DNA from: BD2-11 clade cluster bacterium bin43
GTDB lineage: Bacteria; Gemmatimonadota; Gemmatimonadetes; Longimicrobiales; Gaopeijiaceae
DNA: 64,000 nt
Direction: 5' to 3'
NCBI GenBank assembly: GCA_002238605.1
Contig: MPMR01000018.1
Coordinates: 1-64,000 of the forward strand
Shown here: piece by piece, positions 1-64,000 of the stretch
How the letters are laid out: every line of letters starts with the position of its first letter
How positions within the stretch are numbered: position 1 is the stretch's first letter
Notes under the pieces: generated by a model
The model's input: the letters and a program-made list of their open reading frames with translations, nothing else
Told to the model about the DNA's origin: nothing
Database searches by the model: none
Translations under genes and position numbers: made by a program

Positions 1-510
1 GAAGGAACGCCGCGCCGCGCCTACCGGTCGCTGTGGGCCGGAGTGGCGAACTGGCTGTTCGCCGGAGAGCTGCTTGCGACCGCCCGCCCCCCCCGTCCCG
101 CCCAGCCCGTGATCGCGCGCGGGAGCCCGGTGCACTGGCAGGCCCCCGGAATGGCCGGACAGAGCCTCGGTCTGAGCCTCGTCCGCGATGGCGAAAGCGT
201 CCTCGAGCGCACGGTGGCGGTTGACTCCACCGAGACCTTCACCACCGCGCCGCTGGAGCCGGGCGCCTACGAGTTTGCGCTCTCTCCGGAGGCCGGGGAC
301 GAGCAAACGAGTGGACGTTTCGACGTCGAGCGCTACACCGGGGACCTCCGGCTGCCCCCCGTCGCCGACGCGGTGAGCGGAGATGCGGCGGATGCCGGCG
401 CGCGTGCAGCCCCGGGCCGTCCGCTGCGCACCTATCCGGCGCCCTTCATCCTCGTCCTCGCGGTGCTGTGCGGAGAGTGGATCGGCCGCAGGCGCCAGGG
501 GCTCCGGTAG
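1..510 (+). CDS. C-terminal part of a membrane protein (5' end outside window)
   Basis: The reading frame is open from the first base, so only the last 169 residues are present. They comprise a beta-rich extracytoplasmic stretch (about residues 35-120), a Pro/Ala/Gly linker, and one C-terminal membrane helix around PAPFILVLAVLCGEWIGR followed by a basic tail. This layout resembles the C-terminus of large BatA/vWA-type or glutamine-amidotransferase-like membrane proteins. That assignment is inference, because the diagnostic N-terminal domains lie outside the window. A GTG at 43 is in frame, but the coding pattern continues upstream of it. The end overlaps the ftsY start region by about 40 bases. 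Confidence 0.6.
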   Translation, partial: EGTPRRAYRSLWAGVANWLFAGELLATARPPRPAQPVIARGSPVHWQAPGMAGQSLGLSLVRDGESVLERTVAVDSTETFTTAPLEPGAYEFALSPEAGDEQTSGRFDVERYTGDLRLPPVADAVSGDAADAGARAAPGRPLRTYPAPFILVLAVLCGEWIGRRRQGLR

Positions 511-1493
511 CGCCTGTGACGCCCCCGCGGCGGTTGACCCGCAAGGGGCGCGGTACGCGCGGGTCGCTGTGGCGGAGGGTCGTGGGCTTCGCTCTCCCGG
601 ATCTCCGGCCGTCCGCGCGCGGGCTGGACGCCGACACGCTCGAGGACCTCGAGGACCGCCTGCTGGCCGCCGACTTCGGGGTTGAGGCCGCGCTGCGGCT
701 GGTGGACCGCGTCGCGGCGCTCCAGCGGCGCGGAAGGATCCGCGGCCCGGACGCGCTGCGCATCGCCCTGCGCGCCGAAGTGGCGGAGATCCTGGTGCCC
801 GAGGCACCCCCGGAGGCGACCCCGCCAGGCACCCCAACGGAGACCGGCTTCCCTCTCCGGGAGCCCCCCCGGGGAATCGCCGCCTACCTCATGGTCGGGG
901 TCAACGGGGTCGGGAAGACCACCTCCGCCGGAAAGCTGGCGCACGTGCTGGCCGCCCGGGGCAGGAAGGTCCTGCTCGCCGGTGCGGACACCTACCGGGC
1001 CGGCGCGATCTCCCAGCTCCGCATCTGGGCGGAGCGCACCGGTGCCGACTTCGTTGCCGGACAGCCGGGGGGAGATCCGGCCGCGGTCGCCTTCGACGCC
1101 ATCGATGCGGCGCACGCGCGCCGCGTTGACGTCGTGATCGTCGACACCGCCGGGCGCCTCCACACCCGGACCGGGCTGATGGACGAACTCGCCAAGGTGC
1201 GGCGGGTCATCGCCCGCAAGCTTCCGGGGGCCCCCCACGAGACCTTGATCGTGCTCGACGCAACCGTGGGGCAGAACGCGCTCGCCCAGGTGCGGGCCTT
1301 CCGCGACGCGGTGAGTCCCAGCGGGATCCTGCTCGCCAAGATGGATTCCAGTGCGCGCGGCGGCATCGTCGTCGCCCTCAGGCAGGAGTTCGGGTTGCCG
1401 GTCAAGCTGGTCGGGGTCGGCGAAGGCCCCGGAGACCTCGAGCCCTTTGACGCGAACGCGTTTCTGGAGGGCGTCTTCGGATCCCCGGCATGA
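468..1493 (+). CDS. ftsY: Signal recognition particle receptor FtsY
   Basis: SRP-receptor GTPase that docks SRP-ribosome complexes at the membrane for co-translational insertion. The protein has 341 residues. A short basic N-terminus (no long acidic A domain) leads into the N domain (about 45-110) and the NG GTPase domain. The P-loop GVNGVGKTTS lies near 144, the GADTYRAGA insert-box motif near 172, VDTAGRL near 224, AKMD (usually TKLD) near 290, and GVGEGPGDLEPF near the C-terminus. The GTG at 468 is the most upstream start; GTGs at 477 and 516 are alternatives that would reduce the overlap with the preceding gene. The stop overlaps the recG ATG by four bases, so the two are probably translationally coupled. 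Confidence 0.95.
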   Translation: MRRVDRPQAPGAPVAPVTPPRRLTRKGRGTRGSLWRRVVGFALPDLRPSARGLDADTLEDLEDRLLAADFGVEAALRLVDRVAALQRRGRIRGPDALRIALRAEVAEILVPEAPPEATPPGTPTETGFPLREPPRGIAAYLMVGVNGVGKTTSAGKLAHVLAARGRKVLLAGADTYRAGAISQLRIWAERTGADFVAGQPGGDPAAVAFDAIDAAHARRVDVVIVDTAGRLHTRTGLMDELAKVRRVIARKLPGAPHETLIVLDATVGQNALAQVRAFRDAVSPSGILLAKMDSSARGGIVVALRQEFGLPVKLVGVGEGPGDLEPFDANAFLEGVFGSPA

Positions 1494-3592
1494 GCTTCTC
1501 GAGGCTCGACTCGCCGGTCCAGTATCTCAAGGGCGTCGGTCCCAGGCGCGCGGAGAACCTGGCCAGGCTGGACATCCGCAAGGCGCGCGATCTGCTCTAC
1601 CACGTGCCCCGGCGCTACGAGGACGCCTCCACGGTTCAGCCCGTGGCCGGGCTCCAGGTGGGGGACTCCGCCGTCGTCGTCGGGCGGGTCCGCAGCTCCG
1701 GGGTCATCCCCACGCGCAAGGGCCTGCGCATCTTCCAGGCGGTGATCGAGGACGAAACCGGCCACATCACCTGCGCCTGGCCCGGACAGCCCTGGCTCGA
1801 TCGCAGAATCCACAAGGGAGACCTTCTGCTCGCCGCCGGAACGGTGCGCTTCTTTCACGGCCGCCAGATTCAGCCCCGCGAGTTCGCCATTCTGGAATCC
1901 GGCCGCCGACGCGGCGGCGCCTCCGAGGGCGGCGATGCCGAGGCCCGCGGCACCATCTTCGTCGTCTATCCGGCATCCGAGTCCGTGCCCCAGTGGGTGC
2001 TGCGCCAGCTGCTGGACCGCAACCTGCCCGCCCTCCTGCGGCAGGTGGAGGAGGAGGAGTATCTCTCTCCCGGGGAGCGCCGGGAGATCGGCGTGCCGGG
2101 TCTGGCCCGGGCGCTCTCCAGCCTTCACGCGCCGAAGAGCCTCGAGGACGCCGAGCGGGGCCGGAAACGTCTCGCCTGGGACGAACTGTATTTCCTGCAG
2201 CTCATGCACGCGCACGTCCGCTTCCGGAGCACCGGCGCCGTCAACGGCCTCCGGTTTCGCCGCACCAACCGGCTCATCCGCCCCCTGCACCAGTCGCTGG
2301 GGTTTCGCCTGACCGAAGCCCAGGCCCGGGTGCTGCGCGAGATTTACGCGGACATGACCACGGACCGCCGCATGAACCGCATGCTTCAGGGGGATGTCGG
2401 GTCGGGGAAGACCATCGTCGCCGTCTTCGCCATGCTGCTCGCGGTGGAGGGCGGGCACCAGGCCGCCCTCATGGCGCCCACCGAGTTGCTCGCCGAACAG
2501 CACGCCCGCAGCCTGAAGCGCCTGCTCGGCCCGCTCGGGGTCGAGGCGGCGCTGCTCACCGGGCGCACCGACGCCGGCGAGCGCGCCCGCGTGCTCGCCG
2601 CCCTGGCCGATGGCAGCTGCAAGGTGGTGACCGGCACTCATGCGCTCATTCAGGAGTCGGTCGAATTCGCCTGCCTGGGGCTGGTGGTGGTGGACGAGCA
2701 GCACCGTTTCGGGGTGCGCCAGCGCATGGTGCTGAGCCAGCGCGACCCGACTCCCGACACCCTGATCATGTCGGCGACCCCCATTCCGCGCTCGCTGGCG
2801 CTCGCCCTCTACGGAGATCTCGACCTGAGCGTGCTGGACGAGCTCCCCCCGGGGCGCAAGCCGGTGGAAACCCGCTGGCTGCGGCCCTCCCGCCGTGCCG
2901 AGGCGTACCGGCTGGTGCGGGACGAGGTCGCGCAGGGGCGCCAGGTCTACATCGTCTATCCCCTGGTGGGCGAATCCGACAAGCTGCAGCTGCGGTCGGC
3001 CACCGAGGAGTGGGAGCGCCTGCGCGCGGAGGAGTTTCCGGACTTCCGGATCGGCCTCCTCCACGGCCAGCTCCCCGGCGAGGAGCGGGACGCGGTGATG
3101 CGCACCTTCCTGGCCGGCGACCTGGACGTGCTGGTGGCAACCTCGGTCGTGGAGGTGGGCATCGACGTGTCGAACGCCACCGTGATGCTCATCGAGAACG
3201 CCGAGCGCTTCGGCCTCTCGCAGCTGCACCAGCTCCGCGGCCGGGTCGGGCGCGGGGCCGACCGGAGCTACTGCGTCGCCATCGCCGACGCGGAGGAGGC
3301 CGCCGCGGAACGCCTGAAGGTCTTCCGCGACACGCACGACGGGTTCGCCGTCGCGCAGGCCGATCTGGCCATGCGCGGGGAGGGCGACTTCTTCGGCGCG
3401 CAGCAGCATGGGCGGCCCGTCCTGCGTTTCGCCGACCTCGCTCTCGACCAGGACCTCATGCGAACCGCCCGCGAACATGCCCGCGCGACCATCGACCGCG
3501 ACCCCGATCTGCTGGCTCCCGGGAACGAGATGCGGCGCCATCTATTCACCACCCGCTTCGGCGACCGCCTGCAGCTCCGCTCCGTGGGCTAG
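1490..3592 (+). CDS. recG: ATP-dependent DNA helicase RecG
   Basis: Branch-migration helicase that regresses stalled forks and processes Holliday junctions in the cytoplasm. At 700 residues it is the usual family length. The N-terminal wedge/OB domain (about 1-260) begins with the typical LKGVGPRRAENLARL helix-hairpin-helix stretch. The superfamily 2 core follows, with Walker A GDVGSGKT near 301, DEQH box VVDEQHRFG near 401, SATPIPR near 427 and the arginine-finger region RGRVGRG near 584. The C-terminal TRG-like end is present. The ATG overlaps the ftsY stop (ATGA). All helicase motifs look intact. Confidence 0.97.
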   Translation: MSFSRLDSPVQYLKGVGPRRAENLARLDIRKARDLLYHVPRRYEDASTVQPVAGLQVGDSAVVVGRVRSSGVIPTRKGLRIFQAVIEDETGHITCAWPGQPWLDRRIHKGDLLLAAGTVRFFHGRQIQPREFAILESGRRRGGASEGGDAEARGTIFVVYPASESVPQWVLRQLLDRNLPALLRQVEEEEYLSPGERREIGVPGLARALSSLHAPKSLEDAERGRKRLAWDELYFLQLMHAHVRFRSTGAVNGLRFRRTNRLIRPLHQSLGFRLTEAQARVLREIYADMTTDRRMNRMLQGDVGSGKTIVAVFAMLLAVEGGHQAALMAPTELLAEQHARSLKRLLGPLGVEAALLTGRTDAGERARVLAALADGSCKVVTGTHALIQESVEFACLGLVVVDEQHRFGVRQRMVLSQRDPTPDTLIMSATPIPRSLALALYGDLDLSVLDELPPGRKPVETRWLRPSRRAEAYRLVRDEVAQGRQVYIVYPLVGESDKLQLRSATEEWERLRAEEFPDFRIGLLHGQLPGEERDAVMRTFLAGDLDVLVATSVVEVGIDVSNATVMLIENAERFGLSQLHQLRGRVGRGADRSYCVAIADAEEAAAERLKVFRDTHDGFAVAQADLAMRGEGDFFGAQQHGRPVLRFADLALDQDLMRTAREHARATIDRDPDLLAPGNEMRRHLFTTRFGDRLQLRSVG

Positions 3593-3790
3593 AACACGAC
3601 CGGGTGATCCAGCCGGATGTCGACCGCGCCGGGCGACGAAACCTGACCGGGTTCATCCTCTGTCGACAGGGCCCGGCGGGTTGGACTTGACGCCCGGACC
3701 ATGACAGACTAGCAGTCCGCAGGCTGCCAGCCGCCGACGGCCCGCGCCCGGGGACCGTCGATCCCGTCGATTCCACCTCAGGAGACCACC

Positions 3791-5089
3791 ATGGCTTCCG
3801 CCGAAACCGTCGTACGCGAACTCGGCGCCAGCGCCGGCCGGAGCGTCACGATACGCGGCTGGGTGGAGCACGTGCGCATCCACGGCCGGGTTGCCTTCCT
3901 GGTGGTGCGCGACGGCACCGGCGTGGCACAGGGCGTCATGCTGCGCAAGCAGCTTTCCCCCGATGCCTGGGAGGTCGGCTGCGCACTCTCGCAGGAATCC
4001 TGCGTGGCGGTCACCGGCGCGGTGCAGGAGGACGCACGCTCTCCGGGCGGCTACGAGCTTCTTGTGGAGGACGTGCGGCTGCTGGGCGCGTCCGTGGACT
4101 TCCCCATCCAGCCCAAGGAGCACGGCGTCGAGTTCCTGCTCGATTACCGGCATCTCTGGCTGCGCTCCTCGGCCCAGCGCGCCGGCCTGCGCATCCGCTC
4201 CGAGGTGGAGAAGGGCATCCACGACTTCCTGCACGAGCGCGATTTCGTCCGCATCGACACCCCCATCCTCACCGGCGCCATCGGCGAATCCGCGGGCACC
4301 CTGTTCGAGACCGAATACTTCGGCGAGCGCGCCTTCCTGGCGCAGACCGGGCAGCTGTACGTGGAGGCGGCGTGTCCCGCATTCCGCAAGGTGTACTGCT
4401 TCGGTCCCACCTTCCGCGCCGAGAAATCCAAGACCCGGCGCCATCTGACCGAGTTCTGGATGCTCGAGCCCGAGGTCGCGTTCGCAGACTCCGATGACAA
4501 CATGCGCCTCCAGGAGGATCTGGTGGTCTACCTGGTCGGGCGCACGCTGGAGCGGTGCGCCGGCGAGCTGGAGGTGCTCGGCCGCGACCTCTCGGCCCTC
4601 GAGCGCATCCAGGCGCCCTTCCCGCGGGTCAGCTATACGGAGGCGGTCGAGATCGTGCGCGCGGCCGGCAGCGACACCCAATGGGGCGCGGACCTTGGCG
4701 GCGCCGACGAGACCCGCATCGCGGAGCACTTCGACCGCCCGGTCTTCGTCTACAACTATCCCAAGGGGGCGAAGGCCTTCTACATGAAGGAAAACCCGGA
4801 CGACCCCCGAACCGTGCTGTGCAACGACCTCATCGCCCCCGAGGGCTACGGCGAGATCATCGGCGGGAGCCAGCGCGAGGACGATCTCGACAGGCTCGAG
4901 GCGCGCATCGACGAGGAAAAGCTGCCCGCGGAGGCCTATGGCTGGTATCTGGACCTGCGCCGCTACGGCACCTTCCCGCACGCGGGATTCGGTCTCGGGA
5001 TCGAGCGCTTCACGGCGTGGATGACCGGGCGCCCGCACATCCGCGAGCTCATTCCCTTCCCCCGGCTGATGAATCGCCTGACGCCCTGA
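3791..5089 (+). CDS. asnS: Asparaginyl-tRNA synthetase
   Basis: Class IIb synthetase charging tRNA-Asn. The 432 residues contain an N-terminal OB-fold anticodon-binding domain (about 1-105), motif 2 FRAEKSKTRRHLTEFWM near 215 (the RHLTEFWM form is characteristic of AsnRS rather than AspRS) and motif 3 GFGLGIERF near the C-terminus. The start is supported by AGGAGA at 3780-3785. The 198-base upstream gap holds a TTGACG hexamer at 3687-3692, a plausible -35, but only a poor -10 (TAGCAG) at proper distance. No T-box leader was recognised. The 3' end overlaps the convergent mazG by about 40 bases. Confidence 0.97.
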   Translation: MASAETVVRELGASAGRSVTIRGWVEHVRIHGRVAFLVVRDGTGVAQGVMLRKQLSPDAWEVGCALSQESCVAVTGAVQEDARSPGGYELLVEDVRLLGASVDFPIQPKEHGVEFLLDYRHLWLRSSAQRAGLRIRSEVEKGIHDFLHERDFVRIDTPILTGAIGESAGTLFETEYFGERAFLAQTGQLYVEAACPAFRKVYCFGPTFRAEKSKTRRHLTEFWMLEPEVAFADSDDNMRLQEDLVVYLVGRTLERCAGELEVLGRDLSALERIQAPFPRVSYTEAVEIVRAAGSDTQWGADLGGADETRIAEHFDRPVFVYNYPKGAKAFYMKENPDDPRTVLCNDLIAPEGYGEIIGGSQREDDLDRLEARIDEEKLPAEAYGWYLDLRRYGTFPHAGFGLGIERFTAWMTGRPHIRELIPFPRLMNRLTP

Positions 5090-5945
5090 CCCGCGCCTCC
5101 GCCTTCACCGCGTCCCAGAGCGCGTCCAGTTCTTCGAGCGACATCTCCGCCACCCGCCTGCCGCCGTCGCGGGCGAGTTCCTCCACGCGCCGGCAACCGG
5201 CCTCCGCCTTCTGGTTGGGGCGCGCGAGCGCGTTGCTCGCATGCACGCCCGCGAGGCGCGCGAGGTTGACCGCCGTGAAGAGGAGATCGCCTGCCTCGTC
5301 CATCACCTCCCGGGGATCTCCGCCGTCGAGCGCGGCCCGCATCTCCTCCAGCTCCTCGGCCACCTTGAGGCGGGCTCCCTCCGCGTCTTCCCAGTCGAAG
5401 CCGACGCCGCTCAGCTTTTCCTGTATGCGATGTGCGCGCAGCAGGGGGTCCAGCCCGGCGGGAAGCCCGGAGAGGACGCTCTCACCGCCCGGGAGTTCCC
5501 TGGCCTTGAGCGCTTCCCAGTTCTCCCTCTCCCCTTCGCCGAAGAGATGCGGATGGCGTCGCTTCATCTTCGCCTCCAGCCGATCCACCACCCCATTCCG
5601 GTCGAAGGCCTCCGCCTCCTCGGCGAGCACGATCTGAAAGGCGACGTTGAGAAGCAGGTCGCCGAGTTCGCCCTCGAGTTCCCGGGCATCCTCGGAGCGA
5701 ATCGCGTCCACGACCTCCTGGCTTTCCTCGACGAGGTACGGGATGAGCGACTCGGCCGTTTGAGCCCGGTCCCAGGGACAGTTCGCGCGCAGGAACTCCA
5801 CGATGGCGAGCGCGCGGTCGAGCGCGCCCTCTGAAGGGCCGATGCCGTCGGAAGCCGTGCCGCCGGAAGCCGTGTTGTCGGATTCCGTGGCGTCGGATGC
5901 CGTACCGTCGGCTGAACGCGCGATGCGATGGTCGCTGGCTGTCAC
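5049..5945 (-). CDS. mazG: Nucleoside triphosphate pyrophosphohydrolase MazG
   Basis: Hydrolyses (d)NTPs to NMP and PPi, cleaning the nucleotide pool. Two tandem all-alpha MazG modules are visible: ALAIVEFLRANCPWDRAQT then EESQEVVD and ELEGELGDLLLNVAF, and later EELEEMRAALD and DEAGDLLFTAVNLARL. The frame stays open to 6281, overlapping alr, but the region upstream is Pro/Ala low-complexity. The GTG at 5945 (298 residues; E. coli MazG is 263) is the first credible start, though its ribosome site is weak. Residues 10-42 are a low-complexity TASD-type tract made by 15-bp DNA repeats, so the true start could even lie just after it. Tail-to-tail overlap with asnS. Confidence 0.88.
   Translation of the reverse strand: MTASDHRIARSADGTASDATESDNTASGGTASDGIGPSEGALDRALAIVEFLRANCPWDRAQTAESLIPYLVEESQEVVDAIRSEDARELEGELGDLLLNVAFQIVLAEEAEAFDRNGVVDRLEAKMKRRHPHLFGEGERENWEALKARELPGGESVLSGLPAGLDPLLRAHRIQEKLSGVGFDWEDAEGARLKVAEELEEMRAALDGGDPREVMDEAGDLLFTAVNLARLAGVHASNALARPNQKAEAGCRRVEELARDGGRRVAEMSLEELDALWDAVKAEARVRASGDSSAGGRE
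5841..5910 (-). repeat. 15-bp degenerate tandem repeat in mazG 5' end
   Basis: Four 15-bp units start at 5851, 5866, 5881 and 5896, preceded by a 10-base partial unit. They follow the pattern GANNCCGTNNNGTCG on the plus strand. They encode a repeating Thr/Ala/Ser/Asp tract at the N-terminus of MazG, just before the catalytic module. The 15-bp period preserves frame, so copy-number change would only alter linker length. Confidence 0.85.
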
Positions 5946-5965
5946 GATATCGGGCGGGGTCGCCT

Positions 5966-6008
5966 GGGGATGGGGATCGGAATGGGGAATGGGGGCTGGG
6001 GGATGGGG
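5966..6008 (+). other. Potential G-quadruplex tract between mazG and alr
   Basis: Six runs of four or five guanines (5966-5969, 5972-5975, 5984-5987, 5991-5995, 5998-6002, 6005-6008) are separated by loops of 2-8 bases. They lie on the plus strand in the 281-base gap between the divergent mazG and alr genes. The pattern satisfies the usual G4+ quadruplex rule several times over. No other feature was recognised in the gap (5946-6226). Confidence 0.6.
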
Positions 6009-6226
6009 CAGTCGTGGATGGCCGCTTGCGCGTCGCGGCAGCACCGGGGCTCGGGCGCCCGCGGCGGCGCACCCGGACGATGTAGCCGGGAGTAGTATTC
6101 CGGACCCTCGGGGAGAAGTCCAGACGCCGTGTAGCGGTCGCGTGCCGAATTGTTGCCCCTCGACTCCGGCATCGGCACCTTTCGCCGGATCGTCGGGACC
6201 CGCGATTCCCTCGCTCCAGGATAGCA

Positions 6227-7372
6227 TTGGCTGATCGTCCATCTTCATCCTCCGCGGGAAAACCCGTGGATCTCCGGTCACGCGCCTGGGTGGAGGTCGA
6301 TGCCGCGGCGTTGCGCGCCAACCTTGCGCACATCCGGCAGGCTGCCCGGGCCGCCGCCGTCGTCCCGATGATCAAGGCAAACGCGTACGGCCTGGGCGTG
6401 GGCGACGCGGTCGCGGTTCTTGAGGCCGAGGAGCCGGACGGCTACGGGGTGGCGACGGTGGAGGAGGGGCTGGAGCTGCGGGCGCTCGGGGTCGGGCGCC
6501 GGGTGCTGGTGATGACCCCGGCCCCCGCTTCCTCCCTCCCGGCGGCCGTGGATGGCGGCCTGACTCTGTGTTTTTCCGACCTGGACAGCCTGCGGGCCCT
6601 GGCCGCGGAAGCCGCCCGCCGCGGGCGCCGCGCCACCTTCCACATGGAAGTGGACACGGGGATGGGCAGGGCCGGGCTCGACTGGCGCTCGGCGGAGACC
6701 TGGGGAAGGGAAGTGGCGGCGCTGGCCGCTCCCCCGCTCCGCTGGGGCGGATGCTACACCCACTTCCACTCGGCCGACGAAGACGCCGGCACCATCGACC
6801 GGCAGTGGGCGCGCCTGCAGGACGTCGTCGACCGCCTGTCCCTGCCCGCGGATGCGTGGGTCCACGCCTGCAACTCAGCGGGGGTCCTGCGCCGCCCGCA
6901 GTACGCCGGCAGTGCGGTACGTCCCGGCATCTTCCTGTTCGGAGGGCGCTCCGCCCTCGACCTGCCCCGGCCGGCTCCGGTAGTGGCCGTGCGCGCCCGC
7001 ATCACCCTGGTGCGGGACGTCCTCGCCGGCAGCTCCCTGGGCTACGGCGCCACCCATGTCGCGCGGGCGCCCGAGCGCTGGGCCACCGTCGCGATCGGGT
7101 ACGGCGACGGCCTGCCGCGCGCTCTGGGAAACCGCGGGCATGCCCTGGTACGCGGGCGGCGGGTTCCCCTGGTCGGAAGGATCTCCATGGACGTCACGGT
7201 GGTAGAGATCTCGCGCGTCCCCGACGCGCGCGCCGGCGATATCGTTACCTTTATCGGTTCCGACCGGGATGAGGAGATCACGGTCGAAGAGGTGGCGGAT
7301 CAGGCCGGCACCATCAACTACGAGGTCCTCACCGGCCTGACCGGCCGACTTCCGCGGATCTGGCAAGCATGA
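6227..7372 (+). CDS. alr: Alanine racemase
   Basis: PLP-dependent fold-type III enzyme interconverting L- and D-alanine for peptidoglycan. At 381 residues it has family length. The PLP lysine lies in MIKANAYGLG near residue 50; HMEVDTGMGRAG near 140 is the substrate-binding segment; SLGYGATH near 270 contains the second catalytic tyrosine; AIGYGDGLPR and GRISMDVT follow. The start is a TTG at 6227 with CCAGGA a few bases upstream; no ATG fits better. Its stop overlaps the start of the downstream deaminase (ATGA), so alr heads a tightly packed run of genes to 12084. Confidence 0.96.
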   Translation: MADRPSSSSAGKPVDLRSRAWVEVDAAALRANLAHIRQAARAAAVVPMIKANAYGLGVGDAVAVLEAEEPDGYGVATVEEGLELRALGVGRRVLVMTPAPASSLPAAVDGGLTLCFSDLDSLRALAAEAARRGRRATFHMEVDTGMGRAGLDWRSAETWGREVAALAAPPLRWGGCYTHFHSADEDAGTIDRQWARLQDVVDRLSLPADAWVHACNSAGVLRRPQYAGSAVRPGIFLFGGRSALDLPRPAPVVAVRARITLVRDVLAGSSLGYGATHVARAPERWATVAIGYGDGLPRALGNRGHALVRGRRVPLVGRISMDVTVVEISRVPDARAGDIVTFIGSDRDEEITVEEVADQAGTINYEVLTGLTGRLPRIWQA

Positions 7373-9045
7373 CGGACGCTTTCGAGCGACTTCTGAGTGA
7401 TGCGCGCGCCGCACGCGAGCGCGCCTATGCTCCCTATTCCGGGTTCCAGGTCGGCGCCGCACTGGAGACGGCGGATGGCGCGGTGTTCTCGGGATGCAAC
7501 GTGGAGAACGCCTCCTACGGCCTCACCCTGTGCGCCGAGCGCTCGGCGCTGGCCGCGGCCGTGGCTGGTGGACACCGGTCGTTCACCCGAATCGCCGTCA
7601 GCACCTCGTCCGGTCCGCCCGCTTCGCCGTGCGGACTTTGCCGCCAGGCCCTCGCCGAATTTGCGCCCGGACTCCCGGTCCGCTCCGAGTCCCCCGAGGG
7701 AACCGCCGACTGGAGCCTGGCCACGCTCCTGCCCGCGCCCTTCCGGCTGAACCGCGCCGCCCGCACGCTCGCCGCGGTGGCCGCGCTCCTCGCCGGTGCC
7801 TGCGGATACGACACGCCCACCGCGGTCGAAGGGCTGACCTTTCCCGTGACGGTGGTCACCTCGGAGGTCTATCTCTCCCACGACGAGTTCGCCCGCGGCG
7901 TTCAGGTGTTCGGCGGCTTCGGCCGGGCGTCGGACGTGGCCTTTCCCCTGGTCGCCAGCGAGTTCGGCGAAGACGGCCTCGAGGCGCGCACGCTGGTGCG
8001 GTTCGGTCCCATACCGCGCTCCGCGAGCATTCGCGACACTGCCGGCACCACGGTGACCGACCCGAACCTGACGCTGATCGGCGGGCGCGCGGTCCTCCGT
8101 TTCGATACCCTCGCCGCCCCCTCCGGACCGGTGACGTTGTCCGCATCGCTCATCAGCGAAAGATGGCATCCGTCCTCCGCCACCTTCGTCCACGCCGTGG
8201 ACACCCTCGGGGAACAGGTCCCCTGGGCCAACGCCGGCGGCGGGGACGACACGCCGATCGCCACGGCGGTGTGGGATCCGGCGGAATCCGACTCCGTTTT
8301 TTTCGCCATCGACACCCTGGTCATCGAGGCGTGGGACACCGACGACGAAGCTCGCGGCATGCTTGTGCGGATGGTCACGCCCGGCCAGCGCGTAAAGGTG
8401 CGTTCGGCCAATCTGGTGATGGACGCGCTACCGTCGATCCGGTCGGACACGATGGTCACCACGGACACCTTTGCCGAACAACTGACCTTCGTCTACGACC
8501 CGGTGCCCTCGCTGCCCGAGGGCGCGCTGCAGATCGGCGGCGCCCCCGCGTGGCGCACCGTCTTCGAGGTGCAATTGCCGTCCTCGCTGCGCATCCGCGA
8601 CGACTCCTGTCCCTCGGGCGCGTGCACCCTGCCACTCAGCGCCGACGGCATTACCCAGGCGGCGCTCATCCTGACCCCGGGTTCCGCCGACGCGGCGCTG
8701 CGCCCCACCGATACGCTCTTCGTCGACGCCCGCCCGATTCCGTCGCCCGAGCACCTGCCGCGCGCGCCTCTGGGCAACTCGATCCAGGTCCCCGTCCTGC
8801 AGGTGCCCCCGGAGATCTTCGCCGGCGAGGAGGGGCGCGTGCTCGAGATACCCATCACCAGCTTCGTCAAGGACCTGGCGCGGGGCATCACCGAAGACAG
8901 CGTTCCGGCGCCCAACACGCTGGCGCTGCTGGCCGCCATCGAACCGCAGAGCTTCGAGCTGATGCGGTTCCTGGGGCCCGGCTCCAGTTCGCCGCCGCTG
9001 CTGCGCATCCTCATCAGCCAGCTTTCCGGGATGAGCATGAGATGA
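7369..9045 (+). CDS. cdd: Cytidine deaminase read in frame into a lipoprotein (apparent fusion)
   Basis: Residues 1-125 are a complete tetrameric-type cytidine deaminase. Zinc ligands are C55 in CAERSA (with catalytic E57) and C88/C91 in PCGLC, and the segment ends with the typical LLPAPF. No stop follows. The same frame continues into a hydrophobic stretch RTLAAVAALLAGAC with a lipobox (C145), then about 410 residues of an unrecognised beta-rich extracytoplasmic lipoprotein. Normally these would be two proteins. The only start-like codon at the junction is CTG at 7747, and a TGA sits one base out of frame at 7748-7750. Either a genuine fusion, a CTG-initiated lipoprotein, or a lost stop or sequence error. 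The deaminase call is firm; the lipoprotein function is unknown. Confidence 0.85.
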   Translation: MTDAFERLLSDARAARERAYAPYSGFQVGAALETADGAVFSGCNVENASYGLTLCAERSALAAAVAGGHRSFTRIAVSTSSGPPASPCGLCRQALAEFAPGLPVRSESPEGTADWSLATLLPAPFRLNRAARTLAAVAALLAGACGYDTPTAVEGLTFPVTVVTSEVYLSHDEFARGVQVFGGFGRASDVAFPLVASEFGEDGLEARTLVRFGPIPRSASIRDTAGTTVTDPNLTLIGGRAVLRFDTLAAPSGPVTLSASLISERWHPSSATFVHAVDTLGEQVPWANAGGGDDTPIATAVWDPAESDSVFFAIDTLVIEAWDTDDEARGMLVRMVTPGQRVKVRSANLVMDALPSIRSDTMVTTDTFAEQLTFVYDPVPSLPEGALQIGGAPAWRTVFEVQLPSSLRIRDDSCPSGACTLPLSADGITQAALILTPGSADAALRPTDTLFVDARPIPSPEHLPRAPLGNSIQVPVLQVPPEIFAGEEGRVLEIPITSFVKDLARGITEDSVPAPNTLALLAAIEPQSFELMRFLGPGSSSPPLLRILISQLSGMSMR

Positions 9046-10262
9046 ACACCCGTGCCCGTTCCCGCATCGCCTGCCGGTTGGCGGCCGCGGCTCCCTTCGC
9101 GGCCGCCACCCTCGCGCTCCTCGCCTTCGCAGCACCCCGGCCGCTGCTCGCCCAGTCGCTCATCGGCAGCCAGGGCCTGGGCATTCCCCTGGAGGCGCTC
9201 GACGGGCGATCGCGCGCGCTCGGCTCGGTGGGGGTCGGTCTCTTCGGCGGCGCCGTGCTTCCCACGGACCCGGCCCGCGCCAGCCGGATCACCGTCCCCA
9301 GCGTCTCCGTCACCATCCAGCCCAGCCGCGGCGCGGCCACCATCGGCGACGAGATCATCCCGATCGAAGGCACCCGCTTCCCCTTGCTGGCGTTGTCCTA
9401 CCCGGTGCGGAACTACGGGGTCGCCACCTTGTCCTACGGGGGCCTCCTGGAACAGAACTGGAAGGCCGAACGGACCCTTCGTCTCGCCCAGGAGCAGGAC
9501 TCGATCGACGTCGCCGACACCTACGAGTCCGATGGCAGCGTGGGCGCGGCCCGCATCGGCTTCGCGCGCGCCCTGTCCGGAGGCCTTTCGGTCGCGGCGA
9601 ACCTCGGTTTCCACACCGGGACCCAGGTGCGGAGCTTCTCGCGCACCATCGGCGTCGTCGAGGACGAGGAACAGGAGTCCAGCGACCGTTTCCGGGAGCG
9701 CGGGCGCTGGGAAATGACGGGCACCACCTTCGGGCTGGGCGCCATGTGGGATTTTCGCGATTTCCTGCGCATCTCCGGCAGCCTGACCTGGTCCGGCGAC
9801 CTGCGGGCGACCCCTGTGGGGCAGACCGAGGGCGGGGAAGCCCGCTTCGAGCTCCCCACGGAATTCCGCGTCGGCGCGAGCGCGATGCTCACCCCCGTGG
9901 TGGCGGCCACCTTCGGTTTCGGGCGTTCCAACTGGACACCGAGCGAATCGGGCGCGGGCGCGTCCGCGCGGGGCGCCGTCACCACTTTCGGAGGAGGGAT
10001 GGAGTGGTCGGGGATGGGCCTGTTCGGCCGCAGCCTCCCGGTCCGCGTCGGCTACCGCAGCGCCGGACTGCCTTTCTCCATCGACGCCTCGACCCCCACC
10101 GAGAGCGGTTTCGCCGCCGGCTTCGGCTGGAACCTGATCGAGACCGAAACCCTCATCATCGCCGCCTTCGACTTCTCGTACGAGAGAGGCACGCGCGCGA
10201 CGGACTCGATTTCGGAGTCTTTCTCGCGCTACACCTTCTCCTTCCGGGCATCGAGTTTCTGA
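9042..10262 (+). CDS. Predicted outer-membrane beta-barrel protein
   Basis: Has 406 residues with an N-terminal signal peptide (about 1-38, cleavage near PLLAQS). Long runs of alternating hydrophobic residues and glycines then end in a C-terminal Phe (FSFRASSF), as expected of an outer-membrane beta barrel. The general look is FadL/PorV-like, with about 12-14 possible strands, but no family signature allows a specific name. The ATG overlaps the lipoprotein stop (ATGA) and its own stop overlaps miaB. Linkage to the preceding lipoprotein suggests the two form an outer-membrane pair; that is inference. Confidence 0.75.
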   Translation: MNTRARSRIACRLAAAAPFAAATLALLAFAAPRPLLAQSLIGSQGLGIPLEALDGRSRALGSVGVGLFGGAVLPTDPARASRITVPSVSVTIQPSRGAATIGDEIIPIEGTRFPLLALSYPVRNYGVATLSYGGLLEQNWKAERTLRLAQEQDSIDVADTYESDGSVGAARIGFARALSGGLSVAANLGFHTGTQVRSFSRTIGVVEDEEQESSDRFRERGRWEMTGTTFGLGAMWDFRDFLRISGSLTWSGDLRATPVGQTEGGEARFELPTEFRVGASAMLTPVVAATFGFGRSNWTPSESGAGASARGAVTTFGGGMEWSGMGLFGRSLPVRVGYRSAGLPFSIDASTPTESGFAAGFGWNLIETETLIIAAFDFSYERGTRATDSISESFSRYTFSFRASSF

Positions 10263-11767
10263 TGGGCGCCCGGGCCGAAACCGCTCCGGCGGCGTCCGGT
10301 TCCACCGTCAGACTGCCGGTGACGTCCGGCGAGCATCTCCCGGTGGGCCGGGCGAACCCGGCCCCGGCCCCCGGCGTCGCATCCGTCCCCGGCGTCGCAT
10401 CCGTCCCCGCGGACGAACTCCCAGCTCCGGCCCGGAAACGCGTCTACGTCGAGACCTACGGCTGCCAGATGAACATCAGCGACGGCGAGCTGATGGCCGG
10501 CATTCTCGAGCGCCGGGGCTATGCCGTGGCCGATACGCCGGGACAGGCGGACGTGGTGCTGGTCAACACCTGTGCCATCCGGGAACATGCGGAACGGCGC
10601 GTCCTCGGACGGGTGTCGCAGCTGAACGGCCTGAAGCGCGACAACCCCGATCTGGTGATCGGCGTCACCGGCTGCATGGCCCAGCGCATGGGCGACACGC
10701 TTCTGGAGCAGGCTCCCTACGTCGATCTGGTGATGGGCCCCGACGGATACCGCGAGCTGCCCGAGCGGCTCGACGCCCTCTCCGAGCCCGGCCGGCGCCT
10801 CTCTGTCCTTTCCCTGGACCCGTCCGAGAACTACGAGGGCCTCGAGCAGCGCCGCACGTCGCGCATCTCGGCGTGGGTCCCGATCCAGCGGGGGTGCGAT
10901 CACCGCTGCACCTTCTGCATCGTCCCCTACGTCCGCGGGCCCGAGAAGAACCGCCGTCCCGAGGAGGTCCTGGCGGAGATCCGGGGCATCGCCGTCACCG
11001 GCGTCACCGAGGTCACCCTGCTGGGTCAGACGGTGAACTCGTACGCCAGCGGCGAATGGAGCTTCGCCCGCCTGCTCGCCGGCGTGGCCCGCATTCCCGG
11101 CATCCGCCGCGTGCGCTTCACCTCGCCGCACCCGAACGACGTCACCCCCGAACTCGTGGAGGTGATGGCCTCCGAGCCCGCGGTGTGCGAGCAATTGCAC
11201 CTTCCCGCGCAGTCCGGGAACAACCGCACCCTGAAGCGCATGCTGCGCCGTTACACGGTGGAGAGCTTCCTCGAGCGGGTGGAGATGGTGCGCGAGGCGA
11301 TCCCCGACATCGCGCTGTCCACCGACATCATCTGCGCCTTTCCGGGAGAGACCCGAAGCGACTTCGAGGACACCCTGGATCTGCTGCGCACGGTTCGCTT
11401 CGACGACGTCTACACCTATCGCTATTCGCCCCGCGAGGGCACCCCCGCGACCCGCATGCCGGCGCACTGGTTCATCGAGGACGGCGAGGCGGCAGCCCGT
11501 CTGAGCGAGCTGATCGGGGTGGCGCGATCCATCCAGACCGCGATCAACCGCTCGGAGGTGGGACGGGTCGAGGAGGTGCTGGTCGAAAGGGAGGCGCGCG
11601 GTCCGGAGCAGATGCTGGGGCGCACCCGGCGCGGGAAGGTAGTCGCTTTTGCCGCGCCCCCGAGCCTCGAGGGGGCGTACGCGACCGTGGAGCTCACCGG
11701 GACGACCGGCGCCACCTTCACGGGCCGCCAGCTGGCGAATGGATTCCAGCCCCCGGAGCCGACTTGA
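10262..11767 (+). CDS. miaB: tRNA (N6-isopentenyl adenosine-37-C2) methylthiotransferase MiaB
   Basis: Radical-SAM enzyme adding a methylthio group to i6A37 of tRNA. The 501 residues contain a UPF0004 domain (VYVETYGCQMNISDGE, near 60, with further cysteines in NTCAIREHAE and GCMAQ, ligating the auxiliary 4Fe-4S cluster), the radical-SAM motif CDHRCTFCIVPYVRG near 214-228, and a C-terminal TRAM domain (about 435-495). The QMN in the first cysteine motif supports MiaB over RimO or MtaB. The ATG at 10262 overlaps the preceding stop and adds about 58 poorly conserved residues, including a duplicated GVASVP. An internal start cannot be excluded. Confidence 0.95.
   Translation: MGARAETAPAASGSTVRLPVTSGEHLPVGRANPAPAPGVASVPGVASVPADELPAPARKRVYVETYGCQMNISDGELMAGILERRGYAVADTPGQADVVLVNTCAIREHAERRVLGRVSQLNGLKRDNPDLVIGVTGCMAQRMGDTLLEQAPYVDLVMGPDGYRELPERLDALSEPGRRLSVLSLDPSENYEGLEQRRTSRISAWVPIQRGCDHRCTFCIVPYVRGPEKNRRPEEVLAEIRGIAVTGVTEVTLLGQTVNSYASGEWSFARLLAGVARIPGIRRVRFTSPHPNDVTPELVEVMASEPAVCEQLHLPAQSGNNRTLKRMLRRYTVESFLERVEMVREAIPDIALSTDIICAFPGETRSDFEDTLDLLRTVRFDDVYTYRYSPREGTPATRMPAHWFIEDGEAAARLSELIGVARSIQTAINRSEVGRVEEVLVEREARGPEQMLGRTRRGKVVAFAAPPSLEGAYATVELTGTTGATFTGRQLANGFQPPEPT
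10373..10408 (+). repeat. 18-bp perfect tandem duplication in miaB leader
   Basis: Two identical 18-bp units (10373-10390 and 10391-10408) encode GVASVP twice in the N-terminal extension of MiaB. The period is a multiple of three, so the frame is kept. This suggests the N-terminal extension is under little constraint. Confidence 0.85.
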
Positions 11768-12084
11768 CCAGATGGCTGGCGTTTGCCGGGGTGGCGGCCT
11801 TTGTCGGGCTGGTGATCTGGTTTACCGTGCATAATGGCGGCCAGCGCATCACGCTCGACCTGGGATTCGCCCGGTTCTACCGGTTCCCGGTCACGATGGT
11901 GGCCTTCGCGGCGCTCCTGGTGGGCATGCTGGTGATGCTCCTGGCCGGGCTCCACACCGATCTGCGCGTACGCAAGATCCTGCGCGACCGGCTCATCGAA
12001 GAGGCTCGGGCGGAAGGTGGCTCGGACCTGACCCAGCACGACCTCTTCGATGCGGAGGACGCGGATGGCGGCGAGAATACGTAA
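11764..12084 (+). CDS. LapA-domain (DUF1049) small membrane protein
   Basis: A 106-residue protein from a TTG at 11764 that overlaps the miaB stop. It has two membrane helices (about 4-20 and 38-60) joined by a short loop VHNGGQRITLDLGFARFY. A cytoplasmic basic/acidic tail follows (RVRKILRDRLIEEARAE). This arrangement matches the lipopolysaccharide-assembly protein A / DUF1049 family, whose members sit in the inner membrane. Specific function here is unknown. No ATG exists at a suitable place; the TTG is chosen because the first helix begins within five residues of it. Confidence 0.7.
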   Translation: MTRWLAFAGVAAFVGLVIWFTVHNGGQRITLDLGFARFYRFPVTMVAFAALLVGMLVMLLAGLHTDLRVRKILRDRLIEEARAEGGSDLTQHDLFDAEDADGGENT

Positions 12085-12105
12085 ATTGCGTAAAATGCGT
12101 AATTT
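12079..12105. repeat. 9-bp AT-rich tandem triplet at lapA/comEC junction
   Basis: Three 9-base units (12079, 12088, 12097) share the core CGTAA. They form an A/T-rich island that includes the stop codon of the LapA-like gene. AAATT and AATTT at 12083-12087 and 12101-12105 are also inverted. The tract stands out sharply from the GC-rich surroundings. Confidence 0.6.
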
Positions 12106-12180
12106 GGCCGAGGAGGGAAGCGCAACACCTGGATTCCGCCCGTAACCTGGCTGGCCCTGGCCTTCGGGCTGGGGACGGCC

Positions 12181-14475
12181 GTGGTTCACTTGCCGGCGTG
12201 GCTCACGCCGGCGGTGTTGGGCGGATCGCTGCTCGCGCTGCCCATATTTTCATGGGAGCGCCCGCGGCCACCTGCGCGCCGGCCCGGCCGCATGGGGCGC
12301 TTCCGACTGCGGGCCCTTTCGACCGGTCTGTTGCTCGCCCTGTGCGGCGGCGTGCTTCACGGCACGGCCTCGGCCGGCGCGCGCGCCCGGAGTTGCCAGC
12401 TCGCGATCCCGTACGGCGCCACCCTGGAGCTTCACGGCTACTTCGAAGGAGTGCCCGGGGAGGGCGCGGCACCCTTTCTTGCCCGCTCCGGGCTTCCCGG
12501 AGGATGCCGCGCCCGGGTGCGCGCGGTCGTCCGCGACGGCGTTGCCGTTCCGCCCGCCGCCGCCTCGCTGGTGGTCCGCGGCCAGTGGCTGGCGCGCCCG
12601 CTGCGCCGGGGCATGCCCCCCGAGTACGCGGGCACCCTGGTGGTGCGCTCGCTCGAAGTGGACGCCCGGGCCCCCGCTGTCCCGCTCGCCGTCCGCCTGC
12701 GGGCCGTGGTGCGCGAACGCCTCGACGCCCTCTACCCGGCCCGCGCCGGCCTCGGCGAGGCGCTCATCCTGGCCCGCCGCGAGCGTCTCCCGCGCGAGGT
12801 GCGCGACCAGTGGGCGCGGGCCGGCATCGCCCACCTGCTCGCGATCTCCGGCTTCCACGTGGGGGTGATCGCCGGCATTCTTTACCTGCTCGCGCGCCGC
12901 CTCGGGCTCGGTCCCGGCCGGGCCCCGCTGGCGGCCGCCGCCGGAAGCTGGGCCTATGTGCTCGCCATCGGGTCACCGGTCGCGGCCACCCGCGCGGCGT
13001 TCATCCTGGCGGCGCTCGCCGCAGGTCGCCTGCTCGGGCGCCGGGTCTCGTCGCTGGGGGCGCTCGCCACGGCGTTCATCGCGCTGCTCGCGGCCCGTCC
13101 GGACGCCATCGTTTCGGTGGCGTTCCAGCTCTCCTTCGCGGGCGCCGCGGGTCTGGTCCTGCTCGCGCCGCCCGTGAGCCGGGTCCTGCGCACAGGCCGG
13201 CTCGCCCGCCTTCCCTCCGCGCTGCGCATGGGCCTTGCCTCCGGGATCGCCGCCACCGCAGCCACCTTCCCGCTGGTCGCCTGGCACTTCGGGTACTTCG
13301 CGACCGCCGGCATTCCGGTCACCCTGGTGGCGGGGCCGCTGGTCGCAGCCGCCATTCCGGGGCTCCTCCTCTCAATCCTTCTCTCCTTCGTCTCGTTTCC
13401 CCTGGCGAGTATCTTCGCGGGAGGCTCCGACCTGTTCCTTCAGGTCGCCGGCGCCATCGTCTCCGTGGTGGTGGACATCCCCGGCGCCGCGGTCTGGACG
13501 CCGCGCTGGTGGATCGCTGCCGCCACCGCCGCCTTCGCCGTCTACGCCTTCGTCGTCCGCGGCCTCGCCCTTCGCCTGCGTCCCCGGGTGCGCGCCACCC
13601 TCCTGGTCGCCTGCCTCGCGGCCGCGCTGGTGGCCTGGCCCATTCCCGCGCTCGTCGGGCGCGGCGGCGCCATGGAGCTGGTCTTCCTGGACGTGGGGCA
13701 GGGCGACGCGGTGGCCATCCGCACCCCCGGAAGCCGATGGATCCTCATCGACACCGGCCCGCGCTCGCGCACCTTCGATTCCGGGGAACGCATCGTCGTC
13801 CCCTACCTGCGCAGGAGGGGCGCCGCCCGCCTGGAGGCGCTGATCCTCACCCATCCGGACCTGGACCACATCGGCGGAGCCAACGCCGTCCTCTCGGAAC
13901 TCACCGTGCTCCGAGTGCTCGACCCCGGAACCGCCGCCGCCCGTCCCGCCTACGTCGCCGCCCTGGAGCGGGCGCAGGCCCGGGGCGCCACCTGGTTCGC
14001 GGCGCGCGCCGGGGACCGCGTCTCCGCGGACGGCGTCACCCTGGAAGTGCTGCACCCGGGAGGCGCCGCCGACTCAGCCGCCAGCGACGAAGCCAACGAC
14101 CAGTCCGTCGTCGTGCTGCTGCGCTATGGCGACTTCACCGCACTGCTCCCCGGCGACGCGCCCGCCGCGGTGGAAGAGGCGCTCCTGGACGCGGGCCGCA
14201 TCCCGCCCCTCGTCCTCCTCAAGGCCGGCCACCACGGCAGCCGCACCTCGACCGCGTGGAGCCTCGTCGAGTTCACGCAGCCCGAGCTGTCGGTCATCTC
14301 GGCGGGTGCCCGCAACCGCTACGGACACCCACACCGGGTGGTGCTCGACCGTCTCGAGCGCGTCGGCGCCGACCTCGCCCGCACGGACCTCCAGGGCATC
14401 GTGCGGGTTCGCGCCTTCCCCACGGGGGACTTCACGCTCTCTGTGGAACGCTGCCCGGTGCTGGCGGAGTGTTGA
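12181..14475 (+). CDS. comEC: DNA internalization competence protein ComEC/Rec2
   Basis: Inner-membrane channel for uptake of single-stranded DNA in natural transformation. The 764 residues have N-terminal helices and an extracytoplasmic DUF4131 domain (about 70-180), then the competence domain with its signature HLLAISGFHVGVIAGILY near 220 and about eight helices to 490. A C-terminal metallo-beta-lactamase domain follows, with LDVGQGDAV near 505, LTHPDLDHIGG near 558 and KAGHHGSRTST near 682. The GTG at 12181 is the first standard start. However, the frame reads hydrophobic and ComEC-like from about 12130, directly after a strong GAGGAGGG at 12110-12117, so the true N-terminus may lie upstream at a non-standard codon. 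Other pilus/Com genes are not in the window. Confidence 0.93.
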   Translation: MVHLPAWLTPAVLGGSLLALPIFSWERPRPPARRPGRMGRFRLRALSTGLLLALCGGVLHGTASAGARARSCQLAIPYGATLELHGYFEGVPGEGAAPFLARSGLPGGCRARVRAVVRDGVAVPPAAASLVVRGQWLARPLRRGMPPEYAGTLVVRSLEVDARAPAVPLAVRLRAVVRERLDALYPARAGLGEALILARRERLPREVRDQWARAGIAHLLAISGFHVGVIAGILYLLARRLGLGPGRAPLAAAAGSWAYVLAIGSPVAATRAAFILAALAAGRLLGRRVSSLGALATAFIALLAARPDAIVSVAFQLSFAGAAGLVLLAPPVSRVLRTGRLARLPSALRMGLASGIAATAATFPLVAWHFGYFATAGIPVTLVAGPLVAAAIPGLLLSILLSFVSFPLASIFAGGSDLFLQVAGAIVSVVVDIPGAAVWTPRWWIAAATAAFAVYAFVVRGLALRLRPRVRATLLVACLAAALVAWPIPALVGRGGAMELVFLDVGQGDAVAIRTPGSRWILIDTGPRSRTFDSGERIVVPYLRRRGAARLEALILTHPDLDHIGGANAVLSELTVLRVLDPGTAAARPAYVAALERAQARGATWFAARAGDRVSADGVTLEVLHPGGAADSAASDEANDQSVVVLLRYGDFTALLPGDAPAAVEEALLDAGRIPPLVLLKAGHHGSRTSTAWSLVEFTQPELSVISAGARNRYGHPHRVVLDRLERVGADLARTDLQGIVRVRAFPTGDFTLSVERCPVLAEC

Positions 14476-14661
14476 CGGACGAGGAGGGTGCCCCAACAGA
14501 TCAGCTTTCCGCTGGCTCGGAACGACGCCACCCAGAGATGGCTCGATGGGACTCCTGGCCGCAGACAGGGCGGCCCGAACCCTACCCTGGAGCCCGTGCT
14601 CCTGCGACATTGCCAGCCAGAACACGAGAAACCCTCACGCCCGTCCCCGTCCCGCCACTCC

Positions 14662-15744
14662 ATGCGCTCTCGCACGCTCGTGCCCACCCTCGGCGCGTTC
14701 CTCGAAGGCGAGGAGGCCGCCCATTCGTCCGCACCGCCGGACTGGATTCACCTGCTCACCGGCCTCGCCCGCGCGGGCACCCGCATCGCCCGGGTGGTGG
14801 CGCGCACGGGATTGACCGGAACCCTGCCGCGCACGGGCGACCGCAACATCCACGGCGAGGCCGCCACCCGCATCGACCAGTACGCCCACAACGCGGTCGT
14901 GGAGGAGGTCGCGGCGGACGAGATGCTGTGTTGCATCATCTCCGAAGAGGCCGAGGATCACATGTCCATTCCGTCGAGTCACCCGGACGGAGGCTGTATC
15001 CTCGCGCTCGACCCGCTCGACGGATCGTCCAACCTGGGGGTGAATGTCCCGGTGGGCACCATCTTTTCCCTGCTGCCACGTGCCAGGCCCGACGCCACGG
15101 ATTGCGGATCCGATGATGAGACGGGCTGCCGGTCCGACGATGCCCCCGGTTCCGCCCTCGCCCCCTCGGAGATTCTCCGTCCCGGCCGCGACCAGATCGC
15201 CGCGGGCTATATCCTCTACGGGGCCGCCACGGTGCTGGTCTACACCAGCGGGCGCGGCGTGCACGGCTTCATCCGGGACCCGGAGAGTGGCGAGTTCCTC
15301 CTCAATCGGCGCGACATGCGCATTCCCTCGCCGTCCGCTCTGCACTACTCGACCAACGAGGCCTACACGCGCCGGTGGGACCCTCGCCAGCACGATCTCG
15401 TGCGCCACTTCAAGAGGCCTCCGCCGAAAGGAGCCAAAGGCTTTTCGGCACGCTACATCGGCTCGCTGGTGGCCGACATCCACCGAACCCTTCTGGTGGG
15501 CGGACTCTTCATGTACCCCGCCTTTCGAGGGAAGCCGGAGGGGAAGCTGCGCCTGATGTACGAGGCGGCGCCCATGGCCCTGATCATGGAGCAGGCGGGA
15601 GGAAGGGCCACCAACGGCACCGAGGACATCCTCGACCTTCGTCCGCGGGACATTCACCAGCGCACCCCGCTCTTTGCCGGGGCACGGGAGTTGGTGGACC
15701 TGGCCGCCTGCCATCTCGGACGAGAGGCGACGGATTCAGAGTAG
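14662..15744 (+). CDS. fbp: Fructose-1,6-bisphosphatase class I
   Basis: Gluconeogenic phosphatase producing fructose-6-phosphate. Metal and substrate motifs are present: EEAEDHM near 97, LDPLDGSSNLGVNVPVGT near 115-132, GGLFMYPAF near 280 and MYEAAPMALIMEQAGG near 297. The ATG at 14662 gives 360 residues beginning MRSRTLVPTLGAFLEGEE, matching the family start. The frame is open to 14488, but that part is unlike any FBPase. A 30-residue Asp/Ser/Cys-rich insertion (RPDATDCGSDDETGC region) interrupts the loop after the first metal site and is encoded by an imperfect DNA duplication. The 186 bases between comEC and fbp hold nothing else recognised. Confidence 0.95.
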   Translation: MRSRTLVPTLGAFLEGEEAAHSSAPPDWIHLLTGLARAGTRIARVVARTGLTGTLPRTGDRNIHGEAATRIDQYAHNAVVEEVAADEMLCCIISEEAEDHMSIPSSHPDGGCILALDPLDGSSNLGVNVPVGTIFSLLPRARPDATDCGSDDETGCRSDDAPGSALAPSEILRPGRDQIAAGYILYGAATVLVYTSGRGVHGFIRDPESGEFLLNRRDMRIPSPSALHYSTNEAYTRRWDPRQHDLVRHFKRPPPKGAKGFSARYIGSLVADIHRTLLVGGLFMYPAFRGKPEGKLRLMYEAAPMALIMEQAGGRATNGTEDILDLRPRDIHQRTPLFAGARELVDLAACHLGREATDSE

Positions 15745-15757
15745 TACCAGGTACTAC
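15741..15757. other. Palindrome over the fbp stop codon
   Basis: GTAGTACC and GGTACTAC (8-bp arms, one central base) span the fbp stop in the 39-base gap between the convergent fbp and the LRR gene. A one-base centre makes it a poor hairpin and there is no T tract, so it is more like a protein-binding palindrome. It adjoins an ACTACCGG core related to the palindromes at 38863 and 49426. Confidence 0.4.
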
Positions 15758-15783
15758 CGGGGCCTGAGCCCGCCGGCAGCCTG

Positions 15784-16770
15784 CTACGGGCAGTTCGACG
15801 TCACCGTGGCGCGCTTCTCCCTGAGCATCTCGATGTCCTCGCAGGAAACGGAGGTTCGCTCCAGCTTCACCGCGTCGTCCCTGCCGACGCCCGGGTTGTC
15901 GAGGAGCGGCTGGATGTCGCTCAGCTCCCGGTTGTCGTGGAGATGCAGGGTGGTCAGATAGATCATGTCGATCAGCGGGCTCAGGTCGGTCACCGTGGTC
16001 TGCTCGAGGCCGATGAGCAGCAGGTTGTCGAGTTCGGTCAGGGCCGACAGGTCGGGGACGGTGTTTCGGCCGACATCCAGCGTCTGAAGCGCCCACAGGC
16101 CAATGACCGGGCCGAGGTCGGTAATGTCGTTGTTGTAGAGTTCCAGCCGCAGCAGAGTTTCCAGCCCCGCGAGCGGCGTGAGGTCGCTGATCCGGTTGTT
16201 CGACCCGCCGAGTTGTTCGAGCTGGCTCATGTTGCGGACGGGCGACAGGTCGGAAACCTGGTTGTCGCCGAAGCTGAGAGCGAACATGCTGGTGAGTCCG
16301 GAGAGCGGGCTCAGATCGGTGATCGAATTCTCGCGCACGTCGAGGTATTCGAGCCCGGTCAGCGCCGCGAGCGGGCCAAGATCCTCGATCCCGTTCCCGG
16401 CAACCAGCAGCTCTGTGAGCCCGGTCAGGTTCTCGATTCCGGAGAGGTTTCGGATGCCTGTGGCATTGACTCCCAGGGACTCCAGCGAGGCGACGCGCCC
16501 GCAGGTGAGCGATTCCTCCGGGGCGAGGTCGAGCGCTGCGCGAATGCCGGCTTCGAGCGCGGGATCCGCGAAGGTCGGGACCGCGCTGTCGTCCGAGCCG
16601 CAGCGCTCTCCGGGGCTCAGGGTGGGTCCCGTCGCATCCCCGCAGGCGCACAGGGCGAAAAGGATTGCCATGGCCCGGACGCGCCCGCCGTTCGGAAATG
16701 GAGAACGCCCCCGCCGGGTGCCCGGCCGATCGCGCTCAGGTCGCCCTGGGGGGTGCATCGATCCGGTCAT
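15784..16770 (-). CDS. Leucine-rich-repeat lipoprotein (internalin-type repeats)
   Basis: Has 328 residues: a basic N-region, a short hydrophobic segment AMAILFALCAC with a lipobox cysteine near 41-43, and a small cap. Eight consecutive 22-residue leucine-rich repeats follow (about 105-281) of the pattern ITDLSPLxxLxxLxxLxLxxNx, and a cysteine-containing C-cap. These repeats are the internalin/SDS22-like class, used for protein binding on the cell surface or in the periplasm. The ATG at 16770 is chosen because GGAGGG lies nine bases upstream; an internal ATG at 16671 would give an unusually short signal. The start overlaps the stop of the next gene upstream by four bases, so both form one operon. 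Ligand unknown. Confidence 0.8.
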   Translation of the reverse strand: MTGSMHPPGRPERDRPGTRRGRSPFPNGGRVRAMAILFALCACGDATGPTLSPGERCGSDDSAVPTFADPALEAGIRAALDLAPEESLTCGRVASLESLGVNATGIRNLSGIENLTGLTELLVAGNGIEDLGPLAALTGLEYLDVRENSITDLSPLSGLTSMFALSFGDNQVSDLSPVRNMSQLEQLGGSNNRISDLTPLAGLETLLRLELYNNDITDLGPVIGLWALQTLDVGRNTVPDLSALTELDNLLLIGLEQTTVTDLSPLIDMIYLTTLHLHDNRELSDIQPLLDNPGVGRDDAVKLERTSVSCEDIEMLREKRATVTSNCP

Positions 16771-17228
16771 GGAATGACCCTCCACATGAGCCGGAAGCCG
16801 GGCGCGAACTTGTCCAGCGGCGGCTCGGGGGTTTCCTGCCCGCCGCCGGTCTTTCCGACGGTCCGCGCCCAGCTGATGGAAACCGCCAGGAATCCGGCGG
16901 CCAGACCGGCCGTTTTGACCGGGTCGAACTGCGGGACCTCGAACCCGTGCACATCCGACAACCGCACGCCTCGCCTGGGGGGCGCGAAGGCTCCGACCGC
17001 CACCCGTGCGGATGCCGACACGATCGAGTCGTTCACCACGATCGGACGCCGGATCGTCACCTGGTCCCCGGTGGCGGCGGTGAGGCGCACCTCCGGAGGG
17101 CTCTCGCGGGCGATCCAGCTCGCCGGGGTTTCCATGACCGGCTGCCAGCTCTTGCATCCCGATAGCACCACGAGGGCGAGGATGGCCGCAGTCGAAAACA
17201 CCCGTTCCCGGAAATCCCCCGTCTTCAT
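16767..17228 (-). CDS. Small lipoprotein, unknown function
   Basis: Has 153 residues. The signal peptide with lipobox VVLSGC places the lipidated cysteine at 25. The mature part reads as a small beta domain (about 35-100: PPEVRLTAATGDQVTIRRPIVVNDSIV), then a weakly hydrophobic segment KTAGLAAGFLAVSISWA and a short tail ending VIP. Related small lipoproteins with a 'rvtl..G..v.i..P.v..DSiv' core are common in this kind of genome but have no assigned role. A GGGAGG ribosome site supports the start. Stop overlaps the LRR lipoprotein start (ATGA). Divergent from the gene at 17358. Confidence 0.7.
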   Translation of the reverse strand: MKTGDFRERVFSTAAILALVVLSGCKSWQPVMETPASWIARESPPEVRLTAATGDQVTIRRPIVVNDSIVSASARVAVGAFAPPRRGVRLSDVHGFEVPQFDPVKTAGLAAGFLAVSISWARTVGKTGGGQETPEPPLDKFAPGFRLMWRVIP

Positions 17229-17357
17229 GGCTCGTGCACCTCCCTGCGTTATGGCCTGAATGAAGCAGTCGCCCCTGTCTGTGGCCCAGAACATATGCGA
17301 GGCGGTCGTGTACCTCCAGACTACACCAAGCCAACCTTTCGTTGCCCCGGGACGCCC

Positions 17358-17879
17358 ATGACCTGCCCGACCCAATCGCGGACGCGCGGCGCCGCCACAG
17401 CTTCGGCTCGCCGGGACGCCCGCTTCGATTCCGGCGCCAGGACGGCCCTTTCGGCAACCTCCGGCACCGTGCTCGTGCTCCTGATCGCCGCTTGCGGCGG
17501 AAGTGCCGGGAGCGGGCCCGCGAACTCGCCGGACGCGCCCGCCGGTGCCGAGGCCCAGGCCCGATCCTATCCCCCGAACCAGATCTCGCGCGCCGAGATC
17601 GACGAACGAGGGGCGAACGCGCACAACGCGATGCAGTTTCTCCGCCGCTTCCGGCCGGCCTGGCTGCGCTCACGAGGCTCCAACTCCCTTACCTCCGCGG
17701 GCGCCATGTACGCCGTCGTATACATCGACAACATCCGCCGGCCGGGCGGGCTGAGCGCGCTCTTCCAGGTCCCTCTCAGCGAGGTCCGACGGATGGAGTT
17801 CATCGGCCCCGGCGACGCCACCACGCGCTGGGGAACGGGCCATCAATCCGGGGTGATTCTGATCGTCACCGGGCGCTGA
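17358..17879 (+). CDS. Small lipoprotein with a degenerate TonB-receptor plug-like domain
   Basis: Has 173 residues. A basic N-region is followed by a hydrophobic segment VLVLLIAAC with a lipobox cysteine near 46, then a low-complexity linker. The C-terminal half (about 105-173) reads like the end of a receptor plug: YAVVYIDNIRRPGG, VPLSEVRRMEFIGPGDAT, then GHQSGVILIVTG. These match the 'yIDG..., ...IE.i.Gp.aa..yG..a.GVI.I.T' pattern of SusC plugs. There is no barrel. ATG 17358 was chosen; an upstream ATG at 17295 only lengthens the N-region. The divergent gap 17229-17357 shows no clear promoter. Plug similarity is my reading of the pattern and needs a profile search. Confidence 0.55.
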   Translation: MTCPTQSRTRGAATASARRDARFDSGARTALSATSGTVLVLLIAACGGSAGSGPANSPDAPAGAEAQARSYPPNQISRAEIDERGANAHNAMQFLRRFRPAWLRSRGSNSLTSAGAMYAVVYIDNIRRPGGLSALFQVPLSEVRRMEFIGPGDATTRWGTGHQSGVILIVTGR

Positions 17880-17906
17880 CCGTCACCCTGCCCGAGCGCG
17901 CCACCC

Positions 17907-17958
17907 AAAAAACGAACCGGAGGCAAGGCCCGACGGCCCCGCCTCCGGTTCTCTCTTT
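17907..17958. terminator. Bidirectional intrinsic terminator
   Basis: A perfect 10-bp inverted repeat AACCGGAGGC (17915-17924) / GCCTCCGGTT (17941-17950) encloses a 16-base loop that can add a GGCC/GGCC inner stem. A pyrimidine tail CTCTCTTT follows on the plus strand, and AAAAAA precedes at 17907-17912 (a U tract for the minus strand). It sits between the convergent genes ending at 17879 and 18022, serving both. Confidence 0.85.
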
Positions 17959-18021
17959 CCGGGAAGTCAGATCCTCCAGATCCTCCTCCCCTTCCGGAAG
18001 TCGTCGATCACATGCGGATCA

Positions 18022-19338
18022 TCAGCCGCCCGTGATGGTGGTGTTGTTCTGGAACTCCGTAGCCGGCAGGTCGAAGCACAGCTGGTTGCCGTACACGGCG
18101 CCGAAGCCGTCGTCCTGTCCGATCGGCGGATAGGGGCGGACTCCGAGCCGCCTCAGATCCCACAGGTGGTGTCCCTCCAGGAACAGCTCCGCGGCACGCT
18201 CTTCGACGAGCTGGTCCATCATGCCGTTCATGTCCATGGAGCCCATGTGGGGCGACAGGCCGGCGTTGGCACGCAGCGTGTTGAAGATCGACGACGCCTG
18301 GCCATAGTTGCCCGCTTCGATGGCGGCCTCGGCGATGATGAGCTGTGCCTCCTCCCAGCTGGCGAGCTGCACCGGGGAGTTTGCGCTGGGATACTTCTCG
18401 GCGAACCAGAGGGCGATTCCCGTGTTGGTGTGGCCCCGCTCCTGGTCGGTCACCACGACGCGCGTATCGAGTTCATCCATGCACTCCGACATCATGTCGT
18501 CGGGCCAGGGGAAGTTGCAGGGGAAGTTCCGGTAGGGCTCCGCCACCGTGACCATGTTGTTGTCGACGTTGAACTCCCACTGCTTGTTCTTGGTGACCGA
18601 TTCGGCACCTGAGTACTCAAGCAGCCACTCGAAGCCCTCGGGTACCGCGCTGGCCGTGCCGGCCGCGGCCGAGGTCTGCCCCAGATTGAGCTGGGCCCGG
18701 GCCTTGCCGACTCGCACGGCGTTGAGGAGGTCGCCCGAGGCTCCGGCCGCCGCCGCCTGGTCGAACCGCTCTATCGCCGTGTTGAAACCGTCCGCGGGGG
18801 TGACGACGGGCCCGTTGTCGATCAGCACCAGCTCGCACATCGCCTCGGAAAACAGCGTGTAGGTGTAGCCGGCGTACATCGACACTTCGGCGATCATGTC
18901 CGACCGGTTGGGCACGTCTTCGTCGGTCCACTCGTTCAGCAGGCCAAGCACATAGTCGGCCAGCCAGCGCGTCCTCGAGAGAGGGCGGTAAAGAGCCGGG
19001 CTGAACGTGTCTCCGCAGTCGCGTTGCGCGTACTGGGAGCCGTAGCCGCTGGTGTCATGGATGCGGGCGTCCCAGATGTTGGAGATGGTGTTGTTGGAAG
19101 CGTCGCGCCACTCGTTGCCGGTGAGGGCGCTCGCGGTCGCGTGGTAGGTATGGGTGCAGCGGAACTCGTTGGCGACGCTCGCCACGAGAAGGTGCGCCGA
19201 ATTCGGGTCCTCCAGGTCGCTCGCCACCACCTGGGATGGGGCCGGCACGCTCAGCAGTTCGTCGAGCGCGTCACACGAAGCCAGCAACACGATGGGCGCG
19301 AGAACCAGGGCGGAAGCCTTGATGAATTGCTTAATCAT
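18022..19338 (-). CDS. SusD/RagB-family nutrient-binding lipoprotein
   Basis: Has 438 residues. The signal peptide with lipobox VLLASC places the lipid anchor at cysteine 22. The usual SusD N-terminal segment follows (DELLSVPAPSQV), then TPR-like helices and the C-terminal EERAAELFLEGHHLWDLRRLG motif that is diagnostic of SusD/RagB. SusD caps the SusC channel and captures glycans or peptides at the cell surface. The gap to susC is only 12 bases, and AAGGAGG precedes the ATG, overlapping the susC end. Substrate unknown; no degradative enzyme is directly attached to this pair, although the M20 amidase lies nearby on the other strand. Confidence 0.93.
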   Translation of the reverse strand: MIKQFIKASALVLAPIVLLASCDALDELLSVPAPSQVVASDLEDPNSAHLLVASVANEFRCTHTYHATASALTGNEWRDASNNTISNIWDARIHDTSGYGSQYAQRDCGDTFSPALYRPLSRTRWLADYVLGLLNEWTDEDVPNRSDMIAEVSMYAGYTYTLFSEAMCELVLIDNGPVVTPADGFNTAIERFDQAAAAGASGDLLNAVRVGKARAQLNLGQTSAAAGTASAVPEGFEWLLEYSGAESVTKNKQWEFNVDNNMVTVAEPYRNFPCNFPWPDDMMSECMDELDTRVVVTDQERGHTNTGIALWFAEKYPSANSPVQLASWEEAQLIIAEAAIEAGNYGQASSIFNTLRANAGLSPHMGSMDMNGMMDQLVEERAAELFLEGHHLWDLRRLGVRPYPPIGQDDGFGAVYGNQLCFDLPATEFQNNTTITGG

Positions 19339-19350
19339 GACAAGCCTCCT

Positions 19351-22326
19351 TTACATGCCCAGGCGGACGGTGAGGGTGAGGGAAGTCAGCGGTGGAACCG
19401 CGGAGTCCTCCTGCGGCTCGCGGTTGCCCGAGAAGGTGTTGCTCGGGTCCACGACCTCGGGATCGTGGTGCGGCCACTCCGTCCAGTTGGTCCAGAGCAT
19501 GGCCAGGTTGCGGGCCGACAGGCTGAGGCTTCCGCGAGTCGACCGCACCATGCCGAGCCAGTCCTGCGGCATCTGGTAGGTGAGCGAGAGTTCGCGGAAG
19601 CGCACGAACGACGCCTCGTTGACCCAGAGGTCGTACTCGCCGGTTGAACCGAACTGCGCCTCGGCGACATGGCGGATGTCGTGGTCGAACGGGTAGGCGG
19701 TGAGCTCGCTCTGCTGGATGGCGCCGTACCTCCACCAGCCCTGCAGGTCATACTTGGTCTGGCCGATCTTCCCCTGAACCAGGGCGTCGATGGTCAGCCG
19801 CTCGCCGATCGTAAACGACGATCCCACGGAAATCTCCAGGTTCGGGTCCGGATGGCCCTGGTAGATCCACGCCTCCTCGTTGCACGGGATGTACGGGGCG
19901 TTGTCGTCCTCGTCGACCGAATGGCAGAGCAGGGTTTCGCGGTTGATCTGATCGGAGCCCGGAAGGAACTCGGCGAAGGCGACACTCGGTGCGAAGAGCG
20001 AACCCAGCGGGTAGCCCTCGTGGTGACGCGTGGTCCAGCCCAGCTGAAGGAAGCAGGTGTCTCTCAACTCGGGCTTTCCGCTGCACGGCAGACCCAGACT
20101 TACGATCCGGTTGCGGTTGGTGCTGGCGTTGACGATGAAGTCCCAATCCAGCGCGTCCGTCTCCATGAGACGAGCATTCAGCCCGAGCTCGATGCCCCGG
20201 TTGTTGATCTCGCCGATGTTGACGAACTGGTCCGCGAGGAAGCCGGTCGAGGGCGGAACCTGACGCGCGACGATGGCGTCCTTGGTGCTCTGGTTGTAGA
20301 AGGTAAAGTCGATGGAGACGCGGTTGTTGAAAAAGCTCGCGTCAAAGCCGGCCTCGATCTCCACGCCCCGCTCGGGACCCAGTTCCGAGTTCCCGGGGGC
20401 GTTGGGCCTCACTGTCGCCGTCCCCGCAGGAGACGCGCGCGTGGCGTAGCTGCGCAGCGCGGCGAAGGCGTCGGGCTGCTGGCCCGACTCGCCGTAGGCG
20501 CCGCGCAGGCGGAAGGAGTTGACGAAGCCCGAGCCGCCGTCGGAGACCACCCAGGAGCCGCTCACCTTCGGATAGACGATGAGGTCGAAGTCCTCACCGA
20601 ACGCGCTGTTGTCGTCGGCGCGCACCGCACCGGTAATGAAGAACCGGTCCTGCCACCCGAACTGCTGCTGCAGGTAGACGCCCACGGTGTTGTTCTCGAC
20701 GAAGTCGTCGAAGCCCTGCCGCTCGGCGGTGGCGTTCACGCTCGAGAGGCCCAGCGCCGGGAAGCGGTCCCCGTCCGCAGTCACGTCCTCGATGGCCCTG
20801 GTGTAGACCTGGAACCCGACCGATGTCGTGGAGAGGATGTCTTCGGTCAGGTCACGGGTACCGGAGGCGGCGTAGTCGAAGGTGGTGTAGACGACCGACT
20901 CCCGATTGGCCCGGCGGCCGCCCGCCGCCGCGTTGGTCGACCAGAACTGCGCCGATTCGGGGGTCAGGAAGGGCTGCAACTGGTCCTCGAGCTGATCGGT
21001 CACGTCCAGCCCGAAGGTGAACCTGTGCGTGAACCAGTCGAAGGGGGAATGCGCCGCCGTGAGGCCCGCGGTCATGCGGTTGGCGTTGTTGTAGTAGTTG
21101 TTCCGCTCGTACATCGCCTCTGGCGTGTATCGCCTGTAGCCCCTGCGCGGAGTGCCGAGGGTGGTCGGGGTGGCGCGGATCGCCTCCTCGTACGGCTGGT
21201 CTCCTCCCAGCCGAATGCGAGTGAGGGCGACGCCGGCGTTGGCCGAAATCGTGAGATCCTCGTTGGGCTGAGCCTGGACGTTCACTCGCCCGTTGTACTT
21301 CTTCGCCCAACTGTCCTCGGTCACGCCCCGGTCCGAAGAAGCCGATCCGGCCACGAAGTACTGGAACAGGTCGCTCCCTCCGGAGAGGTCGATGCCGTAG
21401 TACTGGGTGTGGCCCGTGTTGAACATGAGATCCTGCTCCGCGGGGTAGTCCCGGAACATGTTGATCTCTTCGAGCTGGCCCGTGATGTTGCTCACGCCGT
21501 AGTTGGTGGGCGTGCGCCCTGCCGGGTTCCGGAACCACTGCGCGCCCTGGCGGAAGGTGAAATTCCACTGGGCGTCGCCAACGGATCCCATCTTGGTCCT
21601 GATGTTGATGACGCCGTTGGCCGCCTCGGTGCCGTACAGCGTCGCCGCCGCCGGTCCCTTGATGACCTCGATGCTCTCGATCATCGCCGGGTCGAGGTCG
21701 TCGATGCGCGAGACGTCGCGCGAGCCGCTTTCCATGCGGTTGCTCACCCGCACGCCGTCGATGTAGACGAGCGGACCGTCGTTGACCTCGCGCATGGTCG
21801 AGCTGCCGCGGATCTTGATGGTGGAGGCGCCGCCGGCGTCGCCCGAGCCCTGCTGGATGACGACCCCGGCCAGGCGGCCGCGGAGCAGATCCGAGACGTT
21901 CTGGATCGGCTGCACCTCAGCCACGGCGGCGTCGAGCACCGCCACCGAGTTGCCGATCTCGCGCACGCGGCTCGCCGCCGCCGTGCCGGTCACGACCAGC
22001 TCGTCGAGCTGCAACGCCTGGGAGGCGAGGAAGAAGTTCTGAACCGTCGAGCCGTCGGCCGCTACGGTCACCTCGACCGACTCGGTCCGATAGCCGATCG
22101 ATTGCACGGTGAGCGTGTGTGTGCCGGCCGGCACGTTGATGATGAGGTACTGGCCGTTGCCTTGGCTGAGCGAGCCGATGTCGAGCCCCTCGATGAAGAC
22201 CTGGGCCGCGTTGATCGGATTCCCCGTGGCCTGATCCCGCACGGTGCCCGTCACCGTCTGCGCCTGCAGCAGCGCCGGCGATGCCATCGCGAGCGCGATG
22301 AGGGCGAACAAGGTGTTGCGTCTCAC
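19351..22326 (-). CDS. SusC/RagA-family TonB-dependent outer-membrane receptor
   Basis: Has 991 residues: signal peptide (1-22), a carboxypeptidase-regulatory-like domain (about 24-100), a TonB-box-like LDELVVTG at 108-114, a plug (about 120-235; SDLLRGRLAGVVIQQ, DGPLVYIDGVRV, IESIEVIKGPAAATLYGTEA) and a large beta barrel. It imports a nutrient with its SusD partner using TonB energy. A strong AAGGAGGAG lies before the ATG. The leader carries a 3-copy 11-bp repeat and a good sigma70-like promoter. All expected domains are intact. Confidence 0.95.
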   Translation of the reverse strand: MRRNTLFALIALAMASPALLQAQTVTGTVRDQATGNPINAAQVFIEGLDIGSLSQGNGQYLIINVPAGTHTLTVQSIGYRTESVEVTVAADGSTVQNFFLASQALQLDELVVTGTAAASRVREIGNSVAVLDAAVAEVQPIQNVSDLLRGRLAGVVIQQGSGDAGGASTIKIRGSSTMREVNDGPLVYIDGVRVSNRMESGSRDVSRIDDLDPAMIESIEVIKGPAAATLYGTEAANGVINIRTKMGSVGDAQWNFTFRQGAQWFRNPAGRTPTNYGVSNITGQLEEINMFRDYPAEQDLMFNTGHTQYYGIDLSGGSDLFQYFVAGSASSDRGVTEDSWAKKYNGRVNVQAQPNEDLTISANAGVALTRIRLGGDQPYEEAIRATPTTLGTPRRGYRRYTPEAMYERNNYYNNANRMTAGLTAAHSPFDWFTHRFTFGLDVTDQLEDQLQPFLTPESAQFWSTNAAAGGRRANRESVVYTTFDYAASGTRDLTEDILSTTSVGFQVYTRAIEDVTADGDRFPALGLSSVNATAERQGFDDFVENNTVGVYLQQQFGWQDRFFITGAVRADDNSAFGEDFDLIVYPKVSGSWVVSDGGSGFVNSFRLRGAYGESGQQPDAFAALRSYATRASPAGTATVRPNAPGNSELGPERGVEIEAGFDASFFNNRVSIDFTFYNQSTKDAIVARQVPPSTGFLADQFVNIGEINNRGIELGLNARLMETDALDWDFIVNASTNRNRIVSLGLPCSGKPELRDTCFLQLGWTTRHHEGYPLGSLFAPSVAFAEFLPGSDQINRETLLCHSVDEDDNAPYIPCNEEAWIYQGHPDPNLEISVGSSFTIGERLTIDALVQGKIGQTKYDLQGWWRYGAIQQSELTAYPFDHDIRHVAEAQFGSTGEYDLWVNEASFVRFRELSLTYQMPQDWLGMVRSTRGSLSLSARNLAMLWTNWTEWPHHDPEVVDPSNTFSGNREPQEDSAVPPLTSLTLTVRLGM

Positions 22327-22367
22327 GGATCTCCTCCTTTCCCGAGTCGCGTTGTGAACTTTGCGCC

Positions 22368-22399
22368 GGACAAACCCGGAGATAACCCGGACATAACCC
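22368..22399 (-). repeat. Three-copy 11-bp direct repeat in the susC leader
   Basis: On the plus strand the units are GGACAAACCC, GGAGATAACCC and GGACATAACCC (starting 22368, 22378, 22389). They lie between the predicted transcription start (about 22407) and the susC ATG. The near one-turn spacing of the helix suggests a regulator binding array or a structured leader. Confidence 0.6.
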
Positions 22400-22413
22400 T
22401 AGCGCGACATGCG

Positions 22414-22443
22414 ATAATAGGTTGGGGACCGCGCGAGTGACAA
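22414..22443 (-). promoter_or_regulatory. Predicted sigma70-type promoter of the first susCD operon
   Basis: Reading on the minus strand, -35 TTGTCA (22443-22438, five of six to consensus), an 18-bp spacer and -10 TATTAT (22419-22414, five of six). Start of transcription would fall near 22407, giving a leader of about 80 bases before the susC ATG. Confidence 0.6.
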
Positions 22444-22486
22444 GAGCAGCCCGGCATCCGTTGCGGCATGCGGCTCTGGGACTGGC

Positions 22487-22963
22487 CTACGTCAGCTCCA
22501 GCCGCCTCTTCCGTCGCTTGCGGCCCGCCTCGTAGCGCCGGCGATCCCCGGGGTCGGTCAGGTCGAGCGGGGGCACCCGGGTCGGGCGGTGTGCTTCGTC
22601 GATCGCGACGAACGTGAGGAGGCAGGTGTTGGTGTGGCGTTTCACGCCGGTGAGCGGGTTCTCCGCGTCGACGCGCACGCCGACCTCGATGGAGGTGGTG
22701 CCCACGTAGTTCACCCGCGCCAAACAGGTGACCAGTTCGCCGGCGCGGATGGGTTCCTTGAAATCGACGCGGTCGATCGAAACGGTGACGCAAGGTCGCC
22801 CCGCGTGGCGGATGGCGGCCACCGCGGCCGCGCGGTCGACCATGGCCAGGACCTCGCCGCCGGAGACGTTGCCCAGGTTGTTCACCTGGTTCGGCATCAT
22901 CAGTTCGGTGATGACCGTGACGGAGTCGGCGGGCTCTCTGGGGGTGGGATCGAGGTCGCTCAT
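22487..22963 (-). CDS. Acyl-CoA thioesterase, hotdog fold (YciA/BACH type)
   Basis: Has 158 residues with the cytoplasmic acyl-CoA hydrolase pattern: LMMPNQVNNLGNVSGGEVL near 20-38, then DRAAAVAAIRHAGR and VDFKEPIRAGELV, ending in a basic RKRRKRRLELT tail. It would hydrolyse acyl-CoA to free acid and CoA. The ATG at 22963 gives family length; an upstream in-frame start at 23053 adds an unlikely Arg-rich stretch. Ribosome site weak. Monocistronic by appearance, between the susC promoter and the divergent amidase. Confidence 0.85.
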   Translation of the reverse strand: MSDLDPTPREPADSVTVITELMMPNQVNNLGNVSGGEVLAMVDRAAAVAAIRHAGRPCVTVSIDRVDFKEPIRAGELVTCLARVNYVGTTSIEVGVRVDAENPLTGVKRHTNTCLLTFVAIDEAHRPTRVPPLDLTDPGDRRRYEAGRKRRKRRLELT

Positions 22964-23120
22964 GGTTGCGGCAGTACACCCTTTGCGGGGCGGGGTTCGG
23001 GTTGCGCCCGTCCCCAGCCGTGTCCGCGGCTCGCAGCCGCTTGCGGCGGACACCCGGACCGGGCAACCTCCCAGGCATGGTCAGGCTTGCCGGATGTTTC
23101 ATGGGCGCGGAGGTCGCATG

Positions 23121-24464
23121 ATGAACCGAAGACACTTTACCCGGATGGGCGCGATGGCGCTGGGCGGGCTTGCGCTCCCGGGCGGCGTGAGGGGTTTCCC
23201 GCGCGAATCGCGCGACGGGGGGCGCCAGGAACTGCGCGTGGACGAGACCCGCCTGATCGAAAGCATGCGGGCGCTCGAGGCCTTTGGGCGCAACGCGGCG
23301 GGCGGGATCGACCGGGTGGCCTTCAGCGACGCGAACATCGAGGCGCTCGACTGGGTGGCGGGTCATCTGGGCGCGGCCGGCTTCGAGGTCGGCGTCGACC
23401 TGGCCGGCAACCTGATCGCCCGCAAGGCGGGCCGGGATTCCTCGCTCCCGCCGCTCATGTTCGGTTCGCACATCGATTCGGTCCCGGGAGGTGGCAACTT
23501 CGATGGCCAGGTGGGTTCGATGGCCGCCCTGGAGGCCGCGACCCGGCTCGCCGAGGCCGGCCACCGCACCAGGCATCCCCTGGAGGTGGCCGTCTTCTCC
23601 AACGAGGAAGGCGGGAAGACCGGCAGCCGCGTCCTCGCGGGAGAATTCGAACGCTCCGAACTCGACATCGAGACGGCCTCCGGCTACACCATCGGGGAAG
23701 GGCTGCGACGCCTGGGCGGCGACCCGGACCGGCTGGCGGACGCCCGTCGCGAGCCCGGTTCCATCGCCGCCTTTCTCGAGCTCCACATCGAGCAGGGCGC
23801 GGTCATGGAGACCGACGGCGTCGACATCGGGGTGGTGGAGGGCATCGTCGGCATCATGCGCTGGAACGTGACCGTGGAGGGCATGACCAACCACGCCGGC
23901 ACCACTCCCATGGACCGCCGTCAGGACGCGATGGTCGGGGCCGCGCGCTTCATCGACATGGTGCATCGCACGGCGCGCGGGATGCCGGGCAGGCAGGTGG
24001 CAACGGTCGGGCGGCTGGCTGCCGAGCCCGGCGCTCCGAACGTGATCCCCGGGCGGGTGGTGCTCTCGCTCGAGATCCGGGATCTGTCCATGGAGGGCAT
24101 CGAGCGCGTTTTTCAGGCGGTGCGCGCGCGGAGCGAACGAATCGCGCGCGACACCGGCGTGACCTTCGCCTTCGAGCGCTTCTACACCAGCCGCGCCGCT
24201 CCCACCGACCCGCGCATCCGCGACCTTTTCGAGGCCTCCGCCCGCGATCTCGGCCTGGTTGCGGGCCGCATGCCTTCCGGCGCCGGGCACGACGCGCAGA
24301 GCATCGCCCTGCTCGCCCCGGTGGGGATGATCTTCGTGCCCTCCATCGGTGGCATCAGCCACGCCCCCAACGAGCGTACCGAGGACTCCGACATCGTCAA
24401 CGGCGCCAACGTGCTGCTCCTGACGCTGCTCAACCTCGACGAAGAAGGGCTCGCGGGGGATTGA
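23121..24464 (+). CDS. Tat-exported M20 amidase (allantoate / N-carbamoyl amino-acid hydrolase family)
   Basis: Has 447 residues. The N-terminus MNRRHFTRMGAMALGGLALP is a twin-arginine-type signal, so the enzyme probably works in the periplasm, unlike most cytoplasmic members. Di-metal ligands are visible: H117 in GSHIDSVP, D128 in NFDG, E162/E163 in NEEGG, a histidine in HIEQG near 229 and one in GHDAQS near 419. The GxxNHAGTTPM dimerisation-domain segment typical of hydantoinase/carbamoylases is present. The second of two adjacent ATGs is taken because GGAGGT at 23109-23114 is better spaced to it. Exact substrate (allantoate, ureido acid or N-carbamoyl amino acid) cannot be told. Confidence 0.85.
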   Translation: MNRRHFTRMGAMALGGLALPGGVRGFPRESRDGGRQELRVDETRLIESMRALEAFGRNAAGGIDRVAFSDANIEALDWVAGHLGAAGFEVGVDLAGNLIARKAGRDSSLPPLMFGSHIDSVPGGGNFDGQVGSMAALEAATRLAEAGHRTRHPLEVAVFSNEEGGKTGSRVLAGEFERSELDIETASGYTIGEGLRRLGGDPDRLADARREPGSIAAFLELHIEQGAVMETDGVDIGVVEGIVGIMRWNVTVEGMTNHAGTTPMDRRQDAMVGAARFIDMVHRTARGMPGRQVATVGRLAAEPGAPNVIPGRVVLSLEIRDLSMEGIERVFQAVRARSERIARDTGVTFAFERFYTSRAAPTDPRIRDLFEASARDLGLVAGRMPSGAGHDAQSIALLAPVGMIFVPSIGGISHAPNERTEDSDIVNGANVLLLTLLNLDEEGLAGD

Positions 24465-24752
24465 GGCGGGAGCCGCGGACCGCCGAAACATGGTACTTGA
24501 CCCGGCATCGAGACGAACGCACCTGATTCCCGCGACGGCCACGGGTTCGCGGCTCGGACCTGCGTCCGATCTCCCGGCGGTCGGCGTCGTCCCGGCTCGG
24601 GGCGGCCATTCAGTCGCTCCGGACTCGGCGGATCGGGCACGATCCAGAGAGTGGCGGGAGCAAAGCCGGTGGCGTATTGATAGGATGTGGGGTACGGTGC
24701 CGGATCCAACGCCGCTCCGGTCGGCGCGGACGCCTCCATGGAGACCAGCCAC
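24465..24752 (+). other. Gap without recognised gene (288 bases)
   Basis: Between the M20 amidase and the next receptor-like gene. Both strands have open frames, but their composition (Arg/Pro/Ala-rich, no domain) is that of GC-rich shadow frames. A TTGATA hexamer at 24677-24682 resembles a -35 but no -10 lies at proper distance. Confidence 0.5.
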
Positions 24753-25577
24753 ATGCCGAAATCATCCCGTTTGACCATCCTGTCGGCGCGGCGCGGGATC
24801 CCGTATCTCGTCGCTGTCCCCTGTGTCGCCGCCGCTCTGTGCCTCGCCGGAATCCTGTCCGCGCAGGAGCCGGCGTCTGACGATGTCCGGCTGAAGCTCA
24901 TGGGCGTGGTCTACGACGTCGTGACCGGCAGCGCGATTCCATCCGCTGCCGTGTCCCTCGAGAACGGCCGCCAGGGCGTAATCACGGACTATGACGGCGT
25001 CTTCCGGCTGGACGATGTCGAAGCCGGGCCCGAGCTTGTCGTGGTCACCCAGTTCGGATACCAGAGGAGGGTGGTGGCGATTACCGTCACTCCCGAGTCG
25101 AGCGGAATGATGGAGGTGGCGCTCACGCCCCGGCCCATAATGCTCGCGGGCGTCACCGCGACCGTCGAGAACATCACGGAGATGGAATCCCGCCTGCGCT
25201 TCCGCCGCAGGGCCGCCGCCATGTCCACCTGGGCCTACGACCGGCACCAGCTGTTTCGCGCGATGGCCGGGACCCCGCTGGATTTCCTGAATCAGCGCAC
25301 CATGGTCCGGGTGGTTCCGTGTCCCCCGGCGTCGCTCAGCAGCCGATGCGTCTTCCGCAGAGGGCGCGCCATCGAACCCTGGGTCTACGTGGACGAGGCG
25401 CTGGCGTGGGGGGGACTGGACGAACTGGAGAGCTATGCGGTCTCGGACATCTATCTGATGGAGGTCTATTCCTGGGGCACCGAGATCCGGATGTACACCA
25501 ATCAGTTCATGGAGCGGATGGCCCGCAAGCCGATCATGCCGATTCCGCTCAACCTCTGGACCCGTCCGGCGCGCTAG
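24753..25577 (+). CDS. Barrel-less receptor-like protein: carboxypeptidase-regulatory domain plus degenerate plug
   Basis: Has 274 residues. A signal peptide (about 1-38, cleavage near ILSAQ) leads into a carboxypeptidase-regulatory-like beta-sandwich (about 48-125; VVYDVVTGSAIPSAAVSLEN, TDYDGVFRLDDV), the same domain that starts SusC proteins. A linker with RLRFRRRAAAMSTW follows, then a segment (about 210-265) in which IEPWVYVDEALAWGG and VSDIYLMEVYSWGTEIRMYT mimic the end of a plug. The barrel is missing. ATG 24753 is chosen with GGAG nine bases upstream; ATG 24738 is an alternative. Probably periplasmic; role unknown. Confidence 0.6.
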   Translation: MPKSSRLTILSARRGIPYLVAVPCVAAALCLAGILSAQEPASDDVRLKLMGVVYDVVTGSAIPSAAVSLENGRQGVITDYDGVFRLDDVEAGPELVVVTQFGYQRRVVAITVTPESSGMMEVALTPRPIMLAGVTATVENITEMESRLRFRRRAAAMSTWAYDRHQLFRAMAGTPLDFLNQRTMVRVVPCPPASLSSRCVFRRGRAIEPWVYVDEALAWGGLDELESYAVSDIYLMEVYSWGTEIRMYTNQFMERMARKPIMPIPLNLWTRPAR

Positions 25578-25700
25578 GGCCTGCGGCACCGGGACGCCGC
25601 CGCGGGGCCCGCCGAGAGCCGCGGGCTCGCGCCGCAACGAGGGGTCCGAAGCGATGCCTTGAGTCCATTCATCAGATGTCCATCCAGATGTGAGGTTCGT

Positions 25701-26981
25701 ATGTGCACGAGAGACAAACTGTCCAGGGCGCCGATCCTGTCCGCCGTGGCCGCGGTGGGCCTTTTCCTGCCCGCGTGCGCGGATGCTCCGGAGGGCGGGA
25801 GTTCGGACGCGGTGGTATTCGAGGGCGCCCGCGTGATCGTCGGCGACGGTGGCGTGATCGAGGACGGCGTCTTCGTCGTGGAGGACGGCCGCTTCGCGGC
25901 GGTCGGAGCGGCGGGGGAGGTGGAGGCGCCCGCGGGGGCGACCCACATGGACCTCGCCGGCAAGACGGTCATGCCCGCGATCGTGAACGCCCACATCCAC
26001 CTGGCTTCCGACCGCGAGACCCGCACCGACCAGCTGCAGCATTACGCGTACTACGGTCAGTCGATGGTCGTGAGCCTGGGGCTGGACGAGGGTGACGTCG
26101 GCTTCCAGATGCGCGGCGAGATGGTGCCCGACGGCGCCCGCTCGCAGAGCGCGGGGCGGGGCATCACCTCACCCGAGCCCGGCCGCAGCGAGGTGCCGCA
26201 CTGGGTGACCACCGATGAGGAGGCGCGCGCGGCGGTGCGGGGGCTGGCCGCCGACCAGGTCGACTTCGTGAAGATCTGGGTGGACGACCGGAGCGGCCAG
26301 TACGAGCGGCTCTCCGCGGAGCTGTACGGCGCCGTGATCGACGAGGCGCACGCCAACGGCCTGCGCGTGACCGCCCACGTCTTCACGCTCGAGGACGCGA
26401 AGGGGCTGCTGCGGGCCGGCGTGGACGCCTTCGCGCACGGCATCCGCGACATGGATGTCGACGACGAGCTGATCGCGCTCTGGCAGGAGCGTCCCAACGT
26501 GGTGCTGGTCCCCAACCTGCCCGCGCCCGGCGTGGCGGAGGACATGGGCTGGCTGGCGGGATCGGTGCCGGCGTCCCGGGTCGAGCTGATGCAGACCAAC
26601 TCGTTCGACCGGCCGGAGCTGCAGGAGTTCTTCGGCATTCAGGCGCGCAACCTGAACCGGCTCAGCCAGGAGGGCATCACCATCTCCTTCGGCACCGACG
26701 GAAGCTCGCCCTGGGCGGCCCACCAGGAGCTGGCCGACATGGTGCGGACCGGGATGAGCCCGGCGGACGTGATCGTGGCGGCCACCAGCGCCTCCGCGGA
26801 GTTCGTGGGCGCCGACGATCTGGGGACGGTCGCGGCGGGCAGGAGCGCCGACTTCATCGTGCTCGACGCCAACCCGCTCGACGACATCACCAACACGCGC
26901 ATGATCGACGCGGTGTACCTGCGCGGTGCCGCGATGGACCGCGACGGGCTGGGCGCGCGCTTCCGGGGGGCGGGTCAGTAG
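25701..26981 (+). CDS. Amidohydrolase-superfamily lipoprotein (imidazolonepropionase/prolidase-like)
   Basis: Has 426 residues. Signal peptide with lipobox FLPAC near 26, so probably lipid-anchored and extracytoplasmic. The metal-dependent TIM barrel shows NAHIHLAS (HxH), a lysine in FVKIWVDD, the histidines in VTAHVF and DAFAHGIRD, and the Asp in SFGTDGSSPW. The flanking beta-sandwich pieces (VVFEGARVIVGDGG; SADFIVLDANPLDDI) are typical of the imidazolonepropionase-like group that contains peptidases and deaminases. Start ATG at 25701 with GAGGT upstream. Substrate unknown; proximity to the exported M20 amidase suggests nitrogen-compound or peptide turnover. Confidence 0.85.
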   Translation: MCTRDKLSRAPILSAVAAVGLFLPACADAPEGGSSDAVVFEGARVIVGDGGVIEDGVFVVEDGRFAAVGAAGEVEAPAGATHMDLAGKTVMPAIVNAHIHLASDRETRTDQLQHYAYYGQSMVVSLGLDEGDVGFQMRGEMVPDGARSQSAGRGITSPEPGRSEVPHWVTTDEEARAAVRGLAADQVDFVKIWVDDRSGQYERLSAELYGAVIDEAHANGLRVTAHVFTLEDAKGLLRAGVDAFAHGIRDMDVDDELIALWQERPNVVLVPNLPAPGVAEDMGWLAGSVPASRVELMQTNSFDRPELQEFFGIQARNLNRLSQEGITISFGTDGSSPWAAHQELADMVRTGMSPADVIVAATSASAEFVGADDLGTVAAGRSADFIVLDANPLDDITNTRMIDAVYLRGAAMDRDGLGARFRGAGQ

Positions 26982-27106
26982 CGACCGACTTCGAGGGAGC
27001 CTGGTCGCTCCTCGCGGGAGCGCTCTCCGGCGGTACCCGGCGCGAGATTCTGCGCTCGTGCTCGCCGGACGGAGGCGCGAAGGGACTCGAGCGCCTGCGC
27101 GGCGGG

Positions 27107-28444
27107 ATGCGCGCGCATGTGTTCCGGGGGCGTTTCGCACCGCTCGTGCTCGACGGCTTCGTGCGCGATTTCGACCTGCGCACCCGCGAGGAGGGATTCC
27201 ACGTCCTTCATTCGTGGAACCATCTGGAGCACCATTTCACCCGCGAGAACACCCCGGTGCTCATGCTGGACCGCTTCGCCGAGGAATGGTCGGCGGACCG
27301 GGCCACGCCGCGGGTCCAGGCGCTCCTCCTGGATCACTACTTCTTCTACGTGCTGGCGGTGATGGTCATGCGCGCGTGGGACGAAGGCGATCCCAACCGG
27401 AACCTGGACCGGATCACCGGGCTGCTCCGCCATCTTCAGGGCCCCCACGGCAGCGGGCACCAGTTCGTGGCGCGCGCGGAGACCCTGCTGCTGATGGCCA
27501 TCTCCCACTTCCACCCGGACGAGAGCGCCTATCCCCGGCTGCTGGAGAAGATCCGCGCCCTGGACCGCGCGCACCGGGTGCACTTCGCGCTGGCCGAGGC
27601 CGCGATTCTGGGGAGCCACCTGCGGTGGGGATTCGGGGTGCTCTACCGGCGGGACCTGGGGCGCATGCGCGGCGACAACGTCGGCGATTATCCGTGGCTG
27701 CTCTTCTCGGTCGCAACGCTCATGGAGGAGTACGTGCGGCTGCGGGAGGAGGAGGCGCGCGCCGGGGGTGCCACCGGGGGTGCCGCGGGCGGTGGCCTTG
27801 AAGCCGGGCGCGACCCCGGTGGAGAAGGGGGCCTCCCGGAGGGAGGAGGCGAGGAACGCCGTGCCGATCCGCGCACCCGCGTCCTGGAGGGCCTCATCGA
27901 CGGCCTGACTCCCGATCCGTGGGCCTTCACGGGCGCGCCCCCAGAGGCGCTCCGCCCCTACGAAGATGAGCACGCGGGCTTCCGCGAGGCCTTCGCGGAC
28001 TACAGGGACGACCTCCTGGTGGAGTTCGCCGGGCTCCGACCCGACCGCGAGGCGTATTCGCCGCTCTCGTTCCACTGCAACTTCCCCCACAACGCCATCA
28101 TGGCCAAGGTATCGATCCATCTCGCCGACGAGAACGCGCCCAACCTGCCGATGGATGCGATGTTCACGCGCGCGGAAGGGTGGCGGCCCGGGGAGGCGTC
28201 GGAAGCGGCGGCGGCCGCGGCAGAGGGATCCGGGCCAGCCGCCGAGGACGATGCGTCGAGGGCCCAGCCCGCGGAATTCGTGTCCGCGAACCATCCCGAG
28301 GCACTCGCGCGCTACCTGATGGCGTACTCCGGCGCGAGCCCGGAGCGGCTGGGTCGACGCGGGGCCCGGCTCATCATCTACGATCCCAACGTGGGGCTGC
28401 GCTACTACAAGATGGCCCTGCAGGCGATGCGGGCGGGAAGTTGA
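27107..28444 (+). CDS. Unrecognised protein, 445 residues or longer
   Basis: I do not recognise a family. No signal peptide or clear membrane segment is seen. Features are an HxxxHH-like SWNHLEHHFTREN near 42, a mostly alpha-helical body (LLLDHYFFYVLAVMVMRAW, HGSGHQFVARAETLLLMA), and conserved-looking SFHCNFPHNAIMAKVSIHL near 322. Two low-complexity insertions appear: Gly-rich about 220-255 with a 12-bp DNA repeat, and Ala/Glu-rich about 363-380. The coding pattern extends upstream in frame to about 26981 (reading ATDFEGAWSLLAG) but has no ATG, GTG or TTG there. The first start is 27107, which lacks a ribosome site; the N-terminus is therefore uncertain. Histidines hint at a metal site, which is speculation. 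Confidence 0.65.
   Translation: MRAHVFRGRFAPLVLDGFVRDFDLRTREEGFHVLHSWNHLEHHFTRENTPVLMLDRFAEEWSADRATPRVQALLLDHYFFYVLAVMVMRAWDEGDPNRNLDRITGLLRHLQGPHGSGHQFVARAETLLLMAISHFHPDESAYPRLLEKIRALDRAHRVHFALAEAAILGSHLRWGFGVLYRRDLGRMRGDNVGDYPWLLFSVATLMEEYVRLREEEARAGGATGGAAGGGLEAGRDPGGEGGLPEGGGEERRADPRTRVLEGLIDGLTPDPWAFTGAPPEALRPYEDEHAGFREAFADYRDDLLVEFAGLRPDREAYSPLSFHCNFPHNAIMAKVSIHLADENAPNLPMDAMFTRAEGWRPGEASEAAAAAAEGSGPAAEDDASRAQPAEFVSANHPEALARYLMAYSGASPERLGRRGARLIIYDPNVGLRYYKMALQAMRAGS
27762..27785 (+). repeat. 12-bp tandem duplication in the unknown gene
   Basis: Two copies of CCGGGGGTGCC(A/G) at 27762 and 27774 encode part of a Gly/Ala-rich insertion; frame is preserved. Confidence 0.6.
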
Positions 28445-28533
28445 CAAGGGGGACGCGACACCCCTACCGGTGGCAGGCATCCACGACCCGTCGTGGCATC
28501 GGGCGTCGTGGTTCCCGGGAAGGAGGGTCCAGT

Positions 28534-29067
28534 ATGAGTACGCCAACCGCGTTCCGCCGCTTGCGCCGAGCCTGCGTCCTGCTGATGGCGGCCGCCTCCA
28601 CGACGGGCTGCGCGACGACGCCGGCGATCGACTCCGACCCTCCCGCCGGCAACTCCGTCCGCGAGGAAGCCTCCGACGACGAGGTGCGCGTGGGCTACGG
28701 TACGCAGGCGGCCGACGAGATCACCGGCGCGGTGTCCTCGGTCCGGGCCGAGGACGCGGGACGCGAGGTGACGAGCATCCTGGACCTCATCGAGGGGCGC
28801 CTTCCGGGCGTGTACGTCCGGCGCCTGGGGAACGGCGAAGTCTCGATCCGGGTTCGCGGCGCTTCGTCGTTCATGGGAGGCGGGGAGCCGCTCTTCGTGA
28901 TCGATGGCCGGCCCGTCATGACGCCGGCGGGTTCTGCGCTCATGGCCATCAGCCCGCAGGACATCGTGCGCATCGACGTCCTCAAGGATGCCGGGGCCAC
29001 CGCCATCTACGGCAGCCGCGGCGCGAATGGCGTGATCCTGATCACGACGAAGCGGGCACCCGGATAG
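28534..29067 (+). CDS. Orphan TonB-receptor plug domain with lipoprotein-like signal
   Basis: Has 177 residues. Signal peptide ending STTGC (cysteine 26, a weak lipobox), a short acidic linker, then an essentially complete receptor plug (about 50-174): VGYGTQAADEITGAVSSV, DLIEGRLPGVYVRR, IRVRGASSF, PLFVIDGRPV, IVRIDVLKDAGATAIYGSRG, GVILITTKR. This is the plug of a SusC protein without regulatory domain or barrel, and it closely resembles the plug of the SusC just downstream. AAGGAGG lies seven bases before the ATG. A perfect TTGACA at 28441-28446 may be its -35. It could act as a soluble or lipid-anchored decoy or partner for TonB or SusC; that is inference. Confidence 0.8.
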   Translation: MSTPTAFRRLRRACVLLMAAASTTGCATTPAIDSDPPAGNSVREEASDDEVRVGYGTQAADEITGAVSSVRAEDAGREVTSILDLIEGRLPGVYVRRLGNGEVSIRVRGASSFMGGGEPLFVIDGRPVMTPAGSALMAISPQDIVRIDVLKDAGATAIYGSRGANGVILITTKRAPG

Positions 29068-29224
29068 TAGCCTGGCGCCCCCTGCTGGTGCGTTTCTTGC
29101 GTTCGTGCAATACGTTCCCACAGACGCCGCGACGGTCGGTCTGCGCGTGCCGTCTTCCCTTCATCGGGCTGCACGTGCCTGGTCCCGCCGTGGCCTGCAC
29201 AACTCTCCTCTCCCTGGAGGCACT

Positions 29225-32200
29225 ATGCGAAGAAACCTACAAATCCTGATCGGTCTGCTCGCCGGCGTGGTTGCGATGGCACTGCCGCTGCAGGCTCAGG
29301 TCACCGGCACCGTCACCTCCGCCGAGTCGGGCGAACCGCTCGCCACGGTGCAGGTGTCCATCGAAGGAACGGGCATCGGGGGCCTTACCAACGAAGAGGG
29401 CCGCTACCTCCTGATCAACGTCCCCTCCGGGCCGCAGGTCGTCCTCTTCCAGTACCTCGGCTTCGAGACCGAGCGCCGGGACATCACGGTCACCGAGGGA
29501 GAGGCGGTGGTGCAGGACGTGGTTCTCTCCGGGACCGTGCTCGGCCTGGACGAACTGGTGGTCGTCGGGTACGGCACCCAGCTACGCAGGGAAGTGACGG
29601 GCGCGGTGACCTCGGTTCCGGGTATCGAAATCGCCCAGGCTTCCGTGACGCCCAACCTCCAGACCGCGCTTCAGGGGCGGCTGGCCGGGGTCAACGTGGC
29701 CGAGTCGTCCGGGGAGCCGGGAGCGGCCCCGCAGGTCCTGGTCCGGGGCCGGGGCTCGATCTCGGCGGGCACCGAGCCCCTGTACGTGATCGACGGGGTG
29801 CCGTACTCCATGAACCTGGCAATCGAGGGCGACGTGAGTCTGCAGAGGGCCAGTTTCGGCGGGACGCGCGCCAACCCGCTGGCCAACCTCAACCCCAACG
29901 ATATTGAAACCATCGAGGTGCTGAAGGACGCGGCAGCCGCGGCCATCTACGGCTCGCGTGGCTCCAACGGCGTCATTCTGATCACCACGAAGCGGGGTCA
30001 ACGCGGCGCGCCGGCGCAGGTGAGCTTCCGGGCATACGGCGGACTGCAGACGGCGTTCCATCGGCCCCGTCTGATGACTGCTGCCGAGAACATCGACTAC
30101 GTCAAGGCTGCCCGCAACAACGCCTACCTCCAGGGCCGGGATCCCACCAATCCGGCGAGCCCCAACTACAACCCGCTCTACAATCCGGACAACAACGCCG
30201 GCCGCGCCGAGAACGGCGCGAGCGGATCGCAGTTGATCCCGGAGGCTTACGTGAACTGGGACGGCACCGACAGCGACTGGATCGGCGCCATCCTGGACGA
30301 GGCCGTCCTGCAGAATTACGACGCGTCGATCCGGGGAGGCTCGGAGAACCTCGCCTATTTCGTCTCCGGCTCCTACATGGACCAGTCGGGGGTCATCAAG
30401 GGCTCCAGCTTCCAGCGGCTTGCCCTGCGGGCGAATCTGACCCTGGATCCCTCCGACCGGCTTCAGCTCAACGTGGACGTCAATTCGGCCTACGCCGACC
30501 ACGACCGCAAGGCGGCCAATGCGCCCTACTTCGGCAGGCCGCCCGGCCTCATCTACTCGGCCATGGTGTCGTCTCCCCTCGCCCGCATCTATGACAACGA
30601 CGGCAACTACCTGCAGCGGGGCGAGAACAGCATCAACGCGCTGGGCAACGGGATGACCAGCACCAACCACGCCCTGGCCGCCCGGGACTACATCGACGAC
30701 AAAATGCAGACGGGCCGCGTGTTCGGAAGCGTGTCGGCCGACCTGGACCTGCGGGACGACCTCCGCTACCGGGCGCTCTTCGGCTACGACTACGACACCA
30801 GAAACCGGCACTTCTACCAGGGAACGCGCCTGCAGTACCGCGGGCGGGACGTCCCCGATCCGTACGCGCAGGCCCTCTCGGGCGCGAGCCGCAACTGGCT
30901 GCTCGAGAACACCCTCAACTGGAACAGGTCGTCCGGCGCGCACAGCTTCAACGTGCTGGCCGGGTATACCGCCGAGCGTCAATTCGACGACACACAGGAC
31001 GTGATCGCCCGGAATTTCCCCGACGATCAGGTGAGGACGATCAACGGCGGCGAGATCACGGGTGGAGACCAGGTACAGTCGGAGTGGTCCCTGGTTTCCG
31101 CGCTGGGGCGGGTCAACTACACCCTCCTGAACAGGTATCTGGCGACCGCGACCTTCCGGTCCGACCGCTCGTCGCGCTTCGGGTGGGGGAATCAGACCGG
31201 CTACTTCCCCTCACTGTCCCTCGGATGGCAGGTGACCGAGGAACCGTTCATGCGCGGGAGCACCCTCTTCAGCCAGCTGAAGCCGCGCGTCAGCTACGGC
31301 GTCACCGGGAACTTCCAGATCCCCAACTACGGCTCGATCGGCCTGGTGGGCCGCCAGCCCTACGTTCTGGGCGACGCCGTGGTCGCCGGCGCCACTCCCC
31401 GGACGCTGGGCAACCGTCAGCTGACGTGGGAGACCACGCGACAGCTCAACGTCGGCGTGGACTTCGGGATCATGGCGGACCGCATCTACGGCGCCTTCGA
31501 CTACTACGTCTCGAACACCGAAGACCTGCTCCTGAACGTGAACGTGCCGTCCTCGACGGGTTTCGCCACCGTCCTGACCAACGTCGGCGAGGTTCGCAAC
31601 ACGGGCTTCGAGGCGCAGATCACCTCGCGGAACATGGTCGGAGGCTTCCAATGGTCCACGGACCTGAGCCTGGGCAGGAACTCCAACGAGGTGGTGAGGC
31701 TCGGCCCGGAGGGAGATCCGATCCTGGCCGCGGGCGTCGCGGGCGTCCGGCACATCACCCAGGTCGGGGGCGAGATCGGCGCCTACTACGGATACGTGCA
31801 CGACGGCATCTACCAGAGCGAGGCGGACATCGCCTCGAGCCCCACCGACTCGAGGAACGTCACGCCCGGGGACATCAAGTGGAAGGACGTCAATGGTGAC
31901 GGGCGCATCACCGCCGACGACCGCACCGAGCTCGGCAGCTACAATCCCGACATGACCTGGGGCCTGTTCAACCGCTTCGCCGTGGGGAATGTGGAGTTGA
32001 GCGTCTTCTTCCAGGGCGTGGTCGGCCGCGAGGTCCTGAACCTCACCCGCCGCCACCTGACGGCACAGGGCAACTTCAACGGGTACGGCAACCTGGTGGG
32101 CAACTACTGGACGCCGGAGAACCCGGGCAACGGCTGGGACCACAAGCCCGACCGCCAGGACCACGGCGGCAACACGCGCCCCTCCAACTACCAGATGGAG

Positions 32201-32455
32201 GACGGCTCCTACACGAGCTTCAAGAGCATCACGCTCTCGTGGAACGTGCCGCCCGATCTCGTGGGCGGGATCTTCGGCGGGGCGCCGGGCAGCCTGCGGG
32301 TCTTCGGCGCCGTGAACAACGTGCACATATGGACGGACTACTGGGGCTGGAACCCGGAAGCGAGCGTCCAGTCGACCGGACTGACGCCGGGGCAGGACTA
32401 CGGGGCGTATCCGCTGATGCGGGCGTTCCAGTTCGGCGCCGAAATCGGATTCTAG
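29225..32455 (+). CDS. SusC/RagA-family TonB-dependent outer-membrane receptor
   Basis: Has 1076 residues: signal peptide (1-24), carboxypeptidase-regulatory-like domain (about 26-103), TonB-box-like LDELVVVGYG at 109-117, plug (about 118-235, with GRLAGVNVAE, EPLYVIDGVPY, IETIEVLKDAAAAAIYGSRG) and a large barrel rich in Tyr/Trp/Asn turns. It imports a nutrient with the SusD directly downstream. The ATG at 29225 is preferred over one at 29105 because the signal peptide begins there and GGAGG precedes it. Intact; heads the carbohydrate region that continues to 46179. Confidence 0.95.
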   Translation: MRRNLQILIGLLAGVVAMALPLQAQVTGTVTSAESGEPLATVQVSIEGTGIGGLTNEEGRYLLINVPSGPQVVLFQYLGFETERRDITVTEGEAVVQDVVLSGTVLGLDELVVVGYGTQLRREVTGAVTSVPGIEIAQASVTPNLQTALQGRLAGVNVAESSGEPGAAPQVLVRGRGSISAGTEPLYVIDGVPYSMNLAIEGDVSLQRASFGGTRANPLANLNPNDIETIEVLKDAAAAAIYGSRGSNGVILITTKRGQRGAPAQVSFRAYGGLQTAFHRPRLMTAAENIDYVKAARNNAYLQGRDPTNPASPNYNPLYNPDNNAGRAENGASGSQLIPEAYVNWDGTDSDWIGAILDEAVLQNYDASIRGGSENLAYFVSGSYMDQSGVIKGSSFQRLALRANLTLDPSDRLQLNVDVNSAYADHDRKAANAPYFGRPPGLIYSAMVSSPLARIYDNDGNYLQRGENSINALGNGMTSTNHALAARDYIDDKMQTGRVFGSVSADLDLRDDLRYRALFGYDYDTRNRHFYQGTRLQYRGRDVPDPYAQALSGASRNWLLENTLNWNRSSGAHSFNVLAGYTAERQFDDTQDVIARNFPDDQVRTINGGEITGGDQVQSEWSLVSALGRVNYTLLNRYLATATFRSDRSSRFGWGNQTGYFPSLSLGWQVTEEPFMRGSTLFSQLKPRVSYGVTGNFQIPNYGSIGLVGRQPYVLGDAVVAGATPRTLGNRQLTWETTRQLNVGVDFGIMADRIYGAFDYYVSNTEDLLLNVNVPSSTGFATVLTNVGEVRNTGFEAQITSRNMVGGFQWSTDLSLGRNSNEVVRLGPEGDPILAAGVAGVRHITQVGGEIGAYYGYVHDGIYQSEADIASSPTDSRNVTPGDIKWKDVNGDGRITADDRTELGSYNPDMTWGLFNRFAVGNVELSVFFQGVVGREVLNLTRRHLTAQGNFNGYGNLVGNYWTPENPGNGWDHKPDRQDHGGNTRPSNYQMEDGSYTSFKSITLSWNVPPDLVGGIFGGAPGSLRVFGAVNNVHIWTDYWGWNPEASVQSTGLTPGQDYGAYPLMRAFQFGAEIGF

Positions 32456-32470
32456 CCAATGGAGATCAAG

Positions 32471-33892
32471 ATGAAGCTGAGAACACGAGCCATAATGACT
32501 CTCCCGGTGGTCTTCCTCCTCGCATCCTGCAGCGAGGACTTCACGCTCCTGAGTCCGATTTCGGAGCGCAACGTGGAGAACTTCTACCAGACGCCAACCG
32601 ACTTCGACGTGGCCATCAACGGCGCCTACGCCACCCTGGCGAGCAACGGCGCCTACAACCGGTCCTACGTCCTCCTCCACGAGATGCGCTCCGACAACAC
32701 GATGAACGGGGGCGGCGCGACAGGACTCGCGGAGGTCTACCATCGAATCGCGCACTTCAGCGAACTGTCGACCCAGGAGGAGCTGTCCATTCCCTGGACG
32801 ACTGCCTATCAGGGCATCGCCCGGACGAACCTCATCCTCGACCGGGTGGGCAACCTCGAGGATCAGAACGTCGCCAACCGCATCTCGGGTGAAGCCCTCT
32901 TCATCCGCTCGCTCTTCTACTACCACCTCGCGGTCCTCTGGGGGAACGTGCCGCTGCAGGTCGAGGCGGTGACCTCGCCCAACGTCGAGGTGAACCAGGT
33001 GAGCGCGGACGTGATCTACGCGCAGATCGCCGGGGACCTCGAGACCGCGCAGGGGATGCTCCCGGCGTCCTACAGCGGGGCGGATGTCGGGCGTGCCACC
33101 AGCGGCGCCGCCAACACCCTGCTGGGTCTGGTCTACCTGACCAACGGCCAGTCCGCGCAGGCGGCGGAGGCCCTGCGGCGCGTGGTGAGTTCGGGCCAGT
33201 ACTCGCTGGTGCCGAACTACGCCGACCTCTGGGGCGTGGCGAACGAGAACAACGCCGAGTCCGTCTTTGAGCTCCAGTACAAGGCGGGCGGCACCGGGAC
33301 CGGGAGCCAGTTCACGGACTACTACACGCCGTTCGGCGGTTCGGGAGGCGTCGGCGCGGGTAACGCGCCCCAGGTCCTGTCGCCGGGCATCGACCAGATC
33401 CACTCGATGCAGCACATGATGGCGGAGGAGGACGCGCGCGGCATGGGCGGGACCTTCGCCCTCTCGGAGGAAGGCAACGTCTACGTGAAGAAGTGGGAGA
33501 GCATCCCCTTCGGCCCGGCCGACGCGGACAACAACTTCCCCGTCTTCCGCTATGCGGACGTGCTGCTGATGCTGGCCGAAGCGCTCGGCGAGGGCGGCGA
33601 GGCGTACGGGCTGATCAACCAGGTGCGCGCGCGGGCCGGAGCGTCGCCTATCGACGCCGGTACGTCGGGGACGTTCCAGGAGAAGCTCCTGTTCGAACGG
33701 CAACTGGAGTTCATCACCGAGGGCAAGCGCTGGGCCGATCTGCTGCGCCTCGGGGTGGCGCAGCAGGTGATGTCGGACTTCGAGCCCCTGAGGGCGGCCG
33801 GCCTCTCGGCGGGGGACATTCGTCTGGTCTATCCGATTCCGCAGCGGGAGATCGACGTGTCGCCGGGGGAAATGGTGCAGAACCCGGGTTGA
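32471..33892 (+). CDS. SusD/RagB-family nutrient-binding lipoprotein
   Basis: Has 473 residues from the ATG at 32471, which has GGAG at suitable distance; an ATG four codons upstream (32459) lacks one. Lipobox FLLASC, then the SusD N-terminal pattern (ERNVENFYQTPTDFDVAINGAYATL), TPR-like helices, and the C-terminal RQLEFITEGKRWADLLRLG signature. Binds glycan at the surface and works as the lid of the preceding SusC, 15 bases upstream. Together they form the uptake unit of this region. Confidence 0.95.
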   Translation: MKLRTRAIMTLPVVFLLASCSEDFTLLSPISERNVENFYQTPTDFDVAINGAYATLASNGAYNRSYVLLHEMRSDNTMNGGGATGLAEVYHRIAHFSELSTQEELSIPWTTAYQGIARTNLILDRVGNLEDQNVANRISGEALFIRSLFYYHLAVLWGNVPLQVEAVTSPNVEVNQVSADVIYAQIAGDLETAQGMLPASYSGADVGRATSGAANTLLGLVYLTNGQSAQAAEALRRVVSSGQYSLVPNYADLWGVANENNAESVFELQYKAGGTGTGSQFTDYYTPFGGSGGVGAGNAPQVLSPGIDQIHSMQHMMAEEDARGMGGTFALSEEGNVYVKKWESIPFGPADADNNFPVFRYADVLLMLAEALGEGGEAYGLINQVRARAGASPIDAGTSGTFQEKLLFERQLEFITEGKRWADLLRLGVAQQVMSDFEPLRAAGLSAGDIRLVYPIPQREIDVSPGEMVQNPG

Positions 33893-33959
33893 TACGGGCC
33901 GGGTGAACAGACACTGACGCGCATGGCCGCGCGGCAAGGCTCGTGAGCGGAAGCAGGCC

Positions 33960-35228
33960 GTGAATCGGCCCGCCGGAACCCGGTCGCTGTCGGGGAAGGC
34001 CCTGGTCGCACTGAGTACAGTCGGGCCGGGGCTCTTCCTGATCGGGTACAACATCGGCACGGGCAGCATCACCACCATGGGGATGGCGGGCGCCCGCTAC
34101 GGCATGAACCTGCTGTGGGCGCTCGTGCTGTCGGGGATCTTCACCTATGTGCTGATGGTCGCGTTCGGCCGCCTGACGCTGGTCACCGGCCGGACCGCGC
34201 TGCAGAGCTTCAGGGCCGGCATCCCCGGCATCGGGAAGGTCCTGGCGCTGTACGTGCTGATCGCGCTGGTCCTGGGCGAGCTGGTGGCGCTCACGGGGGT
34301 GATGGGGATCGTGGCGGAGCTGATCCAGGAAGGGATCCGGCTCGCCTCGCCGGCGGGGGGTCTGGTGATCCCGACCTTCTGGATCGTCCTGACGGTCGCC
34401 AGCGGGATCTTCCTTCTGCTGTGGTTCGGCCACTACCGGCTCTTCGAGAGGGTGCTCACCACCTTCGTCATCCTGATGGTCTTCTGCTTCGTCGCGGTTT
34501 TCTTCATGGTGTCGCCCAGCTACTCGGCCGTGGTGGCGGGCATGGTCCCCTCCATTCCGGACACGCCGGACGCCAGCCGCCTGGTGGCTGCCATGGCCGG
34601 CACGACCTGTTCGGCGGCGGTCTTCATCGTGCGGAGCACGGTGGTGGCCGAGAAGGGGTGGACCGCGGCCGACCTCGGGCGCGAGAAGCGCGATGCGCTG
34701 GTGTCGGCGTCGGTGATGGTCTTCCTGAGCGCGATGGTCATGGCGGTGGCGGCCGGCACGCTGTTCGTGCATGGCATGACCATGGAATCGACCCTGGAGA
34801 TGATCGGGCTGCTGGAGCCGATCGGGGGCGACCTGGCGGCCTTCCTGCTGATCGTGGGGATCTCCGGGGCGGGCCTGTCCACGGTCTTTCCTCTGGTGCT
34901 GATCGCGCCCTGGCTGATCGCCGACTACGCGGGCTGGAAGCGGGATCTGCGCTCACGGTCGTCGAGGTTGCTGATCGGGTTGGGGCTCCTGTTCTCCTTC
35001 GGTTCGGTCTTTCTGGACCAGACGCCGCCGGTGCTCATGGTGATCGCCATGGCGCTGCAGGCGGCCATCCTGCCCGCGGTGGCCATTCCCGCGTTCTACC
35101 TGCTGAACCGGAAGGCGGTGATGGGAGAGGAGCACCTGGCGACGCCCGGATGGAACGCGGGGCTGATCGCCGTGATCCTGTTCTCGCTGGTCACGACCTG
35201 GTTCGCCGTCACGGGACTCCTGGGATGA
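33960..35228 (+). CDS. Nramp-fold (LeuT-type) transporter lacking the metal-binding motifs
   Basis: Has 422 residues with about 11 membrane helices and an overall Nramp/MntH layout. In canonical Nramps helix 1 carries DPGN and helix 6 carries MPH, which ligate the metal. Here helix 1 reads GPGLFLIGYNIGTGSI (about 22-37) and helix 6 reads MAGTTCSAAVFIVRS (about 208-222), so the Asp and Met ligands are absent. A different substrate is therefore likely. GTG start with GGAAG upstream. The stop overlaps the next gene (ATGA), tying it to a sugar-phosphate deaminase, so an organic nutrient is a reasonable guess. That is inference; the family fold is the secure part. Confidence 0.8.
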   Translation: MNRPAGTRSLSGKALVALSTVGPGLFLIGYNIGTGSITTMGMAGARYGMNLLWALVLSGIFTYVLMVAFGRLTLVTGRTALQSFRAGIPGIGKVLALYVLIALVLGELVALTGVMGIVAELIQEGIRLASPAGGLVIPTFWIVLTVASGIFLLLWFGHYRLFERVLTTFVILMVFCFVAVFFMVSPSYSAVVAGMVPSIPDTPDASRLVAAMAGTTCSAAVFIVRSTVVAEKGWTAADLGREKRDALVSASVMVFLSAMVMAVAAGTLFVHGMTMESTLEMIGLLEPIGGDLAAFLLIVGISGAGLSTVFPLVLIAPWLIADYAGWKRDLRSRSSRLLIGLGLLFSFGSVFLDQTPPVLMVIAMALQAAILPAVAIPAFYLLNRKAVMGEEHLATPGWNAGLIAVILFSLVTTWFAVTGLLG

Positions 35229-36049
35229 CGGCGTCTACCGGACGCGCGGCGACGGCGCATGACCTGCCGGTGCGCGCGATGGCGGCCCGGCCCCTCCGGT
35301 CGTTCCGCAGGGATGGGCTGCAGGTCGAGGTGTACGGCACGCCCGAGGGCATGGGGGAGGCTGCCGCCGCGCAGGTCGAGAGGCACCTGGCTGCCGCGGT
35401 CGCGAGCAGAGGAGCGGCCAACCTGGTGTTTGCCGCGGCGGTGTCGCAGTTGTCGTTTCTCGAAGCGCTCCGGCGCAGGGCGATCGACTGGGCCAGGGTC
35501 ACCGTCTTCCATCTGGACGAGTACACGGAGCTCCCGCCGGATCATCCGGCGAGCTTCCGCAGGTTCCTGAGAGAGCACGTCCTGGACGCCGTGCGCCCGG
35601 GCCGCGTCCATCTTCTTCAGGGCGATGCCGACGACCTGGACGGGGAGGTCGAGCGCTACCAGTCGCTCCTGCGGGCCCACCCGCTGGACGTGGCCTGCAT
35701 CGGCATCGGCGAGAACGGGCACATCGCCTTCAACGACCCGCCCGTGGCCGATTTTGACGACCCGTTCCTGGTGAAGGAGGTCGAGCTCGACGATGGCTGC
35801 CGCCTGCAGCAGGTCCACGACGGCTGGTTCTCCTCGTTCGAAGAGACGCCGCGACGCGCGCTCACGCTCACGGTGCCGGCCATCATGAACAGCCGGGTCG
35901 TCAGCTGCGTGGTGCCGGGGGAGCGCAAGGCGGATGCCGTGCACGACGCGCTCCACGGCCCGGTCGTGACCGCGTGTCCCGCGTCGATTCTGCGCCGACA
36001 CGAAAACGCCACCCTGCTCGTGGACGCCGCCTCGGCCGCCCGCCTGTAA
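35225..36049 (+). CDS. nagB: Glucosamine-6-phosphate deaminase family (NagB-like)
   Basis: Converts glucosamine-6-phosphate to fructose-6-phosphate and ammonia. The 274 residues have the NagB/6-phosphogluconolactonase fold: HLDEYTELPPDHPASFRRFL near 98-117 (aspartate of the active site) and CIGIGENGHIAFNDPP near 158 (ring-opening histidine region). Fold and motifs fit NagB better than 6-phosphogluconolactonase, but divergent paralogues acting on other amino sugars or sugar phosphates exist. ATG overlaps the transporter stop, implying co-translation. This links the operon to amino-sugar use, although no NagA or hexosaminidase is present in the window. Confidence 0.8.
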   Translation: MTASTGRAATAHDLPVRAMAARPLRSFRRDGLQVEVYGTPEGMGEAAAAQVERHLAAAVASRGAANLVFAAAVSQLSFLEALRRRAIDWARVTVFHLDEYTELPPDHPASFRRFLREHVLDAVRPGRVHLLQGDADDLDGEVERYQSLLRAHPLDVACIGIGENGHIAFNDPPVADFDDPFLVKEVELDDGCRLQQVHDGWFSSFEETPRRALTLTVPAIMNSRVVSCVVPGERKADAVHDALHGPVVTACPASILRRHENATLLVDAASAARL

Positions 36050-36156
36050 AGGCCGGGCGCGAGGGAGGTTGCGATATGCACTGTATCACACATTCGGCCG
36101 ATGACGACGACAACCGCGCGCGCTACCGGTACCGGGATGGCGCTGGGAGTGAAGAA

Positions 36157-38823
36157 ATGACCGCAAGACTACGCTCCGTCATCGTCGCCGCGGCGGCCGC
36201 GTGCACCCTCCTTCTCGTCCCGGCCCTGCTCTCGGCGCAGATCCCGATCGCGGTCGAGGGGGAGCGTCCGGGGACCCCGGTCACGTTCGGCATTCCGTTT
36301 CCGCGGGGCGAGCTGGTCTCCGCGGAGAACGTGCGGGTACGCAACGGCGCCGGCGAGGAGATCCCGTCCCAGATCACGCCGGTAACCACCTGGTGGCCCG
36401 CGGACGAAAGCCTCAAGTGGATCTGGGTCGACTTTTTCACCGACGAGTCCGGGCGGTACACCGTGGAATACGGGCCGCAGATACGGCGCACCGCGGACAT
36501 CGGTTCTCCGATCCGGTTCGTGAACAATCAGCGGCAGAACGGGTTCGCGGAGATCGACACGGGACCGCTCCGGATTCGCGTACAGAAGGGCGGAAGCGGG
36601 TTCATCGACCGGGTCGAGTTCAACCCGGCGGCCGACGGCTTCGGGCCCGAGCACGTGATCGCCGACGGAATCGGAGCGCGGGGATCGTTTCTGGACCTCG
36701 TGGACGCGGACGGACTGGATGCGTCGTCGGCCGTGATCCACCAGACCTTCATCGAGAGGGGCTCGGGGCCGATGCACGCCATCCTGCGGATCGAGGGCGA
36801 GTACCGCTACCAGCGGCCCGAACACCCCGCCTCCCCGTTCGTCACCTACATCCACGCGTATGCGGGAAGAGCGCACCTGAAGGTCCTCCACACCGTCACC
36901 TACACGGGAAACCCGGACCGGGGCGCCCCGCTGGCGGGCCGGCAGCATCGCGACGTGGCCACCCAGGGGGAGCTGATCGTCGACGAGAACGCACGCTCGA
37001 GCGACCCCGGCATCACCCGGCCCGACGACATGATCGGGTCGGCCGGCCTCGGCCTCGCATGGCGCCTGGACGGGGATCCGGTGTTCCGCACGGCTCTCGG
37101 CGGCGGGCGTTGGTGGGAACGCGGGGAGCCGATCCTTCTGGAGGAGAACGCCGCAGGCGCCTCCACGTTCTCGGTGCTCCAGACCGGCCCGGACGCGGAC
37201 GGCATCCCGCCCATCCCCGAATCCGGCCCGGATGAACGGATCGGGGGATTCTCGGCCACCGTCGCCGTGGGCCACGTCGTCGCGGAGGCCGAGCGCGCCG
37301 AGGGATGGATCGACCTCTCCGACGGCGACAGGGGCATCAGCATCGGCATGCGCGGGATGCTGGAGGAGTATCCGAACCGGCTCGCGGTGGATCTGGCGGA
37401 GCGCCGGATGCACGCCTACACCTGGCCTCCGGACCATCCGCCGAAGGGCTTCCAGCGCGCGAGCCGCCAGCCCGACGGGGGCATGGTCGGCAATTTCGCC
37501 CGGGGCATCACCAAGACGACCGAGCTGGTGCTCAACTTCCACGACGGCAGCGACGACCTTGCGTCCGTGAGGGAGGCCGCGCACGCGGTCCTCGATCCGC
37601 CCGTCGCCCACGCGCCGCCGGCGTGGTACCGGGACTCAGGGGTCTACGGCACCTTCGCGGCCGCCGACAACCGGATTCCGGCGCTGGAACGGGGTCTCCA
37701 GTACAAGTTCCGCTATATGCGCTTCAACCAGGCCTGGGCGCCGTGGTATGGCATGTTCGACTACGGCGACCTGAAGACCTACTACCGCGGGGGCGGCTGG
37801 GTGCAGTGGGGCAACAACGAGCCGGCGCAGGACTTCCAGTGGTGGTTCAACTTCATGAGGACGGGCAGCCGGGACGACTACCGCCAGGCCGAGGCCATGA
37901 GCCGCCACACCATGGACGTGGACAACCTGCACTGGCCGACGGGCCCGGCCTACCGGGGTGACACCAACGCCGCGCTGGACTACTGGAGGTCGCTCGAAGA
38001 GCCGGAGGGAAGCCCGTATGTGGGCATGGGCAGCCGCCACACGAACCAGCAGGCGGTTGCGCTGTACACGGCCCACGTCTGGATCGCGGGCTGGCTGGCG
38101 AGCTACTACCTGAGCGGGTATCACCGGGGACTCGAGGTGGCCCGGCTGACCGGGGACTACTACCGCAAGCGGGTCTTCGGGGAGCACGGGCTCACCGGAC
38201 GGCGGCTCTACCTGTCGGTATGGAACCTGGCCGAGCTCTACGACGCGACCAGGGAGGACATCCATCTCGAGGAACTCCAGGACCGCGTGAACCGGGTTCT
38301 CGAGCTGCAGAAGACGCAGGCCGGCCGCATGGTCATCGACCGTTTCGGCTACTCCCAGCACTACCTCACCCACGGGCTGGGCAAGTACCTCGAGCTGGTC
38401 GATGACCCGGAGGTGGGGCTCGGTCAGATCGAGCACGCCCGCAGCCTGCTCGCCACCCCTCCCCTCGATCACGACATGGAGTCCTGGCTCGCGAGCATCC
38501 ACCCGCTCGTCGTCGGGTACGACCTGACCGGCAGCGAGGAGTTCCTGACGGAAGCGTGCCGGCGGGCGGCGTATCTGCGCACCGACGAGATGGCGCGGCC
38601 GTTGGGGAGCTACACGACCCAGCGCGAGCTCGTGGCGCAGATGGAGGCCGTGAGTCGACTGCCCGGGAGGGAGAGCGACCCCTTCGCAGGCGGCCGAATG
38701 CCCAACTGGGCCCTGTCGAGCGGCATTCGGGTCTTCGGGTGGACCCATGCATTCGGGGTTCCCTACCTGATCGATCGGCTGCAGTCTTCCGGATGGCGGC
38801 TGGACGAGCTGCCGTGCACGTGA
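36157..38823 (+). CDS. Exported YetA/exo-rhamnogalacturonan-lyase-like (PL26-type) protein
   Basis: Has 888 residues with a signal peptide (about 1-28, cleavage near LLSAQ). The N-terminal domain matches the RIFT-barrel pattern (VTFGIPFPRGEL, ENVRVRNGAGEEIPSQ, WWPADESLKWIWVDFF), followed by large beta-sandwich and alpha/alpha regions (DFQWWFNFMRTG, HTNQQAVALYTAHVWIAGW). This is how I read the PcRGLX/YetA-like family, which contains exo-acting rhamnogalacturonan lyases. Activity on that substrate is not assured. ATG 36157 has GGAG upstream and starts the signal. A much better ribosome site (GGGAGGT, 36063-36069) precedes an in-frame ATG at 36076 that would add 27 acidic residues. Confidence 0.6.
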   Translation: MTARLRSVIVAAAAACTLLLVPALLSAQIPIAVEGERPGTPVTFGIPFPRGELVSAENVRVRNGAGEEIPSQITPVTTWWPADESLKWIWVDFFTDESGRYTVEYGPQIRRTADIGSPIRFVNNQRQNGFAEIDTGPLRIRVQKGGSGFIDRVEFNPAADGFGPEHVIADGIGARGSFLDLVDADGLDASSAVIHQTFIERGSGPMHAILRIEGEYRYQRPEHPASPFVTYIHAYAGRAHLKVLHTVTYTGNPDRGAPLAGRQHRDVATQGELIVDENARSSDPGITRPDDMIGSAGLGLAWRLDGDPVFRTALGGGRWWERGEPILLEENAAGASTFSVLQTGPDADGIPPIPESGPDERIGGFSATVAVGHVVAEAERAEGWIDLSDGDRGISIGMRGMLEEYPNRLAVDLAERRMHAYTWPPDHPPKGFQRASRQPDGGMVGNFARGITKTTELVLNFHDGSDDLASVREAAHAVLDPPVAHAPPAWYRDSGVYGTFAAADNRIPALERGLQYKFRYMRFNQAWAPWYGMFDYGDLKTYYRGGGWVQWGNNEPAQDFQWWFNFMRTGSRDDYRQAEAMSRHTMDVDNLHWPTGPAYRGDTNAALDYWRSLEEPEGSPYVGMGSRHTNQQAVALYTAHVWIAGWLASYYLSGYHRGLEVARLTGDYYRKRVFGEHGLTGRRLYLSVWNLAELYDATREDIHLEELQDRVNRVLELQKTQAGRMVIDRFGYSQHYLTHGLGKYLELVDDPEVGLGQIEHARSLLATPPLDHDMESWLASIHPLVVGYDLTGSEEFLTEACRRAAYLRTDEMARPLGSYTTQRELVAQMEAVSRLPGRESDPFAGGRMPNWALSSGIRVFGWTHAFGVPYLIDRLQSSGWRLDELPCT

Positions 38824-38862
38824 ACGGACGGTCCACCGTGCGCGTGAAGCGGTCGCCGGTAC

Positions 38863-38878
38863 CCACTACCGGTAGTGG
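38863..38878. repeat. Perfect 16-bp palindrome CCACTACCGGTAGTGG
   Basis: Sits in the 175-base gap between the YetA-like gene and the PQQ dehydrogenase. The same sequence recurs twice, each with one mismatch, at 49426-49463. Too short-looped to be a terminator, so a repressor site or an intergenic repeat element is more likely. Confidence 0.7.
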
Positions 38879-38998
38879 TGAGCCCCCTGCCCGTTGTGGG
38901 TGCGGTCCGTCGAATGGATGCGCGCGTTTGCGGCATGGGCGCGGCGACATCCATACTTTTCGGGTGAAGCAGGCACCCCACCGCACGAGGTTTCAGGC

Positions 38999-41125
38999 TT
39001 GATTCGCAACCGAAGGATGTGGCTCCTCGTGGCCGTGGTGGCCGGCGGCGGAGCATGGATCGCGGGCGCGCAGGAGTCGGGAGGCTACCCGCGCCAGGAG
39101 GTGCTGCTCGATCCGCCCCCCGGGGAGTGGCTGAACTACGGCCGCGACCAGGACGGCACCCACCACAGTCCCCTCGACCAGGTCGACGCGGGCAACGTGG
39201 ACCGCCTCGGCCTGGCGTGGTCCTACGACACCGGATCGTACCCGGGGCAGCTGGAGGGGACGCCGATCGTCGCGGACGGGACGATGTACGGCACGCTCAC
39301 CTGGAGCGTCGTGTTCGCGGTGGACGCGCGCACGGGCGAGGAGAGGTGGCGCTGGGACCCCGGGATCCCGCAGACGCAGTACGTCACCGACGCGCGCGGA
39401 ATCCGGCACCGGCGGGGCCCGAGCCTCTGCTGCGGTCCGGTGAACCGGGGGGTGGCCCTCTACGACGGCAAGGTCTACGTCGGGCTTCTGAACGGGAGCC
39501 TGGTCGCGCTGGACGCCGGGACGGGCGAGGAGGCGTGGCGGGTGCAGGTGCGGAGCCCGCTCGACGACTACAGCATCACCGGCGCCCCGCGCATCGTTGA
39601 CGGACTCGTGATCACGGGCATCAGCGGCGCCGAGTTCGGCGTGCGCGGCTTCGTGTCGGCCTACGACGCCCGGACCGGCGAGCTGGTGTGGCGCTTCTAC
39701 ACGGTACCGGGCGATCCCACCGAGCCCTTCGAGAGCGAAGCCCTTGAGCGGGCGGCCGAGACCTGGACCGGCGCCTGGTGGCGATACGGAGGCGGGGGGA
39801 CGGTCTGGGACGGCATGGCCTGGGATCCGGAGCTCGATCTCCTTTACTTCGGAGTCGGGAACGGAGGGCCCTGGGCGCGCGACATCCGGAGCCCGGGGGG
39901 CGGCGACAACCTGTATCTCACCTCGATCATGGCCGTACGCCCGCGCACCGGCGAGTACGTCTGGCACTACCAGACCACGCCCGGAGACGACTGGGACTAC
40001 GCCGCCACCCAGCCGCTCATCCTCGCGGATCTGGTCATCGACGGGCGCGAGCGGCAGGTCATCATGCAGGCGCCCAAGAACGGCTTCTTCTACGTGATCG
40101 ACCGCGTGACCGGCGAGTTCATCTCCGCGGAGCCGTTCGCGCGGGTGACGTGGGCCACGGGGTACGACCCGGAGACCGGCCGTCCGATCGAGACCGACTT
40201 CGCCCGCTACGGCATCGAGGGCGCGCTCATCTCCCCCGGCTCGGACGGCGCGCACAACTGGCACGCGACCTCCTGGAATCCGGCCACGGGTCTGGTCTAC
40301 CTGCCGGGGCAGGAGACGTCGCGGTGGTACTCCGTGGATCCGGACTTCGCGATCGAGCCCGGACAGCCGGGCTTCGGCATGGGACGGCGCCGGCCGACCG
40401 CGGGGCCGGTGCGGGGCGCCGATGCGATGGCCGCGGAGCTTCCGGCCGCATTGCCGCAGGCGGGGCCGCGCGACCGGGAGATCGACCCCATGGTGGTCGG
40501 GATGGGCGGTCTGGGCGCCTTCCTGGCCGCGTGGGATCCCGTTGCCCAGGAGGAGCGCTGGCGGCACCGCTTCGAGCAACGCGGCGTCTCCGGTGGGACG
40601 CTGACCACCGCCGGCAACCTGGTGTTCCACGGCAACGGCGGCGGATCCTTCAACGCCTATCGCGCGGACGATGGCGAGATGCTGTGGGAGTTTCCGCTCG
40701 CGCCCGGCTTCGCCAACCCCGTCACGTACATGCTCGACGGCCGGCAGTACGTGTCGGTCGCGACCGGCCGCGGGGGCAGCTACGCGCCCGGCCGGGTCTA
40801 CACCTTCGCGCTGGACGCGGAGCGGGCCGCACCGTCCATGGAGCCGCAGGCCCCGCCGCCGCCGCCCCCGGTCGAGCCGCCGCCCGACGGGTACCTGGGC
40901 GGGATGGGCGGGGCGGAACTGCCCGACCTCCCGGGAAGGGAAGTGGTCCGGCGGAACTGCACGCAGTGCCATTCGGCCGACCGGATCGTCAACGGCCGGC
41001 GCAGCGCGGAGGAGTGGCGGCTGTTCGTGGATGACAAGTACGCCCGCGGCTTCATCAACGCGACTACGCCGGAGCAGCGCGCCGCGATCGTCGACTACAT
41101 GACACGCGCCCTTCCCAGGGGATAG
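38999..41125 (+). CDS. PQQ-dependent dehydrogenase with C-terminal cytochrome c (quinohemoprotein type)
   Basis: Has 708 residues. Signal peptide MIRNRRMWLLVAVVAGGGAW, then an eight-bladed quinoprotein propeller with recurrent W-motifs (FAVDARTGEERWRWD, LVALDAGTGEEAWRVQ). The vicinal disulfide SLCCGPVNRG (C144-C145) that stacks on PQQ in alcohol dehydrogenases is present. A Pro-rich linker (PPPPPPVEPPPDG) joins a small haem domain with CTQCH (654-658). It would oxidise an alcohol or sugar in the periplasm and pass electrons to the respiratory chain. The TTG at 38999 is preferred (GAGG eight bases upstream, full signal peptide) over ATG 39017. Substrate undetermined; no PQQ synthesis genes in the window. 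Confidence 0.88.
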   Translation: MIRNRRMWLLVAVVAGGGAWIAGAQESGGYPRQEVLLDPPPGEWLNYGRDQDGTHHSPLDQVDAGNVDRLGLAWSYDTGSYPGQLEGTPIVADGTMYGTLTWSVVFAVDARTGEERWRWDPGIPQTQYVTDARGIRHRRGPSLCCGPVNRGVALYDGKVYVGLLNGSLVALDAGTGEEAWRVQVRSPLDDYSITGAPRIVDGLVITGISGAEFGVRGFVSAYDARTGELVWRFYTVPGDPTEPFESEALERAAETWTGAWWRYGGGGTVWDGMAWDPELDLLYFGVGNGGPWARDIRSPGGGDNLYLTSIMAVRPRTGEYVWHYQTTPGDDWDYAATQPLILADLVIDGRERQVIMQAPKNGFFYVIDRVTGEFISAEPFARVTWATGYDPETGRPIETDFARYGIEGALISPGSDGAHNWHATSWNPATGLVYLPGQETSRWYSVDPDFAIEPGQPGFGMGRRRPTAGPVRGADAMAAELPAALPQAGPRDREIDPMVVGMGGLGAFLAAWDPVAQEERWRHRFEQRGVSGGTLTTAGNLVFHGNGGGSFNAYRADDGEMLWEFPLAPGFANPVTYMLDGRQYVSVATGRGGSYAPGRVYTFALDAERAAPSMEPQAPPPPPPVEPPPDGYLGGMGGAELPDLPGREVVRRNCTQCHSADRIVNGRRSAEEWRLFVDDKYARGFINATTPEQRAAIVDYMTRALPRG

Positions 41126-41232
41126 GGGACAGGGGAGCGGACCGTGTGTTGCGGTGCACAAACCGCTGCCGGCGCAGTCATTCGTCCGCATCGGCGCCTT
41201 GGCGCCGGTGCCCGGAACAGGAGGTAGGACTC

Positions 41233-42543
41233 ATGCGTCGTTCGTACTTCACCCAGGCCCTGTGCGTCGCCGCCTTCGTCACCCTTTTCCCGGCGCTGGC
41301 GGCCCAGGCCCAGGAACGGGACGACACCATTCGCGCCCGCGACGGCACGCCGATTCCCCTGATCCCGCGGGCGCCCGAAGGGATGGCCGAGGGCGCGGTC
41401 TGGATCCCGCCCATGCCGCCACTGGAGGCGACCCTTCCCCCCGAAGGCTGGGAACCGCCCGGGTACGAGCAGCCTCCCATGCCCTACATCCTGCTCCGCC
41501 TCCCCCGAACGAACATCACGCGGGCGGGATTCCCGGCCATCGACTTCCACGTGCACGCCGGCGAACTCACCACGCCCGAGGCGTACGAGAGCATGATCGC
41601 CCTCATGGACTCCATCGGCATGGGCGCGATCATCAACCTGAACGGCGGCACCGGGGCGCACCTCGACTCCACCCTGGCGGCCGGAGAAGCGTACCGGGAC
41701 CGGGTCGTGAACTTCGTCACCCTCAACCTCGACGGCATCAACGAGCCCGGCTGGTCCGAATGGATGGCCGGCGAGATGGAGCGGGGATACCTCGCCGGCG
41801 CGCGGGGCCTGAAGGTCGCGAAGTCGCTGGGCCAGGGCGCGCGCAACCCCGACGGCACCTTCATTCAGGCCGACGACCCGCGCCTCGACGCCGTCTGGGC
41901 CATGGCCGCGAAGCACGACATGCCGGTCATGATCCACACCAGCGACTCCGTGGGGCGCTTCTATCCCATCGGTCCCCTCAACGAGCGCTACGAGGCCGGC
42001 CTGTGGCGGCATCCGGGGGACAAGAGCGGCAACCTCTACGAATCGGGCCCGCCGCGGGAGGTGATCGAGGTGGCCCGCGAGAAGATGCTCGCCAAGCATC
42101 CGGGCACGCGCTTCGTGCTCGGGCACATGGCGATGCTCTACTACGACCCAGGGAGGCTGGGGACGCTGCTGGACACCTATCCGAACGCCGACCTGGAGAC
42201 ATCGGCCGCGATTCAGGACCTGGGCCGCGCGCCGCGTCTCTGGCGGGAGTTCTTCCTCAAGTACCAGGACCGCATCCTCTTCGGCACCGACGGCAACCGG
42301 CGCCGCACGATCGACGACTTCTGGACGCCTCACTGGCGCTTCCTGGAGACCTTCGACGAGCACTTCTTCCATCCGGCCCAGGTCCGCACCCCCGGCGGCT
42401 CTCCGGGCCACGGGCGCTACAACATCTACGGGATCGGCCTTCCGGACGAGGTACTGCGCAAGATCTACTTCGAGAACGCGCTCAGGCATCTTCCCTACAT
42501 GCGCGATTCCATCGAGCGCCAGCTGGCAGAGCGCGGCGGGTGA
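41233..42543 (+). CDS. Exported amidohydrolase (Amidohydrolase_2 / ACMSD-lactonase type)
   Basis: Has 436 residues. Signal peptide (about 1-26, cleavage near LAAQAQ), a Pro-rich stretch, then a metal-dependent TIM barrel: DFHVHAGE (HxH), a lysine in GLKVAKS, HTSDS, GHMAM and FGTDGN with the catalytic Asp. Members of this subfamily decarboxylate or hydrolyse lactones and usually lack signal peptides, so export is notable. AGGAGGT at 41219-41225 gives an excellent start at 41233. Next to the dehydrogenase, a role in hydrolysing a lactone made in the periplasm is a possible reading, not proven. Upstream a GGCGCC-TT-GGCGCC inverted repeat (about 41195-41210) is seen. Confidence 0.78.
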   Translation: MRRSYFTQALCVAAFVTLFPALAAQAQERDDTIRARDGTPIPLIPRAPEGMAEGAVWIPPMPPLEATLPPEGWEPPGYEQPPMPYILLRLPRTNITRAGFPAIDFHVHAGELTTPEAYESMIALMDSIGMGAIINLNGGTGAHLDSTLAAGEAYRDRVVNFVTLNLDGINEPGWSEWMAGEMERGYLAGARGLKVAKSLGQGARNPDGTFIQADDPRLDAVWAMAAKHDMPVMIHTSDSVGRFYPIGPLNERYEAGLWRHPGDKSGNLYESGPPREVIEVAREKMLAKHPGTRFVLGHMAMLYYDPGRLGTLLDTYPNADLETSAAIQDLGRAPRLWREFFLKYQDRILFGTDGNRRRTIDDFWTPHWRFLETFDEHFFHPAQVRTPGGSPGHGRYNIYGIGLPDEVLRKIYFENALRHLPYMRDSIERQLAERGG

Positions 42544-42613
42544 GTTTGCGGAGGCGGAGAGACGCCGGGTCGGCAAGGCGTCCGGAAAGGGGGGCGCGGT
42601 CGGGAAGAGCCGC

Positions 42614-43441
42614 GTGACCGGCACCGATGGACGGGTAGCGGGCTCCGATCCGTTCGATCTCACCGGCAGGGTGGCGGTGGTGTGCGGCGGCTACGGGGTG
42701 CTGGGCGGCGCGATCGCCGCGGAGCTGGGGCGAGCGGGGGCGCGAGTTGGGGTCCTGGGCCGCCGCCGTGAGCGGGCCGAGGCGCAGGCCGGTGCGATCG
42801 GTGGGGCCATCGCGCTCCCGGCGGACGTGCTGGACGAGGAGGCGCTCGCCCGGGCACGTGGCGAGCTCCAGGACCGGTGGGGAGCCGCGGACATCCTGGT
42901 CAACGCCGCGGGGGGGAACGTGCGCCGTGCCCGCAGCGACGGCAGGAGCATCTTCGACGTGCCCGCGGACGCCTTCGACGAGGCGCTCCGCCTGAACCTC
43001 CACGGCTCGGTCCTGCCGTCCATGGTCTTCGGCGAGGGGATGGCCGCCCGCGGCGCCGGCTGCATCGTCAACATCTCGTCGATGGCGGCGCTCCGGGTCC
43101 TGAGCGGCGTCATGGCCTATTCGGCGGCCAAGGCGGCCATCGAGAACTTCACGCGCTGGATGGCGGTCGAGTTGTCGCGCCGGTACGGAGACGGTCTCCG
43201 GGTCAACGCGGTCGCGCCGGGCTTCTTCCTGGCGGAGCAGAACCGGGCCGTGCTGGTGAATCCGGACGGGAGCCGCACCGAGCGCGCGACGCGCATCATC
43301 GAACACACGCCGATGGGCCGGCTCGGAAGGCCTGAGGAGGTGGCGGGCGCGGTCCGCTGGCTCGCAAGCGACGCGGCGTCGTTCGTGACCGGCGCCGTGA
43401 TCCCCGTCGACGGCGGATTCAGCGCCTTCAGCGGCATCTGA
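42614..43441 (+). CDS. SDR-type fructuronate reductase (D-mannonate oxidoreductase, UxuB/YjmF-like)
   Basis: Has 275 residues of classical short-chain dehydrogenase: VVCGGYGVLGGAIA (NAD-binding, 22-35), NAAGGNVRRA (about 97), NISSMA and YSAAKAAIENF (catalytic Ser, Tyr, Lys). The tail GFFLAEQNRAVL and GGFSAFSGI are typical of the SDR form of D-mannonate oxidoreductase found in Bacillus and Thermotoga, which replaces the unrelated E. coli UxuB. It reduces fructuronate to mannonate with NAD(P)H. Start GTG 42614. Placed just before uxuA, which supports the assignment. Confidence 0.8.
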   Translation: MTGTDGRVAGSDPFDLTGRVAVVCGGYGVLGGAIAAELGRAGARVGVLGRRRERAEAQAGAIGGAIALPADVLDEEALARARGELQDRWGAADILVNAAGGNVRRARSDGRSIFDVPADAFDEALRLNLHGSVLPSMVFGEGMAARGAGCIVNISSMAALRVLSGVMAYSAAKAAIENFTRWMAVELSRRYGDGLRVNAVAPGFFLAEQNRAVLVNPDGSRTERATRIIEHTPMGRLGRPEEVAGAVRWLASDAASFVTGAVIPVDGGFSAFSGI

Positions 43442-43448
43442 GACGCCG

Positions 43449-44510
43449 ATGCTCATGAGCTTCCGCTGGTTCGGTCCCGGGGATCCGGTGAGCCTCTCGC
43501 GGATCCGCCAGATCCCCGGCGTCGATGGGGTGGTCAGCGCGCTGCACGGCATCCCCGCGGGGGAAGCGTGGCCGCGGGACGAGCTGAGCCGGCTGGGAGA
43601 GCGGATCGACGACGCGGGGCTCCGCTTCGCGGTGGTGGAGAGCGTTCCCGTTCACGACGACATCAAGCTGGGGCGGCCCTCCAGGGACAGGCTCATCGAG
43701 CGCTACTGCGAGAGCGTGCGCGCCGTCGGCGAGGTCGGCGTCCCGGTCCTCTGCTACAACTTCATGCCCGTGCTCGACTGGACCCGCACGAGCACCGACA
43801 TGCGGCTGGCGGACGGTTCGGCCACGCTCGCGTACGATCCGGAGGAACTGGCCGCTCTCGATCCCGTCCGGGGCCCGGCCGCGCTTCCGGCATGGTCGCC
43901 TCCCGAGCCCCGAAAACTCCCCGAGCTCCTCGCCGCCTTCCGCGCGATGGAGAAGGAGCGGCTCTGGGACCACCTCGCGTGTTTCCTGGAAGCGGTCGTG
44001 CCCGTTGCGGAGGAGTCCGGTGTTCTGATGGCGATGCATCCGGACGATCCGCCGTGGTCCGTCTTCGGGCTGCCGCGCATCATCACCGACGGCCCGGCGC
44101 TCGAACGCCTGCTGGGGCTGGTGGATCGGCCCGCCAACGGGGTCACCTTCTGCAGCGGCTCCCTGGGCGCCCATCCCGACAACGATCTGCCCGGGATCGT
44201 CCGCCGCCTGGGCTCGAGGATCCACTTCGCTCACTGCCGCAACGTGCGCGTGACCGGCGAGCGTCGATTCCATGAGAGTCCGCACCTGTCGCGGCTCGGG
44301 GACGTGGACCTGCGGGAGGTGCTCCGCGCGCTGCGCGAGGTGGGGTTCACCGGCCCCATGCGTCCCGACCACGGGCGCATGATCTGGGGGGAGACGGGCC
44401 AGCCGGGGTACGGCCTGTACGATCGGGCGCTCGGGGCGATGTACCTGCAGGGCCTTTGGGAGGGGGTGGAAGGGATGGCGGGCGGCGGGGAGACGCGGGG
44501 GCCGCCGTGA
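43449..44510 (+). CDS. uxuA: D-mannonate dehydratase
   Basis: Dehydrates D-mannonate to 2-keto-3-deoxygluconate (KDG). The 353 residues are family length. Diagnostic segments are [10 protein letters not shown] at the start, [14 protein letters not shown] near 100, [10 protein letters not shown] near 197, [16 protein letters not shown] near 234, IHFAHCRNV near 258, and [12 protein letters not shown] / [18 protein letters not shown] near the C-terminus, carrying the metal-binding His/Cys/Asp residues. Seven bases after the SDR gene, and its stop overlaps eda (GTGA). The C-terminal Gly-rich tail is short and non-conserved. Confidence 0.95.
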
Positions 44511-45145
44511 GGTCCCTGGACGAACGGATCGGGCGGCTGGGCGTAGTGCCGGTTGTCGTCATCCGCGACCCGCGCCGCGCGGTGCCGCTGGCGCGCGCCC
44601 TGGCCGAGGGCGGGCTTCCGTGCGCCGAGATCACGTTCAGGACCGCCGGGGCCGCGGAGGCGCTGCGCCGCATCGCGGCGGAGGTTCCCGATGTCCTGCT
44701 CGGCGCCGGCACCGTCCTCACCCGCGGGCAGGCGGAGGCTGCGAGGGAGGCGGGGGCGCGATTCGTCGTCTCGCCGGGTTTCGATGCCCGCGTGGTCGAG
44801 TATTGCCAGGCGCACGAGCTCCCCGTCTACCCCGGGGTATGCACGCCCACCGAGATTCAGAAGGCGCTGGAGTCGGGGCTCGACGTGCTCAAGTTCTTTC
44901 CCGCCGGGCCCCTCGGCGGAGCGTCCTTCCTCAACGCGATCTCGGCGCCGTTCACCGGCGTGCGGTTCATCCCTACCGGAGGAGTGAAGCGCGAGCACCT
45001 CCCGGGCTACCTCAGGCTCGATCGGGTGTTGGCCTGCGGCGGCTCCTGGCTCGCGCCGGCCGCGTGGATCGACCAGGGCGCCTTCGGTCGGATCCGGGAC
45101 GAGGCCGCGAGGACCGCAGCCGTCGTCCGGGGAGTGAGCCCATGA
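44507..45145 (+). CDS. eda: KDPG (2-dehydro-3-deoxy-phosphogluconate) aldolase
   Basis: Class I aldolase splitting KDPG into pyruvate and glyceraldehyde-3-phosphate. The 212 residues start at a GTG overlapping the uxuA stop. Catalytic E41 and R45 in EITFRT, LLGAGTV near 65, [13 protein letters not shown] near 109 and the Schiff-base lysine K129 in DVLKFFPAG are present, as is the phosphate-binding PTGGV near 157. The frame is open 17 codons further upstream inside uxuA, but that part is Gly/Arg-rich and non-homologous. Stop overlaps kdgK (ATGA). Confidence 0.93.
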
Positions 45146-46179
45146 CGTCACCGATGCGCATCGTGACCTTCGGCGAACTCATGCTGCGGCTCCGGGCCCC
45201 GGGGCGCGAGCGGCTGCTCCAGAGCCCGCGTCTCGAGGCGACCTTCGGGGGCGCCGAGAGCAACGTGGCGGTATCGCTCGCCAACTTCGGGCTGGACGCC
45301 GCCTTCTGCACGGTCCTGCCCGCCAACCCGATCGGCGACGCGGCCATCGGCGAGCTGCGCCGGTTCGGCGTGGATACCCGGCTCATCCGGCGGGCGGGTG
45401 CGCGCATGGGCATCTACTATCTGGAGACGGGGGCGAATCAGCGGCCCAGCCGGGTGGTCTACGACCGCGCCAATTCGTCCATCGCCAGCGCCCGTCCGGG
45501 CGACTTCGACTGGGACGCCGTCTTCGAGGGTGCGGACTGGTTCCACATCACTGGCATCACGCCGGCGCTCAGCGCCTCGGCCGCCGAGCTCTCCCTGGAG
45601 GCGGTGCGGCAGGCGCGGACGCTGGGCGTGACGGTGTCGTGCGACTACAACAATCGGAAGAAGCTCTGGAGGTACGGGAGGCCCGCCCCGGAGGTGATGC
45701 GCGAGCTGGTGGAGCACGTGCAGATCGGCATCGCCAACGAAGAGGACTGCCAGCGGTCGCTCGGGATCGAGTCGAGCGTGGACGTCGAGGCCGGCGCACT
45801 CGACCGCGAGCGCTACCGGGTGCTGGCCGAGCGCGTGCTGGCCGCCTTTCCGAACCTGGAGAAGCAGGTCATCACCCTGCGCGAGAGCCGGAGCGCCGAC
45901 CACAACACCTGGGGCGCCTGCCTGCACGACGGGCGAAACTTCATGGTCAGCCGCAGATACGAGGTGCCGGACATCGTCGACCGCGTCGGGACCGGGGATG
46001 CGTTCGCAGCGGGGTTCATCTACGGTCTCGCGACCCATGCGGACGACCGGCGGGCATTGGAGTTCGCGACGGCGGCCGGCTGCCTGAAGCACTCGGTCCC
46101 CGGCGATTTCCACCGGGTGGGCGTAACGGAGGTCGAGGCGCTGATGAAGGGGGGTGGCAGCGGTCGCGTGCAGCGGTGA
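45142..46179 (+). CDS. kdgK: 2-dehydro-3-deoxygluconate kinase
   Basis: PfkB-family sugar kinase phosphorylating KDG to KDPG, the step between UxuA and Eda. The 345 residues begin [13 protein letters not shown], have [15 protein letters not shown] near 37-50 (PfkB signature 1 region), [10 protein letters not shown] near 170, and signature 2 [17 protein letters not shown] near 283 with the catalytic Asp. The ATG overlaps the eda stop. With the SDR enzyme, uxuA and eda it forms a complete hexuronate lower pathway in one operon with overlaps at each of the last three junctions. Confidence 0.92.
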
Positions 46180-46263
46180 GGGTCAGGGTAAGCGAGCAGC
46201 GGTGAGGGCTGCGGCGCGCGTGCGCCCGTCCGGCCCGGAATCGCATCGAGGACGAACCATCGG

Positions 46264-47109
46264 ATGAACGAAACGCCGGGGGCGATGGAGCGGGCGCTGT
46301 TCAGGCTTCTGGACTTCCATTACGGCGCGGATGGCGACGAGGTACTGCGTCGGATACTCGCCGGGGGGGCCGATCCCGACGTGCGCAGCGGGGTGTACGC
46401 GGAAACGCCGCTTCACGTAGCCACCCGGCGACGGCGTCGCCGAGCCGTGGACATCCTCCTCGACCACGGGGCCGGGATCGATGCCGGGACGGCGGGGGGC
46501 AAGACCGCATACGCGCACGCCGTCAGGAGAGGGTTTGACGAAGTCGCGAACCTGCTCGTGAACCGCGGCGCCGACTCCGGGTTGAACGAAGCCGACCGTT
46601 TCGCGGTGGCGATCGTCAACGGACGTCTCGACGAGGCGCGGGCGATCCTCAAGGCCAATCCTGGCGTAGCCCGGACCGGCAACCCCGAGGAAGACCGGCT
46701 GCTGGCGGATGTAGCCGGCCGCGCCGACCGGGAGCCCGTGAAGCTGCTGATCCAGGCTGGGGCGGACCTGACCGCAACGGGTCTCGACTCCGGCACCCCA
46801 CTCCATCAGTCCGCCTGGTTCGGCCAACCCCGAAACGCGCGCCTGCTGCTCGATGCCGGCGCGCCGGTCGATGTTTTCGACGACATTCACGAATCCTCTC
46901 CCTTGCACTGGGCCGTCCACGGCTCCCGGTATTCCGGCGGCGCCGAGGAGCGCCAGGACGCATACGTAGAGCTGGTCGAGATGCTGCTTGCGGCCGGATC
47001 CGGCCTGCACCACCCGGATGATCCGGACGGCGACGCGTACCGGAAGCGACTTCTGGGAGATGCGAGCCCGAGTGTCCGCAGGGTGCTGCAAGGGATCCCG
47101 GGTCAGTGA
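46264..47109 (+). CDS. Ankyrin-repeat protein
   Basis: Has 281 residues, no signal peptide. At least five ankyrin repeats are visible: DGDEVLRRILAGGADPDVR, TPLHVATRRRRRRAVDILLDHGAGID, TAYAHAVRRGFDEVANLLVN, EPVKLLIQAGADLTA, then TPLHQSAWFGQPRNARLLLDAGAPVD and PLHWAVHGS. Such proteins mediate protein-protein binding; in cytoplasmic bacterial copies the partner is rarely known. It follows kdgK by about 85 bases and overlaps the end of the convergent ABC permease by seven bases. No functional link to the sugar operon is evident. Confidence 0.88.
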   Translation: MNETPGAMERALFRLLDFHYGADGDEVLRRILAGGADPDVRSGVYAETPLHVATRRRRRRAVDILLDHGAGIDAGTAGGKTAYAHAVRRGFDEVANLLVNRGADSGLNEADRFAVAIVNGRLDEARAILKANPGVARTGNPEEDRLLADVAGRADREPVKLLIQAGADLTATGLDSGTPLHQSAWFGQPRNARLLLDAGAPVDVFDDIHESSPLHWAVHGSRYSGGAEERQDAYVELVEMLLAAGSGLHHPDDPDGDAYRKRLLGDASPSVRRVLQGIPGQ

Positions 47110-47987
47110 TTCCGTGCTCGGCCCGACGCCCCCAGCACTCCCACCAGCCCCAGGCCGATCCAGAACGCGGACGATGCCATCCACATCTGCATGGTCGGCA
47201 GTAGCGTCCACACCTCTCTCCCACCGATCGGGAGCTGCATCCCCCGTGTGAACGAATCCCCACCGGCGTACCAGGCAACGAACTCGGTGGTCCGCTGAAT
47301 CCAGCCGATGTCCCACTTATCGCCGACGGCCACCACAACCGCGCCCGCGACCCACAGCCCGACGGCCCAGAACAGCGGGCGCGCCGTGACGAGCATCAGG
47401 GTGCTGGCCAGCAGGTAGGCGGCGGTCGCCGACGTGAACGGGAGTGCCCACTCCCACCACGGGGTGGTCCAGCCCACCGATTCCGTGGCGCCGGGCGTGC
47501 CCTCGGCGGCTCCAACCGGATCGAGGATGAGGACCCGAACTTCGTCGACGCCCATGGTCCCGCCGCTCGCCACCGTCGTGAGCGTGACCCACCCGAGGGC
47601 CACACCCAGGATCGCCAGGAGCCAGACCCATCCGGCCGCCACCTTGAGGAGCGCGTGCCTCCGGTGATCGACGGGCAGCGACCACAGCGGGGTGTCGCCG
47701 AACCGGCGCTCGCCCTTCCACACCACGAGGGGGAGGAGCAGTCCGGCGAGCACGGCGAAGAATCCCCAGGGGGGCTCGCCGGGATCCAGGACGAGCTCGC
47801 CCATCTCGGCATCGAGCATTGCCTGCAGGACCGGCATTCGGCTGAAGGCAATGAGAGCCACCGAGCCGAGCCCCAGTACCAGGGCTGCCAGGGTACCCTC
47901 GCGGCGGATGGCGAGCCCGACCACGCGAAGTTGTTCGATCCACACCGCCTTCATCGCGGGTATGCGGCCTGCCATTGAATCCGTCAT
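47103..47987 (-). CDS. ABC transporter membrane subunit of a GntR-linked operon
   Basis: Has 294 residues with about six membrane helices (near 33-50, 73-90, 112-135, 180-198, 205-220 and 265-285) and a loop containing PLWSLPVDHRRHALLK. This is like ABC-2 or Ytr-type permeases that partner a separate ATPase. The ATG at 47987 overlaps the ATPase stop and GGGAGG precedes it. The order regulator-ATPase-permease is typical of Ytr-like operons induced by cell-wall stress in Firmicutes. The substrate here is unknown. Confidence 0.8.
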   Translation of the reverse strand: MTDSMAGRIPAMKAVWIEQLRVVGLAIRREGTLAALVLGLGSVALIAFSRMPVLQAMLDAEMGELVLDPGEPPWGFFAVLAGLLLPLVVWKGERRFGDTPLWSLPVDHRRHALLKVAAGWVWLLAILGVALGWVTLTTVASGGTMGVDEVRVLILDPVGAAEGTPGATESVGWTTPWWEWALPFTSATAAYLLASTLMLVTARPLFWAVGLWVAGAVVVAVGDKWDIGWIQRTTEFVAWYAGGDSFTRGMQLPIGGREVWTLLPTMQMWMASSAFWIGLGLVGVLGASGRARNH

Positions 47988-48922
47988 GTTGCCTCCCTTC
48001 CGGAGAGTAATGCCACCGCTGCTTCGTCCACCGACAGGGGGACGACCTCACGAACCTCCGCGCCCGCCTGGGACAGCTCGCGCGTAACGGCGTTGCGGTC
48101 GCCCCACACGGTCCATTCGATCCCGCGGGCCGCGTGGCTGCGCTTGACCACCCAGCCTGCCAACTCGCCAGGTCCCCTCCAGCCTTCGGGGACATCCGCC
48201 CAGTAACGCAACAAGCCCCCGTACAATTCGTCGCGCGGCAGCTGGCCCAGGAGTCGTCCCTCCGACAGCACGCCCACGTGATCCACCAGGGATTCGACCT
48301 CGTAGACCCGGTGCGTGGAGATCACAACGGTGGTCGGGGAATCGGCGAGGTGTTCGCTCAGGATGCTCAGGGTATCGTCGCGCACCACATGGTCCAGACC
48401 GTCCGTCGGCTCGTCCAGCAGGAGCAGCGGCGGCCTGTGCGCCAGCGCCAGGACGAGCTGCACGCGTCGGCTCTGGCCCTTGGACAGCGCGTGACACTTG
48501 CGTCCGGGATCGATCGCGTACCTGGCCCTCAATTCGCGGGCGTATTCCGCGTCCCAGGATGGGTTGTAGACCGCCTGGTGCTCCAGCAGCCGGCCCACCG
48601 TCATCCAGGCGTAGCCGACCCGGTAGTCCTCCGGCACGTAGCCGATGCCCGCGCGCACTTCGGCTCCCCGGTCGGCCGGGTCCCGCCCCAGGACGCTGAC
48701 CGTGCCGGCCTGGTATCGCACGAGACCCATGAGGGTCCGAATCAGCGTGGTCTTGCCGGCACCGTTGGGGCCCACGAGCACGTATACGGCCCCTTCGGGA
48801 ACCTGCAGATCCAGGCCGTCCAGAGCCCGGGTAGAGCCGAACCGCCTGGCCAGCCCTCGTGTCGAGACCGCGAATGGGCCATTCCCGAGGTCGATGGGAA
48901 GCGCCGCCGCCCTGTTCGTCAT
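47984..48922 (-). CDS. ABC transporter ATP-binding protein
   Basis: Has 312 residues. Walker A GPNGAGKTT (51-59), Q-loop region near 95-100 (GYVPEDYRVGY), signature LSKGQ (146-150; the usual LSGGQ has a Lys in place of Gly), Walker B LLLLDEPT (166-173), H-loop STHR (202-205). A C-terminal domain of about 80 residues follows. Start ATG 48922 has AAGGAGG upstream; the frame is open to 49333, but that part overlaps the regulator. Overlaps the regulator and permease genes by four bases each, so the three are one translational unit. Confidence 0.93.
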   Translation of the reverse strand: MTNRAAALPIDLGNGPFAVSTRGLARRFGSTRALDGLDLQVPEGAVYVLVGPNGAGKTTLIRTLMGLVRYQAGTVSVLGRDPADRGAEVRAGIGYVPEDYRVGYAWMTVGRLLEHQAVYNPSWDAEYARELRARYAIDPGRKCHALSKGQSRRVQLVLALAHRPPLLLLDEPTDGLDHVVRDDTLSILSEHLADSPTTVVISTHRVYEVESLVDHVGVLSEGRLLGQLPRDELYGGLLRYWADVPEGWRGPGELAGWVVKRSHAARGIEWTVWGDRNAVTRELSQAGAEVREVVPLSVDEAAVALLSGREAT

Positions 48923-49323
48923 CGTCCGTCCTCCTTGCTTCCGTCTCCGTGAACGCCTCCACCTTCCACCTCCCGCAGCGCCGTCATCAGATCGGCCAGC
49001 CCGAGTCCGTTCCGCGAGGCATCGGCCAGGGCCCGCCTCGCCACCTCCCGCGCCAGGCGAGGCCGCTCCGTCTCTTCCGGCCGCACCCCCGGCGCAACGA
49101 ACGTGCCCTTTCCGTGCCGCACCTGTACCACGCCGTCGCGCTCGAGCGCCGCATACGCCTGTGATACGGTCCGGGGATTCACGCGGAGACTCGACGAGAG
49201 GTCGCGCACCGACGGGAGCGGATCCTCGGGACGAAGGCTTCCCCGAACGAGACCGCTGCGCACCGCGTCCATGATCTGGACGTACAGCGGTCTGCCGTCG
49301 GCGTGGCTGAGTCGGATCTTCAT
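48919..49323 (-). CDS. GntR-family regulator, YtrA-like
   Basis: Has 134 residues: N-terminal winged helix (about 10-75; PLYVQIMDAVRSGLVRG, LPSVRDLSSSLRVNPRTVSQAY, HGKGTFVAPG) and a short helical C-terminus (about 80-115), as in the YtrA subfamily, which lacks a large effector domain. It probably represses its own operon, since a nested inverted repeat lies just upstream. First gene of the GntR-ATPase-permease operon; stop overlaps the ATPase start. Confidence 0.9.
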   Translation of the reverse strand: MKIRLSHADGRPLYVQIMDAVRSGLVRGSLRPEDPLPSVRDLSSSLRVNPRTVSQAYAALERDGVVQVRHGKGTFVAPGVRPEETERPRLAREVARRALADASRNGLGLADLMTALREVEGGGVHGDGSKEDGR

Positions 49324-49333
49324 GGCGCCTCAA

Positions 49334-49364
49334 CTGTTGTAGTCATGTACTACAGATGCAACAG
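49334..49364 (-). promoter_or_regulatory. Nested inverted repeat, probable GntR operator
   Basis: An inner palindrome TGTAGT-N5-ACTACA (49338-49354) lies inside outer arms CTGTTG (49334-49339) and CAACAG (49359-49364), 11 bases upstream of the gntR ATG. YtrA-type regulators commonly bind such palindromes over their own promoter. A weak -10-like TACAAC lies within the element on the minus strand. Confidence 0.65.
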
Positions 49365-49425
49365 TAGGGGACGCGTCCGGGCGAGTCAAGGGAGAGTTCT
49401 TTCCAGCGGCAAATGAGCCCCGACA

Positions 49426-49463
49426 CCCACTACCGGTCGTGGGATGCCCCTACCGGTAGTGGG
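49426..49463. repeat. Two tandem near-palindromes of the CCACTACCGGTAGTGG type
   Basis: Copy one (49426-49443) reads CCCACTACCGGTCGTGGG and copy two (49447-49463) CCCCTACCGGTAGTGGG, each with one mismatched pair. They lie in the 170-base gap between the gntR start and the end of the beta-lactamase-fold gene. They match the perfect copy at 38863-38878. Confidence 0.7.
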
Positions 49464-49493
49464 TACGCCTGTCGCGCGGGGTTGGCGGCTCCG

Positions 49494-50552
49494 CTATCGC
49501 CAGCTGTTGACGACGTCCTCGGCGATGCGGCCCAGCGTCGACTCCAGCTCGACGAAGTCGCCCGTGTTCTGGTTGGTGAAGACCGCGATCACGGTGGGCC
49601 CGCCTTCGTAGTACATGATCCCGACATCGTTGCCCGCGTAGGGCGGCCAGTCGCCTGTCTTGTGGGCCACGGAGGCGCGGAAACGGATGTAGCGCGGGAG
49701 GCGCGTGCTGTAGAACTGGCGCTCCAGGATGCGGATCATCTCGTCGCTCGACGCGCGCGACGCCACCTCCCCGTTGTGGATCTGCGCGAGCAGGCCGGCG
49801 ATCTCGCGGGCGGTGATGCGCCCCAGCCACTCCTCCGGGTCGCCCTCGAAGCGGAAGGTGCGCCCGGATGCCTCCGGGTCGGAGGGGAAGCCGCGCTCGA
49901 AGACCTCGCGGTGCGACAGCGCCTCGTGGGCGGGGTCGGCCATAACCCACACGCGCCGGAAGAGATCGCCGGTGGTGGCGCGCAGGCGGGTCTGCTCGTA
50001 CCCGAGCTCCGACAGCATTTCGTTGACCCGCTCCCGGCCGAGGCGCGCGATCATGATGTCCGTGGCGGTGTTGTCGCTGGTGACGATCATCTGGGTCACC
50101 AGGTCGCGCCAGGTCGGCTCCAGTTCGGGCGCGAAAGTCTGGAGCAGGCCGCTGCCCCGGCGCAGATCCTCGAGCCGGATGCGGTAGCGCTCGTCGAGGT
50201 CGAGCCTGCCCGCCTCCGCATCGCGGTACGCGAGCACCATGACCGGGATCTTGATTACGCTGAGCGCGTTCATCGGCTCGTCGGCGCGGATGGCGATCTC
50301 GCGACCGCTGGGCAGATGCCGGGCGTAGAGCGAGGTGCGGGCGGGGAGGGCATCCAGCCGGGCTGACACGCGCGCCGCGAGGCCGGAGGGGTCGCCGGTC
50401 GCGGTCTGCGTGGATTCGATCGAGGGCGGGCCGGTTTCCGCTCCGGCAGCGGTTCCGTCTGCCGCGGATGAGCCTTCGGGGGCGGATCCATCCCCGCAGG
50501 CGGCCACCAGTGCCGCCAGTGCCACCAGCACCGCGAGCCCGCCCCGGCTCAT
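49494..50552 (-). CDS. Class A beta-lactamase-fold serine hydrolase lipoprotein
   Basis: Has 352 residues. Lipobox LVAAC (cysteine 19) and an Ala/Gly-rich linker to about 55. The catalytic motifs are S98-V-I-K101, S159-D-N161 and K298-T-G300, all intact. The class A omega-loop motif ExxLN is not obvious; the corresponding region reads DLFRRVWVMADPAHEALS. Without the general-base Glu it may be a penicillin-interacting or other serine hydrolase rather than an efficient beta-lactamase. ATG 50552 is the only start that begins the signal peptide; it overlaps the stop of the CDGSH gene (TGATG). Confidence 0.8.
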   Translation of the reverse strand: MSRGGLAVLVALAALVAACGDGSAPEGSSAADGTAAGAETGPPSIESTQTATGDPSGLAARVSARLDALPARTSLYARHLPSGREIAIRADEPMNALSVIKIPVMVLAYRDAEAGRLDLDERYRIRLEDLRRGSGLLQTFAPELEPTWRDLVTQMIVTSDNTATDIMIARLGRERVNEMLSELGYEQTRLRATTGDLFRRVWVMADPAHEALSHREVFERGFPSDPEASGRTFRFEGDPEEWLGRITAREIAGLLAQIHNGEVASRASSDEMIRILERQFYSTRLPRYIRFRASVAHKTGDWPPYAGNDVGIMYYEGGPTVIAVFTNQNTGDFVELESTLGRIAEDVVNSWR

Positions 50553-50746
50553 CAGTCCGCCTCGAAGCCGATGCTCTTGTGGGTTCCGTCGCAGAAGGGC
50601 TTGTTCGCCGAGCCGCCGCAGCGGCACAGGAAGGTTGACTTGCCGGGGCGCGTTTCGATGGGGTCTCCCGCGTCGTTCCGGAGTTCGATTTCGCCATCGA
50701 TTCGACAGGGTCCGTTCCTGATGACGCGCATCGTCACTTGTGACAT
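50552..50746 (-). CDS. CDGSH iron-sulfur domain protein
   Basis: A 64-residue cytoplasmic protein with one CDGSH motif, CRCGGSANKPFCDGTH (41-56), whose three Cys and one His bind a 2Fe-2S cluster. Single-domain members are thought to act in electron or iron-sulfur transfer. GAGGAAA precedes the ATG at 50746. Its stop and the start of the serine hydrolase share one base, so the two are probably co-translated, an odd pairing. Confidence 0.9.
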   Translation of the reverse strand: MSQVTMRVIRNGPCRIDGEIELRNDAGDPIETRPGKSTFLCRCGGSANKPFCDGTHKSIGFEAD

Positions 50747-50839
50747 TCGTTTCCTCGCTGTGGGTGGAGGGAGAGGGATTCCGGGTGCTAGATTTGTCAC
50801 CATCGAGCGCGAATGACAACCCGCAGCCATGGAAACGCG

Positions 50840-52078
50840 ATGAGTTACGTGAAACGCCGGACCTCGGCGGCCGTGGATGTCGGGGGCGTGATGGTCGGGG
50901 GGGATCACCCGGTCGTCGTGCAGTCGATGACCAACACGGACACCGCCGACGCGGAGGCCACCGCCGCGCAGGTCGCCGCCCTGGCCGCCGCCGGGAGCGA
51001 ACTCGTACGCATCACGGTCAACCACCATCCGGCCGCGCGCGCAGTCCCCGAGATCGTGGCGCGCCTGCGCGACCAGGGCGTGGAGGTCCCCATCGTGGGC
51101 GACTTTCACTACAACGGGCACATCCTGCTCGCCGAGCATCCCGCGTGCGCGCGCGCCTTGGCCAAGTACCGCATCAACCCCGGCAACGTCGGCGCCAAGC
51201 GGCGCGACGAGAACTTCAGCAGCATCATCCGGCTGGCCATCGAATACGACAAGCCGGTGCGCATCGGCGTCAACTGGGGCTCGCTGGACCGGCGGCTGCT
51301 CACCGAGCTGATGAACGAGAACGCGGAGCGCGCCCGTCCGCGCGACGCCGGCGAGGTGGTGCTGGATGCGATGGTGGAGAGCGGGATGCGCTCCTCCGTG
51401 CTTGCCGAGGAGGTCGGGTTGGGCCACGACCGCATCGTCATCAGCGCCAAGGTCTCCAAGGTGCAGGACCTGGTGACCGTTTATCGCAAGCTGGCGCCCC
51501 TGAGCGACTACGCGCTTCACCTCGGGCTGACGGAAGCAGGCATGGGAATTCCGGGCATTGTCGCCAGCGCCGCGGGGCTGGCCCCGCTTCTGCTCGAGGG
51601 GATCGGCGACACCATCCGCGTCTCGCTGACCCCCCGCCCGGGAGGGGACCGGACCGAGGAGGTGCGGGTCGCGAAGCAGATTCTGCAGTCGCTCGAGATC
51701 CGCAACTTCGAGCCCCAGGTCACCTCGTGTCCGGGCTGTGGGCGCACCACCAGCGTCTTCTTCCAGGAGCTGGCGGAGGATATCCAGGGCTATCTGCGCG
51801 ACCGGATGCCGGTCTGGAAGTCCCAGCATCCGGGGGTCGAGGAGATGCGCGTGGCGGTCATGGGCTGCGTGGTGAACGGTCCCGGCGAGTCCAAGCACGC
51901 CGATATCGGCATCTCGCTGCCCGGCACCTTCGAGGAACCCAAGGCCCCGGTCTATGTGGACGGAGCCCACTACTGCACGCTCAAGGGCGCAGGCCTGGCC
52001 GACGAGTTCAAGGAGATCGTGGACGACTACGTGCGGCGGCGGTACGGGGTGGAGCAGGCGGCGGGCGCCGGGGTCTGA
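50840..52078 (+). CDS. ispG: 4-hydroxy-3-methylbut-2-enyl diphosphate synthase
   Basis: 4Fe-4S enzyme of the MEP isoprenoid pathway (MEcPP to HMBPP). The 412 residues contain a TIM barrel ([59 protein letters not shown]) and a cluster domain with ligands C297 and C300 in SCPGCGRTT and C343 in [12 protein letters not shown] 50840 is preferred; an ATG at 50813 would add nine residues. Divergent from the CDGSH gene with a gap under 100 bases, and convergent with 52188. A GGGCCGG/CCGGCCC hairpin follows the stop (52087-52113) without a T tract. Confidence 0.95.
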
Positions 52079-52187
52079 GGAAGGACGGGCCGGCCCAGGG
52101 CCGCGACCGGCCCGGAGCGTCCTCCGTCGAGCCTGCGGTGTGGAGGAATGGGCGGGCGAGGGGTTCCGAGGGAGAGGCCGGCTGCAA

Positions 52188-52742
52188 CTAACCCGGCGGC
52201 GGCGCCCACGGGCCGTCGCCGGCGGCATCGAGGCGGGTGCGCGCCGCCCGCCATCCCATCTCGGCGTCGGGCACCATCAGGATGTCCCACACTTCGCGCC
52301 GGATCACCCCGTTGGTGCCGGCCCCGTCGATCAGGCGGACCACGCGCATCGAAAGCCGCCCGCCGGCGATGGGTTCGGGCATGACGAGCTGGTAGAGGAC
52401 GCCCCCGTCCCTGATCCGGCAACCCTCGGCGGAAGGGAATTCGGGGCAGAGCAGCACATCTTCGACCGCCATGACTTCGACGTAACCGAGCTGCTCCAGC
52501 GCCCTCCGGTTCTCGTCGTCCAGCAGGGCGCGGCCCGTGGCGCCGGGGGGGCGCCCGACCTGCTCGGCGAAGAAGGTGGGCTGTTCGCCCGGCCGGAGCA
52601 CGTCGAAGATGACCTCGACGGCCTTGCGGTTGGCCCGCTGCGCGGCGAGGGCCGTGGGCGCGAGGGCAACGAGGGCGGTCAGCACGGTCACGGTGAAGGC
52701 GGCGAACCTCGCCGTTCGGCGTCGGCGCCCCGGATGCCACAT
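52188..52742 (-). CDS. Small exported protein, unknown function
   Basis: Has 184 residues. The signal peptide WHPGRRRRTARFAAFTVTV continues into a hydrophobic core with cleavage near TALAAQ. The mature part (about 150 residues) has two cysteines in LLCPEFPSAEGC, likely a disulfide, and reads as a mixed alpha/beta domain (VEVIFDVLRPGEQPTFFAEQ, GYVEVMAVEDVLL, RLSMRVVRLIDG). I do not recognise a family. ATG 52742 fits the signal peptide; ATG 52790 with GGGAG is an alternative adding 16 residues. Located downstream of gltX at the end of the efflux operon, about 120 bases away. Confidence 0.65.
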   Translation of the reverse strand: MWHPGRRRRTARFAAFTVTVLTALVALAPTALAAQRANRKAVEVIFDVLRPGEQPTFFAEQVGRPPGATGRALLDDENRRALEQLGYVEVMAVEDVLLCPEFPSAEGCRIRDGGVLYQLVMPEPIAGGRLSMRVVRLIDGAGTNGVIRREVWDILMVPDAEMGWRAARTRLDAAGDGPWAPPPG

Positions 52743-52860
52743 CGCCGTGCCGCACCGCCTCGGATGACCAGCTGATCCGCCGGCTTGCATCACCGGGCTC
52801 CCCGGCCCCAGGGCAGGTCGCGGTGCGCTGCCCAACCGAATCCGCGATCTTCCGGGAGTT

Positions 52861-54339
52861 TCATGCGGGAGCCGTCCGGCCGCGGGTCCCTGCCCGCAGC
52901 TCCGCCTGCCCCGCGGCGAGCGTCTCCAGCGCTCTGTCGATGCGGTCGAGGGAGAGGTCCTTCCCGAGATAGTACAGCACGTCGAAGATCCCCGGACTGA
53001 CTGCCTGACCGGTGAGCGCAACCCGCAGCGGGTGGATCAGGCGCCCCGCCCCGACGCCGAGATCCTCGGCGAGACCCCGGAGCGCGTGCTCGAGCGGCTC
53101 CGGCTGCCACTCGCAGCCGTCCAGAACCCGCCGGAGCGCTTCCAGGTACTCCTGTGCCTGCGCGGGGCGCTTCCAGTGCTTGCGCACCGCCGCCGGCTCG
53201 TACCGGACCTCGCCCGGGCGGTACAGCAACACGTTGCGTACCAGCGCGTCCACGCTGCGTGCCCGCGCCCGCAGCATGTCGAGCAGGCCTTCGGACCAGC
53301 CCGGCCGGTCCTGGACCGCCGCCTCGTTCGCCTGCTGCAGGTCGGCCAGGCGGGCGTTGACGAGCGCCTCCAGCCGGGCGAGATCCATGCGCGAGAGATG
53401 CCGGCCGTTCAGCCAGGCGAGCTTGTCGGCGTCGAACACGGCGCCCTTGCGGAGGATGCGCCCGAGCGAGAATCGCCGGATGATCTCCTCCCGGTCCATC
53501 ACCTCGCGATCGTCGCCGGGGGACCAGCCGAGCAGGGCAAGGAAGTTGACCATCGCTTCCGGCAGCATGTCGCGCCGATACTCGGCGATATCGGTGGCCC
53601 CGTGGCGCTTCGAAAGACGCTTGCCGTCCCCTCCGAGGATGAGCGGCACGTGGCCGAAGCGCGGCACCGGGAAGCCCAGAGCCCGCGCCAGCAGGATCTG
53701 CTTGGGCGTGTTGGACAAGTGGTCGTCGCCCCGGAGCACCATGTCGATGCGTACGTGAGCGTCGTCGCATACCACCGCGAGGTTGTAGGTCGGGCTGTCG
53801 TCGGCGCGCAGGATGACGAGGTCGTCGATGTCCTGGTTGCGGAAGCGCATCGTGCCGTGGACGGCGTCCTCCCATTCGGTGGAACCCTCCGGGACGAGGA
53901 AGCGCACCGCATGGGGCTCGCCCGCCGCCGCGCGCTCGTCGGCTTCCCCGGGCGCCAGCGACTCCGCCCGCCGCCGGGCCGCCCGAGTGGCCTCGCCCGC
54001 AAGGGCGGCGATATTGGCGCGGTCGCGGGCGAGCTCCTCGGGTGTCGAGAAGTCGCGGTACGCCCGCCCTGCCGCCAGCAGCTTGCGCCCGGCGGCGGTG
54101 TGCTCCGCCACCCGGTCGCTCTGGAAGTACGGCCCCTCGTCCCAGTCGATGCCGAGCCACTCCAGCCCGCGCCGGATCGCATTGGTCATTGCAACGCTGG
54201 AGCGGGCGCGGTCGGTGTCTTCGATGCGCAGTACGAAAGTCCCGCCGCTCTGGCGCGCGAGCAGCCAGTTGAAGAGCGCGGTGCGGGCGCCTCCGACGTG
54301 CAGAAACCCCGTCGGCGACGGAGCGAAGCGAACGCGCAC
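52861..54339 (-). CDS. gltX: Glutamyl-tRNA synthetase
   Basis: Class Ic synthetase, 492 residues. HIGH-type motif FAPSPTGFLHVGGARTA (5-21), EDTDRARS, the KMSKS-type KRLSKRHG near 240, and a C-terminal helical anticodon-binding domain (about 330-485). GTG start at 54339, three bases after the stop of the RND pump gene, so it is carried as the last essential gene of the efflux operon. No second gltX is in the window, so whether it is discriminating cannot be stated. Confidence 0.95.
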   Translation of the reverse strand: MRVRFAPSPTGFLHVGGARTALFNWLLARQSGGTFVLRIEDTDRARSSVAMTNAIRRGLEWLGIDWDEGPYFQSDRVAEHTAAGRKLLAAGRAYRDFSTPEELARDRANIAALAGEATRAARRRAESLAPGEADERAAAGEPHAVRFLVPEGSTEWEDAVHGTMRFRNQDIDDLVILRADDSPTYNLAVVCDDAHVRIDMVLRGDDHLSNTPKQILLARALGFPVPRFGHVPLILGGDGKRLSKRHGATDIAEYRRDMLPEAMVNFLALLGWSPGDDREVMDREEIIRRFSLGRILRKGAVFDADKLAWLNGRHLSRMDLARLEALVNARLADLQQANEAAVQDRPGWSEGLLDMLRARARSVDALVRNVLLYRPGEVRYEPAAVRKHWKRPAQAQEYLEALRRVLDGCEWQPEPLEHALRGLAEDLGVGAGRLIHPLRVALTGQAVSPGIFDVLYYLGKDLSLDRIDRALETLAAGQAELRAGTRGRTAPA

Positions 54340-54342
54340 GGG

Positions 54343-57300
54343 TCAGGCCGCCGGCGCCCGCGCGGCCATCCGTCCCGATCGCGCGCCGCGCCCCTCGATG
54401 AGCAGGTAGATGGCCGGGGTGGTGGCCAGCACGAAGACCGTGGACGACAGCAACCCACCGATGAGCGCGTAACCGAGCGCGTTCCAGATGGTGGAGTCGG
54501 CGGTCTCGGAGAAGAGCACAAGGGGGAGCAGCCCGAGCACCGTGGTGGCCGTGGTCATCAGGATCGGCCGCACCCGCTCGAGCGTGCCCGCGAGAATGGC
54601 GGCGTGCAGGTCGTCCCCGGACTCGCGCCGGACGCGGTTGATGTTGTCCACCAGCAGGATGGCGTTGTTGACCACGATCCCGCCCATCATGATGACCCCC
54701 ACGTACGCCTCCCGGGTGAACGACGCGCCCGTGTAGAAGAACATCAGGAAGACGCCGATCAGTGCCATCGGCACCGTGAGCAGGACGCACAGCGGCAGGC
54801 GCACCGACTCGAAGAGCGCGGCCGTCACCATGTAGATGAGGAGAATCGACACCGCCAGCACCGCGTAGATCTGCTGGCGGTCCTCCTCGCTCCAGCGGAA
54901 TCCCTGGTCCTCCTCGATCACATATCCCACCGGAAGCTCGGTGGACTCGATGATGCCGTCGTAGTACTGGTCGCCCAGCCGGCGCGGGCCCGCGAACTCG
55001 TACGCCACGGTGCGTTCGTATTGCTGGTCCTCGCGGCGGATCCAGGCGAGCACGTCCACGGGGGCGATCGAGACCACGTCGCCCAGCCGGATGCCGGTGC
55101 CGGTGGAGGTGCTGATGATGGTCTCGAGCAGTTCCTGTACGTCGGTCTCGCGATATCCCTCGAGCTTCACCTCGTAGCGCACCTCGTCGCCGCCGATCTT
55201 GAGCTGCGCGTCGCTGGTCTGGCCGGCGACGGCCGCGTTCATGCGCGCGACCAGCTCCTGAACCGAAATGTCGTGGCGCGCCAGCTGGTCCCGCCTGACT
55301 TCGACCACGAACTCGGTGGCGCGCTCGCGGACGAATCTCCCGGCGGAGTTGGTGTCGATGGTGCGCACCCGCGGCACGCGCGCGAGCCGGTCGCCCAGGT
55401 CTTCGGCGATCTCGCGCACCCTCTCGTAGTTGTAGCCCAGCACCTGCATGGAGTAGTTCGGGCTGGCGCCCCCACCTCCGCCGTAGAATCCCAGGCCAAC
55501 CCCGATCACCCGCACCTCGGCGCCCGTGAAGCCCAGGCTGTAGCTGAACATCTGCTCCTTGATGGCCATGGGGATGCCGGTGTTCTCCAGCGAGTCCGGG
55601 AAGTTGATGGTGATCCTCCCGTAGGTGCCTCTCACGGTCGACGAGAAGCGTTCGACCTCCGGAATCGCGGCCAGCCTTTCCTCGAAGGAGCGCACCAGGT
55701 TGTCGGTGCGCTCGAGATCGGAGCCGCGCGGCAGCTCGATGTTGATGAGGACATAGGTGTCCAGCCCCATGCCCCCGCCCCAGAGCACCCCGCGGGTCAC
55801 GTGGTTCTCGAAGAGGTAATACGACCCGCCGAAGGCCAGCACCGCCGCCGTCACCGCCAGCCAGGCGTGGCGCAGGGTGAAGCCGATGACGGTCGAGTAG
55901 ATCCGGGTGTAGAGCGGTGTCGCGCGCCCGCGCCGGAACGGTGAACGCCCGGGTTCGGCGCCCTGGCCCCGGTCACCGGTCATGCCGGGGTGCGCGGCCT
56001 CTCGGCCCGGCGCGTCGGCGGTCTCCGCGAGCGGCGCGGGCACGGTCGCGGCCCCGGCTCTCTCCTCCATCCGCACCCGCGGAAGGACTCGGGCGGCCAG
56101 CGCCGGGATGAACGTGAACGCCACCAGCAGCGACGCCATCAGCGTCAGCGCCACCACGATCGCCAGCGGCACATAGAACACCCGCAGTTCCCCCTGCAGG
56201 AAAACGAAAGGCACGAAGACGATGAGGGTCGTGGCGGTGGAGGTGAGGATCGGCAGCACGACCTGGCGGGTGCCCTCGGTCGCGGCGCCCACCGGATCCC
56301 GCCCCGCCTGCCAGCGGCGGAAGACGCTCTCCAGAACCACGATGGCGTTGTCCACGATCAGACCAAACCCCATCGCCAGCCCCATCAGGGTGAGCAGGTT
56401 GAGGGTCATGCCCCCGAAGTAGATCAGGTTCAGGGAGATGAGGACGGAGAACGCGATCGTCATGAAGACGACCCCGGCGGAGCGGAACGAGCGCAGGAAG
56501 AGGAGCAGCACCGCGAAGATGACGAAGGCGGAGATCAGCGCCCGGGCCCGCAGGTCGGTGAGCTGCTCCTTGATGTCCTCGCTCTCGTCGTAGTCGAGGA
56601 GCATGGTCGTCCCGGCCAGGCCCGCGCGCTCCAGCTGCGCCACGCGTGCCTTGACCGCATCCGCCGCGCGCACCGTGTTGGCGCCGATCTCGCGGATCAC
56701 GAGGAACGAGACCGCGGGCCGGCCGTTGATGCGGTTGTAGCCCAGGGGCTCCTCGAAGCTGTCGCGCACATCCGCGACATCCGAGACCCGCACCACGCTG
56801 CCGCGGTTCTCGAGCAGCACCGTGTTCCGGATCTCCTCGGCGCGCGCGACGCGGTTCTGGATGGTTACCGACCATTCCTGGCCGCCTGCCCGGATCGCGC
56901 CCGCCTCGCGTACCAGGTCGAGGTCGTTGATCCGGGTGTTCACCATGCCCGGCGAGAGCCCGAGCGAGCTGACCCGGTCCTCGTTCAGTTCGATCTCGAT
57001 GAGGCGCTCGCGGCCCCCGCTCGCCTGCACCAGCGCCACCCCTTCGATCTGCGAGAGATCCGGGACCACCCGGTCGTCGAGGTCGGAGCGGAGCGCCTCC
57101 AGCGTGTAGGGGCCGGTATAGGTGTAGCGCAGGAAGCCGCGCTGGCCGCGGGACTCGAATTCGGGAGGGATGTACGGCCGGACCAGAACCCGCTCGACGG
57201 CAGGTGGCAGCTCCTCCTCCAGGGCCGAGAGGCGCTCGGAGAGGTCCAGCCGCGCGAAGTCCATGTCCGTTTCGCGGCTGAAATGCACCTCGATGCTGGA

Positions 57301-57570
57301 CGTCCCCATCCCCTGTACTTCCCTGGAAACGGAGATGACCTTTTCCACCCCCTTGACCTGCTGGACCACGGATTCGATGGGGGAGGTGAGGAAGGCCTCG
57401 ACCGTTTCCGGGGAAGCGCCGCGCCAGCTCGCTTCCACGTTGAGTCTGGGGAGGTCGGTATCCGGCAGCAGCTCGATGGGGATGTTGCGCCAGGCGCTGG
57501 CTCCCATGAGCGCGACGGCGAGGCAGCCCATCGCCACCGCCACGGGACGGCGGATGCTCCCGCCGATCAC
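54343..57570 (-). CDS. RND efflux pump inner-membrane subunit, AcrB/HAE1 type (second pump)
   Basis: Has 1075 residues and 12 membrane helices in two repeats, with large periplasmic porter loops. It starts IRRPVAVAMGCLAVALMGASAW and has the helix-4 proton-relay motif GLIVDNAIVVLE (single Asp then Asn, where AcrB has Asp-Asp). The C-terminal half includes VTAALFESVRLPL and GGIVVNNAILLVDNINR. A Pro/Ala/Gly-rich cytoplasmic linker of about 50 residues joins the halves. GTG start at 57570 with GGAGGT. Second of two adjacent, dissimilar RND genes, 61 bases after the first; MdtBC-like heteromeric assembly is possible. Confidence 0.93.
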   Translation of the reverse strand: MIGGSIRRPVAVAMGCLAVALMGASAWRNIPIELLPDTDLPRLNVEASWRGASPETVEAFLTSPIESVVQQVKGVEKVISVSREVQGMGTSSIEVHFSRETDMDFARLDLSERLSALEEELPPAVERVLVRPYIPPEFESRGQRGFLRYTYTGPYTLEALRSDLDDRVVPDLSQIEGVALVQASGGRERLIEIELNEDRVSSLGLSPGMVNTRINDLDLVREAGAIRAGGQEWSVTIQNRVARAEEIRNTVLLENRGSVVRVSDVADVRDSFEEPLGYNRINGRPAVSFLVIREIGANTVRAADAVKARVAQLERAGLAGTTMLLDYDESEDIKEQLTDLRARALISAFVIFAVLLLFLRSFRSAGVVFMTIAFSVLISLNLIYFGGMTLNLLTLMGLAMGFGLIVDNAIVVLESVFRRWQAGRDPVGAATEGTRQVVLPILTSTATTLIVFVPFVFLQGELRVFYVPLAIVVALTLMASLLVAFTFIPALAARVLPRVRMEERAGAATVPAPLAETADAPGREAAHPGMTGDRGQGAEPGRSPFRRGRATPLYTRIYSTVIGFTLRHAWLAVTAAVLAFGGSYYLFENHVTRGVLWGGGMGLDTYVLINIELPRGSDLERTDNLVRSFEERLAAIPEVERFSSTVRGTYGRITINFPDSLENTGIPMAIKEQMFSYSLGFTGAEVRVIGVGLGFYGGGGGASPNYSMQVLGYNYERVREIAEDLGDRLARVPRVRTIDTNSAGRFVRERATEFVVEVRRDQLARHDISVQELVARMNAAVAGQTSDAQLKIGGDEVRYEVKLEGYRETDVQELLETIISTSTGTGIRLGDVVSIAPVDVLAWIRREDQQYERTVAYEFAGPRRLGDQYYDGIIESTELPVGYVIEEDQGFRWSEEDRQQIYAVLAVSILLIYMVTAALFESVRLPLCVLLTVPMALIGVFLMFFYTGASFTREAYVGVIMMGGIVVNNAILLVDNINRVRRESGDDLHAAILAGTLERVRPILMTTATTVLGLLPLVLFSETADSTIWNALGYALIGGLLSSTVFVLATTPAIYLLIEGRGARSGRMAARAPAA

Positions 57571-57631
57571 CGCGCCACCTCCACCGCCGGGCGCCGCATT
57601 GCGCCGGTCCGCCCGGAGCCGCCGACGCCGG

Positions 57632-60600
57632 TCACGGGATCACCTCCGCGGCCCGTGCGACGCGCGGCGCGCGAGCCTTGCCGCGGAAACGCGCGTGACC
57701 GCTCTCCACCACGGAGTACACCACCGGCACGACGATGAGGGTGAGCGCCGTGGCCACCACCAGCCCCCCGATCACCGCGATGGCGAGCGGGGCACGAAGG
57801 TCGGCCCCGCGCCCGATGCCCAGCGCCAGCGGCGTGAGCCCGCAGACGGTGGTCACCGTGGTCATGACGATGGGTCTCAGGCGCACCTTCCCGGCTTCCA
57901 GAATCGCCTCCCGCAGCGCGGACCCGCGGGCGCGCGCCTGGTTGATGAACTCCACTTTCACGATCGCGTCGTTGACCACGATGCCCACCAGGATGACCAC
58001 CCCGATCAGGCTCATGGTGTTCAGGCTCTGGCCGGCAAGCGCGAGCGCCAGCACCGCGCCCGACAGCGCGAGCGGCACCGAAATGAGGATGGTCAGCGGA
58101 TGTTTGAAGGACTCGAACTGCGCCGCCAGGATCATGTACACGAGCACCAGCGCGAGCCCGAAGGCGAAGGCGAGATCGCGAAACGAGCGGCGCATCTCCT
58201 CGTTTTCGCCGCCTACGTCGACGCGCACGTTGAAGGGCGGCGGAAGCATGGCCAGCTCGCGATCCACCGTGGCGATCGCGCGGTTGAGGCCGCCGGAGAT
58301 CACGTCGGCGTAGACGGTCACCACGCGTCCCTGGTCCTCGCGGTGGATCTCCGCCGGGCCCACCGCTTCGCGGACGTTGACCAGTTCGCGCAGCGGCACG
58401 CCACGCACCTGCAGGGTCTCGAGCGTCTCGGCGGAGAAGCGCAGGGCGTCGGGCAGCCTGACCACCACGTCGATCTTTCGGTCGAAGTCGACGAACTCGG
58501 TGGCCCGGTCGCCGCGCATGGCGCGCTCGATCTCCTCGGCGATGAGGCGCGGATCGATGTTGTGGCGCGCGGCCACGTCGCGCAGTATCTCGACCTGGAC
58601 CTGGGGCTGTCCGCGTCCGGTGCCCACCCGCACGTTGCCGATCTCCGCCAGCGTCGACAGCTCTTCGCGCACGGTCTCGGCGTAGGCGTAGCTCTCCTCC
58701 AGGTTCTCACCCCGGATGCGCACCGCGATGTCGGCGTCGGCACCACCCAGCACCTGGCCCAGCGCGGTCGCCTGGCCGGCCTCGAAGGCCAGCGTTCCCG
58801 GCGGGAAACGAGCCTCCACCTCGCGCGCCCGCTCCAGCACCTCGCCCGTGGCGCTCCCCGGATTCAGGCGCACTTCGAGGTTGCCCGTGTGCGCGCCCGA
58901 GGTCTCCTCGCTCTCCATGTAGGAGCGCACGTCCTCGCCCACGCGGGAAAAGACGGTCTCGACGCCGGGGTCGCCCTGAAGCGCCCGTTCGATCTCCTCC
59001 ACCGCCAGCGCGGTTGCGGGCAACCCCGTCCCCTCCGGCAGCTCGAGGCGCACCCGGAACCCGCCCTGGTCGACGTCCGGGAGCAGGTCCCGGTCCAGGG
59101 CGAGCGCGAGCGCCAGCGTGGCCGCCAGCGCGGCCCCGGAGATGGCCAGCACCCGCCCGCGGTGATCGAGCGATACTTCAAGAAGCTGGTGATAGCGGTC
59201 GGCGAAGCGCTGGAACCCGCGGTCGAAGGCGGTGAGCAGCGGCCCGAACAGTCGCCCGCACACTCCCGCCACCCCCTCCCACCAGAAGACCGCCAGCGCG
59301 CGTCCCAGCGCGAATGCTCCCGCGATCAGCCGGAAGGGAAGCGCCACGACCCACAGGAACGCCCGCCCGATCCTCGCCAGACGCCCCGGCCGCCGCCCCG
59401 GCTTCGCCCGCTCAGGCCGGTCGGACACCCTTTTCCGGTCCACGAAGCGCGCCGCCATCCCCGGCAGCAGGGTCAGCGCCACCAGCAGGCTGGCCAGCAG
59501 GGAGAAGGCCACCGCCAGCGACAGGTCGCCGAACAGCTCGCCCGCCACCCCCTCGATGTAGATGATCGGTCCGAATACCGAGATGGTGGTGAGGGTCGAA
59601 GCCGTGATCGCTCCCTGCACCTCCTCGCCCCCGAGCGCCGACGCCTCCACCGAGGGAACACCCTGCTCCCGGTGCCGGAAGATGTTCTCGAGCACGATGA
59701 TGGAGTTGTCGACCAGCATGCCCACCCCGAGCGCCATCCCCCCCAGGCTCATGATGTTCAGCGAGACCCCGAACGCTTCCATCAGCGCGAAGGCGCCCAC
59801 CACGGAGATGGGGATCGCGAGCGCGATGGCGAAGGGGTAGCGCGGATCGCGCAGGAAGAAGAACAGCACCAGGAAGGCCAGCATGCCTCCGAACACCAGG
59901 GCCTGCACGACGTTGCTGATGGAATCGGAGATGAACCCCGCCTGGGAGTAGGCGATGTCCACGGTGATGTCGGGAAACTCGAGCGCCAGGATCCCGAGCG
60001 CCCCTTCGATCTGGTCGGCCACCGCCACCGTGTTCGCACCGGACTCCTTGTACACCAGCAACCCCACGGCCTCGGCGCCGTTGTAGCGAGCGATGGACTC
60101 GCGGTCGGCGAATCCGTCCACCACCCGCGCCACGTCGTCCAGCCTCACCAGCCGGTAGCCGCCCTCGCCCTCCTGCTCTGCCCCCGTCTCGGTCTGCTGG
60201 CGTCCCACCACCACCTGCCCGATCTGGTCCACGGTCTGGAACTCGCCCAGGGTGCGCAGCGGGTAGCGGTAGCGTCCGCGCAGGATGGATCCTCCCGGGG
60301 CGGAGAAGTTGGCCCGGGCGAGCGCGACCGCCACTTCCTCCATCTCAAGCCCGTACGAGAGCAGCAGGTCGGGATCCACCTCCACCTGGATCTCCCGGTC
60401 AAGCCCGCCCGTAACCGCCGCCTGCGCCACCCCGTCGAGCTGCTCCAGCCTGCGCCGGAAGACCGTCTCCACGAAGTCCTTGGTCGCCCACAAGTCGGTG
60501 CCTCCGGCCACCGAGAGCACCATGATGGGCTCGGATTCGGGATCGATGCGCAGGATGCGCGGCCGCTCCGAGGTTTCGGGAAGGAACTCGCGGATGTTGT

Positions 60601-60937
60601 CGACGCGCTCGCGCACGTTGAGCATGGCGAAGTCCATGTCCGTGCCCCAGGCGAAGCGCAGCGTCACCAGGCTCACCCCGTCGCGCGACACCGACGTCAC
60701 CTTTTCGACCCCCGGCACCGCCGCCCCCTGGGCCTCCACCAGCTCGGTGATGAGCCGCTCCACCTCCGCCGGCGCCACATCGGGATAGGTCGTATAGACC
60801 ACCAGGCGCGGGTAGCTCACGTCGGGCAGAAGGTCGATGGGCAGCCGCAGGAACGAGATGATCCCCAGCAGGGAGATGGCCAGGAAGAGCATGGCCACGG
60901 CGACGGGCCGCCGAGTCGAGATGCGGGGAATCGACAT
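57632..60937 (-). CDS. RND efflux pump inner-membrane subunit, AcrB/HAE1 type (first pump)
   Basis: Has 1101 residues beginning MSIPRISTRRPVAVAMLFLA, with 12 membrane helices, porter loops, the helix-4 motif GMLVDNSIIVLENIF (Asp-Asn as in the second pump), and YMILAAQFESFKHPLTILIS plus GIVVNDAIVKVEFINQ in the C-terminal half. A basic/Trp-rich insertion (about 500-565, WVVALPFRLIAGAF) precedes the second half. No ribosome site stands before the ATG at 60937; it follows TGACGA directly, so translation probably reinitiates after a short leader created by 24-bp repeats. Confidence 0.94.
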   Translation of the reverse strand: MSIPRISTRRPVAVAMLFLAISLLGIISFLRLPIDLLPDVSYPRLVVYTTYPDVAPAEVERLITELVEAQGAAVPGVEKVTSVSRDGVSLVTLRFAWGTDMDFAMLNVRERVDNIREFLPETSERPRILRIDPESEPIMVLSVAGGTDLWATKDFVETVFRRRLEQLDGVAQAAVTGGLDREIQVEVDPDLLLSYGLEMEEVAVALARANFSAPGGSILRGRYRYPLRTLGEFQTVDQIGQVVVGRQQTETGAEQEGEGGYRLVRLDDVARVVDGFADRESIARYNGAEAVGLLVYKESGANTVAVADQIEGALGILALEFPDITVDIAYSQAGFISDSISNVVQALVFGGMLAFLVLFFFLRDPRYPFAIALAIPISVVGAFALMEAFGVSLNIMSLGGMALGVGMLVDNSIIVLENIFRHREQGVPSVEASALGGEEVQGAITASTLTTISVFGPIIYIEGVAGELFGDLSLAVAFSLLASLLVALTLLPGMAARFVDRKRVSDRPERAKPGRRPGRLARIGRAFLWVVALPFRLIAGAFALGRALAVFWWEGVAGVCGRLFGPLLTAFDRGFQRFADRYHQLLEVSLDHRGRVLAISGAALAATLALALALDRDLLPDVDQGGFRVRLELPEGTGLPATALAVEEIERALQGDPGVETVFSRVGEDVRSYMESEETSGAHTGNLEVRLNPGSATGEVLERAREVEARFPPGTLAFEAGQATALGQVLGGADADIAVRIRGENLEESYAYAETVREELSTLAEIGNVRVGTGRGQPQVQVEILRDVAARHNIDPRLIAEEIERAMRGDRATEFVDFDRKIDVVVRLPDALRFSAETLETLQVRGVPLRELVNVREAVGPAEIHREDQGRVVTVYADVISGGLNRAIATVDRELAMLPPPFNVRVDVGGENEEMRRSFRDLAFAFGLALVLVYMILAAQFESFKHPLTILISVPLALSGAVLALALAGQSLNTMSLIGVVILVGIVVNDAIVKVEFINQARARGSALREAILEAGKVRLRPIVMTTVTTVCGLTPLALGIGRGADLRAPLAIAVIGGLVVATALTLIVVPVVYSVVESGHARFRGKARAPRVARAAEVIP

Positions 60938-61020
60938 TCGTCAGGGACCGGGAATCGACATGCGTCGGGGACCGGGAATCGACATGCGTCGGGGACCGGG
61001 GATCGACATGCGTCAGGGAA
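60931..61020 (-). repeat. 24-bp tandem repeat spanning the tolC stop and RND start
   Basis: Units begin at 60931, 60955, 60979 and 61003 (the last partial, 18 bases). Each carries an ATG-TCG-ATT/C-CCC start-like sequence. The 24-bp period equals eight codons and keeps the RND frame. The repeat is a duplication of the junction TGACGCATGTCGAT that joins the tolC stop to the pump start. Confidence 0.9.
60941..61009 (-). CDS. 22-codon leader ORF made of MSIPGPRR repeats
   Basis: An ATG (61009-61007) three bases after the tolC stop opens a frame reading MSIPGPRR twice and MSIPGP once, then TGA (60943-60941), then CGA and the ATG of the RND gene. It is in frame with the pump gene and made by the 24-bp repeat. 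It may couple translation or simply be a by-product of slippage; no independent function is claimed. Confidence 0.4.
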   Translation of the reverse strand: MSIPGPRRMSIPGPRRMSIPGP

Positions 61021-62383
61021 GCGGGGTGCCGCCGTCGAGCGGTCCGCCCACAACCTGTTCGAGGGCGATGCGGGCGGCGACGAAGTCGTAGCGGGCGTTG
61101 ATCGCGGTGCGCCGTTCGTTGGCCGCTCCCTCGATCGCGAGTTGCAGGTCGGGGAAGGTGACCGTTGTCAGGCGGTACCCCTCCCGCGCCAGCCTGAGGC
61201 GCTCTTCCGCGATCTCGCTCGACCGTTCCGCCAGCCGGTAGCTGTCCCAGGCGCCCCGCAGGTCGATGAAGCGGGAGCGCACGTCCCGCTCGATCTCCAT
61301 GCGGGTCTGGCGCATCTGCTCCTCGGCATTGGCCAGCTGAACCTGGGCTTCGACGATGTTGCGCTCGGTGGAGAAGCCCGTGAAGACGGGAATCGAAAGA
61401 CTCAACTGCGCCTGGGCGTAGCGGGAATCGCTGGAGAAGGGCTTGAAGGCTGCCGTGTACTCCTGTCCGTAAGCGTTCTGGTAGAAGTAGGTACCCAGGC
61501 TGATCGTGGGGAGGCGCGCGCTGCGGACGGCGCTCAGCGATGCCCGGCCCACATCCACCTCCGCCCGGTTCTGCAGGATGACGGAGCTCTGCTCCAGGGC
61601 CCGGCCGATAAGGCCCGCTTCGTCCAGCGCTGCGGGGTCGAAGGGTGCGGGAAGGGCGCCGCGGGTGGTGAAATCGTCTCCATCCGTCGCGCCGGTCTCC
61701 GCGCGCAGAGCCAGCGCAGCTTTGGCGTACTCGTTCTCCGCCTGGCGAACCGCTCGCTCCTGCTGCTGCACCTGTAGCTCCGCACCCAGCACGTCGACCT
61801 GCGTCCCGACGGCGAGTTCAAAGAGCCTGCGCGTGCTCTCCAGGTCCAGCCGCTTGCCCTCCAGAATCGCCAGTTCCAGTTCCAGGAGGTCCGAATGCCG
61901 GATGGTCAGATAGAAACTCTCGGCAACGCGTGCCCAGGTGGCGGTCATCTCCGCCTCGACCCTCCGCTCGCGGGCGACGCCCCGGGCGTGCTCCGCTCCG
62001 CGCTGATGGAAGCGCGCGCCGCCTTCGAACAGATCGAGTTGGGCGGACACCGACTGGGAGGACGACGAAGCCGTGACCCACTCCACGTTGGGGTTGGCGA
62101 TGGGGTTGCCGAAGAAGTCCTCCGCCTGCAGGCGCCGGTTGAGGTTGACGTTGGTGCCCAGGCTCAGAGAGAGCCTCGGCAGGAAGGCCCCCCACGCCGC
62201 CCGCATCCCGGCCGGCGTCAGCTCCAGCTCGTTGATGGCCTGGCGCAGCAGGGGATTGTTCTGTCTCGCCAGCTCCAGAGCTTCTTCAAGCGAGAGGACC
62301 TGCGGCTCCTGTGCCTCTAGCGGAGCCGTCGCCAGCAGTGCGGCGAGGATGCCGCGCCGGAACAGCGTCCCAGGGCGGCTCAT
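61013..62383 (-). CDS. TolC-family outer-membrane efflux channel
   Basis: Has 456 residues. Signal peptide (about 1-24, cleavage near PLEAQEP), then two OEP repeats of long amphipathic helices: SLEEALELARQNNPLLRQA at the start, VDVLGAELQVQQQERAVRQAE near 200, FSTERNIVEAQVQLANAEEQMRQTR near 340. It forms the trimeric exit duct for the RND pumps. ATG overlaps the stop of the adaptor gene (ATGA). The stop is followed at once by the duplicated start region of the pump gene. Confidence 0.93.
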   Translation of the reverse strand: MSRPGTLFRRGILAALLATAPLEAQEPQVLSLEEALELARQNNPLLRQAINELELTPAGMRAAWGAFLPRLSLSLGTNVNLNRRLQAEDFFGNPIANPNVEWVTASSSSQSVSAQLDLFEGGARFHQRGAEHARGVARERRVEAEMTATWARVAESFYLTIRHSDLLELELAILEGKRLDLESTRRLFELAVGTQVDVLGAELQVQQQERAVRQAENEYAKAALALRAETGATDGDDFTTRGALPAPFDPAALDEAGLIGRALEQSSVILQNRAEVDVGRASLSAVRSARLPTISLGTYFYQNAYGQEYTAAFKPFSSDSRYAQAQLSLSIPVFTGFSTERNIVEAQVQLANAEEQMRQTRMEIERDVRSRFIDLRGAWDSYRLAERSSEIAEERLRLAREGYRLTTVTFPDLQLAIEGAANERRTAINARYDFVAARIALEQVVGGPLDGGTPLP

Positions 62384-63582
62384 CGTTCCGACCCGGCGGC
62401 AGGTGCTGCGCCAGCGGGCATGTCTCCTTCAGCGAGCTGGACGGCGGCGTCGTGCCCGAGGAAGTGGTGGCCATCCACGAGCACGATCTCTCCGGGATCG
62501 ACCATCGAGGTCTCCGGGTTCTCCAGGATTTCGACCACCTGGTCGTTTTCGAGCCCGGTGGTGACGTAGCGCCACTCGGTGCGGCCGATTTCCCCCTCCT
62601 CCTCGTTGAAGACGAAAAGCATGGTGCGCCGGTCGCGCTCGAGCACCGCGGAGCGCGGGACCAGGATGCGCTCGGTGAAGTGCTGCGCGTCCAGCGATAC
62701 GCTCGCGTACATGCCGGGTTTGATCCTGCCGCCGGGGTTCGGGAGCAACACGGTCACGCGCGCCGAGCGGGTCTCGAGGTCGATAACCGGGTTGATGGTC
62801 TCCACCGTGCCGGTGAAGGTTTCGCCCGGGAACGCGGCGAAGGTCATGGTGGCGCGCCGGCCCTCCTCCAGGAGCCCGATTTCGCCCTCCAGCACCTGGG
62901 CTTCGACCTTGATGGGGTCCAGCTCCACGACGGTGACCAACTCGTCGCCCTGGGCCACGAACTGGGCCGGCACGACTCGCAGGTCGGCGACCCGGCCCGC
63001 GAAGGGAGCGCTGATTCGCGTCCACGAGAGTTCCAGCTCCGCCTGGCGAACGCTCACCATGGCATCATCCAGACCGCTGCGGGAGCGAGCGACGCGCGCC
63101 CGCTCCGCGCGCACCTCGGGATCGGCGATTTCGTCGTCGAAGAGCACGATCTGCTCGTAGTCGGCCTGGGCCCCGGTGAGCGTGCTGTTGGCCCGCGCCA
63201 GCGCCAGCGCGTACTCGGTGGTGTCGATCTGGATGAGGAAGGCATCGGAATCGACCGGATCGTTCTCGCGCACCCTGACGTCCCGCACCTGGCCGGCCAC
63301 GCGAGCCACAAGGGTGGCGCGACGGAACGCGGCCGCCATCCCCGAAGCCGTGATCCTGATCCAGAGCGTATCGCGGTGCACGCGCGCACCGGTCACCGGC
63401 TGGGCGCGCCGCGCAAAACTCGCAAGGGAGGCATCCGGCACCTCGAGCGTCGTCGCTTCGGAGGGGGTTGCGGCATCCTCGTCCGCGGGAGCCGGACGCA
63501 ACCGCAGATAAATGCCGCCGCCGAGCAAGACCGCGATGATCACGACGGTTGTGACTCCCAGCGTCGTCTTCGAAAAGCTCAT
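62380..63582 (-). CDS. RND periplasmic adaptor (membrane fusion protein)
   Basis: Has 400 residues: N-terminal membrane anchor (about 8-28), a barrel-sandwich domain in two halves (RATLVARVAGQVRDVRVREND near 85 and TRISAPFAGRVADLRVVPAQFV near 185), a short alpha-hairpin between them (ALARANSTLTGAQADYEQI; RARVARSRSGLDDAM), a beta-barrel domain and a membrane-proximal domain with FNEEEGEIGRTEWRYV. First gene of the adaptor-TolC-RND-RND-gltX operon. Divergent from lexA across 323 bases. Confidence 0.93.
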   Translation of the reverse strand: MSFSKTTLGVTTVVIIAVLLGGGIYLRLRPAPADEDAATPSEATTLEVPDASLASFARRAQPVTGARVHRDTLWIRITASGMAAAFRRATLVARVAGQVRDVRVRENDPVDSDAFLIQIDTTEYALALARANSTLTGAQADYEQIVLFDDEIADPEVRAERARVARSRSGLDDAMVSVRQAELELSWTRISAPFAGRVADLRVVPAQFVAQGDELVTVVELDPIKVEAQVLEGEIGLLEEGRRATMTFAAFPGETFTGTVETINPVIDLETRSARVTVLLPNPGGRIKPGMYASVSLDAQHFTERILVPRSAVLERDRRTMLFVFNEEEGEIGRTEWRYVTTGLENDQVVEILENPETSMVDPGEIVLVDGHHFLGHDAAVQLAEGDMPAGAAPAAGSER

Positions 63583-63905
63583 GGGCCGGATTCCTTCAGA
63601 TCGCTGGCTGATGGGCGGTTGCCCGAGGGATTCGGGGTGCCGACAGGTTCACTGAGAGCCATACACCACACTACGCTCCAATGATCTGACACCATGACGT
63701 TTTGACGAACGGATCCGGTCGAAGGGTTGCCGATCGGCGCGATTGGAACAAGGTGGCGAGGAGGCGCGGGCGCGGCCATGGCAATACGGGATTCCGTGCT
63801 TGCTCTCCACCCCTGTCCGGCCTAGTATTTCTCCCCTTCCGGTCGGCCGCGGAGTCGATCGGCGGACCAGCCAACGGAATCGACGGACTCGCCGAAACAC
63901 TGTCC
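63583..63905. other. Divergent gap between the adaptor gene and lexA (323 bases)
   Basis: Probably holds promoters for both the efflux operon (minus) and lexA (plus). Apart from the lexA promoter candidate listed separately I see no firm signal; no clear SOS box of the GAAC-N4-GTTC or CTGT-N8-ACAG type was found by eye. Open frames here are composition shadows. Confidence 0.5.
63800..63828 (+). promoter_or_regulatory. Candidate promoter of lexA
   Basis: TTGCTC (63800-63805), a 17-bp spacer and TAGTAT (63823-63828) lie about 78 bases before the lexA ATG. Matches are three and four of six, so this is a modest prediction supported mainly by spacing and position. Confidence 0.35.
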
Positions 63906-64000
63906 ATGCTCCCACCTCCAAACGAGATCGAGCGCGGCATACTGGACTACATGGAGTCCTATCTGCGCCGGCATACCTATCAACCGTCGGTTCGCGAGAT
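63906..64000 (+). CDS. lexA: LexA repressor, N-terminal fragment (runs off window)
   Basis: Only the first 31 codons are present: MLPPPNEIERG then ILDYMESYLRRHTYQPSVREI. The helix followed by PSVREI is the characteristic start of the LexA winged-helix DNA-binding domain. LexA represses SOS genes and autocleaves on RecA activation. The cleavage site and Ser/Lys dyad lie outside the window. No strong ribosome site precedes the ATG, so a slightly different start is possible. Confidence 0.8.
   Translation, partial: MLPPPNEIERGILDYMESYLRRHTYQPSVRE

Follow-up and report, generated by a model that had tools for sequence, protein, structure and literature searches.

A cytidine deaminase fused in frame to a BamH-like lipoprotein throughout a genus of Gemmatimonadota: a probable two-protein precursor

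In a genus of Gemmatimonadota, mostly uncultured, the cytidine deaminase (Cdd) gene continues in frame into the gene for a lipoprotein whose modelled fold resembles BamH, and the product of this genus-specific fusion is probably a precursor of two proteins, divided at an internal signal peptidase II (SPase II) site. In the window (the whole stretch of 64,000 nucleotides analysed here, from a genome of 4.47 Mb in 65 contigs), direct reading of the sequence gives an open frame from the ATG at 7369 to the TGA at 9043-9045, 558 codons with no internal stop, and a ribosome starting at the cdd ATG meets no stop before 9043. Along the frame, the Cdd domain is followed by RLNRAARTLAAVAALLAGA-C145 and then by 413 more residues, the predicted extracytoplasmic domain. 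The signal thus starts within the chain, at residue 127, rather than at its N-terminus, unless CTG127 is itself a start. A preliminary description of the locus had reported exactly this, namely, a Cdd running in frame into a lipoprotein without a stop, through a signal-like segment with the lipobox LAGAC at C145 and on into a long domain, and both the reading and the positions hold. The features are as follows.

6227..7372, forward strand: alanine racemase gene alr (PF01168/PF00842), the upstream neighbour, whose TGA overlaps the cdd ATG (ATGA)
7369..9045, forward strand: fused cdd-bamH-like open reading frame, 558 aa, from direct reading, kept in 11/11 genomes of the genus
7369..7746, forward strand: cytidine deaminase domain, codons 1-126, with C55, E57, C88 and C91 intact (TIGR01354, zinc-site residues, solved Cdd folds)
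7747..7800, forward strand: codons 127-144, the n-region and h-region of a putative internal lipoprotein signal, with a hydrophobic h-region in 11/11 and a modelled helix
7747..7749, forward strand: CTG codon 127, by junction comparison the sole candidate internal start common to 11/11 at a usable position
7748..7750, forward strand: out-of-frame TGA, probably left over from an NTGA stop/start overlap, absent in one species (G005)
7801..7803, forward strand: lipobox Cys145, predicted lipidation and SPase II site, invariant in 11/11 and throughout the family alignment (C19 of A1)
7801..9042, forward strand: BamH-like lipoprotein domain, residues 145-558 (structure matches, weak DNRLRE HMM match)
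9042..10262, forward strand: BamG-like (FadL-fold) outer-membrane protein (fold matches), overlapping the fused frame (ATGA)

The fusion is natural and genus-wide. The same uninterrupted frame of 1677 nt, free of indels and of any change in length, is present in all 11 species of the genus that were examined, with about 90% amino acid identity and about 10% divergence in DNA. It is also found in nine named public assemblies, which come from several isolate series and from both SPAdes-type and MEGAHIT-type assemblers. A single base change could create or abolish the fusion, and the genomes look like draft assemblies, but an artefact of sequencing or assembly can be given virtually no credence because 11 genomes this far apart, along with independent assemblies, carry an identical frame of identical length. 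No uninterrupted match across both halves was detected outside the genus, either among the 121 genomes (40 genera) of the family or in an order-wide search (154 genomes, E <= 1e-60). In those relatives outside the genus that were inspected closely, cdd lies beside a separate lipoprotein gene, and the stop of the former and the start of the latter are either separate or overlapping, often as NTGA (4 nt) or by 8 nt. The preliminary description had singled out relatives with a stop plus ATG at this point as evidence against a real fusion; there are none inside the genus, and a stop with a separate start occurs only outside it.

Judging from the aligned coding sequences, purifying selection acts on both halves, the mean dN/dS being 0.11 for Cdd and 0.17 for the lipoprotein, with 0.43 for codons 126-144 between them. 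The N-terminal half is a cytidine deaminase of the TIGR01354 type, with activity predicted from the sequence: TIGR01354 matches residues 7-127 with 129.9 bits (cut-off 113.65) and exceeds the cut-off in 11/11 genomes, in each of which the fused gene is the only match to this model, and PF00383 matches residues 6-99. The zinc ligands and the catalytic Glu (C55, E57, C88, C91) are invariant in all 11 species, in agreement with the complete domain and intact zinc ligands described previously. Solved Cdds, such as those of B. subtilis and mouse, match the model of the fused chain at Z about 21, with 122-127 residues aligned, so that the full domain, the zinc site and the fold are all shared with the tetrameric-type enzyme. 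The latter, however, usually stands alone at about 130 aa, whereas here its C-terminus runs on into the lipoprotein signal.

For the lipoprotein half, Pfam and PDB sequence searches with the lipoprotein profile returned nothing significant and no PDB sequence match, 9 of 17 relatives give a weak match to the DNRLRE model, and DUF4270 (PF14092), considered as a possible family, was rejected because none of the 39 relatives matched it while the control was positive. There is only one match to the lipoprotein part in each genome of the genus. The AlphaFold2 model of the fused chain (42 alignment rows, pLDDT 87.9, pTM 0.68) comprises the Cdd fold, a helix spanning residues 129-144 and a domain rich in beta structure. 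In alignment A3, a few signal residues of the lipoprotein rows are wrongly set in Cdd columns. The fold search used the whole fused model, in which the Cdd half dominates the matches; after the deaminases, the best structure matches are chains of three Bacteroidota BAM complexes, 9hjm_G (Z 15.8, rmsd 7.3 over 347 residues), 9n2d_C (Z 14.2, rmsd 4.5 over 338 residues) and 9his_G (Z 13.4), along with 8wab_A (Z 12.7). We read these chains as BamH because the 9HIS entry is described as BamHIJK and because 8WAB, a DNRLRE-type binding module, is named as the closest homologue of BamH in PMC12611786. Thus, by modelled fold and gene neighbourhood, we read the lipoprotein as resembling BamH, the identity of the chains being taken from entries and papers. 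With BamH of Bacteroidota (9HJM, 9N2D, 9HIS), it would share a lipoprotein with the 8WAB/DNRLRE-type carbohydrate-binding-module fold, at Z 13-16 over about 340 residues, and a gene adjoining a bamG-like gene, as Bt BamH2 adjoins BamG2; it differs in having only about 10% sequence identity, in forming the C-terminal half of a Cdd fusion and in belonging to the phylum Gemmatimonadota.

The gene that follows the fusion folds, in its model (pLDDT 84.9), like BamG, including the extended N-terminus. Its top three matches are 9hjm_F (Z 38.1), 9n2d_B (Z 38.0) and 9hiv_F (Z 37.8), and the BamG chains align from residue 33-37 and FadL from about 47, such that the alignment reaches an N-terminal extension absent in FadL. 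The order cdd, bamH-like, bamG-like recurs across related Gemmatimonadota, where the unfused locus has the same three genes with short overlaps and differs in that cdd has a stop, and the lipoprotein gene a start, of its own. PMC12611786, in which BamG and BamH are recorded from six of seven additional FCB phyla, does not name this arrangement in the portion available. Seven Omp85-family matches are encoded in the window genome (contigs C3, C38, C18, C40, C28, C14 and C36), the strong ones at C3:45164-46114 and C38:203996-204988. As a side observation, the bamG frame is free of stops from 7494 to 10262 and so reaches back across most of the fused gene, likely because of the high G+C content.

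We propose the following origin and fate of the chain. Ancestrally, the stop of cdd most likely overlapped the start of the lipoprotein gene, as is seen in relatives, and an indel in the short Cdd tail would have joined the two frames, leaving CTGA at the old NTGA overlap. A single chain of 558 aa would now be translated, its Cdd part folding in the cytosol and segment 127-144, oriented with the N-terminus inside, serving as an internal Sec/lipoprotein signal. Cys145 would be lipidated by Lgt, and Lsp would cut just before it; the mature BamH-like lipoprotein would then reach the outer membrane and act there together with BamG and BamA, and Cdd would retain a short membrane tail or be freed once this tail is degraded. 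That a cytosolic enzyme has become the obligatory N-terminal half of a BAM lipoprotein, split by SPase II at an internal lipobox and fixed genus-wide, is the reading towards which we lean, somewhat less firmly than towards the two-protein precursor as such.

Several features of the junction are consistent with such processing. Cys145 is invariant in 11/11 fused species, and the lipobox of the window, LAGA-C, fits the small residue at -1. None of the 11 replacements in the h-region is polar or charged, against 30% expected (P about 0.02), and its hydrophobicity resembles that of the signals of unfused relatives. Both Lgt and Lsp are encoded in the genome (PF01790 and PF01252, over cut-off). In the solved complexes, the triacylated N-terminal Cys of BamH sits packed between BamA and BamG, according to PMC12611786 and PMC12578637, and the chain, therefore, presumably must be cut at Cys145. 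On account of the encoded Lgt and Lsp, the invariant Cys145, the hydrophobic h-region and the free N-terminus that BamH must have, release by SPase II, as envisaged in the preliminary description, is the best-supported fate of the product of a gene fusion that is itself real and genus-wide. Counting against the proposal, four of the 11 fused species (L002, L005, L006 and L009) have Thr at -1 of the lipobox (codon 144), a departure from the usual lipobox; the h-region, short and rich in Ala, makes a weak internal membrane segment, with positive summed Hessa values; and the identification of BamH does not come from sequence. Furthermore, long folded cytosolic extensions usually hinder Sec export. 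On a neighbour-joining tree of the gene itself, the four species with -1 Thr are not grouped as a single clade, a pattern that may reflect recombination or parallel change.

The two proteins could also arise by internal initiation at CTG127, read as Met to give MNRAARTLAAVAALLAGA-C, a normal signal peptide, with the read-through fusion as a by-product supplying Cdd. The CTG is placed exactly where an N-terminal signal should begin, and in relatives whose start and stop overlap as NTGA, the distance to the Cys is similar. The codon is also invariant in 11/11, but this is weak evidence, and was rejected as proof of a start, because 27 of the 50 invariant Leu columns of the frame likewise have an invariant codon. 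No Shine-Dalgarno pairing precedes CTG127 in any of the 11 species (about +1.4 kcal/mol, whereas the true starts of the neighbouring gene and of the unfused lipoproteins average -5.8 and -6.1 kcal/mol, respectively), and there is no cdd stop for translational coupling. In most species, the mRNA is structured at this site, the median share of codons with less structure being 0.85 here but 0.11 and 0.20 at genuine starts (P about 2e-4, uncorrected for shared ancestry). A start at CTG127, the alternative raised in the preliminary description, is therefore disfavoured and appears unlikely, and given the encoded Lgt and Lsp, we favour, with some confidence, cleavage by Lsp.

A stable tether, in which the uncleaved signal anchors a single chain with Cdd on the cytosolic side and the lipoprotein domain outside, seems still less plausible. 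The -1 Thr of four species could slow Lsp, but it is also found in one of the 33 unfused relatives; Cys145 is invariant, the h-region is rather short and weakly hydrophobic for a permanent anchor, and a BamH-like function requires that the lipidated N-terminus be free at the outer surface. A programmed or frequent frameshift near codon 126, ending Cdd at the +1 TGA (7748-7750) to yield separate proteins, is very improbable, although in 10/11 species the Cdd domain ends right at this TGA: G005 lacks it (CTG GCC), and an internal start for the lipoprotein would still be required. The CTG and the TGA had been placed correctly in the preliminary description, but the latter is not conserved, and a function for it was rejected on the strength of its loss in G005; it is probably a relic of the NTGA stop/start overlap.

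Precedent for division of a bacterial chain at an internal signal exists in the fbcH cytochrome b/c1 precursor of Bradyrhizobium, which is cut into two working proteins. There, the cleavage is of the signal peptidase I type and both parts are membrane or extracytoplasmic proteins, whereas the fusion described here would involve SPase II and a cytosolic enzyme. Our literature search on internal lipoprotein signals and on Cdd-lipoprotein fusions found no relevant paper. If the chain is indeed cut, it amounts to a natural test of how deep inside a protein a lipoprotein signal works, when preceded by 126 residues of folded cytosolic enzyme, in a protein resembling a subunit that is essential in Flavobacterium. 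The locus also places a BamH/BamG-like gene pair, with a recognisable neighbourhood, in Gemmatimonadota, which supports the published view that this type of BAM extends beyond Bacteroidota. For annotation, such a fusion can conceal a BAM gene behind the label cytidine deaminase. The public records of the fused gene bear Gemmatimonadetes or Gammaproteobacteria MAG titles, and four records titled Gammaproteobacteria bacterium (L051, L052, L055 and L058) carry genus-level homologues of this Gemmatimonadota locus; these titles look misassigned.
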